A DNA stretch of 64,000 nt, from contig NZ_BSTQ01000003.1 of the NCBI RefSeq assembly GCF_030269605.1, positions 186,001-250,000 of the forward strand, read 5' to 3'. Source of the stretch: Lentzea sp. NBRC 105346. Its GTDB lineage: Bacteria; Actinomycetota; Actinomycetes; Mycobacteriales; Pseudonocardiaceae. Shown here piece by piece: positions 1 to 64,000 of the stretch (within the stretch, counting starts at the first letter, position 1; each line of letters begins with the position of its first letter). The translations under genes and the position numbers were made by a program. The notes below the pieces were generated by a model. The model searched no databases. It worked only from the letters and a program-made list of their open reading frames with translations, and was not told where the DNA came from.

Positions 1-1984
1 CGCCGGCGACCTTGTGCGCCGCGTCGGACGCACCCACCAGCAGGAGCCCGCGTTCGGCCCGTCCACACAGCAGCGCCACGACCGCGAGCCCGTCAAGTGC
101 GTACAGCACTTGGGTTTCCAGGCACGCGCCGGCCGCGACGCGCAACGACTCCGCGAACCGCGCCTCGGCCGTGCGCAGGTCGTCCTTGTGCAACGCGATG
201 GCCGCCCTGGTGTGCAGCACCGACGCGACCTGCCGGTCCGGCAGCCGCGCGAACCGCAGCACGCCGGCCCACGGGTCCAGCACGCGTTCCGCTCGCGCGA
301 CGTCACCCTCGACGAGGTGGTGCCACGCCAGGTCGTTGAGGCACAACACCATCCCGGTGTGGTCCTCCACGCGCCGGCTGATGTCGAGGGTCTCCCGCAA
401 CGCGCTCATCGCCTGCTCGCGTTCGCCGCGCCGATCGCGCACGCCGTGCAGCAGCCGCAGCAACCGGCCAAGCACCGTGACCCGGCCGCGCTGGCGTTCC
501 AGCTCCACCGCCGCCTCACCCAGGCGCACGGCCTCGTCGTACTGGCCGCGCAGGCCGGCCAGCTGTGCGGCCTGACCGAGCGCGATGCTGCGGTGCGGTG
601 AGTCCGGGTCGGTGCGGTCGAGCGCGCCGTCGAGCATGGCGACGGTCAGGTCACCGACCTGGCCGTAGTGCGACCGCACCTGCGCGAGCGCGGCGGCGAT
701 CAGCACCTGTCGTTCGTCGGCGCTTTCGCTGAGCCGCTCGACGACGTGCTCCAGGTTGTCGTGCTCCAGGATCAGGCGGCCCATGGCCTCGTCGGAGGTG
801 ATCACGGCTTCGAGCGCCGGCGTGACCACGACCTGCAGCCAGTCGACGATGCGGTCGAACGTCCAGTCGCCTTCCCCGGACGCGACCAGCTCCTCCTGCC
901 CGAACAGCCGGATCGACTCGAGCATCCGGAACCGCGCGGTGCCCGGCGCCCCGGCGCACGGCATGATCAGCGACTTCGCCTCGAGGCTGAGCAGCAGCTC
1001 CAGGACTTGCGCACGGTTGGTCTCGCCCATCAGGACGCCCGCGACGTCCGGCCCGAACCCGCCCGGCAACGCGGACAGGCGCCGGAAGATCGTCATCTCC
1101 GGCGGGGTCAGCAGCTCGTAGCTCCATGCGATCGCCTTGCGCAGATCCTGGTGCCGCTGGTCCGCGGTGCGCCAGCCGCCGGTGAGCAGCGACAGCCGGT
1201 CGTCCAGCCGCGCCCGGATCTCGTCGAGCGGGAACGCCCGCACCAGCCGCGCCGCCAGTTCGATCGCGAGCGGCAGCCCGTCGAGCTTCGCGCAGATCTC
1301 GGCCACGACCGTGGTGTCGGCGTCCTCGAACTCCAGCTCGGGCGCCACCGTGCGGGCCCGGTCCAGGAACAGGCGCACCGCGTCGGACCGCCGGTCGGCG
1401 CCCGACAGCCCGTGCACCTGGTAGGCGACCTCGCCGGGCAACCGCAGCGACTCGCGGCTCGTGGCGAGCACCCGCAGGTCCGGAACCTGGGTCAGCAACG
1501 CGCCGAGCAGCTCGCCACAGTCGTCCAGGGCGTGCTCGCAGTTGTCCAGCACCAGCAGCAGGTCGCGGCCGGCCAGCACGTGCGGGTCGCCGTGCGTGAT
1601 CCCGAGCGCCGACTTGATCTCCAGCGCGACCGCGGCGCCTTTCGTGCGGGCGAGCTCGACGAGCACCACCTCGCCGCGGCCGGCCCGCTGCAGCTGCCCG
1701 ACCAGCTCCGCGGCCAGCCGCGTCTTGCCGACCCCGGCCGGCCCGACGAGCGTCACCAGCCGGGTCGTGCGCAGCAGGCGGCCGATCTCGACGAGGTCGT
1801 CGTCGCGTCCGACGAAGCTGCTCATGTTGGCGGGCAGGCCGAGCGAGGCGGAGCCGCAGACCGCGGTGGACTTGGCGCGGTTGCGATAGGCGCGCTGGCG
1901 GCAGGTGTTGGAACAGTAACGGCGGGCGCGGGCGCCACTAGTGCTTTCCGCGCCGCAAACAACACAGCCCTGCACCAGATTCAT
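1..1984 (-). CDS. Zinc-ribbon/STAND ATPase transcriptional regulator (AfsR/LuxR-like), 3' end off the window
   Basis: The reading frame is open from an ATG at 1984 to the left edge (661 codons, no stop seen). The N-terminus carries C-x2-C-x13-C-x3-C (Cys7, 10, 24, 28; YCSNTCRQRAYR), a probable zinc ribbon. A STAND/NB-ARC ATPase follows, with P-loop GPAGVGKT, Walker B LLLVLDNCEH and an ATSRE sensor, and then TPR-like helical repeats. Relatives usually end in a LuxR-type helix-turn-helix; that part would lie beyond the window. The protein is probably a ligand- or partner-sensing activator; its target is unknown. It is a paralog of the gene at 37809-39962, which has the same zinc ribbon plus ATPase layout and keeps its LuxR end. 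Confidence 0.85.
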   Translation of the reverse strand, partial: MNLVQGCVVCGAESTSGARARRYCSNTCRQRAYRNRAKSTAVCGSASLGLPANMSSFVGRDDDLVEIGRLLRTTRLVTLVGPAGVGKTRLAAELVGQLQRAGRGEVVLVELARTKGAAVALEIKSALGITHGDPHVLAGRDLLLVLDNCEHALDDCGELLGALLTQVPDLRVLATSRESLRLPGEVAYQVHGLSGADRRSDAVRLFLDRARTVAPELEFEDADTTVVAEICAKLDGLPLAIELAARLVRAFPLDEIRARLDDRLSLLTGGWRTADQRHQDLRKAIAWSYELLTPPEMTIFRRLSALPGGFGPDVAGVLMGETNRAQVLELLLSLEAKSLIMPCAGAPGTARFRMLESIRLFGQEELVASGEGDWTFDRIVDWLQVVVTPALEAVITSDEAMGRLILEHDNLEHVVERLSESADERQVLIAAALAQVRSHYGQVGDLTVAMLDGALDRTDPDSPHRSIALGQAAQLAGLRGQYDEAVRLGEAAVELERQRGRVTVLGRLLRLLHGVRDRRGEREQAMSALRETLDISRRVEDHTGMVLCLNDLAWHHLVEGDVARAERVLDPWAGVLRFARLPDRQVASVLHTRAAIALHKDDLRTAEARFAESLRVAAGACLETQVLYALDGLAVVALLCGRAERGLLLVGASDAAHKVAG

Positions 1985-2220
1985 TCGCTCCGCCCCCTGC
2001 ACTTCTGCTGTACGGATGGCCACGGCGGAATTCAGCCAAATCGTTTTCACGTCGTCGGAAAAACGACTGGACCCGAAAGATACGGCAGGCCAAAGCGTTA
2101 CGTCCAGGGCGTCTCAGCAGGTACCGCGATTCGGCCGCCATTCCGTGCTTTCCGTATCAACAGGTAAGCTGATTGGCGGAATAGATGTGCGGGTATACAC
2201 CCTCTCCAACTGGGGTTGTT

Positions 2221-2256
2221 ACTAGACCTGAGTGGCGGACAAGCCGCCGATCTAGT
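2221..2256 (-). terminator. Weak hairpin overlapping the polA stop codon
   Basis: ACTAGA (2221-2226) pairs with TCTAGT (2251-2256), and an inner GGCGG/CCGCC stem lies between them. The hairpin includes the polA stop codon at 2252. It has no T-run, so a terminator role is only a guess. Apart from this and promoter sequence for the regulator at 1984, the gap 1985-2251 shows nothing recognisable. Confidence 0.3.
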
Positions 2257-4927
2257 GGGCCGCGTCGTCCCACGAGCGGCCGACGCCGACCGAGACCTCG
2301 AGCGGGACGTCGAGCTTGTAGGCGTTGCCCATGTGTTCGCGCACCAGGGTTTCCACCGCCTCCCGCTCGCCCTCGGCGATCTCCAGCACGAGCTCGTCGT
2401 GGACCTGCAGCAGCATCCGGGACCGCAGGCCGGACTCCTCCAGGGCGCGGTACACGTTCAGCATCGCGACCTTGATGATGTCCGCGGCGCTGCCCTGGAT
2501 CGGCGCGTTGAGCGCCATCCGCTCGGCCATTTCGCGCCGCTGCCGGTTGTCGGACGTGAGATCCGGCAGGTAACGGCGCCGCCCGAGCACGGTCTCGGTG
2601 TAACCGTCCTTTCGCGCCTTCTCCACGACCTCGTGCAGATAGTCGCGAATTCCACCGAATCGCGCGAAGTAGGCCTCCATCTGCTCGCGGGCCTCTTCGG
2701 TGGGAATGCGCAGCTGACCGGCCAGGCCGAACACGGAAAGACCGTATGCCAGCCCATACGACATCGCCTTGACCCGGCGGCGCATCTCGGCGGTCACCTC
2801 GGTCGTCGGCACCGAGAACGCCTGCGAGGCCACATAGGTGTGCAGGTCCTCGCCGCTGTTGAACGCGGCGATCAGCCCCGCGTCGCCGGACAGCGTCGCC
2901 ATGATCCGCATCTCGATCTGGCTGTAGTCGGCCGTCATCAGCTCGGAGAAGCCGGGGCCGACGACGAACGCCTGGCGGATGCGCCTGCCCTCGTCCGTGC
3001 GGATCGGGATGTTCTGCAGGTTCGGGTCCGTGGACGACAGGCGGCCGGTCGCCGCGATCGTCTGGTGGAACGTCGTGTGGATGCGGCCGTCGTCCGCGAC
3101 CGACTTCAACAGCCCGTCCACAGTGGACTTCAGTCGCGTGACGTCCCGGTGTGCCAGCAGATGCTGCAGGAACGGGTGCTCGGTCTTCTCGAACAGGTCC
3201 TGCAGCGCGTCCGCGTCCGTGGTGTAACCGGTCTTGGTCTTCTTGGTCTTCGGCATGTTCAGCTCGTCGAACAGCACCGCCTGCAGCTGCTTGGGCGAAC
3301 CGAGGTTGATCTCCTTGCCGATCACCGAGTACGCGTCCTGCGCCGCCTGCTTCACGCCGGCCGCGAAGTGCGCCTCCAGCGCCGACAGGTGCTCGACGTC
3401 GATCGCGATGCCGGTCGCCTCGACCTCGTCCAGCACGTTCATCAGCGGCAGTTCGAGCGTGCTCAGCAGCTTCGCGCCACCGGTCGCGTCGAGCTCGCGG
3501 TCGAGCGTGTCGGCGAGCTCCGCCACCGCGCGGGCCCGCACGATCGTGCCGGTCGCGATCTTCTGCTGCTCCTCGGCCTCGTCGGCCAGCAGCGACAGCT
3601 GCCCGTCGCCGGACTCCTCGGCGCGCAGCTCCCGCTTCAGGTAACGCAACGCCAGGTCGTCCAGCGCGAACGACCGCTGCCCCGGCCGCACCAGGTACGC
3701 GGCGAGCGCCGTGTCACTGGTCAGCCCGCGCACCTTCCAGCCCTGCCCGCGGACGCGGCGCAGCGGCACCTTCAGGTCGTGCCCGGCCTTGGCGATCGAC
3801 TCGTCGGACAGCCACGCGGCGAACGCCTTCTCGTCGGCCTCGCTCAGGGTCTTCACGTCGAGGTAGCCACCCTCACCGGACGTGGTGGCGAGCGCGACGC
3901 CCTCCAGGTCGAAGCCGGTGATGCGGAACGCGAGCCCCACCCGTGCGCCGGACGCGTGCTTCTGCAGCCACTCCGCGACCTGACCGGCCGGGATCGCGCC
4001 GCCGGTGACCTCGAAGCCTTCCTCCGCCTCGGGTTCCGCCGCGGTGAGCGTCTGGAAGAGACGGTCGCGCAGCACCCGGAACTCGAGCTCGTCGAACAGG
4101 CGATGCACCGCGTCGCGGTCCCACGCCCGCGCCTCCAGCTCGTCGACCGTGTACTGCAGCGGCACGTCCTTGACCAGCTCGGTCAGCTGCCGGTTCAGGA
4201 TGATGTTGGACAGGTTGCCGCGCAACGCGTCGCCGACCTTGCCCGGCACCTCGTCGATCCGGTCGACCAGCTCGTTGAGGCCGCCGAACTGGTTGAGCAG
4301 CTTGATGATCGTCTTCGGCCCGACGCCGGGCGTGTTCGGCAGGTTGTCCGACGAGTCGCCGCGCACCGCCGCGTAGTCGGCGTACTGGTCTGGCCGCACG
4401 CCGTGCTTCTCCAGCACGTAGTCCGGGGTGAACCGACCCATCTCGGACACGCCCTTGACCGGGTACAGCACCGTGACCTGGTCGTTGACCAGCTGGAACG
4501 CGTCGCGGTCGCCGGTACAGATCTGCACCTGGAACCCCTGCGCGACGGCCTGCGTGGTCAGCGTCGCGATGATGTCGTCCGCCTCGAAGTTCTCCTTCTC
4601 CAGCGTGCAGATGTTCAACGCCGCCAGCACGTCCTGGATCAGGCTGACCTGGCCGCGGAACTCGTTCGGCGTCTCGCTGCGACCGGCCTTGTACTCCGCG
4701 TACTGCTCGGTGCGGAACGTCTTGCGCGACACGTCGAAACACACCGCTACGTGCGTCGGCGCCTCGTCGCGGAGCAGGTTGATGAGCATGGACGTGAAGC
4801 CGTACACCGCGTTCGTGGTCTGGCCCGTGGCCGTGGAGAAGTTCTCCTTGGGCAGGGCGTAGAACGCCCGGTAGGCCATCGAGTGACCGTCGATGAGCAG
4901 TAGCCGCTTCGCGTCAGTGGTCGTCAC
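2252..4927 (-). CDS. polA: DNA polymerase I
   Basis: DNA polymerase I of 891 aa, the usual actinobacterial length, which fills gaps and removes RNA primers in replication and repair. The GTG start at 4927 is chosen because TTTDAKRLLLIDGHS is the conserved beginning; the frame is open further upstream without homology. Domains in order: 5'-3' exonuclease/FEN (about 1-290), a degenerate 3'-5' exonuclease-like domain (about 310-480) without the DxE catalytic motif, and the polymerase domain with motif A DYSQIEMR, an O helix containing RRRVKAMSYGLAYG, and motif C VHDELVLE. Proofreading is therefore probably absent, as in mycobacterial Pol I. It is transcribed divergently from the thioesterase gene across only 55 bp. 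Confidence 0.97.
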   Translation of the reverse strand: MTTTDAKRLLLIDGHSMAYRAFYALPKENFSTATGQTTNAVYGFTSMLINLLRDEAPTHVAVCFDVSRKTFRTEQYAEYKAGRSETPNEFRGQVSLIQDVLAALNICTLEKENFEADDIIATLTTQAVAQGFQVQICTGDRDAFQLVNDQVTVLYPVKGVSEMGRFTPDYVLEKHGVRPDQYADYAAVRGDSSDNLPNTPGVGPKTIIKLLNQFGGLNELVDRIDEVPGKVGDALRGNLSNIILNRQLTELVKDVPLQYTVDELEARAWDRDAVHRLFDELEFRVLRDRLFQTLTAAEPEAEEGFEVTGGAIPAGQVAEWLQKHASGARVGLAFRITGFDLEGVALATTSGEGGYLDVKTLSEADEKAFAAWLSDESIAKAGHDLKVPLRRVRGQGWKVRGLTSDTALAAYLVRPGQRSFALDDLALRYLKRELRAEESGDGQLSLLADEAEEQQKIATGTIVRARAVAELADTLDRELDATGGAKLLSTLELPLMNVLDEVEATGIAIDVEHLSALEAHFAAGVKQAAQDAYSVIGKEINLGSPKQLQAVLFDELNMPKTKKTKTGYTTDADALQDLFEKTEHPFLQHLLAHRDVTRLKSTVDGLLKSVADDGRIHTTFHQTIAATGRLSSTDPNLQNIPIRTDEGRRIRQAFVVGPGFSELMTADYSQIEMRIMATLSGDAGLIAAFNSGEDLHTYVASQAFSVPTTEVTAEMRRRVKAMSYGLAYGLSVFGLAGQLRIPTEEAREQMEAYFARFGGIRDYLHEVVEKARKDGYTETVLGRRRYLPDLTSDNRQRREMAERMALNAPIQGSAADIIKVAMLNVYRALEESGLRSRMLLQVHDELVLEIAEGEREAVETLVREHMGNAYKLDVPLEVSVGVGRSWDDAAH
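3116..3128. repeat. Iterated palindrome GTCCACAGTGGAC, copy 1
   Basis: A perfect 6+1+6 palindrome inside polA, encoding S-T-V-D with the rare Thr codon ACT on the gene strand. Copies also occur at 17708, 51937 and 54973. Confidence 0.6.
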
Positions 4928-4982
4928 GTGCCCGAGTCTAGAGTCGGGGTCTGACAGTTTCCGACGAGCCCTGGGAGCCTGA

Positions 4983-5393
4983 GTGACGCCCGACCTGCCC
5001 GTGGACTTCGCAGACGAACAGCTCGCCTCCCGCATGGGCATCGAAATCACCCAATGGGATGTCCAGGAGATGATCGGCACGATGCCGGTCAAGGGCAACC
5101 GGCAGCCCTACGGCCTGCTGCACGGCGGCGCGAACGCCGTGCTCGCCGAGCAGCTCGGCTCCATCGCGGCCGCCACCCACGCGCACACGTTGGGCAAGGT
5201 CGCCGTCGGCCTGGAACTGTCGTGCACCCACCACCGCGCCGCGCGCGAGGGTCTCGTGACCGGCGTGTGCCGCCCGATCCACCTGGGACGGACGACCGCG
5301 ACCCTGGAGATCGTCATCACCGACGAGTTCGGTGAACGCACGTGCACCGCCCGCCTCACCTGCATCCTGCGTGACAAGGCGCCCGGCAAATGA
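4983..5393 (+). CDS. Hotdog-fold acyl-CoA thioesterase (PaaI/YdiI type)
   Basis: A 136-aa single-domain hotdog protein, expected to hydrolyse acyl- or aryl-CoA thioesters in the cytoplasm. The GTG start at 4983 gives VTPDLPVDFADEQ. The conserved GLLHGGANAVLAEQLGS segment (about residues 40-56) contains the HGG motif and the acidic residue expected for catalysis in PaaI/MenI-type thioesterases, and GVCRPIHLGRTT fits the later conserved strand. The real substrate (phenylacetyl-CoA, DHNA-CoA or another) cannot be read from the sequence. It overlaps the next gene by 4 bp (ATGA), so the two are translationally coupled. Confidence 0.88.
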   Translation: MTPDLPVDFADEQLASRMGIEITQWDVQEMIGTMPVKGNRQPYGLLHGGANAVLAEQLGSIAAATHAHTLGKVAVGLELSCTHHRAAREGLVTGVCRPIHLGRTTATLEIVITDEFGERTCTARLTCILRDKAPGK

Positions 5394-5917
5394 GGGCTTT
5401 GGTGCTGCTGCTGTTGCTAGCCGCGTGCTCGGTCGAACCCGCCGCCGCTCCCCCGGCGCCTTCGTCGACGTATCCGGTGCCCGCGGAGACCGCGCGTCCC
5501 GATGAGGTGATCCTGCACCTGCCGCCCGTGAACGACGGCGACACGGTGTTCACGCCACTGGGCCTGAGCACCGGGATGCCAACGCTCATCGGCAGCCACG
5601 CGGAGATGGCCGCGCGGGGCCAGTTCGTCCGCATCCGGGTCATCGTGGTCAACAACGGGCGCAGCTCCGCGTTGTTCGACGCGCGCAAGCAGGTGCTGGT
5701 GGACGCTTCCGCCAAGGAGTACCTGCCGGACGAGCCCGCGATGACCGTGAAGCGACAGCCGGCGCAGACCGACCTGGGCGCGGGCGTACGCCTGGAGTTC
5801 GACCTCTACTACGACATCCCCACGGATGCAAAACCCTTGAAACTCAGGGTGTACGGCGGCCCAACCCTCACGGACCTGAAAGACGAAAAGGGCACCGACC
5901 TACCCCTCAACAACTGA
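5390..5917 (+). CDS. Putative lipoprotein of unknown function
   Basis: A 175-aa protein with a short signal peptide ending in the lipobox LLAAC (Cys at about residue 13), then a Pro/Ala-rich linker and a single predicted beta-rich domain. It should be processed by Lgt/LspA and anchored on the outer face of the membrane. The mature part (FVRIRVIVVNNGRSSALFDARKQVLVDAS) resembles the immunoglobulin-like DUF4352 fold seen in many actinobacterial lipoproteins, but I do not recognise a specific family. The start codon overlaps the stop of the thioesterase gene. Confidence 0.8.
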   Translation: MRALVLLLLLAACSVEPAAAPPAPSSTYPVPAETARPDEVILHLPPVNDGDTVFTPLGLSTGMPTLIGSHAEMAARGQFVRIRVIVVNNGRSSALFDARKQVLVDASAKEYLPDEPAMTVKRQPAQTDLGAGVRLEFDLYYDIPTDAKPLKLRVYGGPTLTDLKDEKGTDLPLNN

Positions 5918-5936
5918 CGGGGTGTCCCTGAACGCC

Positions 5937-5970
5937 GTGAAGGCCACCCCCGGGAGAGGGTGGCCTTCAC
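5937..5970. terminator. Bidirectional terminator hairpin
   Basis: A perfect 13-bp stem (5937-5949 with 5958-5970; arm GTGAAGGCCACCC) and an 8-nt loop lie between convergent genes (lipoprotein ending 5917, livF ending 5984). The arm resembles that of the hairpin at 60007-60057 (GGTGGCCATAACGG), so both may belong to one dispersed terminator family. Confidence 0.8.
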
Positions 5971-5983
5971 GAAACCGAGCGGA

Positions 5984-6688
5984 TCAGTGACCGCCCAGGT
6001 ACGCCTCGCGCACCGACGGGTCGTTCAGCAGATCCTTGCCGGGCGCGGACTTCACGACCCGCCCGGTCTCCAGCACGTACGCGCGGTCAGACAACTTCAG
6101 GGCCTGCTGCGCGTTCTGCTCCACGAGCAGCACCGTCGTACCGCGCGAGTTGATCTCCTTGATGATCGAGAAGATCTGCGCGATCAGCATGGGCGCGAGG
6201 CCCATCGACGGCTCGTCCAGCAGGACGACCTTCGGCTTGGTCATCAGCGCGCGGCCGATGGCGATCATCTGCTGCTCGCCACCGGACATCGTGCCGCCGA
6301 ACTGCGAGCGCCGCTCCGCGAGCCGCGGGAACAGTCCGTAGACCTCGTCCAGGTCCTTGGTGAGGTCGTCCTTACGGGTGTAGGCACCCATCAGGAGGTT
6401 CTCCTGCACCGTCATACCGGGGAACACACCCCGGCCCTCGGGTGCCTGGCCGATGCCCATGATGACCCGCTTGTGGCCGGGCGTCTTGGAGATGTCCTCA
6501 CCGTTGAACAGGATCTTGCCGCTGGTCAGCGGGCGCAGACCCGAGATCGTCTTGAGAGTCGTCGTCTTGCCGGCGCCATTGGCGCCGATCAGCGAGACGA
6601 TCTCACCCTCGTTGACCTCCAGGCTGATGCCCTTCAGCGCGGCGATCTTTCCGTAGTGGACGTTGATGTCCTTGACCTCAAGAAGCAT
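5984..6688 (-). CDS. livF: Branched-chain amino-acid ABC transporter ATPase LivF
   Basis: A 234-aa ABC ATPase that energises uptake of leucine/isoleucine/valine or related amino acids. Walker A GANGAGKTT (35-43), signature SGGEQ (135-139) and Walker B VVLLDEP (154-160) are intact; the short length and the LEVKDINVHYGKIAALKG beginning are typical of LivF. It is the last gene of livK-livH-livM-livG-livF. Its start overlaps the end of livG by 11 bp, which indicates translational coupling. It ends at the bidirectional hairpin at 5937-5970. Confidence 0.95.
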   Translation of the reverse strand: MLLEVKDINVHYGKIAALKGISLEVNEGEIVSLIGANGAGKTTTLKTISGLRPLTSGKILFNGEDISKTPGHKRVIMGIGQAPEGRGVFPGMTVQENLLMGAYTRKDDLTKDLDEVYGLFPRLAERRSQFGGTMSGGEQQMIAIGRALMTKPKVVLLDEPSMGLAPMLIAQIFSIIKEINSRGTTVLLVEQNAQQALKLSDRAYVLETGRVVKSAPGKDLLNDPSVREAYLGGH

Positions 6689-7454
6689 CGTCGGACACCC
6701 CCAGGTACGCCTGGATGACCTTCGGGTCGTTCTGCACCTCGTGCGGCAGCCCTTCTGCGATCTGCTGGCCGAAGTCGAGGACCGCGAGGCGGTCGCTGAC
6801 CCCCATGACCAGGCTCATGTCGTGCTCGATGAGCAGCACGGTGCGGCCGCTGTCCCTGATCTTGCGGATCAGCTGCTGCAGCGCCACCTTCTCGGCCGGG
6901 TTCATGCCCGCGGCGGGCTCGTCGAGAAGCAGCAGCTTCGGGTCGGTCGCGAGCGCCCGTGCGATCTCCAGGCGGCGCTGGTCGCCGTACGGGAGGTTCT
7001 TCGCGGTCTCGGTCATCCGCCCGGAGATGCCGACGAAGTCGAGCAGCTCGCGAGCGAGCTCCCGGCCCCGCTTCTCCTCCTTGCGGTGCCACGGCAGGTT
7101 CAGCGTCGCGCCGATCGCACCGGTCCGGTGGTGCGCGTCGGCGCCCACCATCACGTTCTCCATCGCGTTCATGTTGTGGAACAGACGGATGTTCTGGAAC
7201 GTGCGGGCGATGCCCTTCTTGGTGATCTTGAAGCGCTTGGTGCCGTTGATGCGCTCGCCGTTGAAGAGGACCTGGCCCTCGGTCGGCTGGTAGACGCCGG
7301 TGACCACGTTGAACACCGTGGTCTTGCCGGCCCCGTTCGGGCCGATCAGGGCGAAGATCTCGCCTTCGTTGATCGAGATGCGGGCTTCCTTCAAAGCGAC
7401 GACACCGCCGAAGCGCATCGTCACGTTGTCCAGCTGGAGGACGGGAGTGCTCAC
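6678..7454 (-). CDS. livG: Branched-chain amino-acid ABC transporter ATPase LivG
   Basis: A 258-aa ABC ATPase and partner of LivF in the transporter. Walker A GPNGAGKTT (38-46) and Walker B LLLLDEP are intact, and the AAGMNPAE segment after Walker B is characteristic of LivG. The signature region reads LPYGDQRRLEIARAL, the usual LivG variant of LSGGQ. The gene overlaps livM (stop at 7451) by 4 bp and livF by 11 bp, so the three cytoplasmic/membrane subunits are translated as a coupled set. Confidence 0.95.
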   Translation of the reverse strand: MSTPVLQLDNVTMRFGGVVALKEARISINEGEIFALIGPNGAGKTTVFNVVTGVYQPTEGQVLFNGERINGTKRFKITKKGIARTFQNIRLFHNMNAMENVMVGADAHHRTGAIGATLNLPWHRKEEKRGRELARELLDFVGISGRMTETAKNLPYGDQRRLEIARALATDPKLLLLDEPAAGMNPAEKVALQQLIRKIRDSGRTVLLIEHDMSLVMGVSDRLAVLDFGQQIAEGLPHEVQNDPKVIQAYLGVSDDAS

Positions 7455-8586
7455 TGGTTCACCTCCGCGGAAGCCTCGGTCGTCGGGCCTGCGACTTCGG
7501 CGCCCATGGCACCCATACCGCCCGTTCCTTCACGTAGCTCGGCCTTGCGCCGCCGCGACGGCAGCAGGCCCTCCGGACGCAGCGCCATCATCAGCACCAG
7601 CACGCCACCGAAGATCAGGATGCGGTACTCGGCGAAGTCGCGGAACCGCTCCGGCAGCCAGCCGATGAGGAACGCACCCAGGATGACACCGGGCAGGTTG
7701 CCCGAGCCGCCCAGCACCACCGCGGCGAGGATCGTCGCGGAGAGGATGAACGGGAACGTGTTCGGCTCGATGAACACTGCCTTACCGGCGTAGACGCCGC
7801 CGGCGAGACCACCGATCATCGCGCCGATCGCGAACGCGAGCAGCTTGAACTTGAACGTCGGCACGCCCATCAGCTCGGCCGCGTCCTCGTCCTCGCGGAT
7901 CGCGGCCCAGGCCCGGCCGACCCGGCTCTTCTGCAGCCGCACCGAGAAGATGATGACCAGCGCGATCGCGACGATCATCAGGTAGTAGTACGGCGCGGGG
8001 TCGAGCAGGAACTTCGTGCCGAAGATGGGCGGCGGGTGCGGCACGTTCGTGATACCGCGGGCGCCACCGATCACGTCGGCGTTGTTCGCCGTGATGCGGA
8101 CGATCTCACCGAAGCCGAGCGTCACGATCGCGAGGTAGTCACCGCGCAGCCGCAGCGTCGGGGCACCGAGGATGACGCCGGACACGGCGGCCATCGCGAT
8201 GCCCATGACGACCGTGGCCCAGTAGTTCCAGTGGTACTGCGTGCCGAAGTAGGCGACGTTGTAACCACCGATCGCGAAGAACGCGACGAAGCCGAGGTCC
8301 AGCAGACCCGCCTGGCCGACGACCACGTTGAGGCCGACGGCGAGCAGGATGTAGGTGCCGATCGGGTAGACCAGCACGCTCGTCCAGTCCGCACCGGGCG
8401 ACATGAACGAACCGATCGCGGGTGCCGGCAGGATCAGCGCGAAGACGACGGCACCGATGTACACGAGGTACCGCTGCCAGACCTTCGCGTGCTCCCACCA
8501 GTCACGCATCACGTCGATCCCGTGGCCGATGGCGCTGAACGGGTTGCGCCTCGGCGTGGTTTCTTCGCTCGTCACTTCGTCGCCTT

Positions 8587-8590
<4 letters not shown>
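7451..8590 (-). CDS. livM: Branched-chain amino-acid ABC permease LivM
   Basis: A 379-aa integral membrane permease. The ATG at 8590 (MKGDEVTSEE) overlaps the livH stop by 4 bp (ATGA) and is preferred to the upstream in-frame start at 8683, which would run into livH. After a polar N-terminus of about 60 residues come roughly ten hydrophobic segments. The motif region RLRGDYLAIVTLGFGEIVR and the ATPase-contact segment AAIREDEDAAELMGVP are diagnostic of LivM permeases. It pairs with LivH to form the transmembrane channel. Confidence 0.95.
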
Positions 8591-9552
<962 letters not shown>

Positions 9553-9605
9553 GTCACCGTATGCCTTACGAGACGGGGCGAGCCCGAAAAGCTCGCCACA
9601 GTGGC

Positions 9606-9636
9606 GGGGAGCGGGAGCACGCGGCCCCCGCTCCCC
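9606..9636 (-). terminator. Intra-operon hairpin between binding protein and permease genes
   Basis: A 10-bp perfect GC stem (9606-9615 with 9627-9636; arm GGGGAGCGGG) with an 11-nt loop, 32 bases downstream of the livK stop. In ABC uptake operons such hairpins commonly stabilise the binding-protein mRNA or attenuate the membrane genes, giving excess binding protein. That role here is inferred. Confidence 0.7.
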
Positions 9637-9667
9637 AGCGCAGTCAGCTGTATGAATCCGTCTCGGA

Positions 9668-10843
9668 TCAGCCCTCGAGCTTGGCCTCGGCCGACGGGCC
9701 GAGCAGCTTGAGGACACCACCCTTGACCTGGTAGATGAAGATCGAGTTCGCCTCGGGCTCGCCGTTGTCCTTGAACTTGATCGGCTTGGAAACGCCCTCG
9801 AAGTTCACGGTCTTCAGGAAGTCCATGATCTTCTCGCCAGTGGTGTTACCGCCCTCGACGGCCTTGATGAAGGCGGTCGCGGCGTCGTAGCCCTCGGTCG
9901 AGTAGATGGCCGGGTCGGCGTTGGCGGACTTCTTGTAGTTGTCGAAGAACGTCTTCAGGTTGCCCGTGACGTCCGCGGACGGGATGTTGCACGGGCAGGC
10001 GAGGACGGCGCCCTCGGCGGCGGCCTGGCCGGCACCCGAGATCAGCTGCGCGTCGAGCGAGCCGTCACCGGAGGCGACGATCGCGGTGACGCCACCGTCA
10101 CGGAGCTGCTTGAGCAGACGACCGAGCTGCGCGTAGTAACCGCCGTAGACGATCACGTCCGGGTTGGCCGACTTCACCTTGGAGACCGTGGACGAGTAGT
10201 CCGACGCGTCCTTGGCGAACTTGTCGGTCTCGACCGCGACGCCCTTGTCCTTGAAGGTCTTGGCGACGGCCTCGGCCAGACCGACCGAGTACTCCTGGTC
10301 GTCGGACAGGACGAACGCCTTCTTCGGGCTCTTCGCCTTGATCAGGAACTCGGCGATGCCGGGGCCCTGGTCGTTGTCGTTCGCGACGACGCGGTGCCAG
10401 TACTTCCAGCCGTTCTTCGCGAGACCGGGGTTGGTCGCCGACGGAGAGATGCTCGGGATCTTGTTCTCCTCGAGCTGCGCGCCGATGGCCTTGGACTCAC
10501 CGGAGAAGGCCGGGCCGATGAGGCCGACGATCTTGTCGGTGCCGACGGCCTTCGTGATCAGCGAGGTCGCCTGGTCCGGCTTGCCCTGGCTGTCGTACTC
10601 GACCAGCTCGATCTTGGTCTTCGGGTTCTTCGCGTTGTACTCGGCGATCGCCATCTTCGCGCCGTTCCGCGGCGGGATCACGATCGCGGAGTTCTCGCCC
10701 GTCAGGTCGCCCATGAAACCGATCTTCACGGTCGTGGCGTCGCCGCCACTGGACGAGCCACCACCGCCACCGGCACAAGCTCCCAGAACCAGCGACGCAG
10801 CCGCCGCCAGCACGAGGACTCGTCCGAGTCGTGCTCCTGACAC
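9668..10843 (-). CDS. livK: Branched-chain amino-acid-binding lipoprotein (LivK/LivJ type)
   Basis: A 391-aa periplasmic-binding-protein-like lipoprotein with a signal peptide and lipobox SLVLGAC (Cys about 22), followed by a Gly/Ser linker. The type I ligand-binding fold begins TVKIGFMGDLTGENSA and continues with IGPAFSGESKAIGAQ and PSISPSATNPGL, typical of Leu/Ile/Val-binding proteins. The GTG start at 10843 is preceded by GGGAGGTACCG, a good ribosome binding site. It is the first gene of the operon; the long upstream gap should hold its promoter. Substrate could be Leu/Ile/Val or another amino acid. Confidence 0.92.
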   Translation of the reverse strand: MSGARLGRVLVLAAAASLVLGACAGGGGGSSSGGDATTVKIGFMGDLTGENSAIVIPPRNGAKMAIAEYNAKNPKTKIELVEYDSQGKPDQATSLITKAVGTDKIVGLIGPAFSGESKAIGAQLEENKIPSISPSATNPGLAKNGWKYWHRVVANDNDQGPGIAEFLIKAKSPKKAFVLSDDQEYSVGLAEAVAKTFKDKGVAVETDKFAKDASDYSSTVSKVKSANPDVIVYGGYYAQLGRLLKQLRDGGVTAIVASGDGSLDAQLISGAGQAAAEGAVLACPCNIPSADVTGNLKTFFDNYKKSANADPAIYSTEGYDAATAFIKAVEGGNTTGEKIMDFLKTVNFEGVSKPIKFKDNGEPEANSIFIYQVKGGVLKLLGPSAEAKLEG

Positions 10844-11373
10844 CGGTACCTCCCATGAACCAACGTCCGCCGGGTTAGGCGGTGCCCCCTACGCAAGGGG
10901 CTGGGTTAGGGCAGGAACGTAGCTTCAGATCACATCGATGAACAGGTGGGCTTACCGCTCTGTGTCCACATCGTGACGGTCGTCACCACCAATACGTTCG
11001 CTGCCAGAAGCTTAAATCTAACTCAAATCGCCGCAGGTCACAGGGCATGCGCAGGCAGTGACCGCAAATTGGCGAAAATGGTTCGCCTACCGAACCAATC
11101 ACAACCCGAACGGGTAACAGTCAAAGTTGGGGACTGTTCTCGCCAATACGGTCCGGTGACCGGTACACCCAGTTGGGAACATGCCGAAAAGGCCTGATCA
11201 GGGTTAGCTCTCGATCACGCCGTACACCGGGCATGTCGCCCATACCGCCCCCGCGTGTTACCCACTCGACCCCGGCGAGTTGCCCCGGTCAGACGCGAGC
11301 GTGCTCCCAATGCAGTGACATCGCGGGGTACGTCCGGATGAGCAACGGGCCGGAACGTCCAACTCAGGAGGCG
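10844..11373. other. Intergenic region upstream of livK
   Basis: No supported gene. The stretch must contain the livK promoter. A small GCCCC/GGGGC hairpin (10884-10888 with 10997-... is not supported; the real partner is 10897-10901) lies in the 5' leader. Sequence near 10930-11160 is less GC-rich than its surroundings. A candidate GlnR-type site was looked for near 11110 and not found. Confidence 0.5.
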
Positions 11374-11427
11374 GGAACGTAGGACTCGCGCGGGTCCGGA
11401 CGCCCGCCCGCGCGAGTCCTACGTTCC
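11374..11427. repeat. Perfect 21-bp inverted repeat, locus 1 of a dispersed intergenic repeat family
   Basis: Arms 11374-11394 and 11407-11427 are exact reverse complements around a 12-nt spacer. The arm core is GAGTCCTACGTTCC. Another direct copy, GAGTCCTACCTTCCGG, follows at 11436-11451. The same core (GAGTCTTACCTTCCGG, GTGTCTTACGTTCC) recurs in the palindromic cluster at 26796-26902. It lies between the 3' end of pdtaR and the livK promoter region. Confidence 0.75.
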
Positions 11428-11466
11428 GAACCCCTGAGTCCTACCTTCCGGACCCCCGGACGGCAA

Positions 11467-11496
11467 CGGGCCCCGGCACCTTGGCGCCGGGGCCCG
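11467..11496 (-). terminator. Terminator hairpin after pdtaR
   Basis: An 11-bp perfect stem (11467-11477 with 11486-11496; arm CGGGCCCCGGC) and an 8-nt loop, 15 bases past the pdtaR stop. No U-run follows, as is common for actinobacterial terminators. Confidence 0.75.
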
Positions 11497-11510
11497 GTTC
11501 TGACGTCCGA

Positions 11511-12122
11511 TCAGCCGAAGTTCTCGATCACGGCCTCGGCGACGGCCTTCATGGTCGTGCGGCGGTCCATCGCCGTCCGCTGCACCCAGCGGAACGCCTC
11601 CGGCTCCGAGAGACCCTGCTTGGACATCAGGATGCCCTTGGCGCGCTCGACCACCTTGCGCGTCTCCAACCGCTCGGTCAGCCCCGCGACCTCGTTCTCC
11701 AACGCCTGCAGCTCGCTGAACCGCGACATCGCCAGCTCGATCGCCGGCACCAGGTCCCGCTTGGCGAACGGCTTGACCAGGTACGCCATGGCACCCGCGT
11801 CACGGGCCCGTTCGACCAGGTCGCGCTGGCTGAAGGCGGTCAGGATCACCACGGGCGCGATGCGGTTGCCCGCGATCGCGGAGGCGGCCTCGATGCCGTC
11901 GACCTTCGGCATCTTCACGTCGAGGATCACCAGGTCCGGGCGGAGCTCCGTGGCCAGCTTGATGGCCTCGTCACCGTCCGCGGCCTCGCCCGCGACCTCG
12001 TAGCCCTCCTCGCGCAACATCTCCACGAGGTCGAGACGGATCAACGCCTCGTCCTCGGCGACCAGCACGCGGCGCGCCACGGGCGTGCGCTCTGGCTGGG
12101 CCTCGGCAGCCTGCTGGGTCAC
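11511..12122 (-). CDS. pdtaR: Response regulator with ANTAR RNA-binding domain (PdtaR type)
   Basis: A 203-aa two-domain response regulator. The receiver domain has the acidic pocket EDE (about 23-25) and phosphoacceptor Asp68 (VILDVKMPK). A coiled linker leads to a C-terminal ANTAR domain (about 140-195; KVVERAKGILMSKQGLSE). ANTAR proteins bind twin hexaloop RNA hairpins and antiterminate; mycobacterial PdtaR is phosphorylated by the kinase PdtaS, which is not in this window. The GTG start at 12122 is preceded by a strong site AAGGAGG; the frame is open upstream without homology. A GC hairpin terminates it at 11467-11496. Confidence 0.93.
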   Translation of the reverse strand: MTQQAAEAQPERTPVARRVLVAEDEALIRLDLVEMLREEGYEVAGEAADGDEAIKLATELRPDLVILDVKMPKVDGIEAASAIAGNRIAPVVILTAFSQRDLVERARDAGAMAYLVKPFAKRDLVPAIELAMSRFSELQALENEVAGLTERLETRKVVERAKGILMSKQGLSEPEAFRWVQRTAMDRRTTMKAVAEAVIENFG

Positions 12123-12183
12123 CGGGGTCCTCCTTAAATGTTCTTGCGGGCGAAAGCGCAGTTTACCTGGATTCCGGACCGTC

Positions 12184-12960
12184 TCAGTCCGTGACAACGG
12201 ACACGAACTCGGCCGGCCAAGGCCAGGTCCGCAGGTCTGGATCGATGTCGACGGCGGGGGTCTCCTGCCGCCGAAACCCGAACGAAACGTCAGCGCCACC
12301 GAGTGGGTGCCGGAGGGCCGCCTCGACCGCGTCCACCGAGGGGCCTCCGGCCCATTCGACGAACCATGGATCCCGGGGCAGCACCCTGATCCACGACGCC
12401 GACGCGAACAGGTTGACGCGTCGGAGCAACGCACTACCAGTGGCCAATTCCGGAACCGGGTCGTTCACGCCACCGGTCCACAGCACGGTGTCGAGGCCGC
12501 GGAAGCCGACCATCCACTCGACCCACCGCATTCCACGGGCCCAGGCGGCCGCGTCGACCCCCGACAGCACCGCACTGGCCGCACCGAGCCGCAGCTCCGC
12601 CGAACGCCGGTGCTGGACGTATGAGAGCCCTTGCACGCCCATCGGGAATCCGGCCTCGACCCGCGGCACCAGCTCGTACAGCAAGGGGCCGAGCGCGTCC
12701 GGCGACAGGTGCAGCCGCACGTTCGCACCAGGCGACACGGCGGTGAAGACGTGCGCGGGCCGGATGATGCTGGCCGGCGGCCGGAACTGGAGGTAGCTCG
12801 ACGCCGCCGAGGCCGCGATGAGCAGCCGCGACTCCAACTCGGCCTGAACCACCGAAGAAGCAGCGGGGATCAACGGCGAACCCGCGCGTACCGCGGGCAC
12901 GGCCTGCGAGAGGTTCTCACCGGTGTAGGAGCGCCGGAGGTCGGCGAGCCGGTCGGTCAT
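12184..12960 (-). CDS. Hypothetical protein, actinobacterial
   Basis: A 258-aa protein that I do not recognise. The ATG at 12960 (MTDRLADLRRSYTGENLSQ) is preferred to the in-frame start at 13038, whose extension looks non-coding. There is no signal peptide or membrane segment. The N-terminal pattern LRRSYTGE occurs in other uncharacterised actinobacterial proteins. The middle is rich in Trp and Gly (WMVGFRGLDTVLWTGG), and the C-terminus is acidic. It stands alone between pdtaR and a lipoprotein gene on the same strand, with gaps of about 60 and 180 bp. Confidence 0.72.
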   Translation of the reverse strand: MTDRLADLRRSYTGENLSQAVPAVRAGSPLIPAASSVVQAELESRLLIAASAASSYLQFRPPASIIRPAHVFTAVSPGANVRLHLSPDALGPLLYELVPRVEAGFPMGVQGLSYVQHRRSAELRLGAASAVLSGVDAAAWARGMRWVEWMVGFRGLDTVLWTGGVNDPVPELATGSALLRRVNLFASASWIRVLPRDPWFVEWAGGPSVDAVEAALRHPLGGADVSFGFRRQETPAVDIDPDLRTWPWPAEFVSVVTD

Positions 12961-13143
12961 GGACGAACGTGTCACAGCAGTCCTCGTTTCCGCCGCCCGG
13001 CTCGGCCGACAAGGACGCATCAGCACGCGTCTTCGCACTCAACGGATGGAAGAGCAGGAGCCTCTGGACCCGGCGGCGGAAAGTGCCGCCCGAATGCCGG
13101 GGAGCGGCTCCAGCCTCGCGTCTGCTCGACGCCGCTGTCGAGG

Positions 13144-13743
13144 CTACCCGAGGTCGGCCCCGACGATCAGCCGATAATGCGTCTCGCCGGTGGCCTTGCC
13201 GCTGCTGCCGCGCACCACCAACGTGTGGTCACCGGACTTCGGCGCCGGGATCCACGCCCACAGTCCACATCCGACGGCGTTGACCCGGCCCGCGCTGCCG
13301 TTGACCACGTTGCCCGCGACACCGTCGAACGAGAACGCGACCGACTCGATCCGGATCAGCTCCTGCGCCACGTCGTCGAGCAGCACCTCACCCTTGGCGC
13401 CGGCCATGAACGAGCCGCACTCCAGCGAGTTGATCGCGGGCACCAGCAACGGTTTGTCCGCGGGGACGCGGCACTGCCGGTCGACGCGGCCGCCGGTCGA
13501 CCCGGCGAGCAGCCACACGTCCTTCGGCTGGTCCCGGGAGCAGAACCGCCCGGAGGTGTCGGTGACCGGATTGGACTCACGCGTTTGCGTCGCCAGCCAC
13601 GTCCACCACGTCGACTGCAGTTCGGACGCGGACATTCTGTCCTGCTCCTGCTGGGTGGCCGGAACCGCCAACTCGGGTTGTTTCGGTGTCGCCGAACATC
13701 CGGCGAGCAGTAAAGCCACCAGTAGGACCAGAACTCGGGTCAC
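13144..13743 (-). CDS. Putative secreted lipoprotein
   Basis: A 199-aa protein with a signal peptide and lipobox LLAGC (Cys about 16). The exported part has WWTWLATQ, then NPVTDTSGRFCS and DVWLLAGSTGG, followed by RQC and PLLVPAINSLEC. This arrangement of paired Cys and NPV...G...C...VW..AG is shared by a widespread uncharacterised family of bacterial exported proteins. The function is unknown. Its start overlaps the stop of the next upstream gene by 4 bp (13740-13743), so the two are co-translated. Confidence 0.8.
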   Translation of the reverse strand: MTRVLVLLVALLLAGCSATPKQPELAVPATQQEQDRMSASELQSTWWTWLATQTRESNPVTDTSGRFCSRDQPKDVWLLAGSTGGRVDRQCRVPADKPLLVPAINSLECGSFMAGAKGEVLLDDVAQELIRIESVAFSFDGVAGNVVNGSAGRVNAVGCGLWAWIPAPKSGDHTLVVRGSSGKATGETHYRLIVGADLG

Positions 13744-14093
13744 TGAGCTTCGCGTCCTTTACGTCGCTGTTCCTCAGCGCGCTCACGGCAGCGCCGCAGG
13801 AACTCCTCGTCGTCTTCCGGGTTCACCGCTGCGAAGCGACCGGGCCGGTCGTATTCGGGATACGTCGGCGCCGACCGTTCGTATGCCTGCGTGCGGCGCT
13901 GACCATAGCCAACCGGGCGGCCGGCCACCAGCCATGCGAGCGATCCCACGAGCGGGAAGAACAGAACGAGGAGTAGCCATCCCACCTTCGGCAGATGGCG
14001 ACATGCACCCTCATCCGTGGTGATGACGTCCACGATCGCGAACACCCAAAGACACACGGTCACGATGGTGAACAGGCCACCGAAGTACAGCAT
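13740..14093 (-). CDS. Small membrane protein with PLDc_N-type domain
   Basis: A 117-aa protein. The ATG at 14093 (MLYFGGLFTIVTV) is chosen because the family starts directly with the first membrane helix; an in-frame start at 14201 adds a non-hydrophobic tail. Two transmembrane segments (about 4-22 and 37-57) surround GACRHLPKVGWLLLVLFFPLVG-type sequence, with K-x-W-x5-F-P-x-VG as in the phospholipase D N-terminal (PLDc_N) family. A charged, probably cytoplasmic tail rich in Arg/Glu follows. Such proteins are common in actinobacteria without a proven role. Confidence 0.85.
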   Translation of the reverse strand: MLYFGGLFTIVTVCLWVFAIVDVITTDEGACRHLPKVGWLLLVLFFPLVGSLAWLVAGRPVGYGQRRTQAYERSAPTYPEYDRPGRFAAVNPEDDEEFLRRCRERAEEQRRKGREAQ

Positions 14094-14232
14094 CTCGAAC
14101 CCCCAGGTCGCGTTTGCCGCGCACATAGTGGCACAGTTGACAAACCCACAATGCGGGAAACGGCGTTTCAATTCGTTACGAATAGGTCGCCTATTCAACA
14201 ATCCAGGCGGCCCTCGCGTGGGGCTCAGGGTT

Positions 14233-14273
14233 AGAGCTGCTTAACTGAGGTTCCCTCCGGGGTAAGCAGCTCT
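14233..14273 (+). promoter_or_regulatory. Leader hairpin upstream of the ThDP-enzyme gene
   Basis: An 11-bp perfect stem (14233-14243 with 14263-14273; arm AGAGCTGCTTA) and a 19-nt loop, ending 12 bases before the ATG at 14286. It could be an operator or a translation-control element. No known riboswitch consensus was recognised. Confidence 0.45.
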
Positions 14274-14285
14274 TATCTTCAACCC

Positions 14286-15896
14286 ATGACTGGTGCTGCG
14301 CGCCTGCTAGAGGTGCTGTCCGCTCACGGCGTGGAGGTCGTCTTCGGGCTGCCCGGCGTGCACAACCTGGCCGTCTGGGAGGCCCTCGAGGCCTCCGGAA
14401 TCCGCATGATCGGGGTGCGGCACGAGCAGACCGCCGTCTACGCGGCCGACGGCTACGCGCGCACGACCGGCAAGCTGGGCGTCGCGATCGTGACGACCGG
14501 CCCCGGCGCCGCGAACGCGCTCGGCGCGACCGGCGAGGCGATGTCGTGCGGCTCGCCCGTGCTGGTCATCGCCACCGACATCCCGTCCACGCTGCGCCGG
14601 CCCGGCGTCTACCGCGGCGTGCTGCACGAGACACGCGACCAGCGCGCCATGTTCCTGCCGGTCACCAAGACCGCCTTCGACGTCCCCTCAGCCGCCGAAC
14701 TCCCCTCGGTAATCGACCAGGCCGCCCGCCAAGCCCTGACCGCCCCACACGGCCCCGTCTACGTAGGCGTCCCCACCGACTACCTCTCCGCCGCCGTTGA
14801 CAACGCCGTCGGGGGCCTATTCCCTACGGATTTCGCAGCGAATAGGCCCCTGACGGCAGTTCCGGACCTTGGGGAGGCGCTCCGCCTGATTGAGGAAGCG
14901 GAGAAGCCCCTGATCTGGGCTGGTGGGGGTGCGGCGCGGGCGGATGCGGGGACGGCCGTGGGGGCGTTGGCTACCGCGTTGTCGGCGCCCGTTATTACGA
15001 CGTACGGGTCGCGAGGGTTGGTGGAGCATCCGCTCGTGGTGCGGGGGCCGGTGCACGCGCCGCCCGTTGGGGAGCTGTGGGACGACGCCGACCTCGTCAT
15101 CGCGATCGGCACCGACTTCGACGGCATGATGACGCAGAACTGGCTGCAGCCCGCACCGAAGCGGCTCATCGCGATCAACATCGACAAGGCCGACGCCGCC
15201 AAGAACTACCACCCGGACGTCACGCTCGTCGGCGACGCGCGAGAGGTGACCGCCGCACTCGCGAACGCCGTTCCCAACCGGCCGTTCGAAGACCGGGTGA
15301 GTGAGGTGAACGCTGCCGTCAGAGCGCTCGTCGCCGCCGATTCCCCTGAGGCGAAAGAGTTTCTGGACGCCGTGGCCGATCTGGACGTCACGTTCGTCGC
15401 CGACATGTGCATCCCCGGCTACTGGATGGGCGGCTTCCACCACGTGACCCGGCCGCGCGGCCTCGCGTACCCGGTTGGCTGGGGCACCCTGGGTTTCGGC
15501 TTCCCCGCGTCGCTGGGCGCGGCCCTGGCCGGACGGACGGTCGCGGTGTGCGGCGACGGCGGCTTCCTGTTCGCGTGCGGTGACCTCGCCACGCTCGCGC
15601 AGGAACAGCTGCCCGTCACGGTCGTGCTCGTCGACGACGGCGGCTACGGCATGCTGCGCTACGACCAGCAGGTCGCCGGCCACACCGTGTCCGGGGTGGA
15701 CCTGCACCGTCCCGACTTCGCCATGTTGAGCGCCTCGTTCGGCATCCCCGCCGTGACGGTCGACGGCTTCGGCCCCTCGTTCAAGGACACTCTCGACGTC
15801 CTGACCACGGCTGAGGGCCCGAACATGCTCATTGTCAACGCATCCTTGAAACCTCCCGTGAACACCTCGCCCCGTTGGTACCGTCGCCGCTCATGA
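14286..15896 (+). CDS. ThDP-dependent enzyme (acetolactate synthase/benzoylformate decarboxylase superfamily)
   Basis: A 536-aa enzyme with the three-domain POX layout. The N-terminal PYR domain has the activating glutamate Glu47 (RHEQTA), the central domain is Rossmann-like, and the C-terminal PP domain has GDGGFLFACGDLATL. Where most relatives have NN after GDG (about 27 residues on), this protein reads DDGGYGML. Asp can still bind the metal, but the change is unusual. It may act as a 2-oxo acid decarboxylase or carboligase; the substrate cannot be assigned. The downstream glycosyltransferase gene overlaps by 4 bp (ATGA), suggesting coupled translation despite unrelated chemistry. Confidence 0.88.
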   Translation: MTGAARLLEVLSAHGVEVVFGLPGVHNLAVWEALEASGIRMIGVRHEQTAVYAADGYARTTGKLGVAIVTTGPGAANALGATGEAMSCGSPVLVIATDIPSTLRRPGVYRGVLHETRDQRAMFLPVTKTAFDVPSAAELPSVIDQAARQALTAPHGPVYVGVPTDYLSAAVDNAVGGLFPTDFAANRPLTAVPDLGEALRLIEEAEKPLIWAGGGAARADAGTAVGALATALSAPVITTYGSRGLVEHPLVVRGPVHAPPVGELWDDADLVIAIGTDFDGMMTQNWLQPAPKRLIAINIDKADAAKNYHPDVTLVGDAREVTAALANAVPNRPFEDRVSEVNAAVRALVAADSPEAKEFLDAVADLDVTFVADMCIPGYWMGGFHHVTRPRGLAYPVGWGTLGFGFPASLGAALAGRTVAVCGDGGFLFACGDLATLAQEQLPVTVVLVDDGGYGMLRYDQQVAGHTVSGVDLHRPDFAMLSASFGIPAVTVDGFGPSFKDTLDVLTTAEGPNMLIVNASLKPPVNTSPRWYRRRS

Positions 15897-17296
15897 GACC
15901 CAGGTACGCGGTCGGTGCGGTAGTAGCTGTGCAGGCCGTCGTACTTCTCGCGTTGTCCGGCCAATACGGGTTCCACCGCGACGAGCTCTACTTCCTCGCG
16001 GCGGGCAAACACCTCGACTGGGGCTACGTCGACCAGCCGCCGATCACGCCGTTCCTCGGTCGCGTTTCCACACTCCTGTTCGGCGACAGCCCGACCGGGC
16101 TGCGGATCGTCGCGATCCTCCTCGGCATGGCGACGGTCGTTGTGGCGGCGATGATCGCTCACGAGCTTGGTGGCGGCGAGGTCCTGACCGCGATCGGCAC
16201 CGCGCTGTCGTCGTTGACGCTCGTGGTGTCGCACATGCTGTCCACGACGTCCGTGGACCTGCTCGTGTGGGTCGTGCTCGGCTACTTCGCCGTGCGGTTG
16301 CTGAAGTCCGGCGACGGTCGCTGGTGGATCCCGGTCGGCATCACCATGGCGGTCGGCCTCGCGAACAAGTGGCTGGTGCTGCTGCTCATCGCGGCGCTCG
16401 GCATCTCGGTCCTGATCGTCGGACCGCGATCGATCTTCCGCACGTGGTGGCTCGCCATCGGGGTCGCGGTCTGCCTGCTCCTGTCCGCGCCGGTACTGAT
16501 CTGGCAGGCACAGCACGACTTCCCGCTGCTGACCGTCGCCGGTGGGATCAGCGAGAGCGACGGCACGGAGAACCGGATCCTGTTCGTGCCGATGCAGCTC
16601 GTCTACCTCGCACCCATCCTGGTGCCCGTCTGCGTCGTGGGTTTCCTGCGGCTGTGGCGCGACAGTTCCCTTCGCGCGGTGGCGTTGACCTATCCCGCGT
16701 TATGCCTTCTAACTCTTGCGACAGGCGGTAAGCCCTACTACACCGCGCCGCTGTTGTTAGTGCTTCTCGCGGCCGGAGCAGCACCCAGCGAACGTTGGGC
16801 GCGCTCACGCCGGTGGTGGATCCCCCTGGCCGCGCTGGGCGTTGCGACCAACCTCGTGGTGGCGCTGCCCGTACTGCCCGTCAGCGCACTCGCCCCGGCG
16901 ATGGCGTTGAACCAGGAACAGGGTGAACAGGTCGGCTGGCCCGCGTTCGCCGAGACCGTCACGCGTGAGTGGAACAAGATCCCAGACAAGTCCCGTGCGG
17001 TCATCTTCACGCGCAACTACGGCCAGGCGGGCGCGATCGAACGGTACGGGCCCGCGCAGCCGTACTCCGGGCACATGTCGTACGCCGACTGGGGACCGCC
17101 CTCTGATGCCAAGGACGGCCCCATCCTGCTCGTCGGCCGGCTGAACGACCCGGCGCTGTTCCGCGGCTGCACGGTGCAAGCCGTGCACCACAGCGTCATC
17201 GACAACAACGAGAACGGCGTGCAGATCTCGTTGTGCGACGGGCCGTCCGGCAAGTGGTCGGAGATCTGGCCGAAGCTGCGCCGGTTCTACACGTAG
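15893..17296 (+). CDS. Membrane glycosyltransferase of the PMT/ArnT family (GT39/GT83-like)
   Basis: A 467-aa polytopic protein with about ten membrane segments and a C-terminal extracytoplasmic part. The early loop YGFHRDELYFLAAGKHLDWGY followed by DQPP is the signature of dolichyl/undecaprenyl-phosphate-sugar-dependent transferases; the Asp of HRDELY is the likely catalytic base. It would move a sugar from a polyprenyl-phosphate donor to an envelope acceptor. The ATG at 15893 overlaps the previous stop. Two TTA codons (16700 and 16757) near CTT/CTA codons give local low-GC usage and could make translation depend on the TTA-reading tRNA (bldA type). Confidence 0.9.
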   Translation: MRPRYAVGAVVAVQAVVLLALSGQYGFHRDELYFLAAGKHLDWGYVDQPPITPFLGRVSTLLFGDSPTGLRIVAILLGMATVVVAAMIAHELGGGEVLTAIGTALSSLTLVVSHMLSTTSVDLLVWVVLGYFAVRLLKSGDGRWWIPVGITMAVGLANKWLVLLLIAALGISVLIVGPRSIFRTWWLAIGVAVCLLLSAPVLIWQAQHDFPLLTVAGGISESDGTENRILFVPMQLVYLAPILVPVCVVGFLRLWRDSSLRAVALTYPALCLLTLATGGKPYYTAPLLLVLLAAGAAPSERWARSRRWWIPLAALGVATNLVVALPVLPVSALAPAMALNQEQGEQVGWPAFAETVTREWNKIPDKSRAVIFTRNYGQAGAIERYGPAQPYSGHMSYADWGPPSDAKDGPILLVGRLNDPALFRGCTVQAVHHSVIDNNENGVQISLCDGPSGKWSEIWPKLRRFYT

Positions 17297-17546
17297 TGCA
17301 CCGGGAGTTGCCGCAACCCGCGCCCGAACGCCACGTGTGCGGCCGCATCCCGGGTGATGTCCAGCGAGTCCGGGTCGCTGAAGACGGTCTCGTCCCGGTT
17401 GGCGGAGCTGAGCACCAGCGACACGATGCCGCCCGCCGGGATCATGGCGTCCGAGTACTCCAGAACCTCTTTGGCCACCCGGAAAGTCGCCTTCTCCACG
17501 GACGTGGTGAACCGCATCAGCTCGTCGATGTCGCTGCTGCCCGGCG
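17287..17546 (-). pseudogene. Cytochrome P450 fragment (C-terminal third, no heme cysteine)
   Basis: On the minus strand this reads DELMRFTTSVEKATFRVAKE, then MIPAGG, SANRDETVF and HVAFGRGLRQ. These match the ExxR-to-heme-loop part of class I bacterial P450s (IPAG, SANRD, FGxGxH). The frame stops at 17287 just where the Cys of the heme loop should be, and everything before the ExxR region is missing. It is a remnant, abutting an SDR remnant on the other strand at about 17546. The stop overlaps the end of the glycosyltransferase gene by 10 bp. Confidence 0.75.
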
Positions 17547-17707
17547 AGACTGTGGAAGAGCGGGACGCCCGCTTCATTCCCCGAATCCCCGCCGGCCGGA
17601 TGGGCACCACCGACGACGTCGCCGCCGCGGTGCTGTGGCTGGCATCGGACGCCGCAGGGTTCATGGTCGGCCACGACCTCGTGCTCGACGGCGGCGTCAC
17701 CGCGTAG
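17547..17707 (+). pseudogene. Short-chain dehydrogenase fragment (C-terminus only)
   Basis: The plus strand encodes RIPAGRMGTTDDVAAAVLWL and then GHDLVLDGGVTA before a stop at 17705-17707. These are the last 45-50 residues of a classical SDR (GRMG..EDVA..V.WLAS; G..L.VDGG). The cofactor-binding and catalytic parts are absent. Upstream of about 17547 the strand is antisense to the P450 remnant, so a deletion or recombination joined the two scraps. Confidence 0.7.
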
Positions 17708-17720
17708 GTCCACAGTGGAC
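17708..17720. repeat. Iterated palindrome GTCCACAGTGGAC, copy 2
   Basis: A perfect 13-nt palindrome, here non-coding, immediately after the SDR remnant and about 100 bp before the DUF5753 regulator gene. Confidence 0.6.
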
Positions 17721-17817
17721 TGTGTGGATGGTGGAAGACTTCCACCGCACCGCCTTTTCGGCTGAACCTGGGCGTGTGCGGTGGATTAGGTGGATCTCTA
17801 CGCTCTAGCTTCGGTGC

Positions 17818-18651
17818 ATGCCTAGAAGGAGCTCCACCGTACGGGCCAGGGAGTTCGGCGCGGGTGTGCGAGAGGCGATCCGCCGCGCCGGGCTCACCGG
17901 CCGGGGCGCCGCCGCGCTCGCGGGGTGGGACCACGCGAAGCTGTCGGATCTGATCAACGGCAAGGGCGGCGTCACCGAGGTGGAATTGTCGCGCCTGCTC
18001 GGCATCTGCCGCACACCGGCGGACGAGCACGAGCACCTGCTGCGCCTCTTCCGCGAGGCCAGCACCTCCGGCTGGCTGCAGCTCCACGGCGAGAAGCTTC
18101 CCGTTCAGGTGCGCACGCTCGTCGAGCACGAGGCGCAGGCAACCGAGATCATTGTCTGGAGCCTCACCCTGGTGCCCGGCCTCCTGCAGATGCCCGACTA
18201 CATGCGCACCCTGATGCTCGCCTCCCCCAACGTGCCCGACCCCAAGATCGACGAGTACGTGATGGCCCGGGTCGCTCGGCAAAAGATCATCGAAGGGCGC
18301 CGCCAGTTCACCTTCTATATCCACGAACAGGCGTTGCGGCTACCGGTAGGCAGCAGCCCAGTGGTGATGTCCGACCAGCTGGATCACCTCCAGCAGATGA
18401 ACATGCGGCCCTACATCACGATGCGGGTCGTGCCGACCGCCATCGGCGCGCACCCAGGCACGTCCGGCTCGTTCACGTTGATGAAGTTCTCCAACGTTGA
18501 GCCGATCGTGTTTCTGGATACTGAGAACTCGAGCGTGTTTCTCGACGACAAGGCATCCTTCGAGGTGTACAGCAGAATTCTCAAGGCGCTCGATGCGGTG
18601 GCGCTCGATGCGGCAGAATCGAAGGAGTTGATCGCCCGCATCGCAACCTGA
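17818..18651 (+). CDS. XRE-family regulator with DUF5753 ligand-binding domain
   Basis: A 277-aa protein with an N-terminal helix-turn-helix (about 12-65; LTGRGAAALAGWDHAKLSDLING) and a C-terminal DUF5753 domain (about 85-272; ATEIIVWSLTLVPGLLQMPDY, LHEQALRLPVG-like IHEQALRLPVG). This is the common actinobacterial type that controls development or secondary metabolism and almost always sits next to a DUF397 gene, as here (12-nt gap). The two are thought to form regulator/partner pairs like those of the WhiJ/BldB system of Streptomyces. Confidence 0.92.
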   Translation: MPRRSSTVRAREFGAGVREAIRRAGLTGRGAAALAGWDHAKLSDLINGKGGVTEVELSRLLGICRTPADEHEHLLRLFREASTSGWLQLHGEKLPVQVRTLVEHEAQATEIIVWSLTLVPGLLQMPDYMRTLMLASPNVPDPKIDEYVMARVARQKIIEGRRQFTFYIHEQALRLPVGSSPVVMSDQLDHLQQMNMRPYITMRVVPTAIGAHPGTSGSFTLMKFSNVEPIVFLDTENSSVFLDDKASFEVYSRILKALDAVALDAAESKELIARIAT

Positions 18652-18662
18652 GGAGCCGCCGG

Positions 18663-18887
18663 ATGTCCGAGTGGCACAAGAGCAGCTACAGCCCGAACGC
18701 CAGCGACTGCGTCGAGGTCAGGTGGCGCAAGAGCAGCTACAGCCCCACCGCCAGCGACTGTGTCGAGGTGGGGCACGGTGTCGGCATTCGGGACAGCAAG
18801 TCTCCCGCCGCCCACCTCGCCCTCGATGCCCCCGCCTGGACCGCGTTCCTGGCCGCCGCGAAGTCCGGCGGGTTCGCCGGCCGATGA
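18663..18887 (+). CDS. DUF397 protein with duplicated core motif
   Basis: A 74-aa small protein with a site GAGGAG just before the ATG at 18663. DUF397 proteins normally hold one W-x-KSSYS-x5-DCVEV motif. Here it appears twice in tandem: WHKSSYSPNASDCVEV (about 4-19) and WRKSSYSPTASDCVEV (about 21-36). The usual VRDSK-type segment (GIRDSKSP) and the C-terminal WTAFLAAAKSGGF follow. It is the partner of the DUF5753 regulator upstream, and its stop overlaps the next start (ATGA). Confidence 0.93.
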   Translation: MSEWHKSSYSPNASDCVEVRWRKSSYSPTASDCVEVGHGVGIRDSKSPAAHLALDAPAWTAFLAAAKSGGFAGR

Positions 18888-19375
18888 GCGAGCGTCGCTG
18901 GCCCGAGCCCATGGCCCACGACGAGTTGCAGCTCCAGTGGGACTTCCTGGATTTCCTCCGCCACACCGCCGTCATGAAGGTCGAAGGTCTGACGCGCGAT
19001 CTGGCCGCCGCCGCACCTGTGCCCACATCCCCGAAGATGACGGTGCTCGGCGTGTTGAAGCACCTCATCGCGGTTGAGCGCTACTGGTTGTGCATCGCGG
19101 GCGGCGGGTCGGATCTTCCCTCGTTGTGGCAGGGTAGTCCGGATCCGTCGTGGAATCTGTCCGAAGAGGACACTCCGTCGAGCCTCATCGCCAAGTATCG
19201 CGACGAGTGGGCGAACGCCAAGGACGCGCTCAGCGGTCGGAAGCCGGATGATCTCTCGGCTAATGGCGACTTCACTGTTCGGTGGATCATGCAGCACGTG
19301 ACTCAGGAGACTGCCCGGCACGTGGGGCACCTGGACTTCCTTCGCGAGTTGGCTGATGGGGAGGTGGGTGAGTAA
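18884..19375 (+). CDS. DinB-family four-helix protein (DUF664 type)
   Basis: A 163-aa protein of the DinB/YfiT-like metalloenzyme fold. The ATG at 18884 overlaps the DUF397 stop by 4 bp. Metal-ligand-type histidines appear in MTVLGVLKHLIAVERYW (about residue 54) and in the C-terminal ETARHVGHLDFLRE (about 142-148), the usual three-His pattern. Relatives include mycothiol- or bacillithiol-dependent transferases, but the substrate is unknown. It is co-transcribed with the DUF5753/DUF397 pair, and an imperfect hairpin follows at 19391-19438. Confidence 0.87.
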   Translation: MSERRWPEPMAHDELQLQWDFLDFLRHTAVMKVEGLTRDLAAAAPVPTSPKMTVLGVLKHLIAVERYWLCIAGGGSDLPSLWQGSPDPSWNLSEEDTPSSLIAKYRDEWANAKDALSGRKPDDLSANGDFTVRWIMQHVTQETARHVGHLDFLRELADGEVGE

Positions 19376-19376
19376 C

Positions 19377-19409
19377 GCGGCCTGCGGCCGCGACACGAGG
19401 CATGCCTCC
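19377..19409 (+). repeat. 33-bp inverted repeat, left copy, flanking the DUF222-HNH gene
   Basis: An exact reverse complement of 20841-20873. It contains the palindromes GCGGCCTGCGGCCGC and GAGGCATGCCTC. The last 16 bases also pair with an imperfect copy at about 19423-19438 (3 mismatches), so it may also end transcription of the DinB gene. Confidence 0.85.
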
Positions 19410-19550
19410 TTCGTCGGCGTGCCTCGTACCGAGAAAAGATGGCTGGCTTTGGGCGTGGGTCCCGATCCGTTGGCTGGGTTGCGTTCGTTCGGTGCGGTTG
19501 CGGGCGTGGCTGGGATGAGGTGGCTGGAGTTGGCACCGTTTTGCTATGCG

Positions 19551-20745
19551 TCAGCTCACCATGTGCAGGGGGTTACGTCTCGGCTGACGTAGCGGGTCGA
19601 GGAACGCCGGTGGGATGAAGTACGGGATTCCATTGCGGAGCTTCACTTCCCACTCGCTGTGATGGATCAGGTCGTGATGTCGGCGGCACAGCAGCACGCC
19701 GTTGTGCAGGCTCGTCCTGCCGCCATCGGCCCAGTGTGTGACGTGGTGGCCTTCACAGTGCCGTGGTGGCCGGTTGCAGCCCGGGGAACGCGCAGCCCCG
19801 GTCCCGTGCGACGAGGGCTCGGCGTAAGCCGCTGTTGAACAGCCGCGCTTTGCGGCCGACGTTGAGCGGCTGCGAGCGGCTGCCCAAGACGATCGGGATG
19901 ACGCCTGCCTCGCAGGCCAGCTTGCGCAGCTGCTTGACCGGGATGCGTTCCTGGTTGTCCAGCACCGCGTGACCCGTCTTCGCGGCCAGGTCGTCGTAGG
20001 ACACCGTCATGGCCAGGGTGACGGTCTCGCCGCCGTGCTCGGGCAGCACGTCCGCGCGCAGCACCAGGTCGACCAGCTCGGCGAACGCGTCACCCTGCCG
20101 CTCGGCGTAGGTACGAGTGTCGGGGCCCTCGAGGTCGTCGGCGGGCTGGGGCTGTGCCTGCGGATCCGAGCCTTCCGGGCGGGCGCGGCGCGGCTTGGCC
20201 AGCGGGTCCAGCATCGCCTCCAGCTTGGCGCCGGTCTCCGGCCCCAAATCGAAGTTGCCCCGGTACCGGCCACGTTCCCACCGCGCCACCAGCTTGTCGC
20301 TGGGCGGCGCCGGATCCTTCTCGTCGGGTTCGGGGTCGTTCTGGAACAGGTGGTAGACCACCCTGCGGCCGAAGTCACGGATCGCGCCCGGCTCGAACGT
20401 CCGGCCGAACTCCGCCAGCTGCCGCTCGACGAACGCCGTCTTGTCCGCGGTGGCATCGGCGGGCACGTTCTTCATCGCCCTGGCGATCGCGTCGACATGC
20501 TCCTCGGTCAGCTCGCCCTCAGCCATGGCCTCGGCGGTGGCCGGGCGTTCGGGCTCGATCGACGCGCCAGTAGGACCCAGCTGATGCATCAGCAGCCGCG
20601 CCCGGCGTCGCTTCGCCTTCGACACACTCGGATCCCAATGCACCCGATCCTTCAACACCCCGACCAGGTCCTTGTAGCCCAGCTCGGCGGCCAGGCCACG
20701 CCGGTCCATCTCGGCAATCCAGCGCAGCAGCCGCTCATGACGCAC
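19551..20745 (-). pseudogene. DUF222/HNH endonuclease gene (REP13E12-like), frameshifted
   Basis: The N-terminal DUF222 part reads from a GTG at 20745 to a stop at 19753 (330 codons, ending CAFPGLQPATTAL). The missing HNH end lies in the next frame: FPGCNRPPRHCEGHHVTHWA, then DGGRTSLHNGVLLCRRHHDL, running to a stop at 19551. A 1-nt insertion in the CCCGGGG run at 19780-19786 explains the break; removing one base restores PGCNRPPRHCEGHH. The beginning is also short, with an in-frame TAG three codons before the GTG. The intact family resembles the REP13E12 genes of mycobacteria. A sequencing error at the homopolymer is the main alternative. Confidence 0.85.
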
Positions 20746-20840
20746 ACGGATCTAACGGCAAGATCACGACCGGATAACGCGTTTACCTGCGAAAACGTGT
20801 GACACGATCGGGTGAATCAAAGATCAAGCTCAAGCCACCC

Positions 20841-20873
20841 GGAGGCATGCCTCGTGTCGCGGCCGCAGGCCGC
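20841..20873 (-). repeat. 33-bp inverted repeat, right copy
   Basis: An exact reverse complement of 19377-19409 with no mismatch. The two copies enclose 1497 bp containing only the DUF222-HNH gene. No target-site duplication is evident outside them (AGTAAC on the left, ACCCAA on the right). Confidence 0.85.
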
Positions 20874-20965
20874 ACCCAAAGCCCAACCGGAGCATTACCG
20901 AAGAGTATTTCCGAAACCCTGGATAGAGTGGATTGTTTGCGCTCCGCCAGGCCAAGGAGTAGTCA

Positions 20966-22045
20966 ATGTACGATGGAATCGCGCAAAAGATCGTAGCCAT
21001 CCTGGAGGAAGTCAAGCCGCCAAAGGAGTTGATTTCACAGGTAGGCCGAGTCAACGACTTCCCGCGCCTCCTCCGCGCGCTACACGAGGTGGAAAGGTTC
21101 ATCGCGGACAGCATCACGCTGGAATTAGTCAAGTACGACACCGAGACGGCCATCGCGAGACAAACGGACTACAGTCCGCTGATCTTCAAGCACGCCGACA
21201 TCGCGTTCCGCGTGTACGAGACGGTCGTCTCCACTCCAGGAGCCGTGCCAGAGGGCAGCGGCGATCTCGCCAAGGCGCTGTCGAGCTTCCAGATCGGCCG
21301 CACGATCTCAACCGACGAGACCCTCAAGGCCATGGAACTGGAGTTTCTCGGTGCCGTGCGGGCGTTCCTCGCGCTCTCCCTGTGGGTCTCCGCGGAGGGC
21401 AAGCCCGGTCAGCGGCTCATCGCGTCACTGGCCCAGACCGGCAAGACGATCACCATCGGGATCGCCTACAAGTCCAAGCCGAGCAGCCTGATGGCCGACC
21501 CGAACGCACGCGGCGTGCACGCGACGGCGGCTCCGGACGCGGCTGCGATGACCGAGCAGGAAACGGAAGCGCAGGCACGCGACCGCCTGTCGAAAATCGT
21601 TAGAGGCCCCGGCGGGGAAAGCGTAATCACCGCACCCGTTTATGCTGGAACGTTGGAGGACCCGACGAAGGCATTCAAGAACACGACGGTACGCGACGCT
21701 TTGTGGAGCATTCTTCGCGGATCGGTTTCGTTCAACCAGAAGGGCGACCCGTACTTCTCCCCGAGCCGGGTCGAGCTGATGCACGAACTGATCCACGTCG
21801 ACCACAACGCGCGCGGCGAGAACCGGGCGGACCTACCGTTGAACAAGCAGGCCCGTGACGTGTGGAAGGACGCCGAGGAGTTCTGGACCATCGAGGCGGG
21901 CGACCTGACGGAGAGCGACTTCGCCCGTGACCTCGTCCTGCCGAGGCGGCGCTCGCACTCCGGGCTGCGGCTGCACGCGTTCGACCCGAAGTCCGCGGAC
22001 GCGCAGAAGTCGCTCAAGAAGCACTTCGAGTACGAGCCCGACTAG
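20966..22045 (+). CDS. Putative zinc metallopeptidase effector-like protein (HELIH motif)
   Basis: A 359-aa protein without signal peptide or membrane segment. The first 200 residues are helical and unrecognised. The C-terminal part carries HELIHVDHNARG (His273, Glu274, His277) followed about 30 residues later by DAEEFWTIEAGD and TESDFARDL. This resembles the HExxH...E layout of NleD/M91-type and polymorphic-toxin metallopeptidases. Catalysis is inferred, and the third ligand (Glu304/305 or 316) is a guess. It has a TTA codon (21125) and a lower-GC 5' end than its neighbours, suggesting transfer. It sits next to the inverted-repeat cassette and converges with the LysR gene, overlapping it by 4 bp. 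Confidence 0.75.
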   Translation: MYDGIAQKIVAILEEVKPPKELISQVGRVNDFPRLLRALHEVERFIADSITLELVKYDTETAIARQTDYSPLIFKHADIAFRVYETVVSTPGAVPEGSGDLAKALSSFQIGRTISTDETLKAMELEFLGAVRAFLALSLWVSAEGKPGQRLIASLAQTGKTITIGIAYKSKPSSLMADPNARGVHATAAPDAAAMTEQETEAQARDRLSKIVRGPGGESVITAPVYAGTLEDPTKAFKNTTVRDALWSILRGSVSFNQKGDPYFSPSRVELMHELIHVDHNARGENRADLPLNKQARDVWKDAEEFWTIEAGDLTESDFARDLVLPRRRSHSGLRLHAFDPKSADAQKSLKKHFEYEPD

Positions 22046-22968
22046 GACTGGGCCGTCGGGTGGATGAACTCACCACCCGCTCGAGCACCGGCCTCACGCA
22101 ACGCCGACAGGGCGTCGCGTAGCAGGGGGTTGGTGTTGGCGGACCGGTGCACCGCGGACACGTGGCGCCGCAAAGGCTTCTGCCGCAACGGCATCGCGTG
22201 CACACCGGGCGACGGCTTGTACCCCAGAGCCGGCACCAGCGCCACACCAACCCCGGCGGACACCAGCGACTGCACGACGTCGTAGTCGTTGCTGCGGAAC
22301 GCGATTCGCGGCGCGAACCCCGAAGCGGCGCACAGTCGCACAAGGCAGGTCGCACCGGAAGTCCCGTCACGGGAAGCGATCCAGCGTTCGCCGGCCAGGT
22401 CGTCCAACCGCACCGCAGGCCGGGCGGCGGGATGCCCGGCGGGCACCAGAACCAACAGGGACTCGTCGAGCAACGGGAGAACGGTCAGCTCCTCCGGCCA
22501 CGTCACCGGCACGAGGTCGTACGAGTAGACGAGCGCCAAGTCGAGCTCGCCGGACAACACCAGCGGCAGCACGTCGTCGGGTTCGGCCTCGTCGAGCCGG
22601 ATCTCGGCGTCCGGCAGCTCGGCCGAGAGCCGGGCCACCGCGAACGGCACGACGCGGGCCGAGGCGGTGGGGAACGTGCCGAGGCGCAGGCGCCCGCGCA
22701 GCCCCTGGACCATCGCGCGGATCTCGTGCTCGAAGCCGTCCCACGCGGCCAGCAGCTCGCCGCCACGGTCCGCGATGAGCAACGCCGCCGAGGCGGGACG
22801 GATGCTGTGCGCCTCGCGTTCGAACAGGGTCACGCCGACCGCGCGTTCGAAGGCGCTGATCTGCTGCGATACGGCCGAGGACGTGTAGCCGAGACGGCGC
22901 GCGGCCTCGGCGAACGAGCCGGTGCGCACCACCTCGACGAGCGTGCGCAGGTGGACCGGATTCAGCAC
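22042..22968 (-). CDS. LysR-family transcriptional regulator
   Basis: A 308-aa LysR regulator with a GTG start at 22968. The N-terminal winged helix (about 1-60; TGSFAEAARRLGYTSSAVSQQISAFERAVG split over two motifs) and the effector domain (about 90-295) are complete. It is divergent from the catabolic operon starting at 23046, with 77 bp between them, the usual place for a LysR operator. It is therefore the likely specific regulator of that operon, with a substrate or intermediate as co-inducer (inferred). Confidence 0.92.
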   Translation of the reverse strand: MLNPVHLRTLVEVVRTGSFAEAARRLGYTSSAVSQQISAFERAVGVTLFEREAHSIRPASAALLIADRGGELLAAWDGFEHEIRAMVQGLRGRLRLGTFPTASARVVPFAVARLSAELPDAEIRLDEAEPDDVLPLVLSGELDLALVYSYDLVPVTWPEELTVLPLLDESLLVLVPAGHPAARPAVRLDDLAGERWIASRDGTSGATCLVRLCAASGFAPRIAFRSNDYDVVQSLVSAGVGVALVPALGYKPSPGVHAMPLRQKPLRRHVSAVHRSANTNPLLRDALSALREAGARAGGEFIHPTAQS

Positions 22969-23045
22969 CAGGACAGCTTATGCTGAGAAGGCCTGAGGTC
23001 CGCTACCCCTGGCGGACGAACGCCACAGGTACCAGGCTTGAAAGC

Positions 23046-24530
23046 ATGCCGTACGTCTCCACGAACCCCGCGAACCCCAACGACGTGGTCACCGAGGTCC
23101 AGCTCGCCACAAGCAGCGACTTCGTCGACGCCGCCCGGCGCGCCAAGCAGGCCCAGCGCGAGTGGGCGAAGGTGCCGGCCCCGATCCGCGGCCAGGTCAT
23201 CGGCAACATCGGCCGGCTCGTCGAGGCCAACGCCGAGCAGCTGGCCCAGCTCGTGACCCGCGAGATCGGCAAGCCGATCGCGGAGGCGCGCGGCGAGGTG
23301 CAGGAGATCGTCGACACGTGCAACTTCTTCGTCGGTGAGGGTCGCCGCCTATACGGCATGACCGTGCCGTCGGAGATGCCGGACAAGCAGCTGTTCACGT
23401 TCCGCAACCCGGTCGGCGTCGCGGCGATCATCACCGCGGGCAACTTCCCGGTGGCCGTGCCGTCCTGGTACATCGTCCCCGCCCTGCTCTGCGGCAACTC
23501 GGTGGTGTGGAAGCCCGCCGAGTACTCCGCGGCCAGTGCGCAGGCCTTCTACGAAATCTTCCAGGCCGGCGGCATCCCGGACGGGGTGTTCAACGTCGTC
23601 TTCGCCGAGGGGTCGGAGACGTACGACGGTCTGGAGCGGGCCCTGACCGAGGGACTGGTGGACAAGGTCGGCTTCACCGGGTCCAGCGAGGTCGGCGTGC
23701 GGATCGGCGAGCTGTGCGGCCGCCACCTGCAGACGCCGTGCCTGGAGCTGGGCGGCAAGAACCCGATGGTCGTCACCGAGGACGCGGACCTCGACCTGGC
23801 CGTGCAGGGCGCGCTGTTCGCCGGGTTCGGCTCGGCCGGTCAGCGCTGCACCTCGCTGGGCACCGCGATCGTGCACGAGTCCGTGTACGACGAGTTCCTG
23901 CGCAAGTTCGTGGCGGCCGTCGAAAGCGCCGTCGTCGGTGACCCGACCGGTGACGTGCTGTACGGGCCGCTGCTGGACGAGAAGTTCGCGCTGTCGTACG
24001 AGAAGTACCTCGGCTGGATCGGCGAGCACCACACCGTGCACGGTCCGACCGGACGCATCACCGAGGCCAACCCGCGCAACGGGTTCACCGGCGGCGACGG
24101 CTTCTTCTACCATCCCGCGATCGTCAGCGGCGTGCGGAAGACCGACGAGCTGTTCCTGCAGGAGACGTTCGGCCCGATCGTCGGCGTGACGAAGTACTCC
24201 ACTTTGGACGAAGCCATCGAGCTCGGGAACCTGCCGGGCTACGGGCTTTCCTGCTCGATCTACACGACCGACCCGAACAAGGCGTTCCGGTTCCGTGCCG
24301 GCATCGGCGCGGGCATGGTCAGCGTCAACAACTCGACGTCCGGTGCCGAGGCGCACCTGCCGTTCGGCGGCAACGGCAAGTCCGGCAACGGTTCCCGCCA
24401 GTCCGGCGTGTGGGTGCTCGACCAGTTCACCCGCTGGCAGTCGATGAACTGGGACTACTCGGGCAAGCTGCAGAAGGCCCAGATGGACACCCTGGAGATC
24501 GAGGCCGACCTTGATTTCCGACTCAGCTGA
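23046..24530 (+). CDS. NAD-dependent aldehyde dehydrogenase, possibly piperideine-6-carboxylate/aminoadipate-semialdehyde dehydrogenase
   Basis: A 494-aa ALDH-superfamily enzyme. The general base Glu234 (LELGGKNP) and nucleophile Cys268 (GSAGQRCTS) are present, together with the NAD-loop FTGSSEVG. The ATG at 23046 follows a gap containing the LysR operator region. GQRCTS and the operon context (glutaryl-CoA dehydrogenase, CoA-transferase, FAD oxidoreductase) favour an ALDH7/AmaB-like enzyme that oxidises 2-aminoadipate semialdehyde, but succinate- or glutarate-semialdehyde dehydrogenase activity is possible. It overlaps the next gene by 20 bp. Confidence 0.9.
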   Translation: MPYVSTNPANPNDVVTEVQLATSSDFVDAARRAKQAQREWAKVPAPIRGQVIGNIGRLVEANAEQLAQLVTREIGKPIAEARGEVQEIVDTCNFFVGEGRRLYGMTVPSEMPDKQLFTFRNPVGVAAIITAGNFPVAVPSWYIVPALLCGNSVVWKPAEYSAASAQAFYEIFQAGGIPDGVFNVVFAEGSETYDGLERALTEGLVDKVGFTGSSEVGVRIGELCGRHLQTPCLELGGKNPMVVTEDADLDLAVQGALFAGFGSAGQRCTSLGTAIVHESVYDEFLRKFVAAVESAVVGDPTGDVLYGPLLDEKFALSYEKYLGWIGEHHTVHGPTGRITEANPRNGFTGGDGFFYHPAIVSGVRKTDELFLQETFGPIVGVTKYSTLDEAIELGNLPGYGLSCSIYTTDPNKAFRFRAGIGAGMVSVNNSTSGAEAHLPFGGNGKSGNGSRQSGVWVLDQFTRWQSMNWDYSGKLQKAQMDTLEIEADLDFRLS

Positions 24531-25659
24531 GGTAGTCATCGTCGGTGGCGGGGTGATGGGCACGTCCATCGCCTTTCACCTCGCCGAGGCCGGTGTGCGT
24601 GATGTCGTTCTCGTCGAACGGGACGAGCTCGGCTCCGGGTCGACCTGCAAGGCCGCCGGTGGCGTGCGGGCGCAGTTCTCCGACGAGCTGAACATCCAGC
24701 TGGGTGCGCGGTCGCTGGAGGCGTTCAAGCGGTTCAGTGAGCGGCCCGGCCAGGAGATCGACCTGCACCAGGTCGGGTACCTGTTCCTGTTGTCGGATCC
24801 CGCGCACGTCGAGGCGTTCGAGCGCAACGTGGCGCTGCAGAACTCGCTCGGCGTGCCGTCGCGGATGATCAGCGTGGCGGAAGCTCGCGCCATGTCGCCG
24901 TTGATCAGCACCGAGGGGCTGCTCGCCGCGGCCTACTCCCCCGACGACGGCCACTGCACGCCCGAGTCGGTCGTGCTCGGGTACGCCACGGCGGCCCGCC
25001 GGCTCGGCGCCCGGCTGCACACGCACACGGCCGTGACCGACATCCTGATGTCCGGCAACGACATCACGGGTGTGGTGACCGACCGCGGCACGATCCGCAC
25101 GAACGCCGTGATCTGCACGGCCGGTGTGTGGGCGCCTTCGATCGGTGAGATGGTCGGGGTCGATCTGCCCGTGGTTCCGTTGCGGCGCCAGGTGATGTTC
25201 ACCGAGCCGATGCCCTCGCTCGACCCCGTGGTGCCGTTCACGATCGACTTCGCCTCGACGTTCTACTTCCACCGTGAGGGCCGCGGCCTGCTGTTCGGCA
25301 TGTCGGACCCGGAGGAGACACCGGGGTTCAAGCTGGACGTGTCCGATGCCTGGATGCCCCGGCTGACCGCCGCGATCGAGAAGCGGGCGCCGTCGTTGCT
25401 GGACGTCGGCGTGCGGACCGGGTGGGCCGGGCTGTACGAGGTGTCGCCGGACCACAACGCGATCATCGGCGAGTCCCGTGGCGTGTCGCGTTTCCTCTAC
25501 GCCACCGGGTTCTCCGGGCACGGCTTCCTGCAGGGCCCGGCGGTCGGCGAGATCATCCGAGACCTCTATCTGGAGCGCGCGCCGATGTTCGACGTGTCCT
25601 CTTTGGACGTCACCCGCTTCGCCGCGGACGAGACGCGCCCCGAACTCAACGTCGTGTAA
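24511..25659 (+). CDS. FAD-dependent amino/imino-acid oxidoreductase (DAO family)
   Basis: A 382-aa flavoprotein of the D-amino-acid/sarcosine/pipecolate oxidase (DAO) family. The dinucleotide-binding motif VIVGGGVMGTSIAFHLAEAG occupies about residues 9-28, and the C-terminal FAD contact reads FSGHGFLQGPAVGE. A TTG start at 24511 is required, since any later start would cut into GxGxxG; it lies inside the end of the ALDH gene. The neighbouring ALDH recalls the amaB-amaA pair (pipecolate dehydrogenase plus P6C dehydrogenase) of Pseudomonas. Sarcosine or proline-like substrates are alternatives. Confidence 0.88.
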   Translation: MISDSAEVVIVGGGVMGTSIAFHLAEAGVRDVVLVERDELGSGSTCKAAGGVRAQFSDELNIQLGARSLEAFKRFSERPGQEIDLHQVGYLFLLSDPAHVEAFERNVALQNSLGVPSRMISVAEARAMSPLISTEGLLAAAYSPDDGHCTPESVVLGYATAARRLGARLHTHTAVTDILMSGNDITGVVTDRGTIRTNAVICTAGVWAPSIGEMVGVDLPVVPLRRQVMFTEPMPSLDPVVPFTIDFASTFYFHREGRGLLFGMSDPEETPGFKLDVSDAWMPRLTAAIEKRAPSLLDVGVRTGWAGLYEVSPDHNAIIGESRGVSRFLYATGFSGHGFLQGPAVGEIIRDLYLERAPMFDVSSLDVTRFAADETRPELNVV

Positions 25660-25668
25660 GGGAAAGTG

Positions 25669-26790
25669 ATGACGGACGTTCTGCAGCTCATGGACGAGTG
25701 GGGACCGGAGAAGGTCGTCGCCGTCTCGGACCGCCGCACCGGGATGAAGGGCGTGCTGGTCATCGACAACACCGCCCGCGGCATGGGCAAGGGCGGCACC
25801 CGGATGAGCCCGACCGTGACCACGGCCGAGATCGCGCGGCTCGCCCGCGTGATGACGTGGAAATGGGCCGGGGTCGACCTGTTCTTCGGCGGCGCCAAGG
25901 CGGGCATCGTGTTCGACCCGTCGTCGCCGGACAAGGAAGCCGCGCTGCGGGCGTTCGCGCGCAAGCTCTCCAACGAGGTGCCGCGCGAGTACGTGCTGGG
26001 CCTCGACATGGGGCTGACCGAGCGCGACGCGGCGATCGTGCAGGACGAGCTCGGCGATCGCGGGGCCATGATGGGCGCGCCTGCCGCGCTCGGTGGTCTG
26101 CCGTACGACGAGCTGGGCGTCACCGGGTTCGGCGTCGCCGAGGTCGCGGACGAGCTGATGTCGTTGGAAGGCAAGCGGATCGCGATCCAGGGGTTCGGCG
26201 CGGTCGGCGCGGCGGCGGCGAAGCGGTTCGTGGAGCTGGGCGCTGCCGTGGTGGCCGTGTCGTCGGTGCACGGCGCGCTGCACGACCCGGACGGTCTGGA
26301 CATCACGCGCCTGTTGAAGCTGCGTGCGTCGTACGGTGACCTGGCGGTCAAGGAGTACGGGCCGGTGCAGGCGCTCGGCACCGAGCTGCTCGTGCCGTGT
26401 GACGTGCTCGTCCCGGCCGCGTTGCAGGACGTGATCGACGACGAGATCGCCGGGCACCTCAAGGCGTCGTTGATCGTCGAGGGTGCGAACCTGCCGACTT
26501 CCGTTGCGGCGCAGGACGTACTGGCTTCGCGCGGCATCACGGTCGTGCCGGACTTCATCGCGAACGCGGGTGGTGTGGTCGCGGCGGCATACGGGATGGA
26601 TGCGCGGTACTCGCCGTTCCCGGTGAACCCCGCGACCGTGCTGGACGCGGTGTCGGCCAAGCTGCGCGCCAACGCCGCGCACGTGATCGTCGAGTCGCGC
26701 AACCGCTCGGTCACCACGCACGTGGCCGCGCGTTCGCTGGCGCAGGAGCGGGTGCTGGAGGCGATGAAGCTGCGGGGCCGGGTCGCATGA
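25669..26790 (+). CDS. Glu/Leu/Phe/Val-type amino-acid dehydrogenase
   Basis: A 373-aa oxidative deaminase of the Glu/Leu/Phe/Val dehydrogenase superfamily. The N-terminal domain has GMGKGGTRM and GGAKAGI, which hold the substrate- and catalysis-related lysines. The Rossmann part has IQGFGAVGAAAA, and IANAGGV gives the conserved Asn. A GTG three bases upstream (25666) is an equally possible start; an AAGGG site favours 25669. It is shorter than GDH (about 410-450) and closer to leucine-dehydrogenase length. In this operon it could deaminate 2-aminoadipate to 2-oxoadipate (inference). Confidence 0.88.
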   Translation: MTDVLQLMDEWGPEKVVAVSDRRTGMKGVLVIDNTARGMGKGGTRMSPTVTTAEIARLARVMTWKWAGVDLFFGGAKAGIVFDPSSPDKEAALRAFARKLSNEVPREYVLGLDMGLTERDAAIVQDELGDRGAMMGAPAALGGLPYDELGVTGFGVAEVADELMSLEGKRIAIQGFGAVGAAAAKRFVELGAAVVAVSSVHGALHDPDGLDITRLLKLRASYGDLAVKEYGPVQALGTELLVPCDVLVPAALQDVIDDEIAGHLKASLIVEGANLPTSVAAQDVLASRGITVVPDFIANAGGVVAAAYGMDARYSPFPVNPATVLDAVSAKLRANAAHVIVESRNRSVTTHVAARSLAQERVLEAMKLRGRVA

Positions 26791-26795
26791 CCCCC

Positions 26796-26902
26796 GCGAG
26801 TCTTACCTTCCGGCACCCCGTGTCTTACGTTCCCGCACCGGTGCCAGGGAGGGCGACAGCATGAACGTAAGACACACGGGGCCGGAGCGTAAGACACGCG
26901 CG
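26796..26902. repeat. Imperfect palindromic cluster of the dispersed GTCTTACGTTCC repeat, locus 2
   Basis: Four copies: GAGTCTTACCTTCCGG (26798-26813), GTGTCTTACGTTCCCG (26820-26835), and inverted copies at 26863-26880 and 26884-26902. Together they form a large imperfect palindrome in the gap between the amino-acid dehydrogenase and CoA-transferase genes and across the CoA-transferase start. The core matches the repeat at 11374-11451. Confidence 0.75.
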
Positions 26903-27952
26903 TTGGGTGGCTTGGTGATCGCCGACTTCAGCCGCGTGCTGGCGGCGCCGTACGCGACGATGATGCTCGGCGACCTCGGTGCCGAGGTGATCAAGGTCGA
27001 GCAGCCCGGCCGTGGCGACGAGACGCGCACGTGGGGTCCGCCGTGGGTCGAGGACGAGGCGACGTACTTCCTGTCGGTCAACCGCAACAAGAGCTCGGTG
27101 TTCATCGACCTGGGCACGCCCGAGGGTGTGGAGTCCGCTCGTCAGCTGATCGCACGGGCCGACGTCGTGGTCGAGAACTTCAAGCCGGGCACGATGAAGA
27201 AGTTCGGTCTCGACTACGAGTCGCTGGGCCGTGAGGACCTCGTCTACTGCTCGGTCACCGGGTTCGGTGCCGGGTCCGAGCTGCCCGGCTACGACCTGCT
27301 GGTGCAGGCGGTCGGCGGCCTGATGAGCATGACCGGCACCGACCAGCCGGTGAAGACGGGTGTCGCGCTGGTCGACGTGCTGACCGGGTTGCACGCCACC
27401 ATCGGCATCCTGGCCGCGCTGCGGCATCGTGACGCGACCGGTCAGGGTCAGTTGGTCGAGCTCAACCTGTTGTCAGTTCTGCTGTCCAGCATGGTGAACC
27501 AGAGCGCCGGCTACGCGCTGGCCGGCGCCGTGCCGCGGTTCATGGGCAACCGGCACCCGTCGATCGCGCCCTACGAGGTGTTCCCGACCGCGGACCGGCC
27601 GATCGTCCTCGCCGTGGGCAACGATCGCCAGTTCGAGCGGCTCTGCGCCTCGCTGGACCTGCCGGTCGATCCGCGGTTCGCCACGAACACCTTGCGGGTG
27701 CAGCACGTCGACGAGTTGTACGAGGTGCTTTCCGCGCGGTTGCTCACGAAACCCGCGGAGCACTGGTTCTCGGTGCTCGACGTGCCGTGCGGTCCGGTGA
27801 ACGACCTCGCCGCGGCGTTCGACCTGGCGTCGTCGCTCGGGCTCTCGCCGACCGTGGACATCGACGGGCTCTCGTTCGTGTCGAACCCGATCCGGATGTC
27901 GCGCACCCCAGTTTCCTACCGGCTTCGGCCACCACAGCTCAGGAGTGAATGA
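26861..27952 (+). CDS. Class III CoA-transferase (CaiB/BaiF family)
   Basis: A 363-aa family III CoA-transferase. The family core starts at GGLVIADFSRVLAAPYATMM (about residue 16), with DLGAEVIKVEQP next, and the catalytic aspartate is probably Asp145 (PGYDLLVQA). It moves CoA between dicarboxylic or carnitine-like acids; with a glutaryl-CoA dehydrogenase next door, glutarate is the likely acceptor (like SUGCT). The ATG at 26861 has a strong site AGGGAGGG, yet its first 14 codons lie in an intergenic repeat. TTG 26903 or GTG 26915 are alternative starts. It overlaps gcdH by 4 bp. Confidence 0.9.
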   Translation: MNVRHTGPERKTRALGGLVIADFSRVLAAPYATMMLGDLGAEVIKVEQPGRGDETRTWGPPWVEDEATYFLSVNRNKSSVFIDLGTPEGVESARQLIARADVVVENFKPGTMKKFGLDYESLGREDLVYCSVTGFGAGSELPGYDLLVQAVGGLMSMTGTDQPVKTGVALVDVLTGLHATIGILAALRHRDATGQGQLVELNLLSVLLSSMVNQSAGYALAGAVPRFMGNRHPSIAPYEVFPTADRPIVLAVGNDRQFERLCASLDLPVDPRFATNTLRVQHVDELYEVLSARLLTKPAEHWFSVLDVPCGPVNDLAAAFDLASSLGLSPTVDIDGLSFVSNPIRMSRTPVSYRLRPPQLRSE

Positions 27953-29115
27953 TCGTGCAGGATCCGTTGCAGTTGCTGGACATCCAGTCGTTGCTGTCCG
28001 ACGAGGACCGCGACATCCAGGCGACCGTCGCCGCGTATCTGACCGACCACGTGCGGCCGCACGTCCCCGAGTGGTTCGAGTCGGGTTCGCTGCCGCGTGA
28101 GCTGGCGCAGGAGCTGGGCAAGCTCGGCGTGCTGGGCATGCACCTCGAGGGGTACGGGTGTGCGGGCACGTCGGCCACCGCGTACGGCCTGGCGTGTCTG
28201 GAGCTGGAGGCCGTGGACAGCGGCGTCCGCAGCTTCGTGTCCGTGCAGGGCTCGCTGTCGATGTTCTCGATCTGGAAGTACGGGTCCGAGGAGCAGAAGC
28301 AGGAGTGGCTGCCGCGCCTGGCGTCCGGTGACGCGATCGGCTGCTTCGGCCTGACCGAGCCGGACTTCGGCAGCAACCCGAAGGGCATGCGCACCCGTGC
28401 GGTGCGGGACGGTTCCGACTGGATCCTCAACGGTTCCAAAATGTGGATCACGAACGGTGGGCTGGCCGACGTCGCCACCGTGTGGGCGAACACCGAGGAG
28501 GGATTCCGAGGATTCCTCGTACCCCGCGGCACGCCCGGTTTTTCGACGGTTGACATCAAGCACAAGCTGTCAATGCGAGCATCCGTCACTTCCGAGCTCG
28601 TTTTGGAGGACGTGCGGCTGCCCGATTCGGCGCGACTGCCGCACGCGGTTTCGTTGGGCGCGCCTTTGTCGTGCCTGAACGAGGCGCGCTTCGGCATCGT
28701 GTTCGGCGCGGTCGGCGCGGCGCGCGACTCTTTGCAGGCGGCGCTTTCCTATTCCGGTACGCGCGTGCAGTTCGACAAGCCGATCGCCGCGTTCCAGCTC
28801 ACGCAGCGCAAGCTGGCCACGATGACCGTGCAGGTGTCGAACGCGATGCTGCTGGCGCTGCACCTGGCGCGGCTGAAGGAAGCCGGCACGTTGCGTCCGG
28901 AACAAATCAGTGTGGGCAAATACAACAACGTGGAAGCCGCGATCGCGGTCGCCCGCGAGGCGCGGACCGTGCTCGGCGCGAACGGCATCTCGCTCGAGTA
29001 CTCGCCGCTGCGACACGCCAACAACCTCGAGTCGGTACTGACTTACGAAGGTACTTCCGACATCCATTTGCTATCCATCGGCCACGCATTGACCGGAATC
29101 GCTTCGTTCCGCTGA
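27949..29115 (+). CDS. gcdH: Glutaryl-CoA dehydrogenase
   Basis: A 388-aa acyl-CoA dehydrogenase with features specific to GcdH: LGAPLSCLNEARFGI, KYNNVEAAIAVAREAR, NGISLEYSPLRHANNLE, YEGTSDIH with catalytic Glu367, and the ending GHALTGIASF. It oxidises and decarboxylates glutaryl-CoA to crotonyl-CoA with FAD, passing electrons to ETF, in lysine, hydroxylysine and tryptophan breakdown. The FAD/substrate segment CFGLTEPDFGSNP is intact. The start overlaps the CoA-transferase stop (ATGA), which supports direct hand-over of glutaryl-CoA. Confidence 0.93.
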   Translation: MIVQDPLQLLDIQSLLSDEDRDIQATVAAYLTDHVRPHVPEWFESGSLPRELAQELGKLGVLGMHLEGYGCAGTSATAYGLACLELEAVDSGVRSFVSVQGSLSMFSIWKYGSEEQKQEWLPRLASGDAIGCFGLTEPDFGSNPKGMRTRAVRDGSDWILNGSKMWITNGGLADVATVWANTEEGFRGFLVPRGTPGFSTVDIKHKLSMRASVTSELVLEDVRLPDSARLPHAVSLGAPLSCLNEARFGIVFGAVGAARDSLQAALSYSGTRVQFDKPIAAFQLTQRKLATMTVQVSNAMLLALHLARLKEAGTLRPEQISVGKYNNVEAAIAVAREARTVLGANGISLEYSPLRHANNLESVLTYEGTSDIHLLSIGHALTGIASFR

Positions 29116-29167
29116 TCTCGCCTCTATCCTGCGAACGCCCCGCGGGACGGAGTCGAGGAGGGGAACC

Positions 29168-29785
29168 CTGACCGCGCCAGACGAACAGCGTGCCCGAAGT
29201 GCCGACCGCAGCGACGCTCGCCGCAACCGCAAGCGTCTGCTCGACGCGGCGACGCACGTGCTGCGAACGGAACCCGCCACGGCGACGATGCAGTCGATCG
29301 CCCAGCGCGCCGCGCTTTCCCAGGCCACCGCGTACCGGCATTTCTCGTCGCTGGACGCACTCGTCGTCGCCTACAACGAGGACGTGGTGGAGAGCCTGCG
29401 CGAGCACGGCCAACGCAGCAAGAAGACCGGCAAGGAGCTGTTCGAGCACGTGGTCGCCCGCTGGGTGAAGCTGCAGGGCGTGCACGGCCCGGTGATCGTG
29501 CGCGACCGGTCGCGGCGCGGGTTCCTGGAACGCCTGCGCAGCGGCGATCCCTTCGCTTTGCGGATTTGCGCGGCGTGGGACGCGCCGCTGCGCGGCGTAC
29601 TGGCGGACCTAGGTTTGCCCGAGCAGTGGCTGGAGACGGCCCGGTTCCTGCACAACGTCCTGTTCGACCCGCGCGAGATCATCGACCTGACGAAGGCGGC
29701 CGGTCTGACCGAGGCCGCCGTCGTCAGGCGTCTGTGCGACGCGTTCTACGCCGCCTTACAGGGGTGGACGGGTCGTGAATGCTGA
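29168..29785 (+). CDS. TetR-family regulator with probable CTG start
   Basis: A 205-aa TetR-type repressor. Helix-turn-helix residues run from RRNRKRLLDAATHVL through TMQSIAQRAALSQATAYRHF (about 20-65). The only ATG/GTG/TTG near the beginning is GTG 29258, which would remove the first helix. CTG at 29168 sits 6-7 nt after GAGGAGG (29155-29161), so it is the best start. A TTA codon occurs near the end (29756). It is 52 bp downstream of gcdH on the same strand and probably regulates this operon or an acyl-CoA-responsive set (inference). Confidence 0.82.
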   Translation: MTAPDEQRARSADRSDARRNRKRLLDAATHVLRTEPATATMQSIAQRAALSQATAYRHFSSLDALVVAYNEDVVESLREHGQRSKKTGKELFEHVVARWVKLQGVHGPVIVRDRSRRGFLERLRSGDPFALRICAAWDAPLRGVLADLGLPEQWLETARFLHNVLFDPREIIDLTKAAGLTEAAVVRRLCDAFYAALQGWTGREC

Positions 29786-30628
29786 TCAGGGCAAGGTGAC
29801 GAACGGGCGCAGGAAGTCACGCGCCCCAGCGGTGTCGAGCCGGTAGACGACGTTCGTCGCGTAGCACGGCGTGTCACCGGTGATCGTCGTGGCAGCCAGC
29901 GTCAGCTTCCCGTCGATGACGGCGAAGTTGGGCCCGCCCGAGTCGCCGTAGCAGGCGCCGCCGTTACCCTGCGGCGCGGTCATGGCGAGCCGCACCCACG
30001 CGTTGTTGAGCGCGTCGAACGTGACCGGTGCCTTCATCCGCACGCCACCACCGGGGTGCGTCTGCCCACCCGGCTGCCGCTGCGCTTCCTGTGTGCCGTA
30101 GCCCGCGACCGTCCACGACGTGTCTTTCAGTTTTTGCTGGTCGAGCTTGTTCTCGGTCGGGAGCGTGGCCGCGGTGAACGTCCAGCGAGCCCTCATCTCC
30201 TTCGCGGGCACCTCGATCACCGAGATGTCGTGCGGATCCGAGGCCGGGCCGGGGTAAGCCGGGTGCGAGTGCGCGACGCCCTGCACACCCACGGCCGCCG
30301 CGATCTGCGCGGGCGTGCCGGTGGCGTGGTCGAGCGCCGACTGCACGTCCTGGTGCAGCGACACGTAGAACCTCACGTTCGCCGGCCAGTCGGTCGTGCA
30401 GTGCGCGGCGGTGAGGAACGTGTCGGCGTCGATCATCGTGCCGCTGCACACCCAGTCGACGCGATCGGGTGTGGCGGGGTTGTCGTCGTTGTCCCAGGTC
30501 GCTACCAGCGCGCCCACTTCGGTGCGTTCGGGCGCCGGGACGGCGTTGTAGGAGTTGATCGCGGACGCGGGTTGCGCGGCCACGGCGAGGACGGCGGCGG
30601 TGGCCACGGTGATGCTTCTCAAACGCAT
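29786..30628 (-). CDS. Secreted trypsin-like serine protease
   Basis: A 280-aa S1-family protease with a signal peptide (cleavage after about residue 23, PASA). The catalytic triad is visible: His in FLTAAHCT, Asp in DPHDISVIEV, Ser in CYGDSGGPN. Two Cys pairs fit extracellular disulfides. There is no obvious propeptide of the alpha-lytic type. Its stop lies directly next to the TetR stop (convergent, 0 bp between). Substrate specificity is not evident. Confidence 0.93.
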   Translation of the reverse strand: MRLRSITVATAAVLAVAAQPASAINSYNAVPAPERTEVGALVATWDNDDNPATPDRVDWVCSGTMIDADTFLTAAHCTTDWPANVRFYVSLHQDVQSALDHATGTPAQIAAAVGVQGVAHSHPAYPGPASDPHDISVIEVPAKEMRARWTFTAATLPTENKLDQQKLKDTSWTVAGYGTQEAQRQPGGQTHPGGGVRMKAPVTFDALNNAWVRLAMTAPQGNGGACYGDSGGPNFAVIDGKLTLAATTITGDTPCYATNVVYRLDTAGARDFLRPFVTLP

Positions 30629-30641
30629 GCTTGAAGCTCCT

Positions 30642-30682
30642 TCGACGGCGTGCGCGGGAGTTAACCCCGTGCACGCCGTCGA
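30642..30682 (-). terminator. Hairpin between cyclophilin and protease genes
   Basis: A 12-bp perfect stem (30642-30653 with 30671-30682; arm TCGACGGCGTGC) whose stem extends partly inward (CGGG/CCC). It lies downstream of the cyclophilin gene and just upstream of the protease start on the same strand, so it should end the cyclophilin transcript. Confidence 0.75.
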
Positions 30683-30705
30683 GGACAGGTTTCACAGATG
30701 ACGTA

Positions 30706-31386
30706 TCAGCAGGCCTTGACCTTGTAGAGGTGCGCGCTCACCTTCGGCTTGCCGTCCAGCGGGTTCTCGCCGGCGATCCCACCAGCGGCGATCTTGTCCA
30801 GCGTCTTGAGCCCCTCGGGCAGGATCGTGCCGAACACCGAGTAGTTGGGCCGCAGAATCGAGTCCGTCTGCACGAAGAAGAACTGGCTGCCGTTCGTGTC
30901 CGGCCCCGCGTTGGCCATCGCGACCGTGCCGCGCGGGTAGATCCGCCGCTGACCGGTCGGGTCGTTGGGCGCCGGCTTCAGATCGGTCGGCAGCTCGTCC
31001 TTGTACTTGTAGCCGGGCCCGCCCTCACCGGTGCCGGTCGGGTCGCCGCACTGCAGCACCTTCAGCGTGGTGTACGCGGTCAGCCGGTGGCAGTCGGTGT
31101 CGTTGTAGAAGCGGTGGTTCGCGAGGTGCACGAAGCTGTGCACGGTGCACGGGGCCTTCGCGCGGTCGAGGAGCAGCGGGATGTCGCCCTGGCTCGTCTT
31201 GATGCTGACGTAGACCTTGCCCTTGGTGCGCCACGGATCCTGCGGGATGGACACCGGACGAGCGGGAGGTTCGTCCGGTGTCTTCGTGAACCCGCACGCG
31301 GGGCGTTCAGCCGCCTGAGCGCTGCCGACGGTGATGAATCCGACGGCCAGTGCCACAGCCGCCGCGCATGCCGCGATTCGCCTCAT
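30706..31386 (-). CDS. Secreted cyclophilin-type peptidyl-prolyl isomerase
   Basis: A 226-aa cyclophilin exported through a signal peptide (about 1-26, ending SAQA). The ATG at 31386 (MRRIAACAAAV) fits this better than the upstream in-frame start at 31422. The PPIase domain contains FYNDTDCHRL, MANAGPDTNGSQFFFV and YSVFGTI, the active-site segments of bacterial cyclophilins (Arg in the CHRL region, QFFF). It isomerises Xaa-Pro bonds and probably assists folding of exported proteins; a secreted protease is next to it. Confidence 0.93.
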   Translation of the reverse strand: MRRIAACAAAVALAVGFITVGSAQAAERPACGFTKTPDEPPARPVSIPQDPWRTKGKVYVSIKTSQGDIPLLLDRAKAPCTVHSFVHLANHRFYNDTDCHRLTAYTTLKVLQCGDPTGTGEGGPGYKYKDELPTDLKPAPNDPTGQRRIYPRGTVAMANAGPDTNGSQFFFVQTDSILRPNYSVFGTILPEGLKTLDKIAAGGIAGENPLDGKPKVSAHLYKVKAC

Positions 31387-31575
31387 GCGCGATTGTCTAA
31401 CGGGTGCTGGGGGTGGCGGCAATCATTCACCGATGACGCGGGTGGTCTGGGCGTCGGTTTCGTGGTCCGGGCCGTAGGCGCGGTGGTCCAGGGGGCGATT
31501 TCGCGGGTCCTGGGGCGGGGCGCTGCGGTGCTTGCGAGTGCGATTGGGGCTTGACGCCGCCAACCACAACCAGAC
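31387..31575. other. Intergenic stretch without a supported gene
   Basis: Short Gly/Ala/Arg-rich frames exist on both strands, but none has a ribosome binding site or recognisable similarity. Sequence just above 31386 should hold the cyclophilin promoter. Confidence 0.4.
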
Positions 31576-31923
31576 CTAGTTGTCGGTGTCCTCGGTGATG
31601 GTGAACTCACACCGAGCGGGGTTCCCGGTCTGCCGGACCTCAGGCTCCTTCTCGACCTGCAGCACACACGTCAGGTCCCCGGAACCCTCGACCGGCTTCA
31701 CGGACACCCACGTCTGCCCCAACCCGTTGGCGATGAACGCCCGCCGCTTCACCGGCAACTGCTGCGTCTCGGTCCACGTGGTACCCGCAGCCGGATCCTT
31801 GCCGGTGATCTCAACCGACCCGGTGCCGTCGATCGAGTAGAAGACCTCGTAGGTATAGCTCTTCGTGCCACAAGCCGCCACCGCGAGCAGGAAGGGAGGG
31901 ATGAACAGCAGGAGTTTCTTCAT
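31576..31923 (-). CDS. Small lipoprotein, MmpS-like
   Basis: A 115-aa protein with signal peptide and lipobox AVAAC (Cys about 18). The ATG at 31923 (MKKLLLFIPPF) is preferred to 31947. The exported domain is a small beta fold with Y-x-V...G-x-G-x-V-x-I-T-G near the start and paired Cys (LTCVLQV, RCEFTIT). This is like MmpS accessory proteins of mycobacteria and their many actinobacterial relatives. No MmpL partner is nearby. It lies 60 bp downstream of the two-component genes on the same strand. Confidence 0.78.
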   Translation of the reverse strand: MKKLLLFIPPFLLAVAACGTKSYTYEVFYSIDGTGSVEITGKDPAAGTTWTETQQLPVKRRAFIANGLGQTWVSVKPVEGSGDLTCVLQVEKEPEVRQTGNPARCEFTITEDTDN

Positions 31924-31983
31924 GTGCACCAGTTTGTCCAGGTCCATTGTGGAGCGCTTCTGCCGCGAGACCGGTTGCCCCTC

Positions 31984-32613
31984 TTACTTTTGGCCGACCA
32001 GACGCGACTCCCACGCCCACGCCGCGATCTCCACCCGGTTCCGAGCATCCAACTTCGACTGAACCGAAGCCAGATGCGTCTTCACCGTGCCGATGGAAAT
32101 GAACAACTCCCCCGCGATCTCGGCGTTCGTGCGTCCCACAGCCACGAGCCGCACCACGTCCAGCTCGCGCGCCGACAAGGAGTGCGAACGCACGGGCGCG
32201 GGCGGATTCAGGTGCTGCAGCAGACGAACCGTGATGGACGGGGACACCAAAGCATCGCCGGTGTAGGCCGCACGCACGGCTTCCAGCAACAAAGCAGGAC
32301 CGGCGTCCTTCAGCAGGAACCCGCACGCGCCGTTGCGCAGTGCGGTGTGGATGTACTCGTCGTGATCGAACGTGGTGACCACCACGACGTTCACGAAAGA
32401 AGCTATCTGCGACAACGCTTCCAGGCCGTCCATGCGCGGCATGCGGATGTCCATCAACGCCACGTCGGGCTTCGTACTGCGCGCCAGAGCCACGGCCTGG
32501 ACGCCGTCCTCCGCCTCCGCCACCACCTCGATGTCCGGCTCGGCACCCAGGATCATGCCGAAACCCACGCGGACCATCGCCTGGTCGTCCGCGACCATCA
32601 CCTTGATCGTCAT
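31984..32613 (-). CDS. NarL/LuxR-type response regulator
   Basis: A 209-aa response regulator. The receiver has the acidic pair DD (9-10) and phosphoacceptor Asp55 (ALMDIRMPR); the C-terminal LuxR helix-turn-helix (about 145-205) contains LSARELDVVRLVAVGRTNAE. It overlaps the histidine-kinase gene by 4 bp (ATGA). The pair is divergent from a MacB/FtsX-type ABC exporter, which is the likely target, as in many actinobacterial antibiotic- or envelope-stress modules. Confidence 0.94.
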   Translation of the reverse strand: MTIKVMVADDQAMVRVGFGMILGAEPDIEVVAEAEDGVQAVALARSTKPDVALMDIRMPRMDGLEALSQIASFVNVVVVTTFDHDEYIHTALRNGACGFLLKDAGPALLLEAVRAAYTGDALVSPSITVRLLQHLNPPAPVRSHSLSARELDVVRLVAVGRTNAEIAGELFISIGTVKTHLASVQSKLDARNRVEIAAWAWESRLVGQK

Positions 32614-33692
32614 GCACCCGTCCTCGGCACGGCCGCGTCCACGACCCAGCCTCCGTCGATACCCGGCCCCGCCTTGATCCTGCCGCCCAGCGCCTGCACC
32701 CGCTCGGTCAGGCCGAGCAGACCGAAACCCTTGCCCTCGCTCCGTGGAGCCTTTCCGTCGTTGGTCACGCGCACGGTGACCCAGTCGTCGGTGCTGTCCA
32801 ACGAAACCGCCACAAAAGAAGCGTCAAGAGCGTGCCGGCGGACGTTGGTCAACGCCTCCATCACCACCCGGTAGACCGACGACGTCACCTCGACCGGGAG
32901 GTCGTCGACCGGGCCGTTCACGCTCAGCGTCGCCTGCGGGCCGAAGCCGGTGACCAGGTCGGACAGCTCCGAGATGCCGGCCAGCGGGGCGATCGGCGCG
33001 TCGATGCGCAGCATGCCGACCATGCGGCGCATCGCGGTCATCGCCTCGCTGCCCGCGTGCTCGATGCGCTCCAACGCCTGAGCGGCGGCAGAGGGGTCAC
33101 GAGAAACGATGCGGCGCGCGCCCTGGGCCAGCACCACGATGCCGGTGACGTGGTGGCCGACGAAGTCGTGCAGGTCGCGGGCGAACTCGGCTCGTTGCTC
33201 GGCCTGCACCGCGGCCAGCTGCCTTGACCGGGCGGATTCCAGCAGGCGCAGGTAGCCGACTACCGCGATCAGTGCCACGCCGATCACCAGCAGGATCAGC
33301 GAGAAGATCCACGCCCGCTCGCCGGTCAGCGTCTCCCACGGCTGGACCACGATCGCGAACAGGACCAGCACGACGATCGGCGCCTGCCACCACGAGCGGG
33401 CGCGCAGCGTCGTCACCAGGAGCACGCCGAACAGCGACGCCGTCTCCACCAGGCCCCAGTTGGTCTCGCGGTCCGGGTTGAAGAACACCCCGCACACGGA
33501 AGCCAGCGCGGCCAGCACGGCTAGCAAGGGATGCGGGCGGAACCACGCGATCGCCGGCAGCACGAAGATGACCAGCGCGAACGGCGCGAACCAGCGGTCG
33601 GCCGCCGGGAACCTGAGCAGGCCCGTGTTGATGTCGAACAGGGCGAGCCCGCCCAGGCCGGCTAGTGCGGCCAACCGCCAGTACCACTTCAT
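32610..33692 (-). CDS. Sensor histidine kinase (HisKA_3 family)
   Basis: A 360-aa kinase with about five N-terminal membrane segments (residues 7-150) and a short linker. The HisKA_3 dimerisation box has phospho-acceptor His175 (RDLHDFVGHH), and the HATPase domain has an N-box EALTNVRRHA and G-box GFGLLGLTERV. The ATG at 33692 (MKWYWRLAAL) is chosen; ATG 33716 (MGLNRLTG) is an alternative with a closer GGAG. The membrane part has almost no extracytoplasmic loop, so it probably senses membrane state or ligands within the membrane. It is divergent from the ABC exporter by 109 bp. Confidence 0.92.
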   Translation of the reverse strand: MKWYWRLAALAGLGGLALFDINTGLLRFPAADRWFAPFALVIFVLPAIAWFRPHPLLAVLAALASVCGVFFNPDRETNWGLVETASLFGVLLVTTLRARSWWQAPIVVLVLFAIVVQPWETLTGERAWIFSLILLVIGVALIAVVGYLRLLESARSRQLAAVQAEQRAEFARDLHDFVGHHVTGIVVLAQGARRIVSRDPSAAAQALERIEHAGSEAMTAMRRMVGMLRIDAPIAPLAGISELSDLVTGFGPQATLSVNGPVDDLPVEVTSSVYRVVMEALTNVRRHALDASFVAVSLDSTDDWVTVRVTNDGKAPRSEGKGFGLLGLTERVQALGGRIKAGPGIDGGWVVDAAVPRTGA

Positions 33693-33801
33693 GCCGGTGA
33701 GCCTATTCAGTCCCATGAACTCCGCAGATCGGCCGAAAGACAGACCCCTCCCTTGCTGCGGGCCGATGTTCGTGAGGCGGTCCACACGGGAGTGTCGAAG
33801 C

Positions 33802-34479
33802 GTGAACACTTCCACCAGCGCCGTGGCCGCGCAGAACCTCGTCAAGGTCTACGGCTCCGGCGACAACTCGGTTCGAGCGCTCGACGGTGTGACGGTCGGG
33901 TTCCCGCGCGCGGCGTTCAGCGCGATCATGGGGCCGTCGGGGTCCGGCAAGTCGACGTTGATGCACTGTCTCGCGGGTCTCGACACCGCGACGTCCGGGC
34001 ACGCGCTGCTCGGCGGCACCGACCTGACCGGCCTGAACGACCGGCTGCTCACCCGTGTGCGGCGCGAACGGATCGGGTTCGTCTTCCAGGCGTTCAACCT
34101 GCTGCCGACGATGTCCGCGGCCGACAACATCACGTTGCCGCTGACGCTGGCGGGCAAGAAGCCCGACCGCAAGTGGATGGCACAGCTGGTCGACGTCCTC
34201 GGACTCAACAACCGGCTCGACCACCGGCCCAGCGAGATGTCCGGCGGCCAGCAGCAGCGCGTCGCGCTGGCACGGGCGCTGGTCACGCGGCCCGAGGTCG
34301 TGTTCGCCGACGAGCCGACCGGCAACCTCGACTCGAAGTCCAGCGCGGAGGTGCTCGGCCTGCTGCGCGGGTCGGTGCGCCAGTTCGGGCAGACCGTCGT
34401 CATGGTCACGCACGACCCGAACGCCGCCCGGTACGCCGATCACGTCGTCACCATGGCCGATGGGCGGGTGGCGGCATGA
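33802..34479 (+). CDS. ABC transporter ATPase of MacB/LolD type
   Basis: A 225-aa ATPase with a GTG start at 33802 ([18 protein letters not shown]). Walker [10 protein letters not shown], signature [15 protein letters not shown] and Walker [14 protein letters not shown] are all present; the TGNLDS extension marks the MacB/LolD/FtsE group. It works with the FtsX-type permease encoded next, whose start overlaps its stop by 4 bp. Such transporters export antibiotics or lipids, or act as mechanical sensors with a two-component system. Confidence 0.94.
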
Positions 34480-36290
34480 CCAGGCGGTGGGGCCAGAACC
34501 TGTTCCCGGTCGTCTCGATCATGATCGCGGCATTCTTCGCGTACGGCACGGTGCTCGCGAAGGAAATCACCGTCCGGTCGCTCAACAACATCAAGCCGAC
34601 CCAGCTGCACGAGGTGTTCGCGCTGCTCGGCGCGTTCGTCGTGGTCGCGATGATCGCGGCGGCGCTGGTGTCCACGTCGACGTTCCGCATCGTGTTCGCG
34701 CAACGGATGCGCAAGCTCGCGCTGCTGCGGGCGATCGGCGCCGGCCGGCTGACGCTCGCGCGCAAGCTCGTCGCCGAGGGCGCGCGGACCGGGCTGCTCG
34801 CGTCCATCGCCGGGGTGGCGCTCGCGCTCGCCGCAGGTCAGCTCGTGCCGGTGTTCGGGCTGGCCACGCCGGGTTTCCCGGTGCCGGAGGCGATCGGTGT
34901 CGTGGCCGGGTCGTTCGTGCTCACGACGCTGGCCGTGCTCGCGCCCGCGTTCAACGCCGCGAAGGTGTCGCCGCTCGAGGCGCTGCGCACGTCCGCGGTG
35001 CAGGACACCAAGAGCGCGATCGGATGGCCGCGCTGGGCCCTCGGCCTCGCGCTCGCCGGCGGAGCCGCGTTCATGGTGCGCAAGGTCATCATCGAGGGCT
35101 TCGCGGACCGCATCCGGCCGCCCGGCCTGACCGAGGAGCTGTTGCTGTCCACCGTGGTGAGCGCCGCGCTCGCGTTCGGCGCGCTGATCTGCCTCGGTCC
35201 GGCGCTGATCGGCCCGCTGTTGCGGGGCTTCAGCCTGCCGCTGCGCCGGCTCGGCCCGGTCGGCGGCCTCGCGATCAGCGGTGTCGGCGGGGCGCCGCGC
35301 CGGGCCGCGTCGATCACGACCGTCGTCGCGCTCGGCGTCGCGCTGGTGATCGGCTCGATGGTCGGCGCGGAGACCATGCGCAGCCTCGGCAAAGCCGAGA
35401 TGGCGAGCGCCTACCCGGCCGACCTGGAGATCACCGGACCGGTCGAGCCGCGGTCCGGACTCACCGACGTGCTGCCCTACCGGCGGATCGAGGTGAAGCT
35501 GGACAACGGAGTCCAGCCGATGATCATGCGGGTGTCCGACCTGAACCTGCGCGGGCTGCGCGACCTGGCCGACTTCCGGTTCGACGGAAACCTTCAGGAC
35601 ATGGGGCCGGGCAAGATCGTCCTGTCGATGAAGACCGCGGAACGGCTGCACCTCGCGATCGGCGACCGGATCCCCGTGAAGTCCGAGACCGGCGAGGTCA
35701 CGCTGACCGTCGCGGCCACCGCGTTCGGCGGCGTGCCGCTGGGGTCCAGCGCCGTGCTCGATCCGTCCGATGTGGACAAACTTGGTGGGCCGAAGACGCC
35801 GGACGGCGCGCTGGCCAACGGTCCGCTCGAAGCGGCACAGGGACTCGACGTCGAGTCGCTGGCCGCCAAGCGCGCGGCGAAGGAGAACTACTTCTTCTCG
35901 CTGTTCGCCGTCGCGATCGGTCTGATGCTCCTGACCATGCTGATCGCGGTCGTCGGTGTCGGCTCGACAACGGCGTTGTCGGTGCTGGAACGCACCAACG
36001 AGTCCGGCCTGCTGCGCGCGATCGGGCTGTCCCGCCGCGGGCTGCGCCGGATGGTCACGACCGAGGCCTTCCTGTACGGCGCGATCGGTACCGTTCTCGG
36101 CCTGGCGCTCGGCATTCCGTACGCCTGGCTGGGCATCGTCTCGCTGGGCGTCAACTGGCCGTTGCAGATCCCGCTCGCGGGAGTTGCGCTGGTCGTGGTC
36201 GGTCTGGGCGCGTTGACCGTCCTCGCCGGACTCCTCCCGGCGCGGCGCGCGTCCCGCACGAGTCCGGTCGCCGCACTGGCCGATGTTTAG
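34476..36290 (+). CDS. FtsX/MacB-like ABC permease
   Basis: A 604-aa permease with a duplicated FtsX core. The N-terminal half has membrane segments around residues 10-30, 45-65, 105-125 and 145-165, a second set starts around 235, and the last three segments lie near 475-600 (GLMLLTMLIAVVG, ERTNESGLLRAIGLSRRG). An extracytoplasmic domain of about 170 residues lies between. RMRKLALLRAIGA and the second RAIGLSR are the FtsX coupling motifs. The first extracytoplasmic domain normally present in this family is nearly absent: TM1 and TM2 are separated by only 20 residues. Start overlaps the ATPase stop. Confidence 0.92.
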   Translation: MTRRWGQNLFPVVSIMIAAFFAYGTVLAKEITVRSLNNIKPTQLHEVFALLGAFVVVAMIAAALVSTSTFRIVFAQRMRKLALLRAIGAGRLTLARKLVAEGARTGLLASIAGVALALAAGQLVPVFGLATPGFPVPEAIGVVAGSFVLTTLAVLAPAFNAAKVSPLEALRTSAVQDTKSAIGWPRWALGLALAGGAAFMVRKVIIEGFADRIRPPGLTEELLLSTVVSAALAFGALICLGPALIGPLLRGFSLPLRRLGPVGGLAISGVGGAPRRAASITTVVALGVALVIGSMVGAETMRSLGKAEMASAYPADLEITGPVEPRSGLTDVLPYRRIEVKLDNGVQPMIMRVSDLNLRGLRDLADFRFDGNLQDMGPGKIVLSMKTAERLHLAIGDRIPVKSETGEVTLTVAATAFGGVPLGSSAVLDPSDVDKLGGPKTPDGALANGPLEAAQGLDVESLAAKRAAKENYFFSLFAVAIGLMLLTMLIAVVGVGSTTALSVLERTNESGLLRAIGLSRRGLRRMVTTEAFLYGAIGTVLGLALGIPYAWLGIVSLGVNWPLQIPLAGVALVVVGLGALTVLAGLLPARRASRTSPVAALADV

Positions 36291-36350
36291 GCCGTGAATA
36301 CAGCCGGGGTACCCGATGAACTCGCGACACCCAGATGAGAGGGGAAATCA

Positions 36351-36539
36351 ATGGGTTTCGACGAGCTGAAGGACAAGGCCAAGGACATGCTCGGCAAGCA
36401 CGGTGACAAGGCCGACCAGGCCGTTGACCGCGCTGGTCAGATTGCTGACGAGAGGACCGGCGGCAAGCACACCGAGCACATCGACAAGGCCGAGGAGAAG
36501 GCCAAGGAAGGCCTGCGGAACTTCGGGAACCAGCAGTAG
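36351..36539 (+). CDS. Small CsbD/antitoxin MT0933-like protein
   Basis: A 62-aa highly charged helical protein starting after GAGAGGGGAAATCA. MGFDELKDKAKDMLGKHGDK and DRAGQIADERTGGKHTEHID match the actinobacterial MT0933 antitoxin family (PF14013-like), many members of which stand alone without a toxin, as here. A stress-related role is plausible; toxin neutralisation is not supported by the context. Confidence 0.85.
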   Translation: MGFDELKDKAKDMLGKHGDKADQAVDRAGQIADERTGGKHTEHIDKAEEKAKEGLRNFGNQQ

Positions 36540-36623
36540 ATCGCCCGGTCCGGCGCCAGTCGAGACGATCCTCTAGACGATCGTCGATTGTCGCCGGACC
36601 GCCCGCCGCTCAGCATCGGGCGC

Positions 36624-37829
36624 ATGTTCAATCCGCAAGATCCCGATTTCGTGCAGGACCCTTACCCGGTGTACCGCACGTTACGAGAGCGCTCTCCCGT
36701 CTACTTCTCGGAAGCGCTGAACGGCTGGCTGTTCACCCGGCACGCCGACGTCCAGAAGGTGCTGAACCACCCGAAGATCATCCGTCCGCCGGTGGGCGAC
36801 ATCCTGTTCAGCCGGCTCCCGGAAGACGTGCGAGCCGAGCTGCGGGTGTTCGAACGGCGGCTCGGTTCGATGCTGCCGATCCTCAACCCGCCGGAGCATA
36901 CGCGGCTGCGGTCGGCCGTGGCGCAAGCGTTTGACCGGGACGTGTCGGAGGCACTGCGGTCGCGGATCGAACGCCGGGTCGACGAGCTGCTGGACAAGCT
37001 GGAGGAGGCCGGTCGCGGCGAACTGCTGGAGGACTACGGCTACCAGATCCCGACGTGGGTGATCATGGAGCTGTGCGGCCTGCCGCAGGAGGACCTGTCG
37101 CTGGTCAAGGAGCTCGTCACCGGCATGACGCCAATCCTCGGGCAGGCTCTGCCGTCGGAGGATCCCGTCGGCGTCACCCGGACCGCGGCCGCGGCGATGG
37201 ACCGGTTCAGCGCGTACGTCGAGAAGCACGTCGCCGAAGTCCGCAAGACGCCGCGCGACGACCTGTTGACCCGACTCGCCGACGCGCCGCTGTCCCCGGA
37301 CGACCTGACGCTGACCGTCCTCGTCCTGCTCATCGCGGGCACGGAGACGACGACCCACTACATCACCAACGCCATCCACACGTTGCTGCAACACCCCGAC
37401 CAGCTGGAACGGCTGTACGACGAGCCCGGACTGCTCGAGACCGCAGCCGACGAGCTGCTGCGCTTCGAGGGACCGGTGCCGTTCGCGACGCCCCAGGTCG
37501 TCCGCGACCCGATCGAGATCGGCGGGCAGCAACTGGAACCGGGCGCGCTCGTCTACCCGGTGATCGGCGCGGCCAACCGCGATCCGGAGCGGTTCACCAA
37601 CCCCGAGGGGCTCGACCTCGCCCGGCCGCTGGGCAGTGTGCTGTCGTTCGGCGGCGGCATCCACTTCTGCATCGGCCGCCATCTCGCACGGATGGAGGCA
37701 CAGATCGCGATCGGCGGGATCGTGCGGCGGTTCCCCAAGCTGCGCCACGACGACGCGGAGCCGGTTCCGGTGTGGCGGGCCGACCCGGTGCTACGCGGAC
37801 TGGCCGCCCTACCCGTGATCACCTGCTGA
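36624..37829 (+). CDS. Cytochrome P450, paralog A
   Basis: A 401-aa soluble bacterial class I P450. Conserved elements: I-helix AGTETTTHYI, K-helix ExxR in DELLRF, and heme loop FGGGIHFCIGRHLARME with Cys349. The ATG at 36624 (MFNPQDPDFVQDPYP) is chosen because the paralog at 40067 begins with the same residues after an unrelated upstream sequence; a TTG at 36588 is in frame but less likely. It has the same length and a near-identical ending (ITC) as the second P450, so the two are a recent duplication around a regulator. Its end overlaps the regulator's end by 21 bp. No ferredoxin is nearby. Confidence 0.93.
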   Translation: MFNPQDPDFVQDPYPVYRTLRERSPVYFSEALNGWLFTRHADVQKVLNHPKIIRPPVGDILFSRLPEDVRAELRVFERRLGSMLPILNPPEHTRLRSAVAQAFDRDVSEALRSRIERRVDELLDKLEEAGRGELLEDYGYQIPTWVIMELCGLPQEDLSLVKELVTGMTPILGQALPSEDPVGVTRTAAAAMDRFSAYVEKHVAEVRKTPRDDLLTRLADAPLSPDDLTLTVLVLLIAGTETTTHYITNAIHTLLQHPDQLERLYDEPGLLETAADELLRFEGPVPFATPQVVRDPIEIGGQQLEPGALVYPVIGAANRDPERFTNPEGLDLARPLGSVLSFGGGIHFCIGRHLARMEAQIAIGGIVRRFPKLRHDDAEPVPVWRADPVLRGLAALPVITC

Positions 37830-39962
37830 CCTGACGAACCACACGGCCAGCTGCGCTCGGGACCGCACCCCCAGCTTGTCCCGCGCCTGCCGCAGGTGAG
37901 CCGCGACGGTCGCCGGCGAGTTGCCCAACCGACGGGCGATCTGCCGGTTGGTCAGCCCGTCGGCGACCAGCGCGACCACGGTCATCTCCTGCTCGCTCAG
38001 CACACCGTCCGGCCGCGGCCGGACCGGCCCCGCCAACGCGAACTCCGCCGCGTCCGCCAGCGGAACCGGGCGCGCCGACGCGATCAGCTCGGCGTCCAGC
38101 GCGGCATCCAGCTGTTGCTGCCACCCTGGCTCGTTCACCTGCCCGGCCCGCTCGCGGATACCGGCGGCGCTGGCGGCGAGCCGGGCCGCCCAGGCATCGT
38201 GACCACGCCGCGCCGCGACGAGCGCCAGCCCCTCGATCGAGTACGGGACCTGGTTCGGGTTGGTGCGGTCGAGCTCCAGCGACTCGGCGAACAGCGCCTG
38301 TGCCGCATCGTCGTCACCGCGTTCCAGAGCCAGCGTGCCCGCGGTGTGCAGCATGACGGCGAGCTTGCGCGGCACGTCCTGATCACGCAGCACGGCAAGG
38401 CCCTCGTCCAGCAACGCCACCGCGGCCGCCCGGTCACCCCATTCGATCTCGGCCCAGGCGGAGTTGTTCAGCACGGTCCCCAGCGCGACCGGTTCGTCGT
38501 GTGCCCGCAGGATCTCGAGCGCCTGGCCATAGGCCTCGCGAGCCTCGTCGACGCGCCCGAGGAACCGCAGCGCCGCGCCGCGTCCGTGCAGCGCGGCGGC
38601 CCGCAGACCGGGCGCCTCGGTGCGCACGGCGTCGGCGGCCGCGAGGGCCGTGTCGTAGTCGCCCAGCGCCCCGGCGACGCCGGACAGCTCAGCGAGCACC
38701 TGTCCTCGTTGTGGCGCACGGGTCAGCACCCGGCGCGCCTCTTCGAGGTTCCCTCGGGCCACCCAGCTCGTGGCGAGGGCGTAGGCGATCAGTTCCTGCC
38801 GCGGATCGTTGTGCTCGATGGCCCAGTCGAGCGCGACCCGCACGCTCTGCCAGTGCCCGTCGAGCGCGCGCAGGACGGCAGGGGGCGCGGAGAACCGTTC
38901 GGCGTGCGGTGCGAGCTGGTCGTGCACCCACGCGGCCAGCCGCTCACCGGCGTCGCCGGTCCCCAGCTCCCGGCCGTGCGCGCGGATGGACTCCAGCATC
39001 CGATAGCGGCCGGGTTCGGTGTGCAGCAACGACTTCGCGGCCAGCTCGTCGAGCAGGTGCAACGCCGGCCGTCCGCACACGGCGTCGGCCATCTCCAGCG
39101 GGAACGGCCCGGCGAGCACCGACAACGCGCGGAACGCCGCCTGCCCGTCGGCGGACAGCAGGTCGTAGCTCCACCCGACCGCGGCGCTCAGGCTGCGGTG
39201 CCGCGGGCTCGCGGTGCGGTATCCGGTGGTGAGCAGATCGTCCAGCCGGGCGAGGACGTCCTGCACCGGCAACAGCCGCACCCACGGCGCGGCCAGCTCG
39301 ATCGCGAGCGGCAGGCCGTCGAGCCGGGTGCAGAGCTCGGCGACGCCCGCGGCCGGTTCGAACCGCGGGTCGGCCGCTTTCGCCCGATCGGTGAACAGGC
39401 GAACGGCCGCGGTGGTGTCCAGTCCGGACAGCGGGTAGGTCCGCTCCCCCGGCACCCGCAGCGCCTCGCGGCTCGTGGCCAGCACGGTCAGCCGGGGACA
39501 TTCCCGCACCAGACGGTCCACAATGGACGCACATGCGGCGATGACGTGCTCGCAGTTGTCCAGCAGGAGCAACAACTCCCGTGACTGCAGCGCGACGAGC
39601 GGAACGCCGATCGTGCGCGCGATGACCGCGGGCACCAGGTCACCGTCGTTGATCTCGGCGAGGTCGACGAACCACGTGCCGTGTTCCGGGCTGAACCCGG
39701 CCGCGACCTCGGTGGCCAGCCGGGTCTTGCCGCAGCCCGCCGGTCCGGTGAGCGTGACGAGCCGGTGCTCGCGCACCATCCTGGTGAGCGCGGCCAGGTC
39801 GCCGTCCCGGCCGACGAAGCTGTCGGCGCTCACGCGCACGGTGGCGGGCCGGGCGCGGTCGCGATAGGCGCGCTGGCGACACTTCGGTGAGCAGTACTTG
39901 GCCCGGCGCGCACCGGTGAGCACAGCGCCGCACGCGGCGCATCGGCCGGTGGAGACGGACAT
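37809..39962 (-). CDS. Zinc-ribbon/STAND ATPase/LuxR transcriptional regulator
   Basis: A 717-aa regulator. The N-terminal C-x2-C-x12-C-x3-C (Cys8, 11, 24, 28; YCSPKCRQRAYR) is a probable zinc ribbon. The STAND ATPase follows with P-loop GPAGCGKT (73-80) and Walker B LLLLLDNCEH (about 130-139). TPR-like repeats fill about 370-620, and a LuxR helix-turn-helix (about 655-710; LSEQEMTVVALVADGLTNRQ) ends the protein. ATP-dependent oligomerisation on a signal would activate transcription. It is divergent from P450 B across 104 bp and convergent with P450 A, so both are likely targets. It is paralogous to the gene at the left edge. Confidence 0.93.
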   Translation of the reverse strand: MSVSTGRCAACGAVLTGARRAKYCSPKCRQRAYRDRARPATVRVSADSFVGRDGDLAALTRMVREHRLVTLTGPAGCGKTRLATEVAAGFSPEHGTWFVDLAEINDGDLVPAVIARTIGVPLVALQSRELLLLLDNCEHVIAACASIVDRLVRECPRLTVLATSREALRVPGERTYPLSGLDTTAAVRLFTDRAKAADPRFEPAAGVAELCTRLDGLPLAIELAAPWVRLLPVQDVLARLDDLLTTGYRTASPRHRSLSAAVGWSYDLLSADGQAAFRALSVLAGPFPLEMADAVCGRPALHLLDELAAKSLLHTEPGRYRMLESIRAHGRELGTGDAGERLAAWVHDQLAPHAERFSAPPAVLRALDGHWQSVRVALDWAIEHNDPRQELIAYALATSWVARGNLEEARRVLTRAPQRGQVLAELSGVAGALGDYDTALAAADAVRTEAPGLRAAALHGRGAALRFLGRVDEAREAYGQALEILRAHDEPVALGTVLNNSAWAEIEWGDRAAAVALLDEGLAVLRDQDVPRKLAVMLHTAGTLALERGDDDAAQALFAESLELDRTNPNQVPYSIEGLALVAARRGHDAWAARLAASAAGIRERAGQVNEPGWQQQLDAALDAELIASARPVPLADAAEFALAGPVRPRPDGVLSEQEMTVVALVADGLTNRQIARRLGNSPATVAAHLRQARDKLGVRSRAQLAVWFVRSAGDHG
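39516..39528. repeat. Degenerate iterated palindrome GTCCACAATGGAC
   Basis: One mismatch to the palindrome seen at 3116, 17708 and 51937; it lies inside the regulator gene. Confidence 0.35.
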
Positions 39963-40066
39963 GGCGTGACGGTACTGCAGATCATCCGAGGTCAGGACGG
40001 CCGTCCGTCACTTTGGTCAAAACGAACGACTGCCGGGGTCCGGCCCGCCGCCGCAGCATCTCCGGC

Positions 40067-41272
40067 ATGTTCAACCCGCAGGATCCGGCCTTCGTCCAGG
40101 ACCCCTATCCCACATACCGCGCGCTGCGAGAGCGGGCGCCCGTGCACTTCTCCGAGGCGTTGAACGGCTGGATGTTCACTCGGCACGCGGACGTGCAGCG
40201 GGTGATGAACCATCCGAAGATCATGCGCCCGCCGGCCGGCGACATGCTGCTCGGCCGGGTACCGGCGGACGTACGCACGTCCCTGCAGGCGTTCGAACGC
40301 AGGCTCGCCACGTCGATGCCGTTCTCGAACCCGCCGCGGCACACGCGGTTGCGCTCCGTCGTGGCGCAAGCGTTCAACCGCGACGTGGCGGAGGGACTGC
40401 GGCTGCGGATCCAGCGACGGGTCCAGCACCTGCTCGACCGCCTGCAGGACGCGCGCCGCGGCGAGCTGCTGGAGGACTACGGGTATCAAATCCCGACGTG
40501 GGTGATCATGGAGCTCTGCGGCCTGCCGCAGGAAGACCTGCCGATGATCAAGGAGCTGGTCACCCGGATCACGCCGATCATCGGGCAGTGCCTGCCGACC
40601 GACGACCCGGCGGGCGCCGCGACGACCGCCGCGGCCGCCACCGAGGAGTTCACCGTCTACCTCGAGGGGCGCATCGCCGAAGTGCGCAGGTCACCACGTG
40701 AGGACCTGCTGTCGCGGCTCGTCGAGGCGCCCCTCACCGCCGACGAGATCACGCTGACCGTGCTCATCCTGATCATCGCCGGCACGGAGACGACGACGCA
40801 CTACATCACCAACGCCATCCACACGTTGCTGCGGCATCCCAGGCAGCTCCGGATGCTGCGCGACGACCCGTGGCTGATCGAGCGGGCGGCCGTCGAGCTC
40901 CTGCGGTTCGAGGGGCCGGTGCCGTTCCTCACCCCGGAGATCGTCAGCGAGTCCGTGGTGATCGGCGGTGTGGAACTGCAGCCGGGCGAGCTCGTGTACG
41001 CGGTGATCGGCGCGGCCAACCGCGACCCCCAGCAGTTCTTCGCGCCCGAGGAGCTCGACCTGACCCGCCCGATCGGCGGCGTGCTCTCGTTCGGCGGCGG
41101 CATCCACTTCTGCATCGGCCGCCACCTCGCACAGATGGAGGCGCAGATCGCCATCAGCGCGATCGTCCGCAGGTTCCCCAAGCTGCGGCACGACGACGCG
41201 GAACCGGTTCCGGTGTGGCGGGCCGACCCGATCCTGCGCGGACTGACCGCTCTACCCGTGATCACCTGCTGA
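40067..41272 (+). CDS. Cytochrome P450, paralog B
   Basis: A 401-aa class I P450 that is collinear without gaps with the P450 at 36624-37829: same start MFNPQDP, same I-helix AGTETTTHYI, K-helix ELLRFEGPVPF, heme loop FGGGIHFCIGRHLAQME (Cys349) and same end ITC. The divergence lies mainly in substrate-recognition regions (for example HPKIMRPPAGDMLLGRV versus HPKIIRPPVGDILFSRL), so substrates may differ. The ATG at 40067 is the only start consistent with both paralogs. The promoter should lie in the 104 bp shared with the divergent regulator. Confidence 0.93.
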   Translation: MFNPQDPAFVQDPYPTYRALRERAPVHFSEALNGWMFTRHADVQRVMNHPKIMRPPAGDMLLGRVPADVRTSLQAFERRLATSMPFSNPPRHTRLRSVVAQAFNRDVAEGLRLRIQRRVQHLLDRLQDARRGELLEDYGYQIPTWVIMELCGLPQEDLPMIKELVTRITPIIGQCLPTDDPAGAATTAAAATEEFTVYLEGRIAEVRRSPREDLLSRLVEAPLTADEITLTVLILIIAGTETTTHYITNAIHTLLRHPRQLRMLRDDPWLIERAAVELLRFEGPVPFLTPEIVSESVVIGGVELQPGELVYAVIGAANRDPQQFFAPEELDLTRPIGGVLSFGGGIHFCIGRHLAQMEAQIAISAIVRRFPKLRHDDAEPVPVWRADPILRGLTALPVITC

Positions 41273-41316
41273 AACGTGAGTGGTTGACAGGTTGTGGGCG
41301 ACCCGCTATCCAGACG

Positions 41317-41330
41317 TGAGAGCGCTCCCA
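41317..41330 (+). promoter_or_regulatory. CebR-like operator upstream of the GH16 gene
   Basis: TGAGAGCGCTCCCA matches the known CebR palindrome TGGGAGCGCTCCCA at 13 of 14 positions and lies 24 bp before the GH16 start. CebR is a LacI-family repressor of cellulose/beta-glucan use in actinobacteria. A cebR gene is not in the window. Confidence 0.75.
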
Positions 41331-41353
41331 CAGCGCTCGTCTGGAGGGTAGCA

Positions 41354-42940
41354 ATGACGCTCACTCGACGAGTCCGGACCCGTCTCTCGATCTCGCTGGC
41401 GGCGACGGCCGCGTTGGCGTGCGGGGTGCTCGTGGCGGTGCACCCCGACGCCGAGGCGGCGATCCCGCCGACACCACCGGGGTGGACCCAGGTGTTCGGC
41501 GACGATTTCACCGGCGGCGCGGGCCAGTTGCCCAACGGCGGCAACTGGCGGTTCAGCCTCGGCCACAGCTATCCCGGCGGCCCGCCCAACTGGGGCACCG
41601 GCGAGATCGCGGCGCACACCAACAACCCGGCCAACGTCAGCCTCGACGGCGGCGGCAACCTGCGCATCACGCCGCGCAGAGACGGTGCGGGCAACTGGAC
41701 GTCCGCGCGCATCGAGACCAACAAGCAGGACTTCAAGGCACCGCCCGGCGGCGTGATGCGCATGGAGGCCCGCATCCAGATGCCGAACGTCACCGGCGCC
41801 GGCGCGCTCGGCTACTGGCCCGCGTTCTGGGCGCTCGGCTCGCCCTACCGCGGGAACTGGTGGAACTGGCCCGGTGTGGGTGAGTTCGACATCATGGAGA
41901 ACGTCAACGGCGTCGACCGCGTGTGGGGCGTGCTGCACTGCGGCGTCGCGCCCGGCGGGCCGTGCAACGAGAAGAACGGCATCGCGAACAGCCGGCCGTG
42001 CCCCAACGGGTCGTGCCAGAGCACGTTCCACACCTACCGGTTCGAGTGGGACGCCTCGGTCAGCCCGCAGCAGTTCCGGTGGTACGTCGACGGCCAGCTG
42101 TTCCACCAGGTCAACCAGAACCAGCTGCCCGCGGACACGTGGAACCAGATGACCGGCCACGCGGGCTACTTCATCATCCTGAACGTCGCCATCGGCGGCG
42201 AGTTCCCCGACAACTACTCCGGCACGAAGACCCCAGGCCCCGGCATCGTGCCCGGAATTCCCATGGTCGTGGACTACGTGGGTGTGTGGACACGCGGCGG
42301 TGGCGTGCCTCCAACCACCACGACTCCCCCGCCGACGTGCGGCCCGCTGGTCTCGCGGAACAAGCCGGTGCAGGCGTCGAGCATCGAGAGCGGCAACCAG
42401 GCCGCGGCGTTCGCGGTCGACGGCAACCCGTCCACCCGCTGGTCCAGCGCGCACAACGAGCCGAACTGGTGGCAGGTCGACCTGGGCTCGGTGCAGCCGG
42501 TCACGCGGGTGCGGATCAACTGGGAGGCCGCGTACGGCCGGGCGTACTCGATCCAGCTGTCCGACAACGGAAGCAGCTGGCGTGACGCCTACTCGACGTT
42601 CGCGGGCAACGGCGGAGTCGAGGACCTCGCGGTCGTCGGCAACGCTCGTTATGTGCGGTTCAACGGCATCAACCGGGCGACCGTGTACGGCTTCTCGTTC
42701 TGGGAGTTCGAGGTCTACGGCGGTTGTGGCGGCACGACGACAACCACGTCACCCGGTCAGCCGCCGACCACCTCGCCGGGTCAGCCACCGGGACAGTATC
42801 CGGCGTGGGCGCCGGGTGTTGCCTATTCCGTGGGCACGAAGGTGTCCTACGGCGGCCTCAACTACCAGTGCCTGCAGGCGCACACGTCGATCGTCACGTG
42901 GGAGCCGCCGAACGCGGCGTCACTCTGGCAGCGGATCTGA
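41354..42940 (+). CDS. Secreted GH16 beta-glucanase with two carbohydrate-binding modules
   Basis: A 528-aa secreted glycoside hydrolase. A signal peptide (about 1-36, ending AEA) is followed by a GH16 catalytic domain (about 40-310) with the catalytic motif GEFDIMEN (E-x-D-x2-E). Next come a Thr/Pro linker, a discoidin-like F5/8C module (about 335-450; DGNPSTRWSS, WWQVDLGS), a second Thr/Pro/Gly linker and a C-terminal CBM5/12-type chitin-binding module (YPAWAPGVAYSVGTKVSYGG). Beta-1,3- or 1,3-1,4-glucan is the likely substrate, perhaps in fungal wall attack. The ATG follows GGAGGG, and a CebR-like box lies just upstream. Confidence 0.94.
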   Translation: MTLTRRVRTRLSISLAATAALACGVLVAVHPDAEAAIPPTPPGWTQVFGDDFTGGAGQLPNGGNWRFSLGHSYPGGPPNWGTGEIAAHTNNPANVSLDGGGNLRITPRRDGAGNWTSARIETNKQDFKAPPGGVMRMEARIQMPNVTGAGALGYWPAFWALGSPYRGNWWNWPGVGEFDIMENVNGVDRVWGVLHCGVAPGGPCNEKNGIANSRPCPNGSCQSTFHTYRFEWDASVSPQQFRWYVDGQLFHQVNQNQLPADTWNQMTGHAGYFIILNVAIGGEFPDNYSGTKTPGPGIVPGIPMVVDYVGVWTRGGGVPPTTTTPPPTCGPLVSRNKPVQASSIESGNQAAAFAVDGNPSTRWSSAHNEPNWWQVDLGSVQPVTRVRINWEAAYGRAYSIQLSDNGSSWRDAYSTFAGNGGVEDLAVVGNARYVRFNGINRATVYGFSFWEFEVYGGCGGTTTTTSPGQPPTTSPGQPPGQYPAWAPGVAYSVGTKVSYGGLNYQCLQAHTSIVTWEPPNAASLWQRI

Positions 42941-43028
42941 TCGACATGTGATCGTCTGCGCTCGGCGCGTCACTTCCGTGCCTCGGTAATCGCGGCTACC
43001 GTCGTTTGCCGAGGTCACGGAGGTGATC

Positions 43029-45065
43029 ATGGAGTGGGACCGAATCAGCAGGACCGCGCGTATCACCGTATTGGTCGGGATATGCGTCGTCGTGCTGCTT
43101 CTCCTGCTCCCAGCAGCGATCAAGATGAGCACGGGCGCCGCGGCCCCCGAATATCTCGGCTCGATGCGCGACTGGCTATGGCCCGCCGCGGTCGGCCTCT
43201 CCTTTTTTGCGGTGGGCCTGCTCGTATGGGAACGCGTCCGCGGGGGTGAAACCAGCAGCCGTTCAGCAGCACTCGATCGAGTGGAATCTCGCGTACGAGC
43301 CCGCCTGCACGCTTCGTTGGCGACGCAGAGCCGCATCAAACTCGCACTGGCCCGCCAGCCCCGCGTCTCCGTGCGCGTGGCGGGCGAGGAACTCGACACC
43401 GACGACCTCGAGTCGGTCTTCAACCGCATAGATCAGCCGATCGTGCTACTCGGCTCACCGGGCAGCGGCCGCACGACGTTGATGCTCGACCTGTGCCTGC
43501 GCTTGATCAAGCGCGCCCGCTACGACCCGGAGGCCCCGGTCCCGGTCGTCGTCGATCTGGCTACCTGGTCGGCGTACGACACGCGCGGCCCCATGGAGTT
43601 CGGCGCGTGGCTGCAACGCGAGCTGACCAGGCGTTACGGGATCAGCCGCTCCGCGGGCACGATCTGGCTGCGGCGCAAGCGGCTGGTGGTGCTGGTCGAC
43701 GGTCTCGACGAGGTCACTCCGGCCGACCGCGCCCAGTGCGAGTACGACCTCGCGCCCTACACGTCGGTCCTGTGCTCGTCGCGTCCGGTCGCCGAGTTCG
43801 TGCCGGTGTACGTGCAGCCGCTGACCCGCGGCCAGCTGCAGGAGTACATCGCCGCCGTGTCGCCGCGTTTGGACGGCCTGCAGACCGCTTTGGACAAGGA
43901 GCCCGCGCACTGGGACACGCTGACCACGCCGTTGATGCTCAACCTGGTAGCGCTGACGTACCGCGACCGTGAGGCTGACTTCCCTTCCGACCCCGTTGCC
44001 GGCTACATCGTCGAGCGGCTGGCCGGCCAGCGTGCGGCCGGTCCGACGATTCGGGCTTTGAAGTTCTTGGCTCGTTTGAAACGGCCTGATCTGGCTGCGC
44101 CTGCTCGGTTGCCCCACCGTCGGGCGTGGATCGGCCTGGTTCCTACCCGTCCGTTGTGGCTGCTTTTCGTGCGTGGTGTGCCTGCGGCGCTGGCCGGTGC
44201 TGTTGCCGCGGTGTCTGCTCTGGTCGGTCTGCGGTTCGGGGTTGTTCCTGGGGCTGTTTGTGCGGTCGCTTCGTGTGGGCTGGCCGCCTGGGTGATGCCG
44301 CTGCCGCACGTGTTCCGGCCGCCCGGTCGGGCGCACGGTGTCGTGGTGTGTTTCGTCGGGTTTCTCGGCGGTTTGGTCGGTGGCGGCCTGGCCGTGGCCC
44401 TCGGGTTGTGGCTGGCTGGTTTGACCGTCGGGTGGCCACCACTTGTGTCCTTGTCGGTCGTGCTGGTCGTGACGTTCGTGCTGGCGTTGGGCATGGTTCA
44501 GGGGCAGGCGCCCCTGCCTTGGGCGTTCCTGATCACCGCGATCCCCGGTGTCGCGATGATCTGGACCGGGCCTTCGGTGTTGACCGGGCTGTGCGTCGGG
44601 TTGGTCGTCGGGATCTTCGGTGGCGTGTTCTGTGCGGCCGCCGGCCGGGTTTGGGATTCCGTGCTGCCCGCTCAGCACGCGCGCTTTGTTGTGACGCGGC
44701 CTTGGTGGGTGCAGCCGCTGGTGCCCCTGTTCGGTCTCGCCTGCCTGGTCGGTCTGCCTCGTTTGGACGGTTGGCTGGCTCCTTCTTTGGGCCTGCTGGC
44801 CGGGTTGATGATCACTCCTACTGCGGCTCGCGACTATGTCTGGCCGTTCGATTCGTTGGCCGAGTTCTCGGCCGAGCTGCTGTCACGGCCGCTCGTGGTG
44901 GGTGAGTTGTCCTTGCGGCGCAGGGCTTTGCTGCACCTGGCGTCCGACCGGTTGCTACTGTCTCATGTGGACGGTGAGTACCGGTTCCCGCACTCCGTGC
45001 TGCGCGACCACCTGGCTTCGTGCGACCCGATCGCCCTGTCGGGTGAAGTGCGCCGCCGTTCCTGA
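43029..45065 (+). CDS. Membrane STAND NTPase with NACHT-like domain
   Basis: A 678-aa protein. Two N-terminal membrane helices (about 12-30 and 52-68) are followed by a NACHT-like NTPase (about 135-330) with P-loop GSPGSGRTT (142-150) and Walker B LVVLVDGLDEV (219-229). Then come about eight further membrane segments (370-590) and a short soluble end. The P-loop lysine is replaced by Arg, which may weaken ATP hydrolysis. Actinobacterial membrane NACHT proteins are uncharacterised; some bacterial NACHT proteins act in phage defence, but that is not shown here. ATG 43029 follows GGAGG; GTG 43023 is in frame. Confidence 0.85.
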   Translation: MEWDRISRTARITVLVGICVVVLLLLLPAAIKMSTGAAAPEYLGSMRDWLWPAAVGLSFFAVGLLVWERVRGGETSSRSAALDRVESRVRARLHASLATQSRIKLALARQPRVSVRVAGEELDTDDLESVFNRIDQPIVLLGSPGSGRTTLMLDLCLRLIKRARYDPEAPVPVVVDLATWSAYDTRGPMEFGAWLQRELTRRYGISRSAGTIWLRRKRLVVLVDGLDEVTPADRAQCEYDLAPYTSVLCSSRPVAEFVPVYVQPLTRGQLQEYIAAVSPRLDGLQTALDKEPAHWDTLTTPLMLNLVALTYRDREADFPSDPVAGYIVERLAGQRAAGPTIRALKFLARLKRPDLAAPARLPHRRAWIGLVPTRPLWLLFVRGVPAALAGAVAAVSALVGLRFGVVPGAVCAVASCGLAAWVMPLPHVFRPPGRAHGVVVCFVGFLGGLVGGGLAVALGLWLAGLTVGWPPLVSLSVVLVVTFVLALGMVQGQAPLPWAFLITAIPGVAMIWTGPSVLTGLCVGLVVGIFGGVFCAAAGRVWDSVLPAQHARFVVTRPWWVQPLVPLFGLACLVGLPRLDGWLAPSLGLLAGLMITPTAARDYVWPFDSLAEFSAELLSRPLVVGELSLRRRALLHLASDRLLLSHVDGEYRFPHSVLRDHLASCDPIALSGEVRRRS

Positions 45066-45087
45066 TTTGCCCCTGGTTTTGAACCGA

Positions 45088-45129
45088 CCTTCGTCGCAGG
45101 CCGTACGGCCTGACATGAAGAGACGAAGG
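45088..45129 (+). promoter_or_regulatory. Hairpin in the leader of the triple-repeat gene
   Basis: An outer 8-bp stem CCTTCGTC/GACGAAGG (45088-45095 with 45122-45129) encloses a perfect 16-nt palindrome CAGGCCGTACGGCCTG (45097-45112). The 3' arm covers part of the probable ribosome binding site of the gene at 45141. It could terminate the NACHT transcript or control translation. Confidence 0.55.
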
Positions 45130-45140
45130 GAAGTGAGTGG

Positions 45141-46061
45141 ATGAGACTACCCAAGGGCTGGGCCATACCGGCGGGTTTGTTCACGCTGGTCATCCTCGGT
45201 GGCGGCACCACTTTCGCGCTCGCCGGCTCCTCGTCGGCTGTCTGCGAGGGCCAGAACCTGACGTTCTCGGCCGAGGGCGGTGCGCCAGGGGTGACCAGCA
45301 ACCAGTTCCCGGTCGGCACCCAGCTCCGGATCACCAACCTCGACAACAACAAGTCCACCACCGTGCCGGTCGTCGGCGTGTCCGGCAGCTGTGCGTTGCT
45401 GAATGCCGCGGCGATGGACCAGGTCCGTGAGCCTGGCAAGAACGTCATCCGTCGCAACCGGGTGGAGAAGGTCTCGGGTCCTGCGGCTGCTCCCGCAGCT
45501 CCCGCTGCTCCGGCCGCTTCGGGTCGGGAGGTTTGTCAGGGTCAGGCCCTGACGTTCTCAGCTGACGGTGGCGCTCCCGGCGTCACCAGCAACCAGTTTC
45601 CCGTCGGGACGACGTTGCGCATCACCAACCTCGACAACAACAAGTCCACGACAGTGCCCGTGACCGGCGTCTCCGGCAGCTGTGCCCTGTTGAATTCCGC
45701 GGCCATGGAGCAGGTCCGCGAACCCGGCAAGAACCTGATCCGGCGCAACCGGGTCGAGCTCGTCTCCGGGAAGCCTGCTGCTCCCCCAGTTCCCCAGAGT
45801 TCCCCCGCCGGCGGCCAAGTCGTGTGCGCGGGGTCCACGGTGACGCTCTCCGGCGAGGGCGGTGCACCCGCGGCGTCCAGCAACCAGTTCCCGGCCGGGA
45901 CCAAGCTCCGGATCACCAACCTGGACAACAACAAGTCCACCACGGTGTCCGTGACCGGCGTCTCCGGCAGCTGTGCGCTGCTCAACAACGCGGCCTTCGA
46001 ACAGGTCCGCGAGCCCCGCAAGTTCCTCATCCGCCGGGCGCGGATCGAGAAGGTCGGCTGA
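45141..46061 (+). CDS. Secreted protein of three tandem near-identical domains (RlpA/double-psi-barrel-like)
   Basis: A 306-aa protein with an N-terminal signal or anchor helix (about 8-29) and three tandem units (about 35-112, 132-210, 229-305) joined by Ala/Pro linkers. Each unit has one Cys at the start and one in VSGSCALLN (Cys35/84, 132/181, 229/278), probably a disulfide. Each also has SNQFP-x-GT-x-LRITNLDNNKST and ends in IRR-x-R-x-E. The GT-x-LRITNL-x-N-x-KS segment resembles the double-psi beta-barrel of RlpA/expansin-like proteins, but the DRGP-type catalytic stretch is missing, so it is more likely a binding module. It is 75 bp after the NACHT gene on the same strand. Confidence 0.82.
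   Translation: MRLPKGWAIPAGLFTLVILGGGTTFALAGSSSAVCEGQNLTFSAEGGAPGVTSNQFPVGTQLRITNLDNNKSTTVPVVGVSGSCALLNAAAMDQVREPGKNVIRRNRVEKVSGPAAAPAAPAAPAASGREVCQGQALTFSADGGAPGVTSNQFPVGTTLRITNLDNNKSTTVPVTGVSGSCALLNSAAMEQVREPGKNLIRRNRVELVSGKPAAPPVPQSSPAGGQVVCAGSTVTLSGEGGAPAASSNQFPAGTKLRITNLDNNKSTTVSVTGVSGSCALLNNAAFEQVREPRKFLIRRARIEKVG
45243..46058 (+). repeat. Three tandem coding repeats of about 290 bp
   Basis: Units begin near 45243, 45534 and 45825 and are very similar at DNA level, for example ATCACCAACCTCGACAACAA in the first two and a one-base variant in the third. This indicates recent duplication or gene conversion. Confidence 0.85.
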
Positions 46062-46064
46062 GCC

Positions 46065-46105
46065 TGCGGCGGCGGAGCCTCACGCGCCGAGGCTCCGCCG
46101 CCGCA
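46065..46105 (+). terminator. Strong GC-rich terminator hairpin
   Basis: A 16-bp perfect stem (46065-46080 with 46090-46105; arm TGCGGCGGCGGAGCCT) and a 9-nt loop, starting 4 bases after the stop of the triple-repeat gene. No U-run is present. Confidence 0.85.
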
Positions 46106-46205
46106 GACCACTTCGGACCGGTCGTCTCGAGGCCTCGCCGCCGCAGCCCACTCGGACTGACTGACCCCAGGGTCGGCTGCCGTTTCGTACGTAGTCCGCC
46201 GCTTG

Positions 46206-46247
46206 CCCCCGCGCGCTTCCTTATGCGCTCAAAGCGTACCGCGGGGG
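46206..46247 (-). terminator. Hairpin downstream of the DUF3883 gene
   Basis: CCCCCGCG (46206-46213) pairs with CGCGGGGG (46240-46247), with a smaller inner pairing. It lies about 75 bp past the stop of the minus-strand DUF3883 gene and could end the recQ-DUF3883 transcript. Confidence 0.5.
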
Positions 46248-46323
46248 TCTGACAATTTCGCCGCTCCGCCCCAGGTCGCCGGTTTATCGGTGTTCTGCAC
46301 TTTCGGGTACATCAGCAACACAG

Positions 46324-47553
46324 CTATGGCAGTTGGTACCGGTACTCCGTCGGCGTGAGATGTTCCTCCTCGGCCTGCCACGGCCGGTACTCGCGCAAGT
46401 CCCCACCCGTAGCGCTCTTGTTCACGTAGTCCACCTCGATCCGAGACACCACGAAGAGCGCATGCTCGGCTTCGCAGGTCTCGGGATGATCCACCTCTTG
46501 CCTAGTCAGTGTCACGTGTTCCCGCGCGGTGCGGGTTCCCTTGACCTCCACGTGCAGGTCCTTGAGCTCGGTGTGCACGCAGTCCAGGTCGTAGCCGAGC
46601 TTGAGCGCACCTACGCGTTCGACCTGATAGCCGAGTTTTTCCAGCTTCTCCGCTGCAACGTCCTCGGCTCGCACCTCGATGGCCCGGTTCACGACCGGGT
46701 CCGGCGGCACCCTCCGGCGCGACTCGGCGACCTCCCGGCTCAGGCTGGACTCCAGTGGGCTGTCCACATCGGACCTCTCGTCGCCGCACAGGTCGGCCAG
46801 GAAGACCATCGCATCAGTGAGATCGCGCAGGAGGTCTGCATCCACCAGGTCGCCGGCGTACGTCCACGACCTGATGGCCGCGCCGTCCTGCCTGACCTCC
46901 AACGCGACCTGTGAGCGCACCAGGTACGCGAGCGAGTAGCGCGCATCAGGCCGAACGTGCACCTCGTCGGCGTGCGCGGTGATCTCAAGTACGCCGAGCC
47001 CCAGCCGCGAGGCTTCAGGCCCGACGATCGGGCGCAGCCGGTCCGCGACCGCGGCCGGGTCTCGGCGGCGGAGCGCCTCGGCGAGCCCGAGATCCGCGCG
47101 GCCGGCAAGATCGTCCTCGAGGCGCTTGGCGTCCTGCGGCCCGTAGCCGGGCACCTCCAGCCGCAGCCGGATCTTCTTGGTGGCGTTGCTCGCCTTCGGT
47201 GCACCCGGCTGCTGCCCGACTCGCCCTGCCCGCTCGCCGATCTGCTTGCGCAGGCGGTCCATGTCGCCGTGGTCGACGAGCCGCAATGGCTCGGTGAGCA
47301 ACGCGCGCTGCGCCGATGTCAGCTTCAGCTTGTTGATCGCATGATCGGAGTCGACAAACCCCTCGGTGATCACCGCATTGCGATCCCGCAGCCGGGTGAG
47401 CAGCACGGTCAACGCCTTGCGGTAGTCCGGATTCGTTGCCGGTCTTGAGCCGTGAATGCCGGAGAAGCTCTCCATGATCAGCGCGAGCTGACCGCCGTCC
47501 GCCACCACCGTGTACTGGGCCAGCAGCTCGCGGCCCCCATCGAACGCATGCAT
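46324..47553 (-). CDS. DUF3883 (NO VEIN-type) C-terminal domain protein
   Basis: A 409-aa protein. The N-terminal 270 residues are unrecognised, with an Arg-rich stretch and the region NATKKIRLRLEVPGYG. The C-terminal 130 residues match DUF3883: VNRAIEVRAEDVAAEKLEKL, then GYDLDCV (Asp322/324), HVEVKGT (Glu336, Lys338) and HALFVVSRIEV. The D...E-x-K arrangement fits a PD-(D/E)xK nuclease-like fold. DUF3883 domains are frequent in restriction and phage-defence proteins. The start overlaps the recQ stop by 3 bp (47553-47555), so the two are co-translated and may act together. Confidence 0.82.
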   Translation of the reverse strand: MHAFDGGRELLAQYTVVADGGQLALIMESFSGIHGSRPATNPDYRKALTVLLTRLRDRNAVITEGFVDSDHAINKLKLTSAQRALLTEPLRLVDHGDMDRLRKQIGERAGRVGQQPGAPKASNATKKIRLRLEVPGYGPQDAKRLEDDLAGRADLGLAEALRRRDPAAVADRLRPIVGPEASRLGLGVLEITAHADEVHVRPDARYSLAYLVRSQVALEVRQDGAAIRSWTYAGDLVDADLLRDLTDAMVFLADLCGDERSDVDSPLESSLSREVAESRRRVPPDPVVNRAIEVRAEDVAAEKLEKLGYQVERVGALKLGYDLDCVHTELKDLHVEVKGTRTAREHVTLTRQEVDHPETCEAEHALFVVSRIEVDYVNKSATGGDLREYRPWQAEEEHLTPTEYRYQLP

Positions 47554-49370
47554 CAGCCGGCCAGCACCTCGAGGATCTGTTCGCCGTACTTGGCCAGCTT
47601 GTTCTCACCAACCCCGCTGACCTGCCCCAACTCGTCCAACGACCCCGGCGCCGACGTGGCGATCGCGCGCAACGTCGCATCGTGGAAGATCACGTACGCG
47701 GGCACGCCCTGCTCCCGGGCCGCAGCCGCCCGCCAGGCCCGCAACTGCTCGAACACCGGCTCGGCCTCAGGCGAAAGCTCCACAACAGCAGCCTTGGGCT
47801 TCTTCGACGAAGAGGAAGACGCAGCCTTAGCCGCCCGAACCTCACGGCGCAACATAACGGAACGCTTGCGCCCCAAGACATCCGAGGCAGCCGGGGTCAG
47901 CACAAGAGTCGAATACTCACCCTCGACAGCCAACAACCCCTGAGCCAGCAACTGCCGGACAACCCCACGCCACTCACTCTCGTTGAGGTCCGACCCGATC
48001 CCGAACACGGACAACGAATCGTGGTCGAACTGAATGACCTTGGCCGTCTTCCGCCCCAACAGAATGTCGATGGCCTGACCAGCCCCGAACTTCTGCCCCC
48101 GCTCGTTCTTCAACCGCCACACGGTGGACAACAACTTCTGGGCAACAACAGTCCCATCCCAGGACTCAGGCGGCATCAGACACGTATCGCAGTTCCCACA
48201 AGAGGAAGCAGACTCCCCGAAGTACCCGAGCAACTGGGCCCGCCGGCAGGACACCGACTCGCACAGAGCGAGCATCGCATCGAGGTGCAAAGACTGCCGA
48301 CGGCGATGCGCGAGATCCCCCTCCGAAGACTCGATCATCTTGCGCTGCTGCACCACATCCTGCAGCCCATAAGCCAACCAAGCGGTGGACGGCAACCCAT
48401 CACGCCCAGCGCGACCCGTCTCCTGGTAGTACCCCTCGACCGACTTGGGCAGGTCGAGGTGAGCCACAAAGCGGACGTCCGGCTTGTCGATACCCATCCC
48501 GAAAGCGATGGTCGCAACCATCACCAGCCCATCCTCACGCAGGAACCGAGCCTGGTTGCGAGAACGCACAGACGAATCCAGCCCAGCGTGGTACGGCAAA
48601 GCCGGAATCCCGTTCTCCACCAAGAAGGACGCGTACTTCTCAGTCGACGCACGGGACAGGCAGTACACGATCCCGGAGTCACCGGCGTGCTCACCGCGCA
48701 GCAACTCCAGCAGCTGCTTCTTGGGCTCCTTCTTCGACACGATCCGGTACTGGATGTTCGGCCGGTCGAACGACGCCACGAAGTGGCGGCCGGACTCCAG
48801 GGACAACCGGGAAGCGATCTCCTTGCGCGTCGCCTCGGTGGCCGTGGCCGTCAGGGCGATGCGCGGCACCGAGGGCCACTGTTCGTGCAGCGAGGCCAGC
48901 GACAGGTAGTCCGGGCGGAAATCGTGGCCCCACTGCGACACGCAGTGCGCCTCGTCGATCGCGAACAGGGCGATCTCGCCCTTGTCGAGCAGGCGCAGGG
49001 TGGACTCCGAGCGCAGGCGTTCCGGCGCCAGGTACAGCAGGTCCAGCTCACCCGCCACGTACTCGGCCTCGACCAGGGCTCGCTCGTCCGGGTACTGCGT
49101 CGAGTTGAGGAAACCGGCTCGCACGCCCAGGTCACGCAGCGCGTCGACCTGGTCCTGCATCAGGGCGATCAGGGGCGAGATGACCACGCCCGTGCCGCGG
49201 CGCACCAGGGACGGGACCTGGTAGCACAGCGACTTTCCGCCGCCGGTCGGCATCAGGACCAGCGCGTCACCACCGGCGATGACGTGCTCGACGATCTCCT
49301 TCTGCTCGCCTCGGAACGAGTCGTATCCGAAGACGCGCCGCAACGCGTCTTCGGAGTCTGCGAAGTCCAT
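47553..49370 (-). CDS. recQ: RecQ-family ATP-dependent DNA helicase
   Basis: A 605-aa complete RecQ helicase that unwinds DNA 3'-5' in recombination and repair. Motif I PTGGGKSL (41-48), motif II DEAH (139-142), motif [12 protein letters not shown], the four-Cys zinc site ([12 protein letters not shown]...SCGNCDTC), the RQC winged helix (about 400-500) and a C-terminal HRDC domain (about 530-600) are all present. It is the first gene of a two-gene operon with DUF3883. The ATG at 49370 fits the family start. Confidence 0.95.
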
Positions 49371-49401
49371 GGCTCGGGATCGTACTGACGGACCCCGACA
49401 A

Positions 49402-51249
49402 TCAGCGGAGCGTGCCCGTGACCTCCACCGGCACCCTCGAAGCGGTCACAGGCGCGGCCGACCCGACAATCCCGGCTCCTACCAGCGGAATTCGGACCGA
49501 CGTGCCGGACAGGTCGACTGTAAGAGAAGGCAGCTGCGACGGACGACTGATCGCCGATGAGTCCGTGCCGCCGATGATCAACGCCAGGCGGTGGCCGGCG
49601 GGAACGATGTGGTCGGCGGTCGACAGGCGGAACGTCATCGAGTACCTGGTGCCGGGCACCAGCGTCCGCGGCTGCGACAACGACGCGTAGTTCGCCAGGT
49701 CCGCCCAGCCGCGCGCGACGACCTGGGCGTCCACCGAAGCCGACGTCGTTCGGGTGTCGAAGTAGCAGGCGTCGTCACCCGGACGGTTCTCGCCCCAGCA
49801 CGACTCCGTCGACAACGTCTCGATGCCCTCACCCGACCGCGTGACAGCCGATCCGTAGTCCACCAGCAGCGCCGTCAGGTGGGCGGTCGGCGTGGACGAC
49901 GACACCGACACCGTTATCGAGGACGTTCCGGCGATGCGCAGGTCCGACCCCAGCACTGCGGTCGCGTACTGCACCCGTCCGGCCGCACTAGAAACCCACT
50001 TAGAAGGCGTCCCACTGCCGTTGTCCGTGAAAGAAGCCGTACCGGACCCGGCCACGGTTCCGAGCCCCGAAGTCGACGGATAGAACGTCTGCAGTCCGGT
50101 GCCCGCCGGCGGCCACGTGGCATAACGCGCCCACACGTCCGGCGACCGCTCGACGTCGAGCGCGGGCTCGTTCTCGATGCCGTTCGGCACGTCCAGCAGC
50201 CAGCGGTCGAACCAGCGGTTCAGCGTCTTCACCCACTCCGCGCGCCGGAAGTCGAACGGGTCGACGTGCGCGGTCTGCGACAACCAGACCTTGCGCGGCA
50301 CGGAAGCGGGAATCGCCGCCAGGAACTGGCCGTAGTTCAGCGGCTTCACGTTCTGGTCGTGCTGCCCGTGCACGACGAACACCGACGCACGGACATTCGA
50401 AGCCTTGCGCACGAAGTCGCGTTCCTGCCACATCGGCGTGTAATCGCCGTTCGCCGGCGCGCCGGACGTCATTTGCTGCCGCACGGCGCCGCACCGCGAC
50501 TGGGCGTTGGAGTTCTCGAACCCGGAGCCCAGCGAGGTCGGCGTGCCGAAACCGCGGAACGCCACGCCGTCCGAGCGGAACCAGTCGTACCAGGAGCTGA
50601 TGCCCGCGATGGGCACGATCGTCTTCAAACCGGCGATGCCCGTGGCGGCCACACCCTCGGTGACCGTTCCGTCCCACGACTTGCCGATCATGCCGACCGC
50701 ACCGGTCGACCACGAGGCCGAACGAACCGAGCCGCCGGTCACCGCCGAGTAGCCGGTCCGGCGGCCGTTCAGCCAGTCGATCACCGCGGTGCCCGAGCTG
50801 ATCTCCGCCTTGCCGCCGACGTCCACGCAGCCGCGGGAGCGCGACGTGCCCGCGAAGTCGACCAGCACCACCGCGTACCCGCGCGGCACGAAGTAGTTGT
50901 CGTAGAACAGCGGGAACTTCACCGGCACACCGGCCGAGTCGTACGTCTTCTTCTCGCCCTCGTTGCCGCGGCCCGCCGTCGTGTAGTACGGCGACGCGTC
51001 CATGATCACCGGGACCTTCGAGGACACGGCGGGCCGAACGATGTCCGCCGCCACGCGGTCACCGGCGCCGTCGCCGTCCAGGTCAAGACCGGTGTCGACC
51101 CAGACCGTCTCACGCACAGCGTCAGCCAACGAATGGATGGGCTGGGTTACGCCGTTCGCCAGCTTGAACGCCGGTGTGGCGGCCGAAACGGGAACCGGGA
51201 TCACCAGCAGGGTGCCCACCAACGCCAGCAGAACGCGAAGACGCTTCAT
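49402..51249 (-). CDS. Secreted Xaa-Pro dipeptidyl-peptidase (S15/CocE-NonD family)
   Basis: A 615-aa exported peptidase with a signal peptide (about 1-24, ending VSAA). The alpha/beta-hydrolase domain has nucleophile Ser191 (GKSWDGT), acid Asp in [10 protein letters not shown] and His in QTAHVDPF. A jelly-roll C-terminal domain (about 400-610) follows, as in X-Pro dipeptidyl-peptidases and cocaine esterase. It releases Xaa-Pro dipeptides from extracellular peptides. It stands alone, 31 bp upstream (in map order, to the right) of the recQ start, on the same strand. Confidence 0.92.
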
Positions 51250-51337
51250 GGAAATTCACGCTACGGAGACGATCTTTCACCCATCAGGGCCGAAAGTCGG
51301 ATTCCCATAACGCGAGAGACAGACGGAAAATGCCGCG

Positions 51338-52273
51338 ATGACGTTCACCTACGAGGCCCCGCCCACCCGGATCGTGTTCGGCCGGGGCACCGTCGCCCAG
51401 GTCCGCGGTGAGGTGGAACGTCTGCACGGCACCCGCGTCCTGCTCCTCGCCCGGCACGCGGGCGCCGACCGGATCGCCGCCGAACTGGAGGACATCCCGA
51501 CCACGAGGTTCGGCGGGGCGGCCATGCACACGCCGGTCGAGGTCACCGAGCGGGCGCTGACGATCCTGAAGGAGCACGGCGCGGACTGCGTCGTCGCCCT
51601 CGGCGGCGGCTCCACGACGGGCCTGGCCAAGGCGCTGGCCGCGCGCACGGGCGTGCCGCAGCTGATCCTGCCGACGACCTATGCGGGCTCGGAGGTCACG
51701 CCGGTGCTGGGCGAGACCGAGCACGGCGTCAAGAAGACCCGCTCCGGCAAGGAGATCCAGCCCGAGACGGTCATCTACGACGTCGACCTCACCCTCGACC
51801 TGCCGATCGACGTCACGGTCACCAGCGCGATCAACGCCCTCGCGCACGCCGTGGAAGCCCGCAACGCCAACCCGTACGTCGACGCGATCGCCCACCGGGC
51901 CATCCACGGCATCGTGCACGCACTGAGCGGCAATCCGTCCACTGTGGACGCACGAACCGAGCTGCTGCAGAGCGCGTGGCTCGCCGGAACGTGCCTGAGC
52001 GTCGGAATGGGGTTGCACCACAAGCTGTGCCACGTCCTGGGCGGCACGTTCGGCCTGCCGCACGCCGCGACGCACACCGTGGTGCTGCCGCACGTGATCG
52101 CGCCCGAACCGCTGGCGACCACGATCCACGAGATCGCGCGACGCTTCGGCGTGCCCACCTCGCTCCGGGAGCTCGGCATGGCCGAACAGGACCTGCCGAA
52201 GGCCGCCGAACAGGTCCAGCACGACCGCGCGCTGGACATCCTGACCAGGGCCTGGCGCGGCGTCACACCCTGA
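51338..52273 (+). CDS. Maleylacetate reductase-like iron-dependent dehydrogenase, internally shortened
   Basis: A 311-aa member of the iron-alcohol-dehydrogenase superfamily closest to maleylacetate reductases, which use NADH to make 3-oxoadipate in chloroaromatic/resorcinol breakdown. Typical segments: ALGGGSTTGLAKALA (NAD), PTTYAGSEVTPV, NALAHAVEA and GLHHKLCHVLGGTFGLPHAATHTVVLPH (metal region). Relatives are about 350 aa; about 30 residues are missing between VVLPHVIA and IARRFGVPTS, in the helical C-terminal domain. It may therefore be inactive or altered. No aromatic-degradation genes are nearby. The 3' end overlaps the convergent P450 by 11 bp. Confidence 0.85.
   Translation: MTFTYEAPPTRIVFGRGTVAQVRGEVERLHGTRVLLLARHAGADRIAAELEDIPTTRFGGAAMHTPVEVTERALTILKEHGADCVVALGGGSTTGLAKALAARTGVPQLILPTTYAGSEVTPVLGETEHGVKKTRSGKEIQPETVIYDVDLTLDLPIDVTVTSAINALAHAVEARNANPYVDAIAHRAIHGIVHALSGNPSTVDARTELLQSAWLAGTCLSVGMGLHHKLCHVLGGTFGLPHAATHTVVLPHVIAPEPLATTIHEIARRFGVPTSLRELGMAEQDLPKAAEQVQHDRALDILTRAWRGVTP
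51937..51949. repeat. Iterated palindrome GTCCACTGTGGAC, copy 3
   Basis: Lies within the maleylacetate reductase-like gene and encodes S-T-V-D with the rare Thr codon ACT. Confidence 0.6.
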
Positions 52274-53444
52274 CGACGATCCGTTCGTAGCTGCGGAACA
52301 ACGGGTTGTTGCGCCAGTCGGACACCGAGACCAGCTCGACGTCCCGCGCCACCAGGGCACCGATCGCGATCTGCCCGGTCAACCGGGCCAGCGGCGCGCC
52401 GAGGCAGTGGTGGATGCCGTGCCCGAACGCGATGTGCCCGGCGGCTTCGCGCGTGATGTCGAAGGAATGCGGTGAAGGGAACCGCGCACCGTCGCGGTTG
52501 GCCGCTCCCAACGGCACCAGCACGAACTCCTCGGCCGGAATCGTCACTCCCCCAACGGAAACCGGCTCCAGCGTGAACCGCAGCGTCGCCGTCCCCGCCG
52601 GTCCCTCGAACCGCAGCAGCTCCTCGATCGCGCGCGGCAGCAACGACGGGTCCGCCCGCAACTCCGCCAACGACGCCGGGTGCTGCAACAAGGTCACAAC
52701 ACCGTTGCCGATGAGGTGCACGGTAGTTTCGAAACCCGCCGTGAGCAACAGGAACACCATCGACACCAGCTCGTCCTCGTCGAGCCGGTCGTCCACGTCA
52801 CGGGCCTGCACCAGCGCGCTCACCAGGTCGTCGCCAGGCGCGGAACGCTTGCGCGCCACCAGGTCCGTGAGGTAGTCGGCCATCACGGCGAACGCCTGAC
52901 CGACCGCCTCCGGTGAGGCACCCTGCGTGATCGACTGGGACATCGAACGGAACCGGTCGCGTTCCGGCACAGGTACCCCGAAGAGCTCGCCCGCCATCGT
53001 GCCGACGACCGGAAAGGCGTAGTCCTCCACCAGGTCGACCTCACCGGACAAACCGGACAGCAGCTCGGAAACGATCTCCTCGAGCCGCGGCCGCAGCAGC
53101 TCCACGCGCCGCAACGTGAACGCCGCGCCGACCAGTCGCCGCAACCGCGTGTGGTCCGGCGGGTCGAGGTTGAGCATGTGGTCGCGCAGCAGCTTCGAGA
53201 TGAAAGTGCGCCGCACGCCTTCCTCGCGTGCGATCTTCTCGTACAACGGCGTCGCGCGCCGCGAGTCCTTGCTCAGCGCGGGATGCGCGAGCAACGCGCG
53301 GGCGTCGTCGTACCGCGTCGCCAGCCACACCCGTTGCCCGTTGGGCAGCCGCACCGGGCAAACCGGACTCTCCACCCGCATCCGGTCGAACCACTCGTGT
53401 CGGCGCTGGCAGAACTCTCCGTCGAGAATCGGCTCATCCCCCAT
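52263..53444 (-). CDS. Cytochrome P450 (third, unrelated to the twin pair)
   Basis: A 393-aa class I bacterial P450. It has I-helix LLTAGFETTVHLI, K-helix EELLRFEGPAGT, IPAEE and heme loop FGHGIHHCLGAPLARL (Cys347). The ATG at 53444 (MGDEPILDGEF) is chosen; ATG 53456 (MLVSMGD) is possible. The frame stays open far upstream, but that extension is antisense to the esterase gene. Sequence is of the CYP107-like type common in secondary metabolism and xenobiotic oxidation. No redox partner is adjacent. Confidence 0.93.
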   Translation of the reverse strand: MGDEPILDGEFCQRRHEWFDRMRVESPVCPVRLPNGQRVWLATRYDDARALLAHPALSKDSRRATPLYEKIAREEGVRRTFISKLLRDHMLNLDPPDHTRLRRLVGAAFTLRRVELLRPRLEEIVSELLSGLSGEVDLVEDYAFPVVGTMAGELFGVPVPERDRFRSMSQSITQGASPEAVGQAFAVMADYLTDLVARKRSAPGDDLVSALVQARDVDDRLDEDELVSMVFLLLTAGFETTVHLIGNGVVTLLQHPASLAELRADPSLLPRAIEELLRFEGPAGTATLRFTLEPVSVGGVTIPAEEFVLVPLGAANRDGARFPSPHSFDITREAAGHIAFGHGIHHCLGAPLARLTGQIAIGALVARDVELVSVSDWRNNPLFRSYERIVVRV

Positions 53445-53555
53445 GCTGACCAGCATAGACACGCAAAGTCGGATGGGTTGTACGACTTGGGGATGATGTT
53501 TCTCCAGACTGTCGGCAGATGTGCGAACCTGTCGGCGAGCTGAAGACTGCTTGAC

Positions 53556-54848
53556 ATGACGAGCCCGTTGGAGCTCTCCCTGATCAACGGGCCGGTTCCC
53601 GCGATGATCACTGCCGGGGGCGCGGTCGCACTGGTCTTTCTCGCCGTCACGCGGCGCCGCACGTGGTGGACCCGCGTGCTGCCGATCGTGGTGGCGGCGT
53701 GCGCGCTGTTCACCGCCGCGCTGTGGTTCTTCGTGAACCGCGTGTGGCGCCCGTTCCCCGAACCGGTGCCGGCGCTGGTGATCGGCTGGCTCGGCATCGC
53801 GGTGCTCGGGCCGGCGCTCGGCGTGGCGCGGTTCTGGCACACCCGCTGGTGGATGCGGATCCTCGTCACCCTGGCCGCGGTCGTCGTGCTGGTCAGCGGG
53901 CTGTCCGGCGTGAACCAGTTCTTCGGCCAGTACCCGACGGCCCGCGCCGCGCTGGGGCCGTTGCTCGGCGAGACGACCGACCTCGAGGAGGCGGCCAAGC
54001 CGGCGACGGACCTGGTCACCGGCAAGCTCGCGGACACGTGGAAGGCACCGAAAGACCTCCCCGAGAAGGGCACGGTCTCGGAGGCGCCGATCCCGTCGAC
54101 CACGAACTTCAAGCCGCGCAACGCATGGATCTACCTGCCGCCCGCGTACCACGTCAGCCCGAGGCCGAAGCTGCCCGTGCTGGTGCTGCTCGCCGGGCAG
54201 CCGGGCACGCCGCGCGACTGGTTCGACGCCGGTCAGCTCACCCAGCACTTCGACGCGTTCGCCAAGCAGCACAACGGACTCGCGCCGATCGTCATCGTGC
54301 CGGACCAGCTCGGCTCGATGACGGCCAACCCGATCTGCGTCGACTCGCACCTCGGCCACGTCGAGACGTACCTCGCGAAAGACGTGCCGCACTGGGTGAA
54401 GACCCGGCTGCAGGTCGACGACCAGCGTTCGGCGTGGACGATCGCGGGACTGTCGCAGGGCGGCACGTGCGCACTGCAACTGGCCGTGCGCGCACCCGAG
54501 GTGTACGCGAACTTCATCGACATCTCCGGGCAGCGCGAACCGACGGTGATCAACACCGCCGAGACCATCCGGATCGTGTTCAACGGTGACGCCGCCGCGT
54601 ACCACCGCGTGAACCCGATCGACATCTTGCAGACCAAGAAGTTTCCCCAGAGCGCGGGGGTGATCGTCGCGGGCGCGCGCGATCCCTACTACCGCAACGA
54701 GGACCGAGAGGTGTTTGAGGCATGTCAGCGAGCGGGCATGGACATGCGCTGGACGGAGTTACCGGGCGGACACGACTGGAACGTGTGGCGCCCTGGGCTC
54801 TACGAATCGCTCCCGTGGCTGGCGCAGCGCACCGGATTGGTCGCTTAG
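53556..54848 (+). CDS. Membrane-anchored alpha/beta-hydrolase (esterase D/Ag85-like fold)
   Basis: A 430-aa protein. Four N-terminal membrane helices (about 12-30, 38-58, 70-88, 100-120) are followed by an exported alpha/beta-hydrolase domain of the esterase/mycolyltransferase-like type. The nucleophile lies in IAGLSQGGTCALQLA, with acid in AGARDPYY and His in LPGGHDWNVW. It overlaps the downstream aminoacyl-lipid synthase gene by 127 bp in another frame. A paired synthase and hydrolase suggests it removes amino acids from, or otherwise processes, the lipid made by its neighbour (inference; similar gene pairs occur in Corynebacterium). Confidence 0.87.
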   Translation: MTSPLELSLINGPVPAMITAGGAVALVFLAVTRRRTWWTRVLPIVVAACALFTAALWFFVNRVWRPFPEPVPALVIGWLGIAVLGPALGVARFWHTRWWMRILVTLAAVVVLVSGLSGVNQFFGQYPTARAALGPLLGETTDLEEAAKPATDLVTGKLADTWKAPKDLPEKGTVSEAPIPSTTNFKPRNAWIYLPPAYHVSPRPKLPVLVLLAGQPGTPRDWFDAGQLTQHFDAFAKQHNGLAPIVIVPDQLGSMTANPICVDSHLGHVETYLAKDVPHWVKTRLQVDDQRSAWTIAGLSQGGTCALQLAVRAPEVYANFIDISGQREPTVINTAETIRIVFNGDAAAYHRVNPIDILQTKKFPQSAGVIVAGARDPYYRNEDREVFEACQRAGMDMRWTELPGGHDWNVWRPGLYESLPWLAQRTGLVA

Positions 54849-57295
54849 GCCGCCGGGCTCCGTTCACCGCGGGCGCGGTGCTGACGCTGTGGATCGTCGG
54901 CGCCGCAACGGGATCGCTCTTCGACGGTCCGTCCGAAGAGCTGATGGCCGGCATCGGGTTCGGCATCTCGTCTCCACTGTGGACGGCTGTCACGTCGATG
55001 CTGTGGTGCGGCAACTTCGCCGGCTACCTCGGCACCACGGCGTTGCTGGTGCTGTTCGGCCCGGTCGCGGAACGGGAGCTCGGCACCGCGCGGGCGATCG
55101 CGTTCTTCCTGGTGAGCCAGGTCTTCGGCGTCTTCACGGGTGCCGGGGTGGCGCGGCTGGGTGAGCTGATCGGCTGGCAGTGGCTGTCGTCGATGAACTT
55201 CGAGCTGGCCGTGATGCCGTCGGCCGGTGTCGTGGGCATGGCGCTGGCGACGAGCTTCCGGCTGCCCGAACTGTGGCGCAGGCGCGTGCGGCTACTGCTG
55301 ATCATCGCGTTGCTGGTGCTCGCGCTGTACTCCGGCTACTTCGAGGACGTGCTGCGGCTGTGCGGCGGCCTGGTGGGCCTGCTCGCCGGCGCGCTGGTCG
55401 TGCGCACGCGGACCCGGCCGTCCCCGCCGTCGCACGAGGAGACCCGCGTGCTGGTGGCGTTGCTGATCGCGGCATCGGCGCTCGGCCCGGTCGTGGCGAT
55501 GCTGTCGCCGTTCCCCAACGGCCCGCTGGCGTGGTACAGCGAACTCGTCGCGATGCCGCAGCCGGACATGGACCAGATCATCACGTTCTGCGCGGATCCC
55601 ACTACGCAGGACCAGTGCCGGACCATGACCGCGCAGGCGGCATACGGCCGGTTCCCGGCGATGATCATGTCGGTCATGCCCGCACTGCTGATGCTGGTGC
55701 TCGCCGAGGGCGTGCGCCGCGGCCGCCGGTTCGCGTGGTGGGGCGCGCTCGCACTGAACATCGGGCTCACCGGACTGACCATCTGGTACGTCGTCGAGGC
55801 GCTGCAGTACGTGGACCACGTCACGCCCGGCGTACTGCTCGAGTACAGCATCCCGGTACTGCTGTACGTGGCGATCGCCGTCGTGCTGCTGGTGCTGCGC
55901 AAGCACTTCCCGTTGCCCACACAGGTGCGCCGGTTCTGGCGGCTGGTGGTCACCGGTTTCATGATCTTGAGCGGGCTGTACATCTTCGGCGGGTTCCTGG
56001 CCCGCGACCAGTTCACGCCCGAACCCGGTTTCCTCGAACTGGTGGCGGACCTGCCGTCCCGCTTCCTGCCGCCCGGCTATCTCGGGCTGCTGCCCGCGCG
56101 GTTCAGCGCGGACGACATGATCGCGAAGCTGCTCTTCGAGTACACCGGTGTCTTCTTCTGGCTGATCGTGTTCGGCGGCGTGCTGCGGGCGTCGTGGCGC
56201 GCCCGGCCGTCGTGCACCGAAAGCGCGGCACAGCAGGCGCGCGAGCTGATGGTGCGTCACGGCGGATCCTCGTTGTCCTACATGACGACCTGGGACGGCA
56301 ACCACTATTGGTTCACGCCGGACGGCCGCGCAGCCGTGGCCTACCGCGTGGTCGCCACGATCGCGCTGACCGTCGGCGACCCGGTCGGTGAACCGGACGC
56401 GCGCAAGGCCGCGGTGCGCGGTTTCGCCGAGTTCTGCGCGCACGAGGGGTGGACGCCATGCCTGTACAGCATCAGCGCCGAGCTGCGTGACTCGGTCCGG
56501 GCGCACGGCTGGCAGACCGTCCAGGTCGCCGAGGACACCGTGATCCCGTTGCCGGCACTGGCTTTCACCGGCAAGAAGTGGCAGGACGTGCGGACCGCGT
56601 TGAACAAGGCCTCGAAGGAGGGCATCACCGCGGAGTGGTGGCGCTGGGCCGACCTGCCGCTCGCGTTGAGCGACCAGATCCGCTCGATCTCCGACGAGTG
56701 GGTGGCGGACAAGGGCCTGCCGGAGATGGGGTTCACGCTCGGTGGTCTCCCGGAGCTCGCCGGTGACGGGGTGCGGCTGCTGCTCGCGGTAGACGCCGAC
56801 CGGACCGTGCACGGCATCACGTCGTGGCTGCCCGTGCATGTGGACGGTGCGGTGGTCGGCTGGACGCTGGACTTCATGCGCCGCAGGGCGTGCGGGTTCC
56901 GGGGCTCGATGGAGTTCCTGATCGCCTCGGCGGCGCTGACGTTGCGCAAGGAGGGCGCCGAGTTCCTCAGCCTGTCCGGCGCTCCGCTGGCGCGACTGGA
57001 TCGAGGCGAGCAGCCGCGGGCGTTGCAACGCGTGCTGGACCTGACGGGTCAGGTGCTGGAACCGGTGTACGGCTTCCGTTCTCTGTTTGCCTTCAAAGCA
57101 AAGTTCCAGCCCGTGTACCGCCCGATGTACATGGCGTACCCGGACTCGGCGGCGCTGCCGCGCATCGCCAACGCGATCGGCCGCGCCTACCTTCCGCACA
57201 TGAGCGCGCGGCAGGGCTTTCGTTTGGCGTCGAAGGTGATTCTCGCGAAACGCGTCATCCGTAACAGTCCGACTCCGTTGCACACCAAAGCTTGA
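54722..57295 (+). CDS. MprF-like aminoacyl-phosphatidylglycerol synthase (rhomboid-like membrane domain plus DUF2156)
   Basis: An 857-aa membrane protein. The N-terminal half has about 12 membrane segments, the first group rhomboid-like. The C-terminal 330 residues are a DUF2156/GNAT-type aminoacyl transferase (AAVAYRVVATIALTVGDPVG, KKWQDVRTALNKA, LSLSGAPLARLD). It would transfer Lys or Ala from tRNA to phosphatidylglycerol or diacylglycerol and alter surface charge and antimicrobial-peptide resistance. ATG 54722 lies inside the esterase gene with AGAGG 10 nt upstream; later GTG starts (54785, 54815, 54878) are possible. A TTA codon occurs at 54845. Confidence 0.85.
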   Translation: MSASGHGHALDGVTGRTRLERVAPWALRIAPVAGAAHRIGRLGRRAPFTAGAVLTLWIVGAATGSLFDGPSEELMAGIGFGISSPLWTAVTSMLWCGNFAGYLGTTALLVLFGPVAERELGTARAIAFFLVSQVFGVFTGAGVARLGELIGWQWLSSMNFELAVMPSAGVVGMALATSFRLPELWRRRVRLLLIIALLVLALYSGYFEDVLRLCGGLVGLLAGALVVRTRTRPSPPSHEETRVLVALLIAASALGPVVAMLSPFPNGPLAWYSELVAMPQPDMDQIITFCADPTTQDQCRTMTAQAAYGRFPAMIMSVMPALLMLVLAEGVRRGRRFAWWGALALNIGLTGLTIWYVVEALQYVDHVTPGVLLEYSIPVLLYVAIAVVLLVLRKHFPLPTQVRRFWRLVVTGFMILSGLYIFGGFLARDQFTPEPGFLELVADLPSRFLPPGYLGLLPARFSADDMIAKLLFEYTGVFFWLIVFGGVLRASWRARPSCTESAAQQARELMVRHGGSSLSYMTTWDGNHYWFTPDGRAAVAYRVVATIALTVGDPVGEPDARKAAVRGFAEFCAHEGWTPCLYSISAELRDSVRAHGWQTVQVAEDTVIPLPALAFTGKKWQDVRTALNKASKEGITAEWWRWADLPLALSDQIRSISDEWVADKGLPEMGFTLGGLPELAGDGVRLLLAVDADRTVHGITSWLPVHVDGAVVGWTLDFMRRRACGFRGSMEFLIASAALTLRKEGAEFLSLSGAPLARLDRGEQPRALQRVLDLTGQVLEPVYGFRSLFAFKAKFQPVYRPMYMAYPDSAALPRIANAIGRAYLPHMSARQGFRLASKVILAKRVIRNSPTPLHTKA
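54973..54984. repeat. Iterated palindrome core TCCACTGTGGAC, copy 4
   Basis: Shares the TCCACTGTGGA core of the 13-nt palindrome; lies inside the MprF-like gene. Confidence 0.5.
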
Positions 57296-57310
57296 CAGCC
57301 ATTCGAACAC

Positions 57311-57613
57311 GTGTGCGACAGTGGACGGGTGAGGTACGAGGACGAGGTGCACGAGCTGCGGCGGCTGGTAGCCGCACTGCCGATCTGGCGGACCGAAGTC
57401 CGCAGTGGACAGACCGTGGTGATCGACGCGCGCAGCAACGACGTGATGCTGCGCGTCGAGGGCGAGTGGACTTCGCATCTCGTCCGGTTTTTCGACGCGT
57501 TCGACCGCTACAGCCTCTTGCATCTCGTTACGCTGCTCGACACTCTTCCGGAGCCACCCGAGGCGCGAACCTTCTTGGCCTCATTGCGTAACACTGCGCA
57601 TTTTCCTGTTTGA
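57311..57613 (+). CDS. Small hypothetical protein
   Basis: Up to 100 aa with GTG starts at 57311 and 57329 (VRYEDEVHELRRLV); the second gives a more protein-like beginning and 94 residues. It contains WRTEVRSGQTVVIDARSNDV and a helical end. There is no signal peptide, membrane segment or recognised family. It begins 15-33 bp after the MprF-like gene, so it may be the last gene of that operon. Confidence 0.6.
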   Translation: MCDSGRVRYEDEVHELRRLVAALPIWRTEVRSGQTVVIDARSNDVMLRVEGEWTSHLVRFFDAFDRYSLLHLVTLLDTLPEPPEARTFLASLRNTAHFPV

Positions 57614-57646
57614 CCCCAAGCATTTTCGGCCGACAGCATCGGTTGC

Positions 57647-58399
57647 GTGCTCGACGTCCACGTCTCGTCCCACCCGTACCTTGCCGACCACTCCATCGAA
57701 GGCACACCCGTGGTGCCGGTCGTCATGGCACTGGAGTGGTTCACAGCCACGGTCGCCCGCTGGACCGGACCGTTGAACTCACTGACGCTGCACGGGGTCG
57801 ACGTCCTGCGCAAGATCACCCTGCCCGGCTTCCACTCCGCGGGTGATCAGTTCATGGTCCGCTGCCGCATCGAGGAGTCGCAGATCGACCTGCGACTCCT
57901 CGGTCTGGGCGGGGTGCCGCACTACCGGGCCGCGGTCCAGCCGAGCACGTCGTACAGTCCTGACTGGACTCTTCCCGGCGACCTGCGTCCCCAGCCGATC
58001 GACTACGCGGGCAGCGTGTTGTTCCACGGCCCCGCTTTCCAGGCGCTGCACCGCATCGACGGCATCACCCGCGATGGCGCGGCGGGCGCGGTGGTCGGCG
58101 CGAGCAAGCTCGGGTGGCCCGGCCGCGACAACTGGCACTGCGACCCGGCCGCGCTGGACGGCGGACTGCAGCTCGCCGGGCTGTGGATCGCCGAGCAGAT
58201 CGGCTGCCGCTCACTGCCCATGTCGGTCGGCGAGTTCCGCCTGCACCGCACCGGACTGCTCACCGAGCCGATCCGCTGCGTGGTCCGGCACCGCACGACC
58301 GACGACACGTTCACCTTCTGCGACATCGGTTTCCTCGACGACTCCGGGCCACGATGGGAACTGATCAACACCCGCTTCATCCTCGACCCGAACCGCTGA
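57647..58399 (+). CDS. Stand-alone polyketide-synthase-type dehydratase (double hotdog)
   Basis: A 250-aa double-hotdog protein matching the DH domain of modular/iterative polyketide or fatty-acid synthases. Both active-site motifs are intact: H-x3-G-x4-P (His15, DHSIEGTPVVP) in the first hotdog and D-x3-Q (Asp171, DGGLQ) in the second. HGPAFQALHRIDG is a further DH signature. It should dehydrate beta-hydroxyacyl thioesters, perhaps on a carrier protein encoded elsewhere; no PKS genes are in the window. GTG 57647 is the start. Its 3' part overlaps the convergent AraC gene by 189 bp. Confidence 0.85.
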   Translation: MLDVHVSSHPYLADHSIEGTPVVPVVMALEWFTATVARWTGPLNSLTLHGVDVLRKITLPGFHSAGDQFMVRCRIEESQIDLRLLGLGGVPHYRAAVQPSTSYSPDWTLPGDLRPQPIDYAGSVLFHGPAFQALHRIDGITRDGAAGAVVGASKLGWPGRDNWHCDPAALDGGLQLAGLWIAEQIGCRSLPMSVGEFRLHRTGLLTEPIRCVVRHRTTDDTFTFCDIGFLDDSGPRWELINTRFILDPNR

Positions 58400-59140
58400 C
58401 GCCCGAACCCGGTGAAACTGCGCGTAGCTGCCGAACCCGGCTTCGAGTGCCGCCGACATCGCCGTGGCGCCGCCGTCGTGCAGCAGCCGGAACCGGTGCA
58501 GCCGCTGCTGGTTGCGGTACCGCGTCAGTGAGATCCCGGTCTGTGCCTTGAAAAGCCGGCTCAGGTAGGTGGGACTCAACCCCACTGAGCGGGCGAGCTC
58601 CCCGAGCCCGCCCGCGTGTGGATCGGTGCGCAACGCGTGCGCGACCGCGCGGACCGCGGGGTGCACGTCCGTGCTGTCGACCACCTCGTCGCTGTCGAGG
58701 AACGCCCGCCACGCCACCGCCAGCAGGTAGCCCAGCCCGGCGTTGATCACCAACGGATCCCGCGCAGTCCGCAGGTCGGCGAAGAGCCGCGACAACGCCC
58801 GCACCGCGCGCGGCCCGAGGTGCCGGGAGAACGAGCCGGGCGGGTCCTCGCCGACGAGTGCGGGCACCGTGCGGGCGACCACGTCCGGGGTGAAGACCGC
58901 CCACCACAGCTCGTGGTCGGCGGACCGGTCGACCAGCAGGTGGTCCTGTCCGGGGAAGAGCCAGGTCAGCGCGCCGGGTGCGAGCTCGTACCGGCGGTCG
59001 CCGAGCAGGTACGTGGCCGTGCCGTGGACGACGAGGTTGACCTCGAGCTCGACGTGCCGATGCCGCCGCACCCGGACGTCGCCCCGGTGCCGCATCACCA
59101 GCCCGTCGAGTCCGGCGGGCAGTCGCAGGTCTTCGAGCAT
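58211..59140 (-). CDS. AraC-family transcriptional regulator with overlap-derived C-terminus
   Basis: A 309-aa regulator: N-terminal cupin sensor domain (about 10-90; RHRHVELEVNLVVHG) and C-terminal AraC double helix-turn-helix (about 170-245; LARSVGLSPTYLSRLFKAQT, then AALEAGFGSYAQFHRV). ATG 59140 is the start; no clear ribosome binding site precedes it, so it may be leaderless. Normal relatives end about 15 residues after QFHRV-F-R. Here the frame continues for about 63 residues antisense to the dehydratase gene. It is divergent from the PhyH dioxygenase gene by 69 bp, which is its likely target. Confidence 0.85.
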   Translation of the reverse strand: MLEDLRLPAGLDGLVMRHRGDVRVRRHRHVELEVNLVVHGTATYLLGDRRYELAPGALTWLFPGQDHLLVDRSADHELWWAVFTPDVVARTVPALVGEDPPGSFSRHLGPRAVRALSRLFADLRTARDPLVINAGLGYLLAVAWRAFLDSDEVVDSTDVHPAVRAVAHALRTDPHAGGLGELARSVGLSPTYLSRLFKAQTGISLTRYRNQQRLHRFRLLHDGGATAMSAALEAGFGSYAQFHRVRASAVRVEDEAGVDQFPSWPGVVEETDVAEGERVVGRAVPDHAADRLGEQSGAVQAELADRHGQ

Positions 59141-59209
59141 CGCAAGAAATGATAGGTACGGGTCGAGGAACGAGAAGACCGCGTCGCGTCCGGACTCGAT
59201 CCTCGAACC

Positions 59210-59929
59210 ATGGATCTCCTCAGCCCCCAGCACATCCGGCAGTTCCACGACGACGGCTTCTTCGTGCTGCCGAACGCTCTGCCACCACAGGATCTGCAAG
59301 ACCTCCGCGGCGAGTGCCGGCGGTTCGTCGAGCAGCGCGACGCCGAGATGGACGCGCTCGGCGTCGACCAGCTCGACCTCGACCGCCGCGGCAGCCGCTA
59401 CTTCGTGCACGCCTACGACCAGAGCACGGTGGCGCGCCGGTTCCTGTTGTCCGGGTTGATGGCGGGGATCGCGCGGGCCGTGCTGGGTGACGAGGCCCAT
59501 CTGTTCAACGAGCAGTACGTCGTGAAGGCCGCCGAGCAGGGCATGAAGTTCGGCTGGCACCAGGACTCCGGGTTCGTCGACTACCCGCACCGGCCGTACC
59601 TGACGTGCTGGGTCGCGCTCGACGACGTCACCGAGGAGAACGGCACCGTGTACCTGCTGCCCTATCCGCGGGCCGGCACCCGTGAGGTCGTGCCGCACAC
59701 GGTCGAGGCGGGGACGAACGACCGGATCGGTTACACCGGCGACGATCCCGGTGACGCTGTCGTGGTGCCCGCGGGCAGCATCGCGTGCTTCTCCAGCACG
59801 GTCCTGCACCGCAGCGGGCCGAACACCACGCCTCACGTGCGGCGGGTCTACCTGGCCCAGTACTCCGCGGGCCCGATCCTGGACGCCACCGGCACCGCCC
59901 CACGCCACCTGGCCATCCCGCTCCCCTGA
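59210..59929 (+). CDS. Phytanoyl-CoA dioxygenase-family Fe(II)/2-oxoglutarate oxygenase
   Basis: A 239-aa PhyH-type oxygenase. The iron ligands are His117 and Asp119 (GWHQDSGF) and distal His200 (STVLHRSGPN), with the 2-oxoglutarate-binding Arg probably in HVRRVYL. The N-terminus FHDDGFFVLPNAL is typical of the family. It hydroxylates a small metabolite; ectoine, polyketide and phytanate substrates are known for relatives. The divergent AraC gene suggests substrate induction. Two hairpins follow the stop. Confidence 0.9.
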   Translation: MDLLSPQHIRQFHDDGFFVLPNALPPQDLQDLRGECRRFVEQRDAEMDALGVDQLDLDRRGSRYFVHAYDQSTVARRFLLSGLMAGIARAVLGDEAHLFNEQYVVKAAEQGMKFGWHQDSGFVDYPHRPYLTCWVALDDVTEENGTVYLLPYPRAGTREVVPHTVEAGTNDRIGYTGDDPGDAVVVPAGSIACFSSTVLHRSGPNTTPHVRRVYLAQYSAGPILDATGTAPRHLAIPLP

Positions 59930-59934
59930 ATGCG

Positions 59935-59981
59935 ATGAGGGGACCCTTCATGGCGGTCAGCGCTTGCAAAGCTCCCCTCAT
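59935..59981. terminator. Hairpin after the PhyH gene
   Basis: ATGAGGGGA (59935-59943) pairs with TCCCCTCAT (59973-59981), 6 bases after the PhyH stop. It is the first of two consecutive hairpins before the convergent C39-like gene. Confidence 0.6.
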
Positions 59982-60006
59982 GTCACTCTCCCACTCCCCT
60001 GAACGA

Positions 60007-60057
60007 CCGTTATGGCCACCATCACGGACCTGAGGTCCGCGAAGGTGGCCATAACGG
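60007..60057. terminator. Strong bidirectional hairpin between convergent genes
   Basis: A 14-bp perfect stem (60007-60020 with 60044-60057; arm CCGTTATGGCCACC). The apical part pairs again (CGGACC-TGA-GGTCCG). It ends 11 bases before the stop of the minus-strand gene at 60069, so it should stop transcription from both sides. Confidence 0.85.
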
Positions 60058-60068
60058 CACTAGGCGGG

Positions 60069-60989
60069 TCAGCCCACCGGCGGGGCCATGTCGAACCAGT
60101 TGAAGGTCTCCACGAACTGGCGCGTGGTGCCCTGGTAGCGCGCACCAGTCAGCTCCCAGCGCGTCACGTACTTGTAGGTGCCCGGCTCGAGGCTCTCGTC
60201 CACGTCGGTGTTCGGGTCGTCGGACACCGGGCTGTACTGCAGGATGTTCTTGCGCTCCAACGTGACGTCGAGCGACTCGTAGGCGGACTGGGTGTTCAGG
60301 TAACCGGGGTCGCCGTGGTCGAGAGCACGGCCGGGGTCGGCCAGCTTCAGCGTCATCGTGCTGCCGTTGAACGTGCCGTTGGCCGCGACGACCGTGACGA
60401 TGTGGCCACCGCCGCGCTGCAGGCTGCCCGCCGCCGGGCCGGCCGAGTAGCGGCCGTACACCATCTGCACGGGCCCTCTGGCCAGCTTCTTGGCCAGGTC
60501 ACCCGCGAAGTCCGTGGCGGTCTTCGAGTCGATGTTGCCGACCGCGGTGGCCCAGCCCGCGTCACGGGCGGGCTTGGTGGCGATGTTCCACGCGGTCTGC
60601 AGGTTGCTCATCTTGGTGCCGCCGCTGTACTTGGCGTCCACGCCGATGCGCCAGATCGAGTTGGTGACGACGTTGTAGTCGGCGGGGTCCTGGGGGTCGA
60701 GGTCCTTGGTCTTCGTGGACAACCAGCCGACCGGCGCGTTCTTCTCGTGGCCCCAGTAGTGCAGGACGTTGTACAGCGAGGCCGGGCCGCAGTAGGCGTT
60801 GCCGTTGTTCTCCAGACCCGCGCGGAACTGGTCCACGTCGCTGACCCCGCACTGCTTGACCTCGAAGACCGGGCCCACGAGGTCGGTCACGCGAGTGCAG
60901 GGCGCGGGCTGGGCGATGTCGGCGGAGGCGACGCCCGGCAACGCGATGGTGGAGAGAGCGGCGGCGGCGAACAGAGCCTTGCGGATCAT
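60069..60989 (-). CDS. Secreted C39-like cysteine-peptidase-fold protein
   Basis: A 306-aa exported protein with a signal peptide (about 1-24, VASA). ATG 60989 (MIRKALFAAAAL) is chosen over 61082. The mature part has NAYCGPASLYNVLHYWG (Cys nucleophile type), then GGGHIVTVVAANG (His) and KLADPGRA (Asp), the order and spacing of the C39/papain-like peptidase fold. The residues needed for catalysis appear present; the target, perhaps a secreted peptide or wall component, is unknown. Confidence 0.85.
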   Translation of the reverse strand: MIRKALFAAAALSTIALPGVASADIAQPAPCTRVTDLVGPVFEVKQCGVSDVDQFRAGLENNGNAYCGPASLYNVLHYWGHEKNAPVGWLSTKTKDLDPQDPADYNVVTNSIWRIGVDAKYSGGTKMSNLQTAWNIATKPARDAGWATAVGNIDSKTATDFAGDLAKKLARGPVQMVYGRYSAGPAAGSLQRGGGHIVTVVAANGTFNGSTMTLKLADPGRALDHGDPGYLNTQSAYESLDVTLERKNILQYSPVSDDPNTDVDESLEPGTYKYVTRWELTGARYQGTTRQFVETFNWFDMAPPVG

Positions 60990-61127
60990 TTTCTTTCCCC
61001 TTACCTGTGGTGTTCCTTCCGTGAAACAAGATTCGCGGAGCGGAACCCCCAAAGGCATGAGGGACGATCCCTCAACCCTCAAAGGCGAAAGTTGGGTGTA
61101 TCAGGCCATCCCCCACCCGACTCTGTC

Positions 61128-63875
61128 TCAGGCAAGAACGCGGGCCAGGTCGCGCCGGCCGCTGATCCCGAGCTTGGTGTAAATGCGCCCGAGGTGGTTC
61201 TCCACCGTCTTCGGGGTCACGAACAACTCCTGCGCGATCTCCCGGTTCGCCCGGCCCAGCGCGGCCAGGTCCGCGACCCGGCGTTCCGAGGCGGTCAACG
61301 ACTCCAGCCCCACGAACGTCTCGCGCCGCGGCCGATCCCCCAACGCCTCCAGCGCCTCGACCGCGCGGGCGCGCAACACGGACGACCCGCAGTCCGACGC
61401 CAGCTTGATGCCCCGGTGCAACGGGTCGCGGGCGTCGGACCGGCGGCGCGCCACCCGCAGCGCCTCACCGAGATCGACCAGCGACCGGGCCAGCTGCAGC
61501 CGGGCCGGGGACGCGGACAGCACCGACACGGACTCGGTGAGCAGCTCGAGCCGCCGGTCGGGACACGCATACGCGAGCAGGCGCAGCGCGACGCCGATCT
61601 CGGTCGCCGCACCCCATTTGCGCGCGATGGCGAGCTGTTCCTCGGCAAGGGGAACAGCGTCCTCACCGAGCAGCATCAACGCCCGGACCGCCGGTTCACG
61701 CCACGGGATGGTCGGCGGATCGACCCCGGCGGCGGCCATCAGGTCGCGCTGCCGGTACGCCTCGGACAGCGCCCGCGAGGGATCACCCTGGGCCAGCGCG
61801 ACCAGGGCCCGCGGTTCGTGCAGCCACATCGTCGGGATCATCGGCGGCCCGTCGAACGCCGCGAGCACCGAGAAGGCCGCGTCCACGTCCCCGCGTTCCA
61901 GGGCCGCATAGGCCGCGAAGTGGGTGGCCGTCGCGCGCAACGCCACGACGTGCTGCGACGCGTCGAAGTCCCGGACGGCCTCGAGCACGCCCTCGGACTC
62001 GGCGTCGATGAACTTGACGTTGCCCAGCCGCCAGTTCAGGAACATGGCCGCGTTGGACACCATGGCGAACTCGACCGGTGAGCCGTGCGCCCGCACCCGC
62101 AGCCGGGCGCGGTCGATCTCCCGGCCCGCCTCGTCGACGCCATCTGTCGACACCAGCGCGAGCACGGCGACCACCCACGCCACCATCGCGTCGGTGCTGC
62201 CGGTCGCGTCGTCGAGGTAGGCGCCGTTGGCGAGCGCCCGCACCGCCGTCGCCCGCACCTCGTCGGCGGGCCACACCTCGTAACGGCCCATCTGCGCGAA
62301 CAGCCCGAGCAGGGTGCGCTCGTCGGGCGTGCCGCCGCTCAGGCCAGAAAAGGAGCTCAGGTGTTCGGACGCGATGTGCCGCTGGTCCGGCAGGAACGAC
62401 CGGATCACCGCGAGCCGGGCCTCCAGGTGCAGCCGGCCGTCGCCGTCGGGGCGCGTGCGGATCGCCTCGGACAGCTCGGCGATCGCGGCCTGCGGCCCGG
62501 AGACCAGCGCGGTGGCCGACGCGGCCGCGGCCACGAGCTCGGCGTCCGGCACGCCGCCGGCCGCGGCCCTGAGCTGGCGTTGCGCACCCAGCGCGTCGCC
62601 GGCGCGCAGCAACGCCCGGCCCAGCTCGGCCCGCAGGCCGGCGTCGTCGGGGTCCTCGTCGACGGCACGGGTCAGGTGCGCGGCGGCCGTCGTGGCGTCA
62701 CCCGCGGCGAGCAGTGAGGACGCGGCCTTGCGCAGCACCTCGGCGGCGTTCGGCAGGGTGCCCTTGGGGGCTTGGACGAGGTGCGCCGCGACCCGGTCGT
62801 ACGGCGCGTTCGCGGCGAGCAACGTGGTGGCGGCGCGCGCGTGCAGGCCGGCCCGCGCGACCGGGCCGAGGTCGGTGAGCACGGCCTCGCGCACGACGGG
62901 ATGCACGAACACCAGGTGGTCGCCGTCGCTGGTCAGCACGTTCGCGGCGGTCAGCTCCTCGACCGGGCCCGGCAGGTCGGCGAGTTCGGCCAGCTCGGCG
63001 GCCTGCCACGGGTCGCTGCCCATCCCGAGCACCGCGACCGCGCCCGCGAGCCGCACCGCCTCGGGTGACACGCGGCCGAGCGCCGCACGGAACACCGTGC
63101 TCGGTCCGAGCTTGCCGACCCGTGCCGCCGTGTCCGGCGAGTCGAGCGGCAGTCCCAGCGCGTCGAGTTCGTCGACCAGCACCTTCGCGAGGAACGGGTT
63201 GCCGCCGCTGGCGTCGTGCAACGCGGCTACGACCTCGCGTGACGGTGAGGTGATCAGCTTGCCGAGTGCCTCGGGCGTGAGCGGGCGCGGCAGCAGCCGT
63301 TCCGCCTGCCGCGACACGCTGAGCTGGGCGAGCGGACCGGTGTTCTCCGCGGGCGGGCGGGTGGCCACGACCAGCGCGATCGGCAGGTCGGCGATGCGCC
63401 GCGAGAGGTAGACCAGGAACTGCAGGGACGACCGGTCCGCCCAGTGCGCGTCGTCCACGGTGATCAGCAACGGCCGGGTCGACGACAGGTCGACGGCCAC
63501 CCACCACAGCGAGTGCAGCGTGCGGGCCAGTTCGGCCTCGCCTGGGTCGGCGGCGGCCTGGTTCAGGGCGTCGAGTGCCGCGCCGGACGGCCCGGCGAGG
63601 ATCTTCTCCCGGATCTCGCCGCTGTACCGGGAGACGGACCGCTCGACCATCTGCCGGACGACGCCCCACGCCATCGCGCTCTCCAGCGCGTCGCCGACCG
63701 CTTGCAGGCGCCCGAACCCACGGGCCTTCGCGAGGTCCCGCGTCTCCTGAACCAGCTTGGTCTTGCCGATGCCCGCCCGGCCCTCGATGACGACGACACG
63801 GCCCTCGCCGCGGGTCGCCGACTCCAGCGCCGCGGTGATTCCGGCGAGCTCGGAGTCCCGTTCGAGGGCGGTCAT
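61128..63875 (-). CDS. Large LuxR-family (LAL/MalT-like) ATPase regulator
   Basis: A 915-aa LAL-type regulator. The N-terminal AAA domain has P-loop EGRAGIGKTK (31-40) and Walker B PLLITVDDAHWAD; long TPR-like repeats follow, and a C-terminal LuxR helix-turn-helix (about 850-912; LTASERRVADLAALGRANRE). Such proteins activate transcription when ATP and an inducer are bound, often in secondary-metabolite or sugar clusters. The N-terminus lacks the zinc ribbon of the regulators at 1-1984 and 37809-39962. It overlaps the upstream metallo-beta-lactamase-fold gene by 4 bp (ATGA). Confidence 0.94.
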   Translation of the reverse strand: MTALERDSELAGITAALESATRGEGRVVVIEGRAGIGKTKLVQETRDLAKARGFGRLQAVGDALESAMAWGVVRQMVERSVSRYSGEIREKILAGPSGAALDALNQAAADPGEAELARTLHSLWWVAVDLSSTRPLLITVDDAHWADRSSLQFLVYLSRRIADLPIALVVATRPPAENTGPLAQLSVSRQAERLLPRPLTPEALGKLITSPSREVVAALHDASGGNPFLAKVLVDELDALGLPLDSPDTAARVGKLGPSTVFRAALGRVSPEAVRLAGAVAVLGMGSDPWQAAELAELADLPGPVEELTAANVLTSDGDHLVFVHPVVREAVLTDLGPVARAGLHARAATTLLAANAPYDRVAAHLVQAPKGTLPNAAEVLRKAASSLLAAGDATTAAAHLTRAVDEDPDDAGLRAELGRALLRAGDALGAQRQLRAAAGGVPDAELVAAAASATALVSGPQAAIAELSEAIRTRPDGDGRLHLEARLAVIRSFLPDQRHIASEHLSSFSGLSGGTPDERTLLGLFAQMGRYEVWPADEVRATAVRALANGAYLDDATGSTDAMVAWVVAVLALVSTDGVDEAGREIDRARLRVRAHGSPVEFAMVSNAAMFLNWRLGNVKFIDAESEGVLEAVRDFDASQHVVALRATATHFAAYAALERGDVDAAFSVLAAFDGPPMIPTMWLHEPRALVALAQGDPSRALSEAYRQRDLMAAAGVDPPTIPWREPAVRALMLLGEDAVPLAEEQLAIARKWGAATEIGVALRLLAYACPDRRLELLTESVSVLSASPARLQLARSLVDLGEALRVARRRSDARDPLHRGIKLASDCGSSVLRARAVEALEALGDRPRRETFVGLESLTASERRVADLAALGRANREIAQELFVTPKTVENHLGRIYTKLGISGRRDLARVLA

Positions 63876-64000
63876 CCGACGAGTCTCTTCAGCCGGTCGG
63901 GGTCGCGCAGCGGCCTGCCGTGTCCGAAGAGGACGAGCTTGGGCCGCAGTTCGGCGAGCCGCCGCATCGACTCGCGGTTGCGCTCGTGGTCCCAGGTCAG
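63872..64000 (-). CDS. Metallo-beta-lactamase-fold hydrolase, C-terminal end only
   Basis: The last 42 codons of a gene that begins beyond the right edge: RESMRRLAELRPKLVLFGHG, then RPLRDPDRLKRLVG and stop at 63872. LVLFGHGRPLRD is the final conserved His region of MBL-fold hydrolases (GHG). It is translationally coupled to the LuxR regulator gene. Confidence 0.75.
   Translation of the reverse strand: MTWDHERNRESMRRLAELRPKLVLFGHGRPLRDPDRLKRLVG

Follow-up and report, generated by a model that had tools for sequence, protein, structure and literature searches.

Does a DUF222-HNH gene enclosed by two perfect inverted repeats belong to a mobile element, and might its own product mobilise it? The question is raised by one locus in the window, the whole analysed stretch of 64,000 nucleotides from Lentzea sp. 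NBRC 105346. One mycobacterial copy of the related repeat REP13E12 is known as a prophage attachment site. Actinobacteria commonly encode DUF222-HNH (13E12) proteins. A 2026 preprint describes the mycobacterial REP13E12 repeats as gene-conversion hot spots still without a defined function (PMC13061034). REP13E12 also appears among the repeats listed by DIVE (PMC10589994). A literature search, provisional and covering mainly open-licence papers, found none joining DUF222 or 13E12 to terminal inverted repeats. From the analysis below, we consider it highly probable that the locus represents a mobile, hairpin-ended element with a single gene.

The window copy and its arms

The perfect 33-nt inverted repeat originally reported around a DUF222-HNH gene is confirmed. 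Positions 19377-19409 and 20841-20873 match as reverse complements at all 33 nt and lie 1,431 nt apart. Among perfect inverted repeats whose arms are separated by 100-3000 nt, the next-longest of the window measures 16 nt, and the longest found in 20 windows resampled by a first-order Markov model reached 17 nt. The locus comprises the following features.

19376..19392, plus strand: small hairpin of the left arm with a 7-bp stem and a 3-nt loop (predicted from the DNA fold of 19372-19436, z = -5.0; counterpart kept in other arms)
19377..19409, plus strand: left 33-nt inverted repeat as originally reported (exact reverse-complement match)
19395..19427, plus strand: larger hairpin of the left arm with a 12-bp stem and a 9-nt loop, then the conserved ACCGA (fold and arm alignment)
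19428..19540, plus strand: inward part of the left arm (GGTCCCGATCC and beyond), alignable to other elements (arm comparison)
19554..20757, minus strand: broken DUF222-HNH gene with 82-90% protein identity to the intact copy L073 (three match pieces)
19554..19793, minus strand: HNH part in a different frame (protein matching)
19753..20745, minus strand: open frame with the DUF222 domain, GTG start at 20745 (open reading frame and Pfam)
20841..20873, minus strand: right arm, small hairpin intact and larger hairpin half present (arm comparison)

The arms do enclose a single DUF222-HNH gene on the minus strand, as had been proposed, but this gene is broken: protein matching takes three pieces with stops or a frame change, the HNH part lies out of the DUF222 frame, and Pfam matched DUF222 but not HNH on the open frame of the window. 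In the intact copy L073, both domains score above the cut-off (DUF222 132.5 bits, HNH 24.0 bits), which confirms the REP13E12-like order of DUF222 followed by HNH. They are the sole Pfam domains of the intact gene; neither a known transposase domain (DDE, HUH, serine, tyrosine) nor RAYT was matched, and our own gene caller placed no second gene between the arms of the elements. The HNH part alone is weakly IscB-like (E = 0.003), a search against solved structures returned weak IscB matches only (best E = 0.28), and an AlphaFold model for a relative from Rhodococcus, with a mean pLDDT of 54.1, was set aside.

Of the two palindromes previously pointed out in each arm, GCGGCCTGCGGCCGC is a real hairpin. 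GAGGCATGCCTC reads as a palindrome, but folding predicts for the left arm a 12-bp hairpin spanning 19395-19427 instead. The right arm is without the second half of the larger hairpin. Nor do the 33 nucleotides represent the entire arm, since other copies in the genome carry inverted repeats of 117-207 nt; the 33-nt repeat is a decayed remnant of longer arms, and the window copy is very probably a decayed member of a family of IS-like mobile elements with a single gene. Its arm is a shorter version of the common arm plan (larger hairpin of 12 bp; fold z = -5.0). A 25-nt piece of the left repeat recurs at one further genomic place only, in an arm of another element at C9:110863, and one copy of this short arm type forms the left arm of another element with a long-type right arm. 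An Rfam search of window positions 19000-21500 gave no match at E values up to 1.

Two observations concern the neighbourhood of the element. The gene beside it (20966-22045, 359 aa) has no Pfam match at an E value of 0.01 and contains a HELIHVDH stretch reminiscent of metallopeptidases. At 18671-18769, a near-perfect direct repeat of 48 nt (92%) lies near the start of a DUF397 gene.

Copies and arm architecture in the source genome

The source genome (G000; 9.39 Mb in 67 contigs), of which 22 stretches were compared, contains 17 DUF222 matches, in agreement with the expected multicopy cassette. They fall into two protein classes of about 408 and 379 aa, mutually about 30% identical, and both classes carry the same arm type. 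Of the 14 copies for which both flanks are available, 12 are bracketed by inverted repeats that sum to 117-207 nt and so pass a threshold of at least 40 nt, which is reached by 2 of 104 identically laid-out control stretches at a distance from the elements. Two copies fall below it, that of the window with 33 nt and L077 with 23 nt. These counts, like those for relatives given below, apply to copies other than gene-less loci and those cut by contig ends (L070, L084, L085, L153, L185 and L260). Because most other copies keep an intact gene, the family is not simply a non-autonomous cassette as had been suggested.

Sequence comparison indicates that the element consists of two inward-facing arms around one DUF222-HNH gene, each arm with a small hairpin, a spacer of 1-2 nt, a larger hairpin and a conserved inward sequence. 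In detail, the arm order is the small hairpin (GCGGC-TGC-GCCGC or a longer form), AC, the larger hairpin, ACCGA and the inward sequence, and sequence conservation reaches far past the hairpins. With the arms of relatives included, three arm sequence families are predicted to fold into hairpins. We analysed the stems in those 26 of 33 arms (21 distinct) that are exactly 92 nt long, leaving aside short, 91-nt, 94-nt and broken arms. Across the 21 distinct arms, 708 of 735 stem cells are Watson-Crick, the 27 others being mismatches confined to four adjacent pairs, and 5 of 35 pairs show at least two Watson-Crick types. Since hairpin-templated repair can also yield matched changes, this pattern indicates that the palindrome is maintained but does not by itself prove a function. 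In one arm (L072, 5887-5978), the large hairpin has its loop-proximal part in the opposite orientation to that of other arms (GGCGCCCTAGCGCC in place of GGCGCTAGGGCGCC), as would result from a flip of its tip.

The common arm pattern, at up to three mismatches, occurs at 27 places in the source genome. Twenty-three lie beside a DUF222 gene or fragment, two are no more than about 300 nt from a contig end, and two form one gene-less pair; none is solitary. The possibility that the arm occurs away from DUF222 genes was thus checked without confirmation here, and the tie between arms and DUF222 genes holds in the source genome but is partly contradicted by other species, where solitary arms occur (see below). 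A further arm of the short type, at C4:241812 (L090), has no DUF222 gene. The gene-less element (L086, 6306-6693) consists of two whole arms back to back over about 380 nt, with divergent genes on either side.

As judged by our own codon-usage gene caller, which is non-standard, a gene ends within 30 nt of the element and is aimed at it at 10 of 15 sites in the source genome. Six of the 15 sites are convergent, four divergent and five tandem, whereas 20 of 137 neighbouring gene pairs are convergent. The elements tend towards gene 3' ends.

Occupied and element-free sites in relatives

Among 24 genomes of the genus, the source genome included, the number of DUF222 matches per genome ranges from 0 to 23; 60 stretches from relatives (40 + 20) were tested for paired arms. 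In the amplified 408-aa sets (G001, G003, G009, G015, G020 and one G006 copy), inverted repeats of at least 40 nt are present at 29 of the 30 copies with two flanks. Twelve other 408-aa copies are without paired arms (G005, G006 (two), G008, G010, G011, G014 (two), G018, G021, G022 and G023), of which both G014 copies retain one arm each, on one side. The 379-aa class, for which Pfam did not report HNH, has paired arms at all five copies in G006, G009 and G015 and at none of ten in G001, G003 and G014, where it is likewise multicopy. Four 379-aa pairs occupy orthologous places in G003 and G014, so these armless genes are multicopy but stationary.

The 408-aa arms of relatives are unrelated in sequence to those of the source genome, yet they follow the same plan, in which a short spacer separates a small hairpin from a larger one. 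In the 379-aa class, the arms of G009 and its relatives have the loop TCCTTCGTC in common with the window arm. Predicted folds of L263 and the single arm L212 gave two separate hairpins (z of -4.0 and -7.7), and for L169, which is cut within the small hairpin, only the large structure emerges as a unit (z = -7.0). Outside the genus, paired hairpin arms were found at none of 27 loci with exact seeds, in a sample that did not extend to the M. tuberculosis copies, and at none of 19 loci by BLAST (17 of the 27 and two plasmid loci). We rejected spread of close relatives by plasmids or phages: the intact protein matched 6 records out of 72,556 for plasmids and a single one out of 50,697 for phages, always below 60% identity.

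A mycothiol-S-transferase/DinB-type gene has its stop codon 2 nt before the start of the window arm. In 16 of 19 relatives it shares a piece with the LysR gene (window 22042-22968); in the other three the gene is missing from the piece. The gaps between the two genes measure 26-48 nt in six relatives, 718-775 nt in eight, 224 nt in one and 1,321 nt in one. In the survey of 24 genomes, none of the relatives' DUF222 positions falls at the window site. The gene at 20966-22045 also lies in the gap of the source genome, and the window site therefore differs by more than the element.

The original prediction had been staked on empty sites in related genomes, and element-free sites are indeed present there. 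At the site of L072, occupied in the source genome, the flanks are 83% and 80% identical to those of L223 in G004, where 47 nt separate the matching flanks, between two convergent stop codons. The L175 site is occupied in G003 and G001 and not in four relatives: G014 has 232 nt of other DNA, and G009, G020 and G021 have about 46-55 nt and are also missing a further stretch on the left. The 232 nt in G014 (L284) hold different palindromes (GATGAAGGGACCCTTCATC), perhaps of another repeat family. At the L174 site, the flanks abut in G014, and the extra DNA of G003 exceeds the size of the element. The proposed comparison of occupied and empty sites was carried out; none of the element-free sites examined has clean junctions at the arm ends, and the exact ends could not be read at nucleotide resolution. 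A target-site duplication of at least 4 nt was found at none of 12 elements in the source genome, and we rejected it as an element feature for want of support; 26 elements of relatives show a weak, ambiguous excess of 2-nt duplications. Taken across the genus, the sequences point to an element that was amplified in some species and is missing at the same sites in others.

The arm motif of the relatives is present in 22 of 24 genomes, most with few DUF222 genes. G017 has no DUF222 gene and 25 single-arm motif matches, of which six were viewed (L229, L233, L237, L240, L243 and L246). Comparison of 20 solo-arm candidates gave a common unit of mostly 250-400 nt, which is not coding-sized. Three orthologous sites carry the full element in some species and a single arm in others (L176/L181 versus L212/L232, L155/L160 versus L209, and L154/L158 versus L245). 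Such single-arm sites could be remnants, homing targets or arms mobilised by another agent.

A tree of 48 proteins, from which L184 (214 aa), L153, L176, L183 and L185 were omitted, has one clade each for nine copies of the source genome, six of G015, seven of G003 and six of G001; the G009 copies do not form one clade. Gene identity at five sites common to G009 and G015 is 79-83%, compared with 87-94% for the flanks in four of the pairs, the fifth having pieces of 86% and 76% plus one of 93%. G015's own copies have a mean identity of 95.5%. The clades by genome together with the divergence at the same sites argue that copies replace or convert one another, or repeatedly insert at the same sites. 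The amplified copies have open genes that evolve under purifying selection: the median dN/dS within sets is 0.05-0.32, and none of the 38 copies selected for this analysis contains an in-frame stop. Broken copies (L083, L091), fragments, cut copies and L163, L176, L182, L183 and L184 were left out of the selection. The HNH residues were inspected by eye in one copy per set.

A possible mobilising enzyme and known systems

We lean towards the DUF222-HNH protein as the nuclease that mobilises the element, because it is encoded by the sole gene inside, this gene is under selection, and paired arms accompany amplification. The protein would recognise the double-hairpin ends and cut, or nick, through its HNH domain at these ends or at the target, upon which the unit could be copied or moved to new intergenic sites. 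Later recombination or gene conversion between copies may then homogenise the gene and the arms within a genome. Transposition-like copying is favoured by new sites that hold no arm, and recombination or homing is favoured in addition by single-arm sites and concerted evolution; the two processes are compatible with each other. Against the mobilising role stand G017, the use of the same arms by both protein classes and the multicopy 379-aa genes that have no arms. In particular, solitary arms in genomes without paired-arm elements, such as the 25 in G017, suggest that another enzyme may mobilise arms. More tentatively, the protein could be an HNH-only transposase recognising the double hairpin on folded or extruded DNA, in which case the widespread 13E12 proteins would be its relatives, many of them now immobile.

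A homing process, with the HNH enzyme cleaving a solitary arm already in place and recombination copying the gene in, would make the arms old fixed sites and not transposon ends. It would account for the full element and the single arm seen between species at three orthologous sites and for the same-site genes of G009 and G015 being more diverged (79-83%) than most of their flanks (87-94%) while the G015 copies average 95.5%; it would also agree with the mycobacterial REP13E12 loci described as gene-conversion hot spots in the preprint (PMC13061034). However, the relatives' sites at L072, L174 and L175 are armless, a homing gene should split one target repeat and yet each element has two whole arms, and a single arm could equally be a deletion remnant. 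We therefore regard this account as rather unlikely, and of the mobile or homing cassette originally envisaged, the mobile cassette with palindromic inverted-repeat ends stands, but a pure homing cassette does not follow from the data, because several element-free sites carry no arm.

Somewhat less probable still, the arms might be a REP- or MITE-like repeat mobilised by another enzyme, with the DUF222-HNH gene a passenger or later parasite. The hairpin motif in 22 of 24 genomes mostly with few DUF222 genes, the 25 arms against no gene in G017, the solitary repeats of about 400 nt and the use of one arm type by two distant DUF222 classes in the source genome would all fit. Yet the common arms of the source genome lie at DUF222 genes, at contig ends or in the one gene-less pair and never alone, the elements contain no other called gene, and purifying selection on the genes would be unexpected for dead passengers. 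That the arms are ordinary bidirectional terminators flanking a resident gene is very improbable, for all the genes ending within 30 nt and aimed at the element (10 of 15 sites) and the convergent sites (6 of 15 versus 20 of 137 neighbouring pairs), because conservation extends well past the hairpins, 4 of 15 sites are divergent, a gene-less pair exists, the arms are paired and face inward, Rfam was negative and relatives have sites without the element; a simple terminator repeat was likewise rejected, given that the common-type arm is never solitary in the source genome and is conserved beyond its hairpins.

The preferred reading, a mobile element with the DUF222-HNH protein as the candidate mobiliser, turns a widespread protein family into a testable proposal: as the sole gene of elements with structured ends and variable presence, DUF222-HNH would encode a mobility enzyme. 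Among the enzymes known to catalyse transposition are those of the DDE, HUH, serine and tyrosine types. If HNH alone mobilises hairpin-ended DNA, a further catalytic type would be added to these four, and the concerted evolution of 13E12-type repeats would also be explained.

The family resembles REP13E12 in its DUF222 and HNH protein family, its multiple copies in some genomes and its concerted evolution, but differs in the long terminal inverted repeats of two hairpins, which were seen at 0 of 27 and 0 of 19 loci outside the genus, in samples without M. tuberculosis. With HNH homing endonuclease genes, it shares the HNH nuclease, the spread among sites and concerted evolution, whereas whole inverted arms stand on both sides here and several element-free sites are armless. 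Compared with insertion sequences, most copies have terminal inverted repeats and both occupied and element-free sites were found, but neither a target-site duplication nor a known transposase (DDE, HUH, serine or tyrosine) was. Elements of the IS200/IS605 family likewise have hairpin ends, no evident target-site duplication and a small size; the present elements differ from them in their long inverted terminal repeats and in having no HUH or IscB/TnpB gene. In REPIN-RAYT systems, the enzyme is an HUH tyrosine transposase and not DUF222-HNH, while in the present family amplification extends to the gene and the source genome has few gene-less pairs. Both nevertheless combine inverted pairs of hairpin arms, one bracketed enzyme gene and intergenic placement; of gene-less two-armed derivatives, as found in REPIN-RAYT systems, the source genome has one pair (L086) besides the gene-less arm at L090, and relatives have single arms.
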